The notes under the pieces are model-generated. The model ran no database searches. It saw nothing but the letters and a program-made list of their open reading frames with translations, and was not told where the DNA came from. Below, in pieces: positions 1 to 27,088 of a stretch of 27,088 nt of DNA; within the stretch, counting starts at the first letter, position 1; the number at the start of each line of letters is the position of its first letter. The stretch covers positions 1-27,088 of the IMG/VR virus record IMGVR_UViG_3300048007_000094; one strand, given 5' to 3'. The position numbers and the translations under genes are program-made. Origin of the DNA: a virus.

Positions 1-13
1 ATTAAAACTATAG

Positions 14-580
14 ATGGTTAATAAGCAATTAAAGAAACTAGCTTCCAAGCACGATACTTGGGTTGGTTTAGTAAGGAGTATGGGGTGTAATCCAGCATAC
101 ATTGAAGATGTTATTCAGGATGCTTATATCAGGGTTTATGAGTACCTTAAGAAAGGTGTTGATATATCTTACGGTGAAGACGATGTTAATGACTTTTATA
201 TGTATATGACTCTAAGGAGCATATATCTTAATCAGTCTAAGAAGAAGTCTGTGTCTAATGAGGTTCTAGATATACAGGAAGAGGCTCTAGACTTCACGCT
301 AAACAGCATAAAGCAAGAGTTTGTTGATGCTGAAGAAGAGAAGGGATTTAACAGACTTATAAATAAAATATTCACAGAAGTAAATAGCTGGGAGTTTTAT
401 TCTAAGAACATATTTATAGCTTACTTTACTACAGGTTTGTCTCTAGATAAGTTGTCTAGAGAGACAGGCATAGGAAGAAGCAGTCTTTATAACTCAATAA
501 AGAGATATAGAGAGATTATAAGAGAGAACTTCTCAGAGGATGCTGAGGATTACTATAACGGAGATTACGATAAAATTTAA
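14..580 (+). CDS. Small phage RNA polymerase sigma factor (sigma-70/ECF-like)
   Basis: The 188-aa product looks like a minimal two-domain sigma factor that would redirect host RNA polymerase to phage promoters. Residues about 10-80 resemble sigma region 2, with the typical segment EDVIQDAYIRVYEYL at 31-45 followed by a basic helix. Residues about 150-175 (LSLDKLSRETGIGRSSLYNSIK) form a helix-turn-helix like region 4. The acidic linker between them lacks a recognisable region 3, as in ECF factors. A TAG lies directly before the ATG, so the start is well bounded. Its size is close to T4 gp55, the late sigma factor, and a shared element precedes several late genes in this window, so a late-transcription role is a reasonable inference. 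The family call is fairly sure; the promoter partner is not shown. Confidence 0.8.
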   Translation: MVNKQLKKLASKHDTWVGLVRSMGCNPAYIEDVIQDAYIRVYEYLKKGVDISYGEDDVNDFYMYMTLRSIYLNQSKKKSVSNEVLDIQEEALDFTLNSIKQEFVDAEEEKGFNRLINKIFTEVNSWEFYSKNIFIAYFTTGLSLDKLSRETGIGRSSLYNSIKRYREIIRENFSEDAEDYYNGDYDKI

Positions 581-586
581 TTAATT

Positions 587-1009
587 ATGGAAGAGTTTAA
601 AGGAGACAAAAGAACCAAAGCTTACAAGGAATGGAAAGCTAGGTTTGAATTAGAGAACCAGAACAAGTCAAAAGGACTTGGTGATACTGTTGAGAAGATT
701 ACTGAAGCAACAGGTGTTAAAAAGGCTGTTAAAGCCATTTTCGGAGAGGATTGCGGTTGTGATGAGCGAAAGGCTAAACTAAACCAGATAATGAGTTACA
801 AGGTCATTAATTGCCTTGAGGAAGATGAGTACAACTACATAACAGAGTTTTTGTCTAGAGGTAGGAACAATGTTACTGTTATTGAGCAAAGAGGTTTGCT
901 TAACATTTACAACAGGGTATTTAATCAGCGTAAGCAGATGAGTAACTGCCCTAGTTGTGTTAGGAGCATGATTGCTGAGTTAAGAAAGTTAATTGAAAAC
1001 TATAAATAA
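587..1009 (+). CDS. Conserved phage protein with CxC and CxxC motifs
   Basis: This is a 140-aa protein with a charged N-terminus, then GLGDTVEKITEATGVKKAVK (residues 30-49), a CGC motif (Cys56, Cys58) followed by DERKAKLN, and a C-terminal CPSC motif (Cys121, Cys124). The four spaced cysteines suggest a small metal-binding or zinc-ribbon-like fold. I recognise the TGVKKAVK...GEDCGCDERK pattern from hypothetical proteins of Bacteroidota phages, but no function is known to me. It sits 6 bases after the sigma gene and overlaps the next start by one base (TAATG), so it is probably cotranscribed and translationally coupled with the phosphoesterase. Confidence 0.8.
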   Translation: MEEFKGDKRTKAYKEWKARFELENQNKSKGLGDTVEKITEATGVKKAVKAIFGEDCGCDERKAKLNQIMSYKVINCLEEDEYNYITEFLSRGRNNVTVIEQRGLLNIYNRVFNQRKQMSNCPSCVRSMIAELRKLIENYK

Positions 1010-1722
1010 TGAGAGACTTTAGACCAAGATTAAAAGGAAATAAGCTAAAGGCGTTTAAGAACATAACTAAAGACGAGACTAGAGTTTTAGTTATTGGAGA
1101 CTTGCACGAGCCTTTTTGCTTAGACTCGTACCTTAAACATTGTAAAGATGTTTATTCTAAATACAACTGTAATAGGGTTGTGTTTATTGGTGATGTAATA
1201 GACAATCACTATTCAAGCTATCACGAGACTAATGCCGATGGTATGGGTGGCGGAGATGAGTTGGACTTAGCTATAAACAGGATAGCCAGATGGTACAAAG
1301 CCTTCCCAAAGGCTGATGTTACCATCGGTAATCACGACAGGATTATAGCTCGTAAAGCTCAGACTTCATCAATACCTAAGAGATGGGTTAGAGATTACTC
1401 TGAGGTTCTTAACACACCTAATTGGAACTTTATAGAAAGAGTAGTTATAGATGATGTACAGTATATGCATGGAGAAGGTGGTACTGCAAGAACAAAGTCT
1501 AAGGCAGATATGATGAGTACAGTTCAAGGTCACTTGCATACACAATGTTACACAGAATGGTCTGTAGGTGCTAAGTTCAAGGTATTCGGAACACAAGTGG
1601 GTTGTGGCATAGACCACGAGAAATATGCATTTGCATACGCTAAAGCTGGTAAGAAACCAGCTATCGGATGTGCTGTTGTTATTGGAGGTCATACAGCTAT
1701 TAATGAACTAATGGAATTGTAG
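1009..1722 (+). CDS. Calcineurin-like metallophosphoesterase
   Basis: This 237-aa protein has the ordered metal-binding motifs of the calcineurin-like phosphoesterase family: GDLH (residues 30-33), GDVIDNH (61-67), GNHD (107-110), a MHG segment (His154) and GHLH (174-177). All expected two-metal ligands are present, so the enzyme should be active on a phosphodiester or phosphomonoester. Phage members act on nucleotides, nucleic-acid ends or related substrates; the substrate cannot be read from sequence. A glycine-rich insert (GMGGGDE, about 78-84) follows the second motif. It overlaps its neighbours by one base on each side and lies beside two putative nucleases, which suggests a role in DNA or nucleotide processing. 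Confidence 0.9.
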   Translation: MRDFRPRLKGNKLKAFKNITKDETRVLVIGDLHEPFCLDSYLKHCKDVYSKYNCNRVVFIGDVIDNHYSSYHETNADGMGGGDELDLAINRIARWYKAFPKADVTIGNHDRIIARKAQTSSIPKRWVRDYSEVLNTPNWNFIERVVIDDVQYMHGEGGTARTKSKADMMSTVQGHLHTQCYTEWSVGAKFKVFGTQVGCGIDHEKYAFAYAKAGKKPAIGCAVVIGGHTAINELMEL

Positions 1723-2066
1723 TGAATTACAACAACGACTTTAAATACGACCTGAAGGTTGGACAAGTTAAGGAACAAGAACTTGCCAACATATTCTCTG
1801 GTAAGACTATTGAGGTTAAGTATGACCTTAGAGCTACTGAGACAGGTAATGTATTTATTGAGTATGAAAGTAGAGGCAAAGCTAGTGGCATAAGCACTAG
1901 CGAAGCCGACTACTATTGTTTTTGTATCTTAGACACCTTTCACATAATACCATCAGAATTATTGAAGTATAGATGTAGAAAGTATTTAGGTACAAGCAGA
2001 GATAAGTTAGGTGGCGATAGCAATACCTCTAAAGGTATTCTATTGCCTATAAATGAATTATTTTAA
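1722..2066 (+). CDS. Putative PD-(D/E)XK-type nuclease
   Basis: The start is GTG, overlapping the preceding TAG by one base; there is no in-frame ATG in the protein, so GTG is the only workable start. The 114-aa product has a helix with Glu20, then IEVKYD (residues 30-35) and TGNVFIEYESRGKASGI (41-57), followed by an ADYY segment and a predicted helical end. An E-x-K strand after an upstream acidic helix, followed by a TGN...IE strand, matches the compact PD-(D/E)XK fold of Holliday-junction resolvase-like and phage endonucleases. The leading aspartate of the motif is not obvious, so the assignment is tentative. The position between the phosphoesterase and nucleotide-metabolism genes fits a DNA-processing role. 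Confidence 0.6.
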   Translation: MNYNNDFKYDLKVGQVKEQELANIFSGKTIEVKYDLRATETGNVFIEYESRGKASGISTSEADYYCFCILDTFHIIPSELLKYRCRKYLGTSRDKLGGDSNTSKGILLPINELF

Positions 2067-2068
2067 AT

Positions 2069-2437
2069 ATGTGGACAATGACAGTAACACACGATGTAAT
2101 AAGCGGAACTGAATCGGCTTATATTATAGATGACAGAAAGAATATGCCAGTATTTAGTGGTGTATTACAATACTTCCCAGATGCCATTAGAGAAGTCTCT
2201 AAGACTTCTTGGGCTGGAAACGAACAACACCATCCTGATAAGCCTTTGCATTGGGATAGAAGCAAGTCTGGAGACGAATTAGACGCTCTAACGAGACATT
2301 TAATAGAAGCTGGTACTATGGACTCAGATGGCATCAGACATAGCGCAAAAGTGGCTTGGAGAGCCTTAGCGAACCTACAGAAGGAGTTAGAACATTCTGG
2401 TCAAGCACCATTGAGTGAATACAACAAAAAAGATTAG
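2069..2437 (+). CDS. dATP/dGTP diphosphohydrolase N-terminal domain protein (DUF5664-like)
   Basis: This 122-aa all-helical protein carries the pattern of the phage family annotated as dATP/dGTP diphosphohydrolase N-terminal domain (formerly DUF5664): YFPDAIREVSK (35-45), GNEQHHPDKPLHW (50-62), GDELDALTRHL (68-78) and DGIRHSAKVAWRALANLQ (87-104). Acidic and histidine residues in these helices (Glu42, Asp69, Glu70, Asp72, His77, His91) could bind metal, as in all-alpha NTP pyrophosphatases. The expected role is trimming of dNTP pools during phage replication. Family relatives accompany base-Z (2-aminoadenine) genes in some phages, but no PurZ-like gene is seen here. Met4 is an alternative start. 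Confidence 0.75.
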   Translation: MWTMTVTHDVISGTESAYIIDDRKNMPVFSGVLQYFPDAIREVSKTSWAGNEQHHPDKPLHWDRSKSGDELDALTRHLIEAGTMDSDGIRHSAKVAWRALANLQKELEHSGQAPLSEYNKKD

Positions 2438-2457
2438 GTTTTGTTAATTATTTTGTT

Positions 2458-2465
2458 TATATTTG
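2458..2465 (+). promoter_or_regulatory. Candidate host-type promoter box TATATTTG
   Basis: TATATTTG matches the Bacteroidota -7 consensus TAnnTTTG and lies 18 bases before the exonuclease ATG, in the only sizeable gap of the early block. The nearest upstream TTTG is 14 bases away, shorter than the usual 17-23, so the -33 box is weak. A transcript from here would have a leader of about 12 bases. Confidence 0.45.
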
Positions 2466-2483
2466 TATAATAAATAAGTAACT

Positions 2484-3167
2484 ATGGAAATTAAAGCTAT
2501 TTTAGATGCCGACAGTATGATTTATGCTTGTGCTTCTACTTCTGATGACTTAGAAGAGGCAAAAGTTAAGCTAGATGCCAAAATAAACGATTCTTTGAAC
2601 AATTTACAGGATTTAGGCTATGATATTGCTAGTTTAGTTGTCTGTAGTGGTTCAAAAGGCAATTTTAGGTTGTTTATTGATGCTAATTACAAGGCAAATC
2701 GTAAAAAAGTAGACAGACCACCTTTATTAGAGGACTTGCATCAGTATTGTAAGGAAGATTGGCAGTCTCAGTTCAGTTATGGTATCGAAACTGATGATTT
2801 AGTTGCTAAAATATGGTATAATAGCCTTAAACATGACGAAAACCCTGTTATTGTGGCTATAGATAAGGATTACTTGCAGTTTCCAGCTAAAATATACAAC
2901 TACAACAAGAATACATTGATTGAAGTATCCAAAATAGAAGCTTTAAGGAACTTTTACACACAAATGATAGTTGGGGACTCAGCAGACAATATAAGTGTAT
3001 GTAATGGAAAGGGAAAGGTTTATGCCGACAAGTTATTGTCTGACCTTACTACTAAATACCAAATGACAAAGGCTGTTTACGGTGTTTACAAGGAACACTA
3101 CAAGTCTAAGGCTAGAGAGAAGTATATTCAGTCCTATAACCTACTTAAGTTAAGAATAGATGTATAG
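2484..3167 (+). CDS. FEN-family 5'-3' exonuclease (RNase H-like)
   Basis: This 227-aa protein is a compact 5'-3' exonuclease of the FEN/T4 RNase H type, expected to remove RNA primers and flaps during phage replication. The metal-binding and DNA-binding landmarks appear in order: LDADSMIYA (7-15), the conserved YKANR (69-73), ETDDLVAK (102-109), VAIDKDYLQFP (124-134) and MIVGDSADNI (161-170), followed by GKGKVYA (175-181), which begins the helix-3-turn-helix DNA-binding element. The protein is shorter than the polymerase-linked versions and ends soon after this element. It overlaps the next gene by 8 bases. Confidence 0.88.
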   Translation: MEIKAILDADSMIYACASTSDDLEEAKVKLDAKINDSLNNLQDLGYDIASLVVCSGSKGNFRLFIDANYKANRKKVDRPPLLEDLHQYCKEDWQSQFSYGIETDDLVAKIWYNSLKHDENPVIVAIDKDYLQFPAKIYNYNKNTLIEVSKIEALRNFYTQMIVGDSADNISVCNGKGKVYADKLLSDLTTKYQMTKAVYGVYKEHYKSKAREKYIQSYNLLKLRIDV

Positions 3168-3378
3168 TGAAGAGCAACAGGACATAGTTTACTCTTATTA
3201 CCTTTTAGCATTATACAGTATATCTCAGGGAGAGACATTAGATGAGCTTGAGTATATTGTATCTGAGTTTGAGGATGATGATTTGTATGAGCAATGTGAT
3301 GGAATAAGGCAAGCTATAAACTTTGCAAAGAATAATACAATGCAAAGTGTTTTAGCGGAATTAGATAAAGAAATATAA
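3160..3378 (+). CDS. Small acidic hypothetical protein
   Basis: The 72-aa product is strongly acidic (for example EFEDDDLYEQ) and predicted to be helical, with no cysteine pairs, signal peptide or membrane segment. Its ATG overlaps the last 8 bases of the exonuclease gene, which suggests translational coupling and possibly a partner role. I do not recognise a family. Confidence 0.65.
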   Translation: MYSEEQQDIVYSYYLLALYSISQGETLDELEYIVSEFEDDDLYEQCDGIRQAINFAKNNTMQSVLAELDKEI

Positions 3379-3394
3379 TAATAAATACATAAAT

Positions 3395-3565
3395 ATGAAA
3401 CTAGATTTAAAGATTGATTACTTAGGAAAGACAGAGAAAAAAGGAGATACAGAAAAAGATATGTATCATTTATCGTTTAAGACTTACAACGCAGAGATAA
3501 ACGGTAAGTTTGAACGTAGTGAGATACGACACCTTATACAACAACTAGATAACGCTATAATATAA
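3395..3565 (+). CDS. Small hypothetical protein (56 aa)
   Basis: An ATG at 3395 opens a 56-aa frame that fills the gap between two well-supported genes and ends four bases before the next ATG. The product starts MKLDLKIDYLGK and ends IRHLIQQLDNAII, with alternating hydrophobic residues (MYHLSF) that suggest a small beta-plus-helix fold. Same-strand packing and the A-rich leader (ataaatacataaatATG) support it as a gene. No family is recognised. Confidence 0.6.
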   Translation: MKLDLKIDYLGKTEKKGDTEKDMYHLSFKTYNAEINGKFERSEIRHLIQQLDNAII

Positions 3566-3569
3566 TAAT

Positions 3570-4130
3570 ATGACATTAGAACAATTAAAACAAGAAGTAG
3601 AGAGGAGGTATGGCTTTGAGATTTCTGGTCAAACCAGAAAGCGAAAGGTTGTTTATGCTAGAAAGGTATTCTGTAAACTTGGTAGGCTTATGAACTATAC
3701 TTTTCAGGATATAGGTAATACTATAGGTGTGAATCATTGCTCAGCTTTATACCACAACAATACATTTTATTCTGTTGAAGACTATGATAATAAAATATAC
3801 AATAGCATATTAGAGGATTACTGTGAGATTGAGAAAGACGAGTCTAATGTAGAGAGCGTTGTTATTTTAGAGGGAAAAGAATTAGAGTACAAAGCTAGAA
3901 TAAAAGAGCTGGAGAGAAAGATATCAGTTTTAGAGGCTAAACCTACTTCACTATCTGAAGATATAATCAAGAAGGTAGATAGCTGGGACTTTGAAACTAA
4001 AATTGAGTTTGTAGATACTAGGCTAGCCCCATTTGAAAGACTTGTTAAGTCAAGAGTTATTAGAAAAAAACCTATAGCTGTTGAAGGAGCAAAGATAGAG
4101 AGAAGAGTTAAGAATCCATTTTTACAATAA
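3570..4130 (+). CDS. DNA-binding protein with DnaA domain-IV-like N-terminus and coiled coil
   Basis: Residues 1-65 of this 186-aa protein resemble the C-terminal DNA-binding domain of the replication initiator DnaA: a first helix (LEQLKQEVERRYG), a basic RKRKVVYARKVF helix, then FQDIGNTIGVNHCSALYHNN, which parallels the DnaA signature helix (GRDHSTVLH type). There is no AAA+ ATPase domain. Residues about 108-126 (ELEYKARIKELERKISVLE) form a likely coiled coil, so the protein may dimerise. The C-terminus is basic. A free-standing DnaA-domain-IV protein could bind DnaA-box-like or phage-specific sites for replication or transcription control. The domain similarity is good; the function is inferred. 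Confidence 0.7.
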   Translation: MTLEQLKQEVERRYGFEISGQTRKRKVVYARKVFCKLGRLMNYTFQDIGNTIGVNHCSALYHNNTFYSVEDYDNKIYNSILEDYCEIEKDESNVESVVILEGKELEYKARIKELERKISVLEAKPTSLSEDIIKKVDSWDFETKIEFVDTRLAPFERLVKSRVIRKKPIAVEGAKIERRVKNPFLQ

Positions 4131-4131
4131 T

Positions 4132-4278
4132 ATGAGACTAAAGAAATTAACACAAGCACAAAGAATAGGTAGACTAGAGAAGGTAGTTTCTCAGTTGTTT
4201 ATCCTCACAAAAAAGATTGAGGGAGAGATTAAAGTTATCCAAGATAAGACAGGATACAACAAGGACGAAGAAGAATAG
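4132..4278 (+). CDS. Small coiled-coil hypothetical protein (48 aa)
   Basis: This 48-aa frame begins one base after the previous stop and ends one base before the next ATG. The product starts MRLKKLTQAQRIGRLEKVVS and continues with a heptad-like pattern (LFILTKKIEGEIKVIQ) and an acidic tail. Similar short LTQAQRIGRLE proteins are familiar from Bacteroidota phages, without known function. The tight packing supports it as real. Confidence 0.6.
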   Translation: MRLKKLTQAQRIGRLEKVVSQLFILTKKIEGEIKVIQDKTGYNKDEEE

Positions 4279-4279
4279 T

Positions 4280-4483
4280 ATGCTGTCTCAGGATATAATT
4301 AAATGGTGTTTTAAGGAGGGTTATAGAATATATCCCATCACAAAAGATAACCTAACCTACCAAGTCGAAGTTTGCAAGGCTCATCAAAAAGCCTTGCTTA
4401 CTGAGACACACAGTAAAAGGACTATACACAAGGCAGTTGAGGATGTTTACATAAAGCTCTACAATAAACAAAACAGTAAATAA
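4280..4483 (+). CDS. Small hypothetical protein (67 aa)
   Basis: The frame is open from a TTG at 4217, but the upstream part overlaps the whole second half of the preceding gene. The ATG at 4280, directly after that gene's TAG, is the natural start and gives 67 aa. The product is basic and begins MLSQDIIKWCFKEGYRIYPI; it has two cysteines and no recognised motif. It ends 14 bases before the putative terminase small-subunit start. Confidence 0.6.
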   Translation: MLSQDIIKWCFKEGYRIYPITKDNLTYQVEVCKAHQKALLTETHSKRTIHKAVEDVYIKLYNKQNSK

Positions 4484-4500
4484 ATTGTTATAATATTATG
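4484..4500 (+). promoter_or_regulatory. Late-gene start element, ATTGTTATAATATTATG
   Basis: The 17-base element ends in the ATG of the putative TerS gene. The identical 17-mer ends in the ATG at 19288, with one-base variants on the ATGs at 10400 and 23191. It contains TATAAT and the palindrome ATAATATTAT. Its placement at the head of the packaging and structural blocks suggests a phage promoter, operator or translation-start signal. Confidence 0.6.
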
Positions 4501-4890
4501 AGCAGACATAAGAAATCAGAAGAGACATCTAAGAATGATGGAAGAAAGTATAATAAGAGGTTAGCTCCTAAGCCTATATCCACTAAAGATAAGATGGTTA
4601 AACCAGCTAGAAACACAAAAGCAAAGAAAGAGCGTATTGCTTCTTATGCTGTTTCAGCTATGAAAGAGGTTTTTGGTAGTGAGAAGGATGCGTTTAAACA
4701 CATGGCAGAACTCGCTAAGACTAACTTTAACCAGATGAAGTTGCTTATGGAATATGCATACGGTAAGCCATCTGATAGCATCAATGCGGACAGTAAAAGA
4801 AAAACAAAGTCAGCACCTACAATTAACTTTGTTATGAATAACCAGCAGCCTCAGATTGACAATACTATTGACATAGACCAAGAAGAATGA
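4498..4890 (+). CDS. Putative terminase small subunit
   Basis: The 130-aa product lies immediately upstream of the large terminase and overlaps it by four bases (ATGA), the classic TerS position. It has a long basic, lysine-rich N-terminus (residues 1-50), a helical core (SYAVSAMKEVFGSEKDAFKH to MKLLMEYAYGKPSD) and a polar acidic tail. The core resembles the helical segment of small-terminase-like proteins in Bacteroidota phages that ends in a YAYGKP-type motif. TerS would recognise the pac site and stimulate TerL. The assignment rests on context plus weak pattern similarity. The gene carries the late-gene start element on its ATG. Confidence 0.6.
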   Translation: MSRHKKSEETSKNDGRKYNKRLAPKPISTKDKMVKPARNTKAKKERIASYAVSAMKEVFGSEKDAFKHMAELAKTNFNQMKLLMEYAYGKPSDSINADSKRKTKSAPTINFVMNNQQPQIDNTIDIDQEE

Positions 4891-6101
4891 AAAACTCTAT
4901 ACAGCTAAACGACAAGTATGTACCTCTTTTTACTGATAAATCGAGGTATTTTGTTGTTACAGGGGGTCGTGGTTCTGGTAAGTCATTTGGTGTAAATGTA
5001 TTCTTACTTAACCTAACATACGAGTCAGGACATAAAGTGTTATTTACTCGTTTCACATTAACCTCAGCAGCAGCATCTATTATTCCAGAGTTCATTGAGA
5101 AGATTGAACTGATGGGTGTTGAGAGTGATTTCAGAATCACAAAGGATGAAATCATAAACTTAACCACAGGAAGCTCAATTATGTTTAAGGGTATCAGAAC
5201 ATCATCTGGTAACCAAACAGCCGCCCTGAAGTCTCTTAGTGGTGTTACTACCTTTGTATTGGATGAGGCAGAAGAGCTTGTAGATGAGGACACCTTTAGT
5301 AAGATTGACTTCTCTATACGTTCTAACACTAAGTCGAACAGGGTTGTACTGATACTTAATCCAACAACTAAGGAGCATTGGATATACCAGAGGTTCTTTA
5401 TGTATCCTAACGTAAAAGCTGGTACAAATGGCTCTAAAGGCGATGTAACGTACATACACACGACTTTCGAGGATAATAAGGATAACCTATCTAAAAGTTA
5501 TTTAGAGCAGTTATACGACCTTAAAAGGCGTGATATCGTTAAGTTCGAGCACCAGATACTTGGTGGCTGGTTAAACAAAGCAGAGGGCACTATAATTACT
5601 AATTGGAAGGTAGGACACTTTGTACAGACTGAGCTTATGTGCTATGGACAGGATTTTGGCTTCTCTACAGACATTACGAGTTTAGTAAAGGTATCAGTAG
5701 ATAAAGATACTAGAAGTGTTTATGTGAAGCAGATATACGGAAAGACAAACCTATCTACTTCTGATATTGCTTACAGGAATAAAAAAGAGTGTGGCACAGA
5801 TTTAATTATTTGTGACTCAGCAGAACCTCGTCTTATATCAGAGCTAAAGAATATGGGCTTGAACATAAGACCTACTATAAAGAAGAAAGGGTCAATCCTC
5901 TCAGGGATTGCCCTGATGCAAGATTACCAGATAATAGTTGATAGGGAGTCTAACGGTATTATACGAGAGATAAACAACTATGTTTGGCACGAAAGAAACC
6001 AGAGACCTGTAGATAAGTTCAACCACTACATTGATGCAATTAGATATTCTTTGATGTATTTACTTCAAGGTGTGAACTCAGGAAAGTATGTGATTAGATA
6101 G
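4887..6101 (+). CDS. terL: Terminase large subunit (ATPase and nuclease)
   Basis: This 404-aa protein is the DNA-packaging motor of the PBSX/Terminase_3 type. The ATPase domain shows Walker A GGRGSGKS (26-33), Walker B FVLDEAEE (133-140) and the coupling segment LILNPT (165-170). The nuclease domain shows an RNase H-like arrangement: GQDFGFSTD (264-272), LIICDSAEPR (317-326) and NHYIDAIRYSLMYL (389-402) provide the acidic residues. Its length is normal for the family. It is translationally coupled to the upstream putative TerS. Unlike most siphoviruses, no portal gene follows; the next 4.3 kb holds small accessory genes and repeats, and the portal lies at 24833. Confidence 0.95.
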   Translation: MKNSIQLNDKYVPLFTDKSRYFVVTGGRGSGKSFGVNVFLLNLTYESGHKVLFTRFTLTSAAASIIPEFIEKIELMGVESDFRITKDEIINLTTGSSIMFKGIRTSSGNQTAALKSLSGVTTFVLDEAEELVDEDTFSKIDFSIRSNTKSNRVVLILNPTTKEHWIYQRFFMYPNVKAGTNGSKGDVTYIHTTFEDNKDNLSKSYLEQLYDLKRRDIVKFEHQILGGWLNKAEGTIITNWKVGHFVQTELMCYGQDFGFSTDITSLVKVSVDKDTRSVYVKQIYGKTNLSTSDIAYRNKKECGTDLIICDSAEPRLISELKNMGLNIRPTIKKKGSILSGIALMQDYQIIVDRESNGIIREINNYVWHERNQRPVDKFNHYIDAIRYSLMYLLQGVNSGKYVIR

Positions 6102-6104
6102 AGT

Positions 6105-6186
6105 GTTTAACATTAAGGGGTATGTTTAATATTATACCCCCCTATGTTTAATATTATGCCCCCACTATGTTTAATATTATGGGGGC
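6105..6186 (+). repeat. Repeat cluster 1: four GTTTAATATTAT units with G- or C-run ends
   Basis: Four units begin at 6105, 6124, 6146 and 6169, spaced 19-23 bases. Each reads GTTTAA[C/T]ATTA followed by GGGG or CCCCC. The ends can pair: GGGGTAT (6117-6123) with ATACCCC (6134-6140), and GCCCCC (6158-6163) with GGGGGC (6181-6186). The units start four bases after the TerL stop. No T-run follows, so these are not ordinary terminators. Confidence 0.85.
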
Positions 6187-6193
6187 TTGGTGG

Positions 6194-6313
6194 TTAGCCG
6201 TTAATCGAAATCATAAAAACAAAATGCAGTATCATAAATGTTAAAAATATGACCGCATAGAATCCTAATATGTTAAGGAATAGTTTTATTTGCTTTTTTA
6301 TAAATCTAATCAT
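6194..6313 (-). CDS. Possible minus-strand small membrane protein (39 aa)
   Basis: On the minus strand an ATG (complement of 6311-6313) opens a 39-aa frame ending at 6194. The product has a basic start, MIRFIKKQIK, followed by one long hydrophobic stretch (LFLNILGFYAVIFLTFMILH) and a short tail, which fits a single-pass membrane peptide with its N-terminus inside. A TATCTTTG box lies four bases before the ATG on the same strand, identical to the box at 8061-8068. No good -33 box is seen. AT-rich DNA easily yields short hydrophobic frames, so this is a candidate only. It would be the only minus-strand gene in the window. Confidence 0.3.
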   Translation of the reverse strand: MIRFIKKQIKLFLNILGFYAVIFLTFMILHFVFMISING

Positions 6314-6317
6314 AGCA

Positions 6318-6325
6318 CAAAGATA
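6318..6325 (-). promoter_or_regulatory. Minus-strand TATCTTTG box
   Basis: Read on the minus strand, TATCTTTG matches TAnnTTTG and lies four bases before the ATG of the small membrane-protein frame, so a transcript would have almost no leader. A -33 TTG at normal spacing is absent, which lowers confidence. Confidence 0.3.
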
Positions 6326-6471
6326 TTTTCTTTGTATACTTTAATAATGCTAAAAATCACGAAAAAAGGCTTTGCTATTTAAAATGTTTTTTGTAATAAG
6401 AAGGGGTGATACGTCTTATCGAATAATTGTGCAATTTATCGAAATAGTTTTTTTTATTGGATTATGGCTTG

Positions 6472-6479
6472 TATGTTTG
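6472..6479 (+). promoter_or_regulatory. Candidate host-type promoter box TATGTTTG
   Basis: TATGTTTG matches TAnnTTTG and lies 29 bases before the ATG at 6509. No clear TTG is present 17-23 bases upstream, where there is a T-run instead. If it is used, transcription would start after the in-frame ATG at 6464, which supports 6509 as the real gene start. Confidence 0.4.
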
Positions 6480-6508
6480 TGCTATTAATAACAATAAAAC
6501 AGTATAAA

Positions 6509-6901
6509 ATGGAATTGACAACAAAATTTAGAGAATTAGAAAGAAAGTACAGCTTAGACATTGAAACTATACCTTATGAGTATTATGATGACTTGGAAGA
6601 TGCTAAAGACTTTGAAAGATATTTTGAAGAATTAGAATACTCTACTCATCAAACAGAATGTATTTATTATAGTAATGCCATGAAGTATTTAACTGAACAC
6701 GATACTAGTTTAAATGAATCTTTAGAAATTGCCTGTGAAATGGGTTATGAAGTAGAACATTTGAATAGTGAATTATTAGCTACTTTATTAATGCAACGTA
6801 AAGAATCAGAAGCGCTTTATGACGCTAAAGATGATTTAGAGGATTTATATAATGAATTTATAGAATATAAAAAACAAGTACAAAAAGAATACGAACAATA
6901 A
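6509..6901 (+). CDS. Acidic hypothetical protein (130 aa), first gene of small-gene cassette A
   Basis: The frame is open from 6464, but that start would add a hydrophobic stub (MACMFVLLI) and lies upstream of a promoter-like box. The ATG at 6509 has the A-rich leader (aacaataaaacagtataaa) typical of this region and gives 130 aa. The protein is very acidic and helical, with DDLEDAKDFERYFEELEY near residues 27-44 and a likely C-terminal coiled coil (DAKDDLEDLYNEFIEYKKQV). Strong negative charge is seen in DNA-mimic and anti-host proteins, but nothing here proves that role. No family recognised. Confidence 0.65.
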   Translation: MELTTKFRELERKYSLDIETIPYEYYDDLEDAKDFERYFEELEYSTHQTECIYYSNAMKYLTEHDTSLNESLEIACEMGYEVEHLNSELLATLLMQRKESEALYDAKDDLEDLYNEFIEYKKQVQKEYEQ

Positions 6902-6913
6902 AAACTAAATAAA

Positions 6914-7159
6914 ATGGAAAATAAAGAAGTATTTATCACAAACACAATTCAGTTATGGACTAGTGCTGATGTAGTACACATTGAGGCGGTGGGTTATTCG
7001 CCTAATGAATCAATTTATATTGAATGGGGCGCAAATGCCTTAGTTAGGGATTTACCTTCGCTTTATACCTTATGTAAACAAGCTATTTCACAAGGTGAAG
7101 ACTCACTAAAGGACAAACTTAAGGATTTTGTTAATGAGATTAAAAACGACTTAGAATAA
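6914..7159 (+). CDS. Hypothetical protein (81 aa)
   Basis: This 81-aa protein has an N-terminal half rich in beta-forming residues (VFITNTIQLWTSADVVHIEA) and a helical C-terminal half (SLYTLCKQAISQGED to DFVNEIKND). There is no signal peptide or membrane segment. It follows the previous gene by 12 bases with an A-rich leader and overlaps the next ATG by one base. I do not recognise a family; expression with the rest of cassette A is likely. Confidence 0.65.
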   Translation: MENKEVFITNTIQLWTSADVVHIEAVGYSPNESIYIEWGANALVRDLPSLYTLCKQAISQGEDSLKDKLKDFVNEIKNDLE

Positions 7160-7359
7160 TGTATACAATAAATGTAATAGACGCCACACGCATTTTAAAT
7201 AGCCGTAAAGACTTTATCTTGCTAAATATAAGTAATGATAACAAAATTACAGATTATCGCCTTACAAACGATTTAGCGAGGTTTAGGGGACATTACGAGA
7301 CATTTAGATTAGTGGAAGTAATAAAAAAAGAAATAAATAACGGAATAAAAATATTTTAA
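7159..7359 (+). CDS. Small protein, paralogue of the gene at 9243 (66 aa)
   Basis: This 66-aa product aligns without gaps over about 45 residues with the 78-aa protein at 9243-9479. Shared features are IL-S-[RK]K-[DT]-FI, a later D/E-Y, then R[FY]...Y.TF and a lysine-containing helix. The two lie in different small-gene cassettes, which points to an old duplication or recruitment of the same family twice. Function is unknown. The start overlaps the preceding stop (TAATG). Confidence 0.65.
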   Translation: MYTINVIDATRILNSRKDFILLNISNDNKITDYRLTNDLARFRGHYETFRLVEVIKKEINNGIKIF

Positions 7360-7361
7360 TT

Positions 7362-7541
7362 ATGAAAGCACAATTTGAAATTTTACAACTAATTCAAAGA
7401 GATGGCTACAACGTAGTAACTTGTGGTAATTGTGGGGATGTAGTGTTATTGGAAATAGATGACACTATTGAGGAAGTTCAATGCCCACATTGCAAAGAGA
7501 CTATGGAATACTGCGATATGCCAGATTTATACACACGATAA
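7362..7541 (+). CDS. Small zinc-ribbon protein (59 aa)
   Basis: An ATG two bases after the previous stop opens a 59-aa frame. The product has CGNC (Cys21, Cys24) and CPHC (Cys42, Cys45), spaced as in a treble-clef or zinc ribbon, with a further Cys51 (YCDMPDLY). The segment before it (EILQLIQRDGYNVVT) is a helix and turn. Such ribbons bind zinc and often contact nucleic acid or RNA polymerase. I recognise similar short proteins from Flavobacteriia genomes and phages, but no specific function. It replaces a spurious overlapping reading in another frame. Confidence 0.65.
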   Translation: MKAQFEILQLIQRDGYNVVTCGNCGDVVLLEIDDTIEEVQCPHCKETMEYCDMPDLYTR

Positions 7542-7555
7542 TTAAAACAAATAAG

Positions 7556-7711
7556 ATGGGACGAACAAAACAAATGTATGAACAAATGTACTTAGATTAT
7601 TTTAATAACTTTATAAGTACACAAAGATTCGCTGAGTATTATGATTTATCAATGGACGAAGCCAAAACAATTATAATTGTAGGAAGAAAAATAAATCACG
7701 AAAGAAAATAA
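7556..7711 (+). CDS. Small conserved Flavobacteriia-type protein (51 aa)
   Basis: The frame is open from 7481, but that region is the end of the zinc-ribbon gene. The ATG at 7556, 14 bases after its stop and with an A-rich leader, gives 51 aa. The product has QMYLDYFNNFISTQRFAEYY followed by LSMDEAKTIIIVGRKIN, resembling a small helix-turn-helix-like helical protein common in Flavobacteriia phages and plasmids. Function unknown. Met7 is an alternative start. A strong terminator follows 20 bases downstream. Confidence 0.65.
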   Translation: MGRTKQMYEQMYLDYFNNFISTQRFAEYYDLSMDEAKTIIIVGRKINHERK

Positions 7712-7731
7712 AATGGTTTCGGTTTTATATT

Positions 7732-7762
7732 AAGGGGGTACAGAAATGTATCCTCTTTTTTT
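7732..7762 (+). terminator. Rho-independent terminator after cassette A
   Basis: AAGGGGGTACA (7732-7742) pairs with TGTATCCTCTT (7747-7757) across a GAAA tetraloop, an 11-bp stem with two G-U pairs, followed by a T-run. It ends the transcript of the 6509-7711 genes. Confidence 0.85.
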
Positions 7763-7833
7763 GTTTAATATTATGGGGTGTAGATTTTTACCTGTGTTTA
7801 ATATTATGGGGTGCGTTTAATATTATGCCCCCC
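7763..7833 (+). repeat. Repeat cluster 2: three GTTTAATATTATG units
   Basis: Units start at 7763, 7796 and 7815. All three share the exact 13-mer GTTTAATATTATG; the first two continue GGGTG and the last continues CCCCCC. The G-run at 7808-7811 can pair with the C-run at 7828-7831. The first unit begins inside the T-tail of the terminator, so repeat and terminator are adjoined. Confidence 0.85.
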
Positions 7834-7945
7834 AAAAAACAATATCCTTTCATAAAATTGTTTAATCAAATCTAATAAATAAACGTGACAAATTGGCACA
7901 AAAAAAAATTGTGTTTTGTTAGGATATTTAAAAATATTTATGTAG

Positions 7946-7957
7946 ACGTGCGCACGT
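7946..7957. repeat. Perfect 12-base palindrome ACGTGCGCACGT
   Basis: ACGTGCGCACGT equals its own reverse complement and is strikingly GC-rich in this AT-rich interval. It sits where the promoter box would be in the first copy of the duplicated leader. It could be an operator for a dimeric regulator or a methylation or restriction site. Confidence 0.55.
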
Positions 7958-8034
7958 TCCTTTATTATATTAATATTTATGTATATTATTTAGAATAAAT
8001 ATAAATAACAATAAAACGCAAAAAAATATATAAT

Positions 8035-8068
8035 TTTGTTAGTATATTTAAAATAATGTGTATCTTTG
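8035..8068 (+). promoter_or_regulatory. Bacteroidota-type promoter for cassette B
   Basis: TTTG (8035-8038) and TATCTTTG (8061-8068) match the -33 and -7 boxes of the Bacteroidota primary sigma, with a 22-base spacer. The start would be near 8073-8076, about 60 bases before the ATG at 8134. In the leader, AAGGG and CCCTT (either side of a 20-base A-rich loop) could pair. Confidence 0.7.
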
Positions 8069-8133
8069 AAGGGGGATAAAAAGACAAAAAAACCCTTATT
8101 TAGAATCATTATAAATAACAAAATTTAACAATT

Positions 8134-8400
8134 ATGAAAACATTAAAAACAACAGAGAGAAAAATTAGTAAAGACGGGTTAAAATCATATTATGTATGTG
8201 CGCATAATTTAAAGACTGCAAAATATGGTTTAACGCTTTCCTCAAAATATTCATTAGAAAACACAGGCGCTGCAACTTCTTACAAGTTTGACAATTTAGA
8301 CGAAGCTATAAAAATCGGTGACCTATTTTTACAAAGCAAGTTTATCGGTATTTTTGCGCACAAGCAATTTATGAATAAATTAAATTTTTATAACCTTTAA
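8134..8400 (+). CDS. Hypothetical protein (88 aa), first gene of cassette B
   Basis: This 88-aa basic protein begins MKTLKTTERKISKDGLKSYY and has beta-rich and short helical segments (NLDEAIKIGDLFLQSKF). It has one cysteine and no signal or membrane segment. It is the first gene after the best host-type promoter in the window, so early and strong expression is likely. No family recognised; the KTTERK...YYVCAHNLKTAKYGL pattern may be a small beta-sheet DNA- or RNA-binding fold, but that is a guess. Confidence 0.65.
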   Translation: MKTLKTTERKISKDGLKSYYVCAHNLKTAKYGLTLSSKYSLENTGAATSYKFDNLDEAIKIGDLFLQSKFIGIFAHKQFMNKLNFYNL

Positions 8401-8424
8401 AACAATAACTTAAAACAAAACAAA

Positions 8425-8562
8425 ATGAAAAGAGCGATTAACAATTTTAAACAACAGGAAACCGCCGTCAAAATCGGTATTACATTTGTAGGTACTTTTA
8501 TTATCCCTATGTTGATTTTTATAGCCGTAAACATTGCAAGCGGTAATGTATCCAATTTTTAA
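8425..8562 (+). CDS. Small single-pass membrane protein (45 aa)
   Basis: The ATG at 8425 has an A-rich leader (aaaacaaaacaaa). The 45-aa product has a polar basic start (MKRAINNFKQQETAVK), then one hydrophobic segment (IGITFVGTFIIPMLIFIAVN, residues 17-36) and a short polar tail. It would insert in the inner membrane with its N-terminus in the cytoplasm. A neighbouring gene also encodes a tiny membrane protein, so membrane-directed host takeover, superinfection exclusion or lysis timing are all possible; none is demonstrated. Confidence 0.55.
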   Translation: MKRAINNFKQQETAVKIGITFVGTFIIPMLIFIAVNIASGNVSNF

Positions 8563-8566
8563 AATC

Positions 8567-8591
8567 AAAACAACATGAAACGACAAAATAA
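8567..8591 (+). repeat. 25-base direct repeat over a gene start, copy 1
   Basis: Twenty-five bases covering the A-rich leader and the first codons (MKRQN) of the gene at 8575 recur exactly at 8703-8727 over the start of the gene at 8711. The proteins diverge right after this point, so only the initiation region is shared. Confidence 0.85.
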
Positions 8592-8685
8592 CAACAAAAT
8601 AAACCCTAAAAAATTCGCCTTATATACATTATTTTTATGGCTTAATTTAGTTTTTTGGTTATCAATATTAATTTATATAATATAA
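8575..8685 (+). CDS. Tiny membrane protein (36 aa)
   Basis: The 36-aa frame starts MKRQNNNKINPKK and continues as one hydrophobic aromatic helix (FALYTLFLWLNLVFWLSILI), a likely single transmembrane segment. Its leader and first codons are identical to those of the next gene, and it follows the previous small membrane gene by 12 bases. The frame is short, but the matching initiation region and membrane character support translation. Function unknown. Confidence 0.5.
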   Translation: MKRQNNNKINPKKFALYTLFLWLNLVFWLSILIYII

Positions 8686-8702
8686 AAACAAACACTTTAA
8701 AA

Positions 8703-8727
8703 AAAACAACATGAAACGACAAAATAA
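8703..8727 (+). repeat. 25-base direct repeat over a gene start, copy 2
   Basis: Exact copy of 8567-8591, covering the leader and first codons of the gene at 8711. The copies are 136 bases apart, so slippage or recombination between them would remove the tiny membrane gene at 8575 cleanly. Confidence 0.85.
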
Positions 8728-9055
8728 TATATTTTTAAATATAGGGCTTAAAAATTGTCCTATTGAAGTAAGCGAAATTATAAACCGCTTAAATTATAAC
8801 GGTTTGACGGTTAACGCTTCAATGATTAAAACGAGTCAATACAGCGGATATAAGGAAAAAACAATTGTAATTTATTCGAATTGCGCTTATAAATTTAGTA
8901 AAGTTATTGAAATTATTGAGAACCTTTGCACCGTTACAGGGCAGGACTGCATAGCTTTAAAATACAATTTAAACGAGCTTATAATTTATAACCAATTTAA
9001 AAACATTGAACCTATTAAATTTGAAAATAAATACTTTAAAACATTAACAAAATGA
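8711..9055 (+). CDS. Hypothetical protein (114 aa)
   Basis: This 114-aa protein is predicted to be mixed alpha/beta: a helix (IEVSEIINRLNYNGL), strands (KTIVIYSNCAYKF), a second helix (VIEIIENLCTVTG) and further strands. It has four cysteines without a zinc-type spacing. The alternating pattern resembles a small ferredoxin-like or ACT-like fold, but I recognise no family. It overlaps the next gene by four bases (ATGA). Confidence 0.65.
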   Translation: MKRQNNIFLNIGLKNCPIEVSEIINRLNYNGLTVNASMIKTSQYSGYKEKTIVIYSNCAYKFSKVIEIIENLCTVTGQDCIALKYNLNELIIYNQFKNIEPIKFENKYFKTLTK

Positions 9056-9237
9056 CAACAAAATTTAACAGATATAAAACAAATCTAACAAAGGTGAATA
9101 ACGATATTTATTCATATAGTACAAAAGTAGCTACAATACAGGGCGCAAACCTTATGCAACTAGGCTATTGGTCTGTTACTACTCAGAAGCATATTAATTA
9201 TGTAGCTAAAGAATTAAATCTAAATCTAATTAAATAA
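9052..9237 (+). CDS. DUF8033-like small protein (61 aa)
   Basis: The 61-aa product shows IYSYSTKVATIQGANLMQLG followed by YWSVTTQKHINYVAKELNL. The order of an S-Y-x-T-x-V-A strand, a G-Y-W-S turn and T-T-x-K-H-I-N leading into a helix is typical of short phage and plasmid proteins grouped as DUF8033. No biochemical function is known to me. The family call is from memory of the pattern and should be checked with a profile. It is translationally coupled to the previous gene. Confidence 0.6.
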   Translation: MTTKFNRYKTNLTKVNNDIYSYSTKVATIQGANLMQLGYWSVTTQKHINYVAKELNLNLIK

Positions 9238-9242
9238 ACATT

Positions 9243-9479
9243 ATGAAAGCAACACTATCACAAAAATTAAATATATTAAAAAGCAAAAAAACGTTTATTA
9301 ATTATACACTAGATAACGAACAGAATTTAATCGAGTACGTCATTAATGATAATTTCATGAGGTATAAAAACCAGTACCAAACATTTGCGGTTCTAGACTT
9401 ATTTAAGCAGCAATATATATTAAACTCTGAACAAAACTATACATTAAAACAAATATTAAAAGGACTAAATATAAAATAA
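9243..9479 (+). CDS. Small protein, paralogue of the gene at 7159 (78 aa)
   Basis: This 78-aa protein aligns gap-free over about 45 residues with the 66-aa protein at 7159-7359 (IL-S-K-FI, then a basic-aromatic RY...YQTF motif and a helix) and has a longer lysine-rich C-terminus. Both are small, lack membrane segments and are near the end of their cassettes. Function unknown. The gene starts five bases after the previous stop. Confidence 0.65.
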   Translation: MKATLSQKLNILKSKKTFINYTLDNEQNLIEYVINDNFMRYKNQYQTFAVLDLFKQQYILNSEQNYTLKQILKGLNIK

Positions 9480-9481
9480 TC

Positions 9482-9652
9482 ATGAGGACGGAAAATTATT
9501 TAAAATCACAAGAAATGTATAACCTACAAAAACACTTTGGACATTATGAAGTAAACGCTATATTAGGCGATTTAAACAGCTATAAACAGTTAAGACAGGT
9601 ACACACATATGAACAAATATTTGATGAAATTAGATACCTGTTAAAGGTCTAA
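9482..9652 (+). CDS. Small hypothetical protein (56 aa), last gene of cassette B
   Basis: An ATG two bases after the previous stop opens a 56-aa frame. The product (MRTENYLKSQEMYNLQKHFG, then a helix NAILGDLNSYKQLRQ and YEQIFDEIRYLL) is helical and tyrosine-rich with no cysteines. Tight spacing to the previous gene and a strong terminator 25 bases after the stop support it as the last gene of the transcript. No family recognised. Confidence 0.6.
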   Translation: MRTENYLKSQEMYNLQKHFGHYEVNAILGDLNSYKQLRQVHTYEQIFDEIRYLLKV

Positions 9653-9676
9653 TTTTAATACATATTAACAATAATT

Positions 9677-9703
9677 AGAGCGTATTTTTTACGCTCTTTT
9701 TTT
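9677..9703 (+). terminator. Rho-independent terminator after cassette B
   Basis: AGAGCGTA (9677-9684) pairs perfectly with TACGCTCT (9690-9697) across a five-T loop, followed by a T-run to 9703. It lies 25 bases after the stop of the last cassette B gene. Confidence 0.9.
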
Positions 9704-9725
9704 ATGCAATTATTTTAGTAAGCTG

Positions 9726-9751
9726 TTGATTTTTAATGTTAGATATATTTG
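9726..9751 (+). promoter_or_regulatory. Weak host-type promoter candidate
   Basis: TATATTTG (9744-9751) matches TAnnTTTG, with a TTG at 9726-9728 only 15 bases upstream, which is short. It lies just after the cassette B terminator and would read into the gene-free interval. Confidence 0.35.
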
Positions 9752-9937
9752 TGATTTATGCCCGATTTTTAGCCCTTCTAAGCCCCTAATATCTTTACAC
9801 CTATACCCAACTATCTACCTCAGCGTAAACACGCTTAAAACAGCCTTATATTGGCTGTATGTGGCTGTATTTTAGTGTAATTGACGTAAATCGGAGGTAT
9901 GGTGGGTTGTGTTATCCATTCCAATGATTTCAATCAC

Positions 9938-10081
9938 GTTTAATATGGAGGGGTGTTTAATATTCTGGGGTATGTTTAACATTATGGGGTTGATATAGTC
10001 AAAACTCTTTTTGGTCAAAGTTGATTTATTGATTACAGAAATATATTTGGAAACAAGTTTATGTTTAATATGATGCCCCCC
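9938..10081 (+). repeat. Repeat cluster 3: four degenerate GTTTAA units
   Basis: Units start at 9938, 9955, 9974 and 10063. They read GTTTAATATGGAGGGG, GTTTAATATTCTGGGG, GTTTAACATTATGGGG and GTTTAATATGATGCCCCC. The first three are spaced 17-19 bases and all end in a G-run; the last stands alone about 70 bases on and ends in a C-run. They are less conserved than clusters 1 and 2. Confidence 0.8.
10021..10049 (+). promoter_or_regulatory. Bacteroidota-type promoter candidate
   Basis: TTG (10021-10023) and TATATTTG (10042-10049) are separated by 18 bases, the expected spacing for the Bacteroidota primary sigma. Transcription would start near 10055, run through the last repeat unit and give a leader of about 340 bases before the tail chaperone gene, or make a separate RNA. 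Confidence 0.5.
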
Positions 10082-10277
10082 TATTTTTTATCTTGTTATT
10101 TTAGATTTAGTTTGCTATTCTAATGGTTAGCGTTATACTCGTTAGGTTGAATACTACTTGGGCATCAGCGAAAACAACAAAGGATTAAGTAGTGCAATTT
10201 CTAAGGAGATTTAATTTACCTGAACCAACTATATTGTCTATAGAAGTTTAGCAACTTGGACAGATTTGCAACTGTTA

Positions 10278-10292
10278 CATACTTATAACAAT
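10278..10292 (-). promoter_or_regulatory. Possible minus-strand late-type element
   Basis: On the minus strand the bases read ATTGTTATAAGTATG, sharing the first ten bases with the late-gene start element. Its ATG is followed directly by TAA, so it does not start a gene. It may be a chance match or a minus-strand promoter. Confidence 0.2.
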
Positions 10293-10385
10293 AAACAACT
10301 ATTTTCATTTTGGGTGTATAGAGAAAAAGTATTGATACTTAGTTAGCTATAGATAATATTTATGATAAAATGATATTTATAAAAT

Positions 10386-10402
10386 ATTGTTATAATACTA
10401 TG
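10386..10402 (+). promoter_or_regulatory. Late-gene start element, ATTGTTATAATACTATG
   Basis: One mismatch to the element at 4484 and 19274. It ends in the ATG at 10400, which becomes the preferred start of the tail chaperone gene, 10 codons inside the longest open frame. Confidence 0.6.
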
Positions 10403-11125
10403 AGTAGAATAGATTTGACGATACCATTTAGTTTGGGGCAGATAACACTAGGACAGTATCAGGATTATTTAAAGATATTGGAGAAGTGGGATAAGGAAGA
10501 TGAGACGTATCTTAAGTTAAAGATACTACAGATATTTTGTAAGATGTCTGCTAGTGATGTGCAGAAGATTAAGCTATCTGATTTTGATGACACTATACAA
10601 CACATAAACGACTTATTTGACACAACAACAGATAAGTTGATTAATAGGTTTAAGATGGTTGGTAGTGATGGTGAAGGTGGGGAGCGAACTGTAGAGTTTG
10701 GATTTATACCTAAGCTAGATGATATATCATTTGGTGAGTATATTGACTTAGAGAGTTATATTGGTAAGTGGGAGTCTATGCACAAGGCTATGGCTGTATT
10801 GTTTAGACCTGTTGCTAAGGAGAGTAGAGGTTTCTATTTGATAGAGGACTACGGAGGTAGTTCTAAGTATTCAGAAGCAATGAAGGATATGCCTGTAGAT
10901 GTAGCTTTATCAGCTACGGTTTTTTTTTATCGTTTAGGGATAAAATTACAGACTTATACTCTGGACTATTTAGCGAAGGAAACATTGAAGGAGGAAGCGC
11001 AACGAGTATGCAAGCCAACTTCTCGTCTAAGTGGGGATGGTATCAGTCAATACATACGCTCGCTCAAGGAGATGTCAGAAGAATTGATGAAGTTACAGAA
11101 ACCAGTCTTCATAAGTGCCTTATGA
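10400..11125 (+). CDS. Tail assembly chaperone, unshifted (gpG-like) product
   Basis: The longest frame starts at 10370, but its first ten codons read through the late-gene element; the ATG at 10400 matches the placement seen for three other late genes and gives 241 aa. The first 180 residues are helical and acidic (LGQITLGQYQDYLKILEKWD, later SMHKAMAVLFRPV and PVDVALSATVFFYRLG), a pattern I associate with tail assembly chaperones of Bacteroidota siphoviruses, which bind the tape measure during tail assembly. A nine-T run at 10920-10928 and an open -1 frame support a longer frameshifted form. The gene lies several genes upstream of the tape measure. Function is inferred from the pattern and the frameshift together. 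Confidence 0.75.
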   Translation: MSRIDLTIPFSLGQITLGQYQDYLKILEKWDKEDETYLKLKILQIFCKMSASDVQKIKLSDFDDTIQHINDLFDTTTDKLINRFKMVGSDGEGGERTVEFGFIPKLDDISFGEYIDLESYIGKWESMHKAMAVLFRPVAKESRGFYLIEDYGGSSKYSEAMKDMPVDVALSATVFFYRLGIKLQTYTLDYLAKETLKEEAQRVCKPTSRLSGDGISQYIRSLKEMSEELMKLQKPVFISAL

Positions 11126-11193
11126 TGCTAGAATATGAGAAAGACAAGAATAGAGTAGAGAATGCTCTTATTAAGAAATCAATGAAAAGATAA
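10400..11193 (+). CDS. Tail assembly chaperone, predicted -1 frameshift (gpGT-like) product
   Basis: Ribosomes slipping back one base on T-TTT-TTT (10921-10927) would read 176 codons of the upstream frame and then 88 codons of the -1 frame, giving a protein of about 264 aa. The -1 frame is open from 10867 to 11193. It encodes SKWGWYQSIHTLAQGDVRRI followed by EVTETSLHKCLMMLEYEKDK, a pattern typical of the T-domain extension of phage tail chaperones (a GW-x-x-x-I-x-x-L-A segment, then a helix ending L-x-Y-x-K). The ATG inside this frame at 11008 is unlikely to be an independent start because it would truncate the conserved segment. The frameshift is inferred, not measured. Confidence 0.75.
10919..10930 (+). 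other. Slippery site for -1 frameshifting (nine T)
   Basis: GTTTTTTTTTAT: zero-frame codons are GTT TTT TTT TAT, so the X-XXY-YYZ heptamer is T-TTT-TTT at 10921-10927. Both tRNAs can re-pair perfectly after a -1 slip. A simple downstream stem or pseudoknot is not obvious by eye. Confidence 0.75.
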
Positions 11194-11194
11194 T

Positions 11195-11671
11195 ATGAAC
11201 TTTTACGAATTAATAGACTTACTTAAACAACTAATAGAGGAGAATAGTTTTACTAATAAGATTACCTTTGGTGATATATCTGACATAGACCTCAACAAAG
11301 ACACTACCTTCCCATTATTACACATAATGTTAGAAGAGGCAGTCATAGAAGAGAAGACTATTGACTATAGGTTAAATGTTATTGCTGCTGATGTGGTGGA
11401 CATTATTGATGAGAATCTAGGTGTAGATGACTTTTACGGTAACGACAACACTCAGGATATCTTAAACACACAACTAAGAGTAGTTACTGAGCTTATTAAT
11501 GCGCTTAGAAAACTAGATTTAGTTGACAACAAGTATTCTAGAATTGAGGATGCTGCAACAGCAACACCTTTTAGAGACAGGTTTGAGAATGAGATTGCTG
11601 GATGGGAGACAAGTATAACCCTTAAGAAGTTCCAAGATGGAAGTATGTCTAGTGGACTAGGTAATTGTTAA
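11195..11671 (+). CDS. Putative tail terminator / tail completion protein
   Basis: The 158-aa protein begins MNFYELIDLLKQLIEENSFT and continues with ITFGDISDIDLNKDTTFPLL, a pattern seen in tail-completion proteins of Bacteroidota phages, where an N-terminal helix is followed by strands with FPLLHI and a C-terminal segment such as GWETSITLKKF. Its place, between the chaperone and a gp10-like protein, fits the tail-terminator slot of siphoviruses, the protein that caps the tail tube for head joining. It starts two bases after the frameshifted chaperone ends, which suits that longer frame being real. The assignment is moderate. Confidence 0.6.
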   Translation: MNFYELIDLLKQLIEENSFTNKITFGDISDIDLNKDTTFPLLHIMLEEAVIEEKTIDYRLNVIAADVVDIIDENLGVDDFYGNDNTQDILNTQLRVVTELINALRKLDLVDNKYSRIEDAATATPFRDRFENEIAGWETSITLKKFQDGSMSSGLGNC

Positions 11672-12156
11672 TGAGTTTTGAAGCGAATATAAAAGCTGCC
11701 TTAGAAAAAATAGGCGATTACTATATTGTTGAGTTAAAAAACGGTATAGAGGCTTCTGGTAATGTCGCTTCTAGAGATTTGTTAAAAAGTATAAGGAAAT
11801 CAGGAGTATCTTCTAGCGCTGTTTCAATCACAGCTAACAGATACTTAGGAGCTTTATCTAACGGAAAGAAGCATACATCTAAAGGACCTTCACCTGAAAT
11901 GGTGCAGAGTATTACCAGATGGATGCGTTTTAAAGGACTAAAGCCTAAAAGTGGAGGTCTAAGCAGTACAAGTTATAAAAAGGCTGCATTTGCCATTGCT
12001 AGAAGAGTTAACAGAAGCGGATGGGCTGGTAGTAAAGTTATACAGAAAGCGTTTTACGCAATAGAAGACAGTATAGATGAAGAGATTACAAAAGCGTTTA
12101 AGCAAACAATAGATGAGATAATAAAAGAAATGAATCAAGAAATAAACAAAAAATAA
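11671..12156 (+). CDS. HK97 gp10-like head-tail/tail completion protein
   Basis: The frame is open from a TTG at 11665; the ATG at 11671, overlapping the previous stop by one base, is the better start and gives 161 aa. Features are an N-terminal helix (FEANIKAALEKIGDYYIVEL), a Gly/Ser-rich central part with LSNGKKHTSKGPSPEMV and WMRFKGLKP, and KAAFAIARRVNRSGWAGSKV before a C-terminal amphipathic helix. This order matches HK97 gp10-like neck and tail-completion proteins. It would join tail and head and is placed as expected beside the tail terminator. Confidence 0.7.
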   Translation: MSFEANIKAALEKIGDYYIVELKNGIEASGNVASRDLLKSIRKSGVSSSAVSITANRYLGALSNGKKHTSKGPSPEMVQSITRWMRFKGLKPKSGGLSSTSYKKAAFAIARRVNRSGWAGSKVIQKAFYAIEDSIDEEITKAFKQTIDEIIKEMNQEINKK

Positions 12157-13670
12157 TGGGATTTCAAAAAATAGCCATAACATTTAGTCAAGCAGCTCAA
12201 AAGGCTACAGCTAATATACTTTACATAGCTACAAGTAACGACAGGTCGATATCTTTAATATCAGACGCAGTAGGAGCTTCAACAGGAACTTTTCAGGGAA
12301 GCGCAACTGTTAACGGTACTGCGGAGAACATATACAACGCAATCGTAAGAGACTTAAACGCTTCTAATGTATTTGGTCCTACTGAGGTTGAATACAATGG
12401 AACTGATACTGTTTCTATAAGTATTCTTGATGAAAGCGTAACATCCATAACCGCAACTACTTCAGGTGATTTTGCTGGGTCAACATCAACAACTACATCT
12501 ACCTTAAACACACAGGATGTCTATAGCGTTGACAAGAAGGTAAACGTAAGAAGTCCTTATATGTTTGAGGCTACTAGCGTTTTTGGAACTGATATAGTTT
12601 CATCTGCTTCATTAGATATTTATGTTTACGATGGAATAAGATTCTCTAATAGACCTACTAGCCCAACATACAGAATAATATCAGCAGCTCCTAAAAACGA
12701 CTCTACTTCCATATATTTCAATATATCTGAGTATGCAAAGGACTTCTTTGTAAATCAAGTAAACGAAGAACTGTACAAAAATAACAATTGGTTCATAGAT
12801 GTATTCCCTTCTATTATTGTAAATGGAGTGCAAATAAGCAGAGACCCAGAGTTCTTTACAGGTTTTTATGGTTACGGATACCTTGAAGATGGTGTTAATC
12901 CTCAAAATAAAAGTGCATTACTACAGAGTAATACTAAGGTATTAAAACTAGAAGACTCAAGTATGCTTATACCTGTAGACGCATCAATAACTAATAACGT
13001 AACATATCTTTTAAATGGCGAAATAGTATATTCTAGAGACATAAATCAAATCCCATATGGCTCACTTCAAGTATATTATGTGACTAGTGGAAGTTATTTT
13101 GGCCATGACTTTGACAGTAGGGTTATAGCTTTAGGCGGAGTTGTTGAGCATTCTAATTGTTTGGAACAATTTAAAAAAGAGTTTAGTTTATTTGAGTTTG
13201 ATTCAATTCACATAAGTACAGATGATGGACTCATACAAGTAAACATAGAAAACATTGAAGAATGTAAGTACGAGCCTATTCTTTTGACGTTTATAAATAA
13301 ATTCGGAGCTATTCAAAAGGTTTGGTTCTTTAAGAATAACTCGGTATCTATGAGCACAGAGGCTAAGTCATTTAGAAGAAACACAATAACTAATGGCGAC
13401 TACAGTCAAATAGGACATCAGTATAAGAATTTATTTAAGCACGGCAAGGAATCTATAACCATAAACTCAGGCTTCTATCCAGAAGAATACAACGAGGTGT
13501 TTAGACAGATTATGCTTAGTGAAGATGTCTGGATTTATTACAATGACAACAACTTCCCTGTGAACATAAAAAGCAGCGACATTAAATTCAAAACAAGAAT
13601 AGACGAAAAGCTAATTGAATATAAGCTAGATTGCGAATTTGCTTTTGATAAGATACAAAACATAACTTAA
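12156..13670 (+). CDS. Tail protein, probable distal tail/baseplate component (504 aa)
   Basis: This 504-aa protein starts MGFQKIAITFSQAAQKATAN and has a Ser/Thr-rich N-terminal beta region (to about residue 125), a central beta-rich part (SPTYRIISAAPKNDSTSIYF) and a conserved C-terminal half with FINKFGAIQKVWFFKNNSVS and later GFYPEEYNEVFRQIMLSEDV. The FGAxxxxWFFK pattern is familiar from tail proteins that precede the large tail-tip protein in Bacteroidota siphoviruses. It overlaps both neighbours by one base. A distal tail or tip role is inferred from order and the beta-rich composition. No catalytic motif is visible. Confidence 0.6.
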   Translation: MGFQKIAITFSQAAQKATANILYIATSNDRSISLISDAVGASTGTFQGSATVNGTAENIYNAIVRDLNASNVFGPTEVEYNGTDTVSISILDESVTSITATTSGDFAGSTSTTTSTLNTQDVYSVDKKVNVRSPYMFEATSVFGTDIVSSASLDIYVYDGIRFSNRPTSPTYRIISAAPKNDSTSIYFNISEYAKDFFVNQVNEELYKNNNWFIDVFPSIIVNGVQISRDPEFFTGFYGYGYLEDGVNPQNKSALLQSNTKVLKLEDSSMLIPVDASITNNVTYLLNGEIVYSRDINQIPYGSLQVYYVTSGSYFGHDFDSRVIALGGVVEHSNCLEQFKKEFSLFEFDSIHISTDDGLIQVNIENIEECKYEPILLTFINKFGAIQKVWFFKNNSVSMSTEAKSFRRNTITNGDYSQIGHQYKNLFKHGKESITINSGFYPEEYNEVFRQIMLSEDVWIYYNDNNFPVNIKSSDIKFKTRIDEKLIEYKLDCEFAFDKIQNIT

Positions 13671-16600
13671 TGAGGAGAGACGTACAATTATACATACAGA
13701 AGTCTGAACAGTTTTATTCTTCTATAGGAGAGGACAATTTAGTTGTAGATGGTAATTTTTCTAATGGAACAACTAGCTGGAGTGAAACATCTGGAGTATC
13801 TTATGTTACTGGTCAGGCTAATATGCATATTACCTCTGGTGTATTAGAGTACATACAGCAAAGCATACCCTTTGTGGGCGGAAAAGAGTATAAAGTTACC
13901 CTTGACGTTTTCTGTGAATTAGTTGATGTGGGTAATGAAATTATGCTTCAAGATAACTCTAGCGACTTAGGAGGGCTTCTTACATCAGAAACTACCGTAG
14001 CCTTATCAGAGGACTTTAACAGGTTGTCGTTTAACTTTACAGCAAACGCTAATTCAGATATAATAAGAGTTTCCAGAGCAACAGCATCTGGGAATTACGG
14101 CTTTAGCGTGTCTAACGTAGAAATAAGAGAAATATCAGAGCCGTACATAGAGTACGAGAACGTACAGTTAGACTTATTTGACTTTGAAGACATAAACATA
14201 ACAGACAAGATAAAAGACGTAAGAGATATCTCTAAAATATTCACAGAGTTCTCTCAACAGTTTACAGTCCCAGCATCTAAAAAGAATAATGAGTTATTCT
14301 CTCACTTTTATAATGCAGACGTATCAAGTGGCTTTGACCAAAGAATTAAGCACAAAGCTTTTATTAAGATAGGTGGAGCTGACTACAAAGAAGGAAGGGT
14401 ATCCCTAACTGGCTCTTCAATGAAGAAAGGGATGCCTTACAGCTATAGTTTAATATTCTACGGTAAAACCGTTGAGCTAAAAGATTTAATTGGTGACGAT
14501 GAGCTAAAAGACCTGTCAGGTACGTTACTAGACAACTTTAACTTTATTTATAGTGACACCCTAGCTTTAAATGGATTTACTAATGGATTTGATTTTCAAG
14601 AATACAATCAAACATTAAACACGACTACATTGAACTCAGATGGGAATCCAGATTTCTTTTTCCCTATGATTAGTGCTGATTCGTACTACTTTTATGATAG
14701 TAATGATGGTGTTAATCCAAAAGACAGGGTTGATAGTAGAAACATATTCCCATCAGCAACAACATCGCCAAGAGGTGTTTATTACAAAGACCTAAAACCA
14801 GCTATAAAATCTAAGTTTATAATTAGAGCTATACAGGAGAAATATGGGTTTGAGTTTAGTGACGACTTCTTTAACAACAATAATGAGCAATATGAGAGAC
14901 TATCTCTTTTGCTTCATAGAGAGAAAGGCAATATCGGAAATCAGCTAGAAGAAGAATCAAGAATAATAAGTTTGTCCGAGTTGCAAATAGACTATCAAAA
15001 CTTTATGGATGACCATAGGGGCGGTTATTCATTGCCTTTTAATGATGTTCTTAATGAGGTGGACTACCCCATAACACAAGACGAATTAATGTGGTCAAGA
15101 AGAAAGTATCGTGCTGGAACTGTTTTCTTTGGAGCTCTTGTGGACTTTGTAATGACACATAGAATAAAGTTTGATTTAGATGTTGTAGGTTCTGGTGACT
15201 ACTCAATAGAGATTTACGATGCAAACAACAACACAGACGCATTTAAACAGATAGTTAACACATCTGGAAACTATAGTAACTTTTCTTGGACAATACCAGC
15301 TACTCAGCCAGATATATCAGGAGAAACCTATTCGGACGACTCAGGTTACAACACTACAGATATCACTAAATTTGGTTTTAATAATCCAAAAATAAAAATA
15401 ACAACACAAGGCGGTATATCTGAGTTTAAGATTAGGAATTTAAGAATAGAAAGAGTAGGTGGTATGTATCTTAGTGGGCAAAGTAATCTTTGGATATTTT
15501 CTCCAAATTACCCAGACCTTATTCTATATCCCTCTTCTGGATTTAAGTTCAATGATGAGAACTTTTACTCTTTTTCTACAGATGGTGTTGATGGTGTTTC
15601 CGCACTATCTCAGATGCCTAAGATTAAAGTATTAGACTTCCTGACAGGAATATTTAAGATGTTTAATCTAGCAGCTTATTATGTTCCAGATAACGGACTT
15701 AGTGAGTATAGTGGCAAAATAAGAGTTAGAAGCTTAGACTCGTACTACTTTGATGGGCAGAGACAGGACATATCTAAATATGTAGATACAGACAAGGTTG
15801 AAGTTAACAGGAATAACCTTTACAGTTCTATAGAGTTTAAGTTTGAACCACACAAGACGATAGCTGCTGTTGAAGCCCTAGAGCTTACAGGAGATGAATT
15901 TGGTTATGAATTACTAAACAACTTGAACAATAACATATACAATCCACTAGCGTTTGATGGCGGTAAATATACTGTTAAGTTGCCATTTGAGAAGATGATG
16001 TATGAGAGAATGAGTGACCAAGCTCAGGAAAACTACATACTACCTACTGAGTGGGGTTGGATAGCAAATAGAGAAGAAAACCCTATACTTGGTAAGCCGA
16101 TACTTTTTTATGGAGCGAGAGTAGATACCTCTACATACACAGATTACAATGGTAATGCTGTAGGTGTTTTATTTGATGGAGGTTTGTATGATAAGAATGG
16201 TAATTTAATAACAGCTAATTACACTACAACACCTAACTACATAAGACCTTCTAACTCTATAGGAGTTAACGGAAAAAGTATAAACTTTGGAAGTGAATAC
16301 GATGAGTGGTATGTATGGGAAGGAGAAGGTTCTAATGAGAATAGCCTGTTTAATACATACTATAAGAGATATCTTTTGCAGATATACGACAGGCAATCTA
16401 GGATAATTAAAGCAACAGCTCACTTGCCAATGCCTATAGTTACTACACTAAAAATGAATGACGTAATTCTGATTAATGACAGAAGATACAGGATGAACTC
16501 TTTGAGTCTTAATTTATCGACTGGTAAAGCAGACTTAGAGTTAATGAATGATATAGCTTACTCTAGCTTCACAATAAACGCACCAAGCATAATCCCTATA

Positions 16601-16837
16601 GTAGATAACGGAAACTCATTATTTATATTTAAGGGGTCTACTGATGAAGGATTTATGAGTAATTTAAGTTGGAATGTTTATGTAGATGGCACGTTTTGGC
16701 AATCATACGCTTATGCAGCTCAAATGACACTTAGTGTTGCTGACTTTGGCGCTGGTAGTCACGATGTCTACATAACAGCAGTTTTAGATGAACAAGAGAG
16801 TCAACCAAGTGCAACATATACATTTACATTAAGTTAA
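13670..16837 (+). CDS. Large tail-tip protein with inserted carbohydrate-binding-like module (1055 aa)
   Basis: The 1055-aa protein has a conserved tail core recognisable from about residue 161: VQLDLFDFEDINITDKIKDV, then DISKIFTEFSQQFTVPASKK and FSHFYNADVSSGFDQRIKHK, a signature of a tail/baseplate protein widespread in Bacteroidota phages. In those relatives the core begins almost at the N-terminus. Here residues 23-155 intervene and start NLVVDGNFSNGTTSWSETSG, a pattern typical of CBM4/9-like galactose-binding folds. Residues about 505-600 look like a further beta-sandwich, and the last 85 residues (FMSNLSWNVYVDGTFWQSYA onward) look Ig/FN3-like. It probably forms the tail tip and helps recognise surface glycans. 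It is the largest gene in the window. Confidence 0.7.
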   Translation: MRRDVQLYIQKSEQFYSSIGEDNLVVDGNFSNGTTSWSETSGVSYVTGQANMHITSGVLEYIQQSIPFVGGKEYKVTLDVFCELVDVGNEIMLQDNSSDLGGLLTSETTVALSEDFNRLSFNFTANANSDIIRVSRATASGNYGFSVSNVEIREISEPYIEYENVQLDLFDFEDINITDKIKDVRDISKIFTEFSQQFTVPASKKNNELFSHFYNADVSSGFDQRIKHKAFIKIGGADYKEGRVSLTGSSMKKGMPYSYSLIFYGKTVELKDLIGDDELKDLSGTLLDNFNFIYSDTLALNGFTNGFDFQEYNQTLNTTTLNSDGNPDFFFPMISADSYYFYDSNDGVNPKDRVDSRNIFPSATTSPRGVYYKDLKPAIKSKFIIRAIQEKYGFEFSDDFFNNNNEQYERLSLLLHREKGNIGNQLEEESRIISLSELQIDYQNFMDDHRGGYSLPFNDVLNEVDYPITQDELMWSRRKYRAGTVFFGALVDFVMTHRIKFDLDVVGSGDYSIEIYDANNNTDAFKQIVNTSGNYSNFSWTIPATQPDISGETYSDDSGYNTTDITKFGFNNPKIKITTQGGISEFKIRNLRIERVGGMYLSGQSNLWIFSPNYPDLILYPSSGFKFNDENFYSFSTDGVDGVSALSQMPKIKVLDFLTGIFKMFNLAAYYVPDNGLSEYSGKIRVRSLDSYYFDGQRQDISKYVDTDKVEVNRNNLYSSIEFKFEPHKTIAAVEALELTGDEFGYELLNNLNNNIYNPLAFDGGKYTVKLPFEKMMYERMSDQAQENYILPTEWGWIANREENPILGKPILFYGARVDTSTYTDYNGNAVGVLFDGGLYDKNGNLITANYTTTPNYIRPSNSIGVNGKSINFGSEYDEWYVWEGEGSNENSLFNTYYKRYLLQIYDRQSRIIKATAHLPMPIVTTLKMNDVILINDRRYRMNSLSLNLSTGKADLELMNDIAYSSFTINAPSIIPIVDNGNSLFIFKGSTDEGFMSNLSWNVYVDGTFWQSYAYAAQMTLSVADFGAGSHDVYITAVLDEQESQPSATYTFTLS

Positions 16838-16839
16838 TT

Positions 16840-16980
16840 ATGGATAAACTAAAAGAATTAATAGATTTACTTAACTCCAATGATTTCCTTATTGGAGATG
16901 AGGATATAGACATAGCAAAAGGAAAATACAAAAGACCAGAGAGCTGGAAAGAATTTAGAAATATACTAAAACGTAAGTAA
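16840..16980 (+). CDS. Small hypothetical protein before the tape measure (46 aa)
   Basis: A 46-aa frame fills the gap before the tape measure and overlaps its ATG by one base (TAATG). The product is MDKLKELIDLLNSNDFLIGD, an acidic patch, then a basic end with RPESWKEFRNILKRK. It is helical, has no cysteines or membrane segment, and could be a tail-assembly cofactor; no family recognised. Its coupling to the tape measure supports translation. Confidence 0.6.
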   Translation: MDKLKELIDLLNSNDFLIGDEDIDIAKGKYKRPESWKEFRNILKRK

Positions 16981-19256
16981 TGGCAGAACAAAACATAGAC
17001 ATTAAAATAAAGGTTGATAAGCAAGGTAATGTAGAGCTAAAGTCGCTTGAAAAAGGTTTTGATAAAGTAAAAATAACAGCAAAACAAGCGTCTCAGGCGG
17101 CTAAACAGCTCGGAGTTGATATCAGCCAGATTAAGTCAAGCGGAACTATAAATGTAGCCGCAAATGACTTTAACAAGCTAACTAAAGCTATGTCAGGTGC
17201 TTCTGCCGCTTCTGGTGGGGCTACAGCATCTGTACTAGAACTTGGTCGTGTTGTATCGGATGCTCCTTATGGTATTCGAGGGGTTGCGAATAACTTACAA
17301 CAGTTAGCATCTAACTTTGCCTTTATGGCAAAACAAGCTGGTGGAGCTGGCGCTGCCCTTAAATCTATAGGCTCTGCATTAATGGGTCCTCTTGGTATAT
17401 TAGTTGCATTTCAAGCTGTAATTGCTGCATTAGATTACTTTAGCGCCAATATGAACAAAGCTAAAGATGTTATGGCAGAAATGTCAGCACAAACCATAAC
17501 AACCAATGTAGCTAAACTTCATTTACTAAGAGAAGCGCTTAATGACAATAACGTAGCTTTAGAAGACCAAGTATTAGCGTTAAAAAAAGCTAGCACAGAG
17601 TTCGATGAGTTAAATGGATTTATAGAGGGGGGAAGCATAAACTTAGACGCATTTAATTCTCAGATATCTACAATGATTGACAGAATGAAGGAAGTTGCTT
17701 TTGCAAAAGCTGTTCTTAAGGAAACTGAAGAGGTTATGCAAAACTTTATTAAGACCGTAGTAAAGGGAGCTGGTCCTACGTTTGGAGAGCAAGTAGCTGG
17801 TCTGTTAAATCCATTTGCATCAGGAGAAATGCTTGGTTCTGCTAGATTCGCTAAAGATGCTGCTGATTTTGAAAAACAATATAGTAAGCTATATGACTTA
17901 CTTCTTGCAAAGCAAAAGGATGGAGATGGAATAATTCTGGAGCATTTATTCGGAAAAGAAAGCAAAAGCAAAAGAAATGCTATACTAAAGCAACAGCTTT
18001 TAGATATGTCTAAATTAATACTGGACTCATACAAAAAACAAGCTCTCATGCTAGAAGAAAATGAGCTTGAGCAAATGAAAATTAAGCAAAAATATGAGAG
18101 ACAAGAAATAGGTAGAAGAAGAGATATGTTTTTGGAGAGACAGAAGCAAAGGTACGATGACTTTATGAAGAAGGCTAAAACAGACGAACAAAGGGCTCAA
18201 GCCACTAAAGTATGGCAAGACAGTCAGATACAAGCCGACTCAGAGTATTACGAAGCCTTGTCTGCATTAGGAATAAAACATACTGCTGAAAAGCACGTTA
18301 AGATGCTTGAGTTAGAGCGAAACTTTGCAGAGCAATTAGTTAACCAAAGATTAGCTAGAATAAAAGCCGATGAAAGTAGACTTGAATCTCTTAGAGCTGG
18401 AACAAAGGCTGGCGCTTTAAACAGACCTATGAGCGCTGTAGGAGCTGAAGACATAGAAGGGCAAAACGAAATGGCTAGAGCTCGTATGGAGGCTGAGCAA
18501 GCTAACTTTGAAGATGACTTAGAAAGAAAAAAGCAGAATCTAATTAATGAAGGTCATAGTTTACTAGAGGTTGAGCAAATGGTTGCTGGGGAAAGACACG
18601 CATTTCAAATGAGTCAAGCTGAACAGGAGATAGAGCTAGAGCGAAATAAAATTGAGGCTAAAAGAAATATAAATCAAGAATATATTTCTTGGTTTTCTGG
18701 ACTAGGAAGTATAATGAAAGGTATAGCTGGAGACAATGAGGCTTTAGCTACTGCTGCATTAGTTCTTGAAAAGGGAGCTGCTATATCTGGAATTATTGTC
18801 AAGACTCAAGCTGCAAACGCTGCAATAGGGACTTCGATGTTAACTGAGCAAGGTGCTTATCAGGCAGCAGCAGCAGGATTTACCGCTATGGGAAACTATG
18901 CTGCCTCAGCAACAGCTCTTAAAAAATCTGTAGTTGCTGGTGTTCTAGGTAAAAAGAGAATACTTAAAAACAACATAGGCGCTGGTATATCTATAGCTAA
19001 GATTGCCGCTACTACACTACAATCCAGAGGCTCTGGTGGCGGTGGAGCTGGAGGCGGTGGTGAAGCTGGAGGAGGCGCTCCATCAAGAGAGTTTGACTTT
19101 AACCTAGTAGGTTCTACAGGTGTTAATCAATTAGCTCAAGGTGTAGGTGCTCAGTTTAGCCAACAACCAATACAGGCGTACGTTGTATCAAGTCAAATGA
19201 CATCACAGCAACAACTAGACCACACTATACAGACGCAAGCTTCTATAGGAGATTAG
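16980..19256 (+). CDS. Tail tape measure protein
   Basis: This 758-aa protein sets tail length and is carried inside the tail tube. It shows the Bacteroidota tape-measure signature VLELGRVVSDAPYGIRGVAN (residues 85-104), followed by a hydrophobic stretch (about 126-154) suited to membrane or channel formation. Residues about 350-560 are long charged helices with coiled-coil character. A glycine-rich hinge (SRGSGGGGAGGGGEAGGG) precedes a short C-terminal domain. At the usual rule of about 1.5 angstrom per residue, a tail near 110 nm is expected. The ATG overlaps the stop of the preceding 46-aa gene. Confidence 0.88.
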   Translation: MAEQNIDIKIKVDKQGNVELKSLEKGFDKVKITAKQASQAAKQLGVDISQIKSSGTINVAANDFNKLTKAMSGASAASGGATASVLELGRVVSDAPYGIRGVANNLQQLASNFAFMAKQAGGAGAALKSIGSALMGPLGILVAFQAVIAALDYFSANMNKAKDVMAEMSAQTITTNVAKLHLLREALNDNNVALEDQVLALKKASTEFDELNGFIEGGSINLDAFNSQISTMIDRMKEVAFAKAVLKETEEVMQNFIKTVVKGAGPTFGEQVAGLLNPFASGEMLGSARFAKDAADFEKQYSKLYDLLLAKQKDGDGIILEHLFGKESKSKRNAILKQQLLDMSKLILDSYKKQALMLEENELEQMKIKQKYERQEIGRRRDMFLERQKQRYDDFMKKAKTDEQRAQATKVWQDSQIQADSEYYEALSALGIKHTAEKHVKMLELERNFAEQLVNQRLARIKADESRLESLRAGTKAGALNRPMSAVGAEDIEGQNEMARARMEAEQANFEDDLERKKQNLINEGHSLLEVEQMVAGERHAFQMSQAEQEIELERNKIEAKRNINQEYISWFSGLGSIMKGIAGDNEALATAALVLEKGAAISGIIVKTQAANAAIGTSMLTEQGAYQAAAAGFTAMGNYAASATALKKSVVAGVLGKKRILKNNIGAGISIAKIAATTLQSRGSGGGGAGGGGEAGGGAPSREFDFNLVGSTGVNQLAQGVGAQFSQQPIQAYVVSSQMTSQQQLDHTIQTQASIGD

Positions 19257-19273
19257 AAATAAAAACAAAGTTA

Positions 19274-19290
19274 ATTGTTATAATATTATG
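19274..19290 (+). promoter_or_regulatory. Late-gene start element, ATTGTTATAATATTATG
   Basis: Exact copy of the 17-mer at 4484, ending in the ATG of the prohead protease at 19288, the first gene of the head module. The gap after the tape measure stop is only 31 bases, so the element makes up about half of it. Confidence 0.6.
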
Positions 19291-20208
19291 GAAAACTTAG
19301 ACATATTTGAATTATTCATAGACGAGGAAAATGAATGGGGTGGTATAGAAGCCATTTCCATTGTTGAGAATCCAGCTATAGAGGAAGACTTTATAGCGCT
19401 TAAATCACAAGAAGTAAAGCTAGCCGAAGTAAATGCAGAGAAACGTATTCTTATGGGTGCTGCATTGATTCCTAACAAGAAGATATACAGACGAAACGGA
19501 GAGCAAGAATATTACATTCACTTCTCTGAAGAAACTGTAAGAAAAGCTTCACAGCTTTTTCTATCAAGGGGCAAGCAAAACAACTCAACCTTAGAACACG
19601 AAGTAGAGCTAGGTGGCTTATCTGTTGTAGAGTCTTGGATAATAGAAGACGAAGTACAAGACAAGTCTCGTAAATACAATCTTAATATGCCTGTAGGAAC
19701 TTGGATGGTATCGGTTAAAGTAAATAACGATGAGATATGGGAAGAGTTTATTAAGACTGAAAAGGTAAAAGGCTTTAGTATTGAGGGGTTCTTTAGTGAC
19801 AAGAAATCTGATAGACCACAAGAAAGTATAGAGGAAGAGTTGTCAGCAGAAGACCTAGCTAAGATATACGAGATACAAGAGATTTTAAGCGCTTCTAACG
19901 AGGTTGAACTAGAAACCTATAGCGATTATCCAAAGGCTGCTAGAAACAACGCTAAAAGAGCATTAAAATGGAAAAAAGAGAATGGTAGTTCTTGCGGAAC
20001 AAGTGTGGGCTGGACAAGAGCCTCGCAGCTAGCTAGAGGCGCTAGTTTGAGCCGCTCTACGATTGCAAGAATGGCATCGTTTAAGAGACACCAACAACAC
20101 AAAGACGTACCTTATTCTGAGGGATGTGGTGGTCTTATGTGGGATGCTTGGGGAGGTTCTGCTGGAGTCAACTGGGCTATTAGTAAACTTAAACAAATAG
20201 ACAAGTAA
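19288..20208 (+). CDS. XkdF-like prohead protease with C-terminal accessory domain
   Basis: The 306-aa protein has an N-terminal XkdF-type putative serine protease domain (residues 1-185): EAISIVENPAIEEDFIAL (21-38), RILMGAALIPNKKIYR (53-68), STLEHE (100-105), ESWIIED (115-121), GTWMVSVKV (137-145) and KGFSIEGFF (161-169). The domain matures the capsid by cutting scaffold and coat. Residues about 220-306 form a separate domain with CGTSVGWTRASQLARGASLS, a MASFKRH segment and GCGGLMWDAWGGSAGVNWA, which is often joined to such proteases; its role is unclear to me. The start is fixed by the late-gene element. Confidence 0.8.
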   Translation: MENLDIFELFIDEENEWGGIEAISIVENPAIEEDFIALKSQEVKLAEVNAEKRILMGAALIPNKKIYRRNGEQEYYIHFSEETVRKASQLFLSRGKQNNSTLEHEVELGGLSVVESWIIEDEVQDKSRKYNLNMPVGTWMVSVKVNNDEIWEEFIKTEKVKGFSIEGFFSDKKSDRPQESIEEELSAEDLAKIYEIQEILSASNEVELETYSDYPKAARNNAKRALKWKKENGSSCGTSVGWTRASQLARGASLSRSTIARMASFKRHQQHKDVPYSEGCGGLMWDAWGGSAGVNWAISKLKQIDK

Positions 20209-20209
20209 T

Positions 20210-20833
20210 ATGGGTCAGGTATTTAACACTTCTTACAAGGTAAAGACAGATAATATGACCGATGGTCAGTTATCTAATTCTAATATAGAGAATGGTTCTT
20301 TAGTTAGGACTGATAGTGGTCTTTATATGGGGCACTCTGGAGAGAATGTAAGAGTGTATCCGCAAAGTGCTGGTTCTTTAGGATTAGGGTGGATGCGTGT
20401 TGATGATACTCAGTACGATTCTGATAATAAAATCAACCTAGTAGACCAAGTACAAGTTGTATTGCCTAACAATGCTGGTAATATAGTGAATAGCGATGGT
20501 GCTAATTATTACGATGCAAACACTCAGAAGTTAATTTCTACAAATGAGAATGACGTTTTCATAACAACTGTTGTGTTTAAGGCTAGTGCAGCTAATGCAA
20601 ATCAGACTCACTTAGATATAGTTCTTGTTGGTTCTGGTGAAATAGGAAGAGTCCACATGGTTCAACAATTCTACAAAGGAAACGATGTCGAGCAAGGTGT
20701 TCATCAAGTTATGCAATACTATACAGACTCAGATTTTGTTTCTAATGGAGTTCAAATAAAAATACAATCTCATGGCGGCAATGCTAAGATATGGGATATA
20801 ATCTATTTTATACAAAAAACTCAATCAGCATAA
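20210..20833 (+). CDS. Putative virion decoration or receptor-binding protein with jelly-roll-like end (207 aa)
   Basis: This 207-aa protein lies between the protease and the scaffold-like gene. The N-terminal half (residues 1-70) is turn-rich and polar; the C-terminal half has alternating strands (NDVFITTVVFKASAANANQT, LDIVLVGSGEIG, VHQVMQYYTDSDF) consistent with a trimeric jelly roll of the kind found in head decoration or fibre-tip proteins. No catalytic motif or transmembrane segment. The exact role, decoration of the capsid or a head fibre, is inferred from position. Confidence 0.5.
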   Translation: MGQVFNTSYKVKTDNMTDGQLSNSNIENGSLVRTDSGLYMGHSGENVRVYPQSAGSLGLGWMRVDDTQYDSDNKINLVDQVQVVLPNNAGNIVNSDGANYYDANTQKLISTNENDVFITTVVFKASAANANQTHLDIVLVGSGEIGRVHMVQQFYKGNDVEQGVHQVMQYYTDSDFVSNGVQIKIQSHGGNAKIWDIIYFIQKTQSA

Positions 20834-20834
20834 T

Positions 20835-20969
20835 ATGAGAGCTAAATACTGTAAATGTAAAAATACATACTGCATAAGCTGTTGCAAAGATTGCAATGCG
20901 GCTGACTACTGGAAACAAGGCATAGGAGTTATTACTGGTATACCAGATTCTGATGACGACGATGACTAG
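20835..20969 (+). CDS. Tiny cysteine-rich protein (44 aa)
   Basis: An ATG one base after the previous stop opens a 44-aa frame. Its product, MRAKYCKCKNTYCISCCKDC and onward to an all-aspartate end (DSDDDDD), has six cysteines within about 15 residues (C6, C8, C13, C16, C17, C20). The spacing (C-x-C-x4-C-x2-C-C-x2-C) suits a small zinc or disulphide knuckle. The acidic C-terminus resembles that of the adjacent scaffold-like protein. No family recognised; its place in the head operon suggests a structural or assembly cofactor. Confidence 0.55.
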   Translation: MRAKYCKCKNTYCISCCKDCNAADYWKQGIGVITGIPDSDDDDD

Positions 20970-20995
20970 ATAAAAATGAAATAAACTTTAATTTA

Positions 20996-21010
20996 ATTGT
21001 TATACTAATA
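20996..21010 (+). promoter_or_regulatory. Variant late-type element ATTGTTATACTAATA
   Basis: Shares ATTGTTATA with the late-gene start element but lies 17 bases before the ATG at 21028, so the element and start codon are not merged here. It occupies the gap before the highly expressed scaffold and capsid genes. Confidence 0.45.
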
Positions 21011-21027
21011 TAAAAAACCTTTAATTT

Positions 21028-21525
21028 ATGAAAGCTACAGAAATTTTAGAAAAGCTACAAAATGTTTTTCTTTCTACTGAAGCGGAAGTTTCTGAGACTC
21101 CTATCGAAGAAGTCAAAGAGGAATTGTCTTCTGAAGAAGTAGTAGAGAACGTTGAGTTAGAAGCTCAAGAAGAAGTTAGCGAGGAAGTAGTAGAAGAAAC
21201 TACTGAATTAGCTGAAGAAGAAGAAGTCGTAGAGGAAGAAGTGGTAGAAGAAGAATCTGCTGCTCCAGAATACGCAACTAAAGAAGACTTATCCAAGATG
21301 AAACAAGAGTTTATGGATGTTATTGAGAGTCTTGTAAAAAAAGAAGAAGAATACCAAAAAGAAGTACCAGCAGAATTGAGTTCTGATGTTGATTTATCAG
21401 AAGAGGCTGAAGAAATCTCTCATTCTCCTGAGTCTGGCGTAGAAAGTAAAGCTAGATTTGTTATTGGCGGTAACAGACCAATGACTACTAAAGACAGAGT
21501 ATTCAACAAAATGTTTAATAATTAA
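21028..21525 (+). CDS. Acidic scaffold-like protein
   Basis: The 165-aa product is extremely acidic, with repeated EVVEE and EEE runs from residue 20 to 75, a helical segment (KEDLSKMKQEFMDVIESLVK, about 87-106), another acidic stretch and a basic end (FVIGGNRPMTTKDRVFNKMF). Located 15 bases before the major capsid gene, it fits a scaffolding protein: the C-terminal basic tail would contact coat protein and the acidic helix would fill the procapsid. The call rests on position and composition; the low-complexity region prevents family assignment. Confidence 0.6.
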   Translation: MKATEILEKLQNVFLSTEAEVSETPIEEVKEELSSEEVVENVELEAQEEVSEEVVEETTELAEEEEVVEEEVVEEESAAPEYATKEDLSKMKQEFMDVIESLVKKEEEYQKEVPAELSSDVDLSEEAEEISHSPESGVESKARFVIGGNRPMTTKDRVFNKMFNN

Positions 21526-21539
21526 TTATTTTAATAAAA

Positions 21540-22469
21540 ATGGCAACAAACACAACTATTACTACAACTTATGCTGGTGAGAAATTGCAAGGCTTTATCT
21601 CTGCTGCATTATTATCTGCTAACACTATTGAAAACGGTGGTGTAAGCGTTAAACCAAATGTTAAATTTAAAGCTGTTATCAAATCACTTGCTACAGGTAC
21701 TTTGATTGCTGATGACACTTGTGACTTTACTGACAGTTCTTCTGTAACTCTTGATGAAAGAATCCTTGAGCCAGAAACTTTCCAAGTTAACCTACAGCTT
21801 TGTAAAGATGATTTTCGTTCTGACTGGGATGCTATCTCTATGGGGTATTCTGCATTCGATAGCTTACCTCCATCTTTCGCTGATTATCTAGTAGCTCACG
21901 TTGCTGCTAAAGTAGCTGAAGAAATGGAAAGCACTATCTGGGGTGGAACTAACGCTACTGCTGGACAGTTTGATGGTTTCACAACTTTATTTGCTGCTGA
22001 TAACGATGTTATCGATGTAGCTGGAGAAGCTATTACTGCTTCTAACGTAATCGAAGAGATGGGCAAAGTAGTAGACGCTATTCCTTCTGCTATCTACGGT
22101 AAAGAAGACCTTAAATTATACGTTTCTAAAAACGTAATGAAAGCATACGTTCGTGCATTAGGCGGATTTAGTGTTGCTGCAACATCAAACGCTGGTACTG
22201 ACAACAAAGGTACTCAATGGTATGATAACGGAGCTTTATCTTTCGATGGAATCTCTATCTTTATGGCTAACGGTCTTGCAGACAACAAAATGGTAGCTGC
22301 ACAGACTTCTAACTTATACTTCGGTACAGGTGTATTATCTGACTTGAACCAAGTAAAAGTTTTAGATATGGCTGACCTTGATGGTTCTCAAAACGTAAGA
22401 GTAATCGCTCGTTTTACTGCTGGTATCCAGTACGGATTTGGTGGAGAGATTGTTTATTACACAGCTTAA
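21540..22469 (+). CDS. Major capsid protein (HK97-like fold, inferred)
   Basis: The 309-aa protein starts MATNTTITTTYAGEKLQGFI and has the organisation of Bacteroidota siphovirus coat proteins: an N-terminal arm, a FQVNLQLCKDDFRSDWDA segment, a long helix (SFADYLVAHVAAKVAEEMES) matching the HK97 spine helix, a mid-domain with VIEEMGKVVDAIPSAIYGKE, then KLYVSKNVMKAYVRAL and a C-terminal beta strand pair. Codons are those expected of a highly expressed gene, with less AT bias than neighbours. It follows the scaffold-like protein and is followed by a strong terminator. No protease site is obvious. Confidence 0.82.
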   Translation: MATNTTITTTYAGEKLQGFISAALLSANTIENGGVSVKPNVKFKAVIKSLATGTLIADDTCDFTDSSSVTLDERILEPETFQVNLQLCKDDFRSDWDAISMGYSAFDSLPPSFADYLVAHVAAKVAEEMESTIWGGTNATAGQFDGFTTLFAADNDVIDVAGEAITASNVIEEMGKVVDAIPSAIYGKEDLKLYVSKNVMKAYVRALGGFSVAATSNAGTDNKGTQWYDNGALSFDGISIFMANGLADNKMVAAQTSNLYFGTGVLSDLNQVKVLDMADLDGSQNVRVIARFTAGIQYGFGGEIVYYTA

Positions 22470-22489
22470 TAAACTGTTCATTTAATACA

Positions 22490-22522
22490 AAGGGGGTGGG
22501 TGTCTATCCCATCCCTTTTTTT
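22490..22522 (+). terminator. Rho-independent terminator after the capsid gene
   Basis: GGGGTGGG (22493-22500) pairs with CCCATCCC (22508-22515), with one G-U pair, around a seven-base loop, followed by a T-run. It lies 20 bases after the capsid stop, so the capsid transcript can end here while the tail tube gene follows. Confidence 0.85.
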
Positions 22523-22546
22523 GTTTAACTAAAAAAATATAAAATT

Positions 22547-23095
22547 ATGCCTTGTGATATATCAACTGGAAGAACGGAAGCGTGTAAAGAAAGTGTTGGT
22601 GGATTAAGAAACATCTACATTGGTAACTTCGTTTCTGGACTTTACGCTGACGTGCTTGCGAACTTAGATTCTGACGAGCAAGTTACAGCTTTAACAACTG
22701 ACCTTGTTGTTTACAAGTTTGAACTAAGAGGAGATAACAATACTTTTGAGGAAACTAACGAGAACTCAAGAGACAATGGAACTTCTTTCTGGACTCAAAC
22801 TGGAACAATAGCTCTTAAAAAACAAGATGCTGCTACTCAAAAAGCTCTTAAATTACTTTCTTATGGAAGACCACACATCTTAATTGAGGACTATAACGGT
22901 AACTTCCGTTTAGCTGGCGCTCAAAATGGTGTTGAGGTTTCTGTAGGTACTGCTACTGGTGGTGCTATGGGAGACTTAAACGGTTACAACGTTACATTCG
23001 AAGGAAAAGAAAAAGAACCAGCTTACTTTGTAGACTCTGCAATAGTAGGAACTGGACTTAACTTTGACGTAAACGCAACAGTTATTAATCCATAA
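22547..23095 (+). CDS. Major tail tube protein
   Basis: This 182-aa protein starts MPCDISTGRTEACKESVGGL, the N-terminal signature of major tail proteins in Bacteroidota siphoviruses, and continues with RNIYIGNF, VVYKFELRGDNNTFEETNEN and HILIEDYNGNFRLAGAQNGV. The strand pattern fits a two-layer beta tube monomer that polymerises over the tape measure. It is set off by terminators on both sides, which suggests its own expression level. Interestingly it is separated from the rest of the tail module by about 3.3 kb of head genes. Confidence 0.82.
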   Translation: MPCDISTGRTEACKESVGGLRNIYIGNFVSGLYADVLANLDSDEQVTALTTDLVVYKFELRGDNNTFEETNENSRDNGTSFWTQTGTIALKKQDAATQKALKLLSYGRPHILIEDYNGNFRLAGAQNGVEVSVGTATGGAMGDLNGYNVTFEGKEKEPAYFVDSAIVGTGLNFDVNATVINP

Positions 23096-23112
23096 TAACC
23101 AACTATCTTTAA

Positions 23113-23150
23113 CAAAGGAGGGGTTCTGTTTAATACAGAGCCCCTTTTTT
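23113..23150 (+). terminator. Rho-independent terminator after the tail tube gene
   Basis: GGGGTTCTGT (23120-23129) pairs with ACAGAGCCCC (23135-23144), with one G-U pair, around a five-base loop, followed by six T. It is 24 bases past the tail tube stop. Confidence 0.9.
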
Positions 23151-23176
23151 ATTAAATAAAATGAAAACCACTATTT

Positions 23177-23193
23177 GTTGTTATAATATTATG
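23177..23193 (+). promoter_or_regulatory. Late-gene start element, GTTGTTATAATATTATG
   Basis: One mismatch to the exact 17-mer, ending in the ATG at 23191. The open frame extends 10 codons upstream to 23161 but reads straight through the element, so 23191 is the better start. Confidence 0.55.
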
Positions 23194-24798
23194 ACAATAG
23201 CGGATATAAATAGTTTGCCAGTAATAAGCCTAAACGTGACAGGACGTGAGGGCTCAGGTACTTCTGTGACTGTAATAGACCAAGAGTCTAAAGATGTTAC
23301 TCAAACAACAAATTTCTCCTACATACAAGGAGAGTCTCTTACGCTTACTATAGAAGACCAAGTTTTTATAGATAGGCTTGAGAAAAACAGCACACTATCT
23401 GTTATACTATACAATGAAACTGTGCCTTTATACAGAGACATTATTAGGTTTAGAGGTGAATTAAATACTGCAAACGAATATACTCAGTACAACAATGAAG
23501 ACGATTACTTTATTTATGAGTCTGAGCAATTCGAGGAAGATGACCCTCATGTTGATTACGGAGGAGGAGACATTAGCGGTTCTGAAACAGGTTCTAGCAA
23601 TGTAACAACTTATGTTCCTATAGACTTAGAAGGTAAGACTGTTATAGACCTTCCTGATGACGTAATTACACCTAGTGAAAACTATTCTGTTGTTTATGAC
23701 ACAAATAACAATGGTCGAGGTGAGATGAGAGGTGGCTCTTCTTATGAGATTCTTCAGGCTTCTGAGGAGACTCAAGGAGACTTCAAGGTTCGTTCTGCTG
23801 AGTATGGAACGTTCAACAGTAGCCCTTCTAGCTTAGAGTCTGTTACTGTTTACCAATATAATTTCAACAGTAATACAGGAAACACATTCGGATATCATCC
23901 AAGCCAACTTGACTTATCAGTTAACCCTGATTTGATAAACACATTAGAAAGCTACGCTCCAACTGTAGGTGATTTTAAGTATTTCCACTTTAGAAACGGA
24001 AGAGACGAAGCATTTAGTGATACAGTAACTCTTCTTGAGATGAGAGAAGAGAACTCCTTAGATAACTCTGCATTTGAAACAACGGTTTACAAAGAGGACT
24101 CTATATCTGATTGGACTGTAGGTATGAGTATTTATTCTGATGCTACAGGCACTTCTGTTACTGATAACTATGTAGACACTTATGCGACAACAAACGACAT
24201 AGATAGATATCATTTTATATCTAAAAACTCATCAGGAGTTTGGGTTTTGGTTAGATGTACTGATGGAATAGTAACTCACGTTGAGGCTGTAGATTCAGTT
24301 AACTATGTTAGGTTAGCTGAAATGTATTCTGTATCTATAACTAACAATCCTTATGAGACTAGACCTAAAGGTAAGATATCTTCTGTTAAGCCTTGGATAG
24401 AAGCTAAACTAGCAGACCCTAACGCTGTTTTCTATAGAGGCTCTCAGAGTGTAGATTATACTACTGTTAAGTTCTCTATTAATGGGAACTCATACAACAG
24501 GGATAGATATAGAAAGGTTTTGGATTTAGAGGGTGGTGTATTAGGTTCTGTAGGAAGTAGAGTGTACAGTCACATAGGTCCTTTAAATGTACAGAATGTA
24601 TTTCACAAGCAATTAGTAAGTACGGATGGAGATAGCTCTCTTATTGGTGCTAGCGATGAAGATAGATATGGAGTAGGGGTATTTTCACCTTGGAAAGACT
24701 TTGTAAACAACCTAGAGTTCAATGAGCAGCCTTGGTTGTTATTAGAGATAGACAAAGCAACTGGTCTTATATCAGATAGAGAGTGGATAAACCTTTAG
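23191..24798 (+). CDS. Large structural protein of unknown role (535 aa)
   Basis: Starting at 23191 (see the late-gene element on its ATG) the product is 535 aa, rich in Ser, Thr, Asn, Asp and Tyr with alternating strand patterns, as expected for a virion surface protein. It has an N-terminal part (DQVFIDRLEKNSTLSVILYN, about 58-77), an acidic Gly/Ser linker (EEDDPHVDYGGGDISGSETG) and a long beta-rich C-terminal region ending in WLLLEIDKATGLISDREWIN. No catalytic triad, signal or membrane segment is visible. It sits between tail tube and portal genes, so it may be a head fibre, a neck whisker or a tail appendage. I do not recognise a family. Confidence 0.6.
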   Translation: MTIADINSLPVISLNVTGREGSGTSVTVIDQESKDVTQTTNFSYIQGESLTLTIEDQVFIDRLEKNSTLSVILYNETVPLYRDIIRFRGELNTANEYTQYNNEDDYFIYESEQFEEDDPHVDYGGGDISGSETGSSNVTTYVPIDLEGKTVIDLPDDVITPSENYSVVYDTNNNGRGEMRGGSSYEILQASEETQGDFKVRSAEYGTFNSSPSSLESVTVYQYNFNSNTGNTFGYHPSQLDLSVNPDLINTLESYAPTVGDFKYFHFRNGRDEAFSDTVTLLEMREENSLDNSAFETTVYKEDSISDWTVGMSIYSDATGTSVTDNYVDTYATTNDIDRYHFISKNSSGVWVLVRCTDGIVTHVEAVDSVNYVRLAEMYSVSITNNPYETRPKGKISSVKPWIEAKLADPNAVFYRGSQSVDYTTVKFSINGNSYNRDRYRKVLDLEGGVLGSVGSRVYSHIGPLNVQNVFHKQLVSTDGDSSLIGASDEDRYGVGVFSPWKDFVNNLEFNEQPWLLLEIDKATGLISDREWINL

Positions 24799-24802
24799 AG
24801 AA

Positions 24803-24817
24803 ATTGTTATATTTATA
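24803..24817 (+). promoter_or_regulatory. Variant late-type element ATTGTTATATTTATA
   Basis: Shares ATTGTTATA with the late-gene start element and lies 15 bases before the portal ATG at 24833, much as at 20996-21010. The gap between the two genes is 34 bases and consists mainly of this element and an A-rich leader. Confidence 0.4.
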
Positions 24818-24832
24818 ACACAATAAAAGAAA

Positions 24833-26053
24833 ATGGAAAGTAAAAACATTAGAGTAATAGAATTATCTGGATACCAGACCCCTGTTGTACAAGAGCAGTA
24901 CAATAAAGATTGGGTTAAGTATGGAGAAGATAACAACTATTTCAAGCTACTTATAGATAATTATATGGGTTCTCCTACCAACTCTCGTTGTATCAATGGT
25001 ATTGTTGATATGATTGCTGGTAGAGGACTAGAGGCTACAAATAGACAAGAAAAGCCTGAGCAGTATTTAGAGATGAGAAATCTACTAAGTAAGAAGACTG
25101 TTAAGCGTATTGCTCACGATTACAAAATGCTAGGTCAAGCTGCTATACAGGTAACATACAATAAAAGAAAGAACAGAATATTAAAGGTATCTCACTTTCC
25201 TATGGAGACTCTAAGAGCTGAGAAGTGTGATGCTAGTGGTATTATAAAAGCATATTACTATCACCCTAAGTGGGAAGATTATAAGACTACTGATAAGCCA
25301 AAAAGAATACCTACCTTTGGTAATGGAACTAAAAAGCAACAGAACGAGCTTTATATTGTAAAGCCATACAGAAGCGGCTTTTATTATTATGCCCCTGTAG
25401 ATTACAATGGATGTTTACAGTATTGTAACCTAGAGCAAGAGGTTTCTAATTATCACATAAACAACATTAAGAATGGACTACAACCTAGCTTGTTAATCAA
25501 CTTTAACAACGGTACACCTCCAGAAGAAACTCAAGCTGCTTTAGAGCGTAAGATATACGAGAAGTTTAGTGGTTCAAGTAATGCTGGTAAGTTCATTATT
25601 GCGTTTAACGAGTCTCAGGATACTAAGGCAGACATTGAGCCAATACACTTGCCTGATGCACACGCACAGTATCAGTTTATGTCTGATGAGGCTAGAGAAA
25701 AGATTATGTTAGGTCATGGCATCGTTTCTCCTATACTTTTAGGGATAAAAGATAACACAGGGTTCGGTAACAATGCAGAGGAGCTTAGAACGGCTGCTGT
25801 GCTTATGGACAACGTTATTATAAGACCTTTACAGGATGGTATTATAGAAGCTCTACAGGAAATATTAAATTTTAATGGAATTGACTTAGACTTATACTTT
25901 ATAACGCTACAGCCTATTGAGTTTACAGAATTAGACAATATCTCTACTAAAGTAAAAAGAGAAGAGGAAACTGGAGAGAAACTTAGCTCACAAGTTGAGG
26001 AAGAAGAGTCTCTAGAGGAATCTCAAGTTGAACCTAAAGACGAAGAGGAATAA
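24833..26053 (+). CDS. Portal protein
   Basis: The 406-aa product has the opening pattern of Bacteroidota phage portals: GYQTPVVQEQYNKDWVKYGE, then DNNYFKLLIDNYMGSPTNSR and CINGIVDMIAGRGLEATN. A helical middle (AHDYKMLGQAAIQVTYNKRK) and a late segment (EKIMLGHGIVSPILLGIKDN with GFGNNAEEL) match the stem and crown parts of the family. It forms the dodecameric gate for DNA entry and binds TerL. It ends with an acidic tail and overlaps the adaptor ATG by one base. It lies almost 19 kb from TerL, which is unusual. Confidence 0.85.
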   Translation: MESKNIRVIELSGYQTPVVQEQYNKDWVKYGEDNNYFKLLIDNYMGSPTNSRCINGIVDMIAGRGLEATNRQEKPEQYLEMRNLLSKKTVKRIAHDYKMLGQAAIQVTYNKRKNRILKVSHFPMETLRAEKCDASGIIKAYYYHPKWEDYKTTDKPKRIPTFGNGTKKQQNELYIVKPYRSGFYYYAPVDYNGCLQYCNLEQEVSNYHINNIKNGLQPSLLINFNNGTPPEETQAALERKIYEKFSGSSNAGKFIIAFNESQDTKADIEPIHLPDAHAQYQFMSDEAREKIMLGHGIVSPILLGIKDNTGFGNNAEELRTAAVLMDNVIIRPLQDGIIEALQEILNFNGIDLDLYFITLQPIEFTELDNISTKVKREEETGEKLSSQVEEEESLEESQVEPKDEEE

Positions 26054-26571
26054 TGGCAAGAAAAGCACTATTTATAAGCGTAGCTGATTTAAAGAAAAGG
26101 TCAATGATTGAAGGCAATGTTGACTCAAGCAAGATTGTGCAATACATTGAGGTTGCTCAGGACTTGCATATACAGAATTATCTAGGTGGTAAGTTATACA
26201 AAAAGATGCAGCAGTTAGTTGTTAGCGGTGATATTGTAGACCTAGACAACACTAATTATAAGACGTTATTAGACGATTATATTAAGCCTATGCTTATATG
26301 GTATACTCAGTCAACGATACTGCCTTATATGATGTTCTCTATTAGTAATGGAGGTGTAGGTAAGCACATATCAGAGAATAGCGAAACAGCTACTCATGAT
26401 GATATGACTTATTTAGCACAAAGAATGAATGATACTGCTGAATTTTATACTAAGAGGTTCTTAGATTATATGTGCAGTTATTCTAACTTGTATCCAGAAT
26501 ATACTAGTAGCAGTAATGAGGATATGCATCCTGACAGAGATGTTAATTACACAGGGGGCTGGTATATATAA
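26053..26571 (+). CDS. Head-tail adaptor (DUF6712-like)
   Basis: This 172-aa protein follows the portal directly and shows the DUF6712 pattern of Bacteroidota phages: ALFISVADLKKRSMIEGNVD, YIEVAQDLHIQNYLGGKLYK (residues 32-51), a helix with DDYIKPMLIWYTQSTILPYM, and FSISNGGVGKHISENSETAT. These fit a head-completion/adaptor protein that extends the portal to form the connector. It ends with a YTGGWYI tail and overlaps the next ATG by one base. Confidence 0.75.
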   Translation: MARKALFISVADLKKRSMIEGNVDSSKIVQYIEVAQDLHIQNYLGGKLYKKMQQLVVSGDIVDLDNTNYKTLLDDYIKPMLIWYTQSTILPYMMFSISNGGVGKHISENSETATHDDMTYLAQRMNDTAEFYTKRFLDYMCSYSNLYPEYTSSSNEDMHPDRDVNYTGGWYI

Positions 26572-26693
26572 TGAAGAAAGATGTAAACATATACAAACCT
26601 AAAGAGGCTAATATTATAAAGTTGAAAGAGTATTTAAAGAATAGCGACAAAGTTAATATTAGTAATTTATTAAAACAATACAAAAACAAATAA
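26571..26693 (+). CDS. Small basic hypothetical protein (40 aa)
   Basis: This 40-aa frame overlaps the adaptor stop by one base and ends at the base before the next ATG. The product, MKKDVNIYKPKEANIIKLKE followed by YLKNSDKVNISNLLKQYKNK, is lysine-rich and helical. The tight coupling on both sides supports translation. No family is recognised; a minor structural role is possible. Confidence 0.55.
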   Translation: MKKDVNIYKPKEANIIKLKEYLKNSDKVNISNLLKQYKNK

Positions 26694-27088
26694 ATGAGTT
26701 GGGGAGAAATATATAACACAAGCTGGTGGGGTGTAGCTTTAGATACTGCAAGGACAGTAAAAGCAAGACCAGACTTTTTTGGTAGTCAGTTAAATTTACT
26801 TACAAGTGAACAGCCTAATTTGCTTACTAATGGTACGTTTGATACTAATAGTGATTGGACTTTAGGAACTGGGTGGTCTATAAGTGGCGGTAAAGCTTCT
26901 TGTGATGGTAGTCAAGTATCTGGAACACAATTATATCAAACACCAATAACATTTACAAATAGTAAAACATACAAAGTAGTTTTTACTTGTACAATAGAAT
27001 CAGGAAATTTAGATGCAAGACTACAAGGGAGTGGTGCTACTGTAACAGGCGACGCTGTAACAACAAGTGGAACTTATACACAATATTT
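26694..27088 (+). CDS. Tail fibre/receptor-binding protein, 3' part cut by window edge
   Basis: The frame is open to the window end, giving 131 aa of a longer protein. Residues 1-30 (MSWGEIYNTSWWGVALDTAR then TVKARPDFFG) look like an N-terminal virion-anchoring segment. From residue 42 the sequence NLLTNGTFDTNSDWTLGTGW, later LYQTPITFTNSKTYKVVF, matches the CBM4/9-like module pattern also seen in the large tail protein at 13670. A receptor-binding or fibre role is therefore likely. The rest of the protein is not in the window. Confidence 0.65.
   Translation, partial: MSWGEIYNTSWWGVALDTARTVKARPDFFGSQLNLLTSEQPNLLTNGTFDTNSDWTLGTGWSISGGKASCDGSQVSGTQLYQTPITFTNSKTYKVVFTCTIESGNLDARLQGSGATVTGDAVTTSGTYTQY

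Follow-up and report, generated by a model that had tools for sequence, protein, structure and literature searches.

Tandem one-orientation repeat arrays as possible transcription-unit boundary elements in a lineage of uncultured marine phages

The window analyzed here, i.e., the whole stretch of DNA under study, is one complete IMG/VR record of 27 kb (27,088 nt). Its products include a sigma-like protein, replication and nuclease proteins, the terminase large subunit (TerL), and structural genes; gene calls followed simple ORF rules throughout, and the contigs used for comparison were mostly incomplete. The terL gene (4887 to 6101, + strand; Pfam Terminase_3, 8.5e-31, and PHROG) closes a replication/terminase operon. 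Among cultured phages, Nonlabens phages P12024L and P12024S come closest by TerL (51% identity), so a marine flavobacterium is the likely host, as judged by this similarity. Downstream of terL, two cassettes of variable small genes lie on the + strand (cassette 1, 6464 to 7711, with a first start possibly at 6511, and cassette 2, 8134 to 9652), together with a conserved 39-aa ORF on the - strand (6194 to 6313; cluster in 4 genomes, close relatives), which is convergent with terL and probably encodes a membrane peptide. A protein encoded at 3570 to 4130 gave a weak match to the DnaA C-terminal HTH (9e-6, under the curated cut-off) and occurs in many, not all, of the array carriers. A TTGTTATAATATTATG-type motif is present in five copies against zero expected (4485 to 4500, 10387 to 10402, 19275 to 19290, 20997 to 21012, and 23178 to 23193), mostly ending in or just ahead of a start codon, and a similar CGTTAATATAGTATG stands ahead of late genes in P12024L; the phage sigma-like protein probably uses the motif as a late promoter or leader.

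The two cassettes are flanked by short repeats, of which a preliminary description had listed eleven units; their coordinates proved correct, all are on the + strand, and none is inside a credible gene. The pattern GTTTAAYATNNNSSSS (GTTTAAYAT-NNN-SSSS) matched the window 10 times, always on the + strand and outside genes, against 0.01 matches expected from dinucleotide shuffles, and GTTTAANAT alone matched 17 times against 3.2 expected. Block 1 (6105 to 6186, + strand; units at 6105, 6124, 6146, and 6169) begins 4 nt past the terL stop codon, separates terL from the convergent 39-aa ORF, and has the same location in relatives. Its runs (G, C, C, and G) could form hairpins at 6117 to 6140 and 6158 to 6186. 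Cassette 1 is followed by a degenerate unit, the twelfth (GTTTTATATTAAGGGGG at 7722, + strand), whose G run supplies the 5' arm of an intrinsic terminator with a T run and a stem at 7732 to 7757 (unit and terminator together, 7722 to 7762). Block 2 (7763 to 7833, + strand; units at 7763, 7796, and 7815) comes immediately after the T run of this terminator and is followed by a conserved early-promoter-like region (7916 to 7959, + strand; TTG ... TATGTAGACGTGCGCACGTTC) with counterparts after arrays in relatives. We infer from its sequence that this region acts as a promoter; all promoters here are predictions, made by visual comparison with the consensus for Bacteroidota (TTG / TAnnTTTG). An alternating GTGCGCAC/GTACACGCG stretch beside the promoter-like block (7940 to 7959) is conserved in divergent phages. 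After cassette 2, a T-run intrinsic terminator without a unit (9677 to 9697, in a segment extending to 9704, + strand) precedes block 3 (9938 to 10090, + strand; units at 9938, 9955, 9974, and 10063), the final C run of which is followed by TATTTTTT. Two T-run terminators of the late operon, both on the + strand, also bear traces of the repeat: one (22489; 22480 to 22524) has a diverged unit, ATTTAATACAAAGGGGG, ahead of it, and the other (23118; 23105 to 23151) has the motif upstream (CTTTAACAAAGGAGGGG) and in its loop (TTTAATA).

Pattern scans of viral contigs found arrays on about 80 of them; since many of these contigs were found via the pattern itself, the array frequencies given below describe carriers and not all relatives. 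The family unit is GTTTAAYAT-N-A/G-T/A-GGGG, with G as the first base in nearly all units and with runs of G in 82% and of C in 18%. Strict units numbered about 496 on one strand versus 2 on the other. The most frequent period was 19 nt (156 cases), followed by 17, 23, 25, and 43 nt, and with spacings of 17, 19, 23, and 25 nt and few of 21 nt the helical phase is lost. All units in contigs with real arrays were intergenic, except for one within a 730-aa gene (in three relatives) and those in spurious short ORFs. A coding reading (ATG TTT AAY ATN ATR) was rejected because the 19-nt period shifts the frame and a TAA lies within the unit.

Close relatives (TerL 94 to 100%) carried the blocks at the same places, and more complete relatives had extra blocks after lysis genes and elsewhere. 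In the TerL tree all arrays fell within a single clade (38 rows), in which one subclade and individual branches have lost them; L027, one of the rows without arrays, is simply a contig ending in terL. A sister subclade is without arrays, and in several of its members no terminator is obvious at the usual position of the array either. A variant array, CTCTTTAACATAGTA followed by a run of G or C, lies behind terL and a terminator in a sister clade (L272, L275, L282, L285, and L287); L292, which carries no TerL call, also has CTCTTTAACATAGTA-type arrays. In two further phages (L043 and L044) the position after terL is taken by other repeats, also short (GGTAATATGG), which may represent one more variant of this element. 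We tested whether the repeats were absent from relatives, unconserved in position, or scattered at random in genes, and they were none of these. What the preliminary description had seen around the small-gene cassettes is thus a conserved, gene-free, single-orientation family.

A scan of GTDB genomes with the repeat pattern yielded 0 arrays, cultured phages and plasmids gave chance-level matches only, none of them credible, and arrays were absent from Nonlabens phage P12024L, the closest isolate by TerL. An Rfam search of positions 6000 to 10450 returned one chance-level match (20 bits versus a gathering score of 71.8). We found no earlier description of a repeat of this form, in agreement with the initial impression that it belongs to no described family. 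A comparison of gene clusters between carriers and their array-less sisters, made with a trans factor in mind, revealed no gene restricted to the carriers. A protein of 46 to 51 aa, considered as a co-occurring trans factor, was dismissed, being also present in an array-less genome (G019).

The position of the arrays relative to genes was asymmetric. The array started within 20 nt of the stop codon of the last + strand gene in 27 of 51 cases and within 60 nt in 41, while the distance to the next gene start varied widely (median, 321 nt). The last + strand gene is usually terL, and when another gene (of 62, 85, or 157 aa) is inserted after terL, the array lies 3 to 10 nt past the stop codon of that gene. 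The arrays are thus located at 3' ends of transcription units, as intrinsic terminators are. Relatives with more sequence have blocks after lysis genes, terL, and cassettes, and one (G029) has single units between many late genes, in hairpin loops or 5' flanks, some with T runs. In L154 the array lies 3 nt after what is, judged by eye, probably an HNH gene, and the next genes form a minus-strand operon; two near-identical tandem terminators at 4500 to 4700 of this contig face the 3' end of a minus-strand operon. Small minus-strand genes stand between units or between terL and the array in five phages (L203, L220, L197, L149, and L200), in all of which the orientation of the units is unchanged. 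Some phages have the array in a divergent region, immediately ahead of a minus-strand gene.

Many arrays adjoin a T-run terminator and lie upstream of an early-promoter-like region, and in several phages the G run of the first unit doubles as the 5' arm of such a terminator. A GC stem with a T run is present at 7732 to 7757, 22489, and 23118 of the window and absent from most units and from G-only arrays. The sequence TTTAAYA was found in or next to 24 of 67 predicted T-run terminators from 13 genomes, which is only a modest excess because the rough expectation is about 15. The initial view that the repeats are not simple terminators holds for whole arrays, although several individual units contribute an arm or a loop to a real T-run terminator. 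On the downstream side, a TTATTTAGAATNATTCTAAATAA-type palindrome (up to 3 mismatches) starts no more than 60 nt past the last unit in 30 of 61 distinct arrays, and many arrays then precede a promoter-like block that is conserved as TTG...TGTAG(T/A) and includes a stretch of alternating GT/CG. The arrays therefore separate the end of one transcription unit from the beginning of the next. The palindrome stands at a near-constant distance after arrays (e.g., L141:1168-1188 and L165:853-873) and looks like a putative operator.

Folding depended on the type of run. Arrays with at least two C-run units folded beyond shuffles (mean z, -2.5), while folding of G-only arrays (34 of 77) was not beyond shuffles (z, -0.9). 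In block 1 of close relatives, pairing was kept in 92% of the cells, with one compensatory change, and the covariation was not significant (171 of 500 shuffles). RNA structure as a universal property was rejected on the strength of the shuffles and covariation counts, and the stems proposed earlier between neighboring G and C runs exist in block 1 (6117 to 6140 and 6158 to 6186) and do not extend to the family in general. Since G-only arrays lack structure, a simple hairpin model is insufficient, and a full explanation would therefore need a factor that recognizes the sequence.

Our tentative reading, to which we assign a probability of roughly 0.42, is that this lineage of flavobacteria-type phages uses the arrays as orientation-specific elements (terminators or insulators) at the boundaries of transcription units. 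A role in + strand transcription at the ends of units is favored because the arrays are anchored to 3' ends on one strand, independently of the genes that follow. During + strand transcription the units would keep transcription of the upstream operon, wholly or in part, from running on into the next promoter and cassette. They would do so partly via alternative hairpins between G and C runs and partly via a putative factor recognizing the conserved unit sequence, and an array could grow or shrink by whole units. In favor of boundary elements we counted the 3'-end anchoring, the strand bias, the places at operon ends, the units that serve as terminator arms, and the folding of C-run arrays; against them we counted the unfolded G-only arrays, the null result of covariation in block 1, the arrays in divergent regions, and the array-less sister subclade with its several members lacking an obvious terminator there. 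Because canonical terminators often precede the array, it seems redundant at some sites. A protein-dependent variant, in which a putative protein on tandem 19-nt sites would halt RNA polymerase as an orientation-specific terminator or roadblock and so insulate the next promoter, would function like the terminator arrays of eukaryotic Pol I and is in our judgment unlikely.

The main rival to boundary elements, itself rather doubtful, takes the arrays as an operator or upstream activating array, to whose DNA a regulator from phage or host would bind and so control the early promoters next to it. The palindrome and promoter-like block after so many arrays suit such a role, as do the conservation of G-only arrays in sequence without structure and the frequent placement of arrays between terminator and promoter and beside the starts of minus-strand genes. 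However, a regulator would have to act over widely varying distances to the next gene and from single units between late genes (G029), with spacings that lose the helical phase; moreover, no gene is exclusive to array carriers, and the genes downstream of the L154 array run on the opposite strand. An RNA-level alternative, in which the units would be boxA/nut-like sites for processive antitermination, draws on the identity of the sister-clade unit CTCTTTAACATAGTA to E. coli rrn boxA over CTCTTTAACA (ten bases), on the TTTAACA common to many units, and on the small GC hairpins after some of them. We regard it as improbable, given that two Bacteroidota rRNA leaders (neither flavobacterial) have TTCTTTGAA rather than TTTAAYA at the boxA-like place, that nearly all units begin with G, and that the sites are at operon ends, not near promoter starts.

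Replication iterons, recombination or insertion boundaries, and packaging sites had also been suggested for the repeats. Tandem direct repeats of 17 to 25 bp with an AT-rich core and a G or C run do resemble iterons or unwinding elements, in which AT-rich modules between GC clamps would be bound by an initiator, but each genome has three to six dispersed blocks instead of a single origin region, the spacing is not constant (17, 19, 23, 25, and 43 nt), units occur between late genes in G029, and the sister subclade lost the arrays while retaining replication genes; an origin is accordingly as improbable as antitermination. Sites that shuffle gene cassettes would explain why the arrays flank variable cassettes and why small minus-strand genes occur between units in L203, L220, and L197. 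Pairwise alignments, however, cross the arrays, and cassettes do not differ exactly at the repeats: changes in content begin at genes, some 240 to 330 bp or more away, and recombination or insertion boundaries are for that reason not supported. Nor is there a sign of exchange between blocks, since variants at position 10 were no more common to blocks within a genome than between genomes (P = 0.42), and we consider this role of the arrays very unlikely. Least probable of all, with hardly any chance of being correct, are pac-like DNA packaging sites: one block is usually close after terL, but others come after lysis genes or, in G029, after many late genes, and arrays are lacking in sister phages whose terL is related.

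The arrays constitute a family of cis elements found so far only in uncultured marine phages, where it marks the ends of operons and cassettes of accessory genes. The preservation of sequence in unstructured G-only arrays points to a putative recognition factor. If the role as boundary elements is true, the arrays show how early cassettes are insulated inside late/replication operons and offer an easy marker for hypervariable accessory regions.

Among known systems, intrinsic terminators share with the arrays the 3'-end position, the GC stems, and the units that form arms or loops of T-run terminators, but a T run is missing from most units and a stem from G-only arrays, and it is the sequence itself that is conserved. 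Plasmid and phage iterons are likewise direct repeats of about 19 bp, whereas the arrays form dispersed blocks with uneven spacing, have no linked initiator identified, and are dispensable in sister phages. The rrn boxA and lambda nut sites have the CTCTTTAACA core of the sister-clade unit, but the arrays are at operon ends and the two boxA-like leaders of Bacteroidota differ. Change of content exactly at the sites, as in integron attC-like cassettes, was not seen at the arrays. In mammalian rDNA, the Sal boxes bound by TTF-I are tandem repeats of about 18 bp in one orientation, located after the transcription unit and before the next promoter; this likeness is one of analogy only, as the Sal-box system is eukaryotic and belongs to Pol I, and a binding protein for the phage arrays would be putative. 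The closest analogy is with the composite PeSL (promoter-early stem-loops) of T4-like phages, which, according to two articles (PMC4503421, PMC4177764) that cite the original descriptions by Arbiol et al. (2010) and Comeau et al. (2014), are intergenic stem-loops/terminators beside early promoters that recur along the borders of small-gene modules in hypervariable regions. Compared with the PeSL as portrayed there, the present elements are tandem, sequence-conserved units of 16 to 19 nt that do not always form a stem-loop and belong to another phage lineage. Recombination breakpoints at the element are a further mark of PeSL, whereas alignments cross the arrays and break at genes, and for this reason we do not file the arrays as PeSL. 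As for a composition of the PeSL type, in many phages the array is combined with a predicted promoter-like region, but a stem-loop is confined to part of the arrays.
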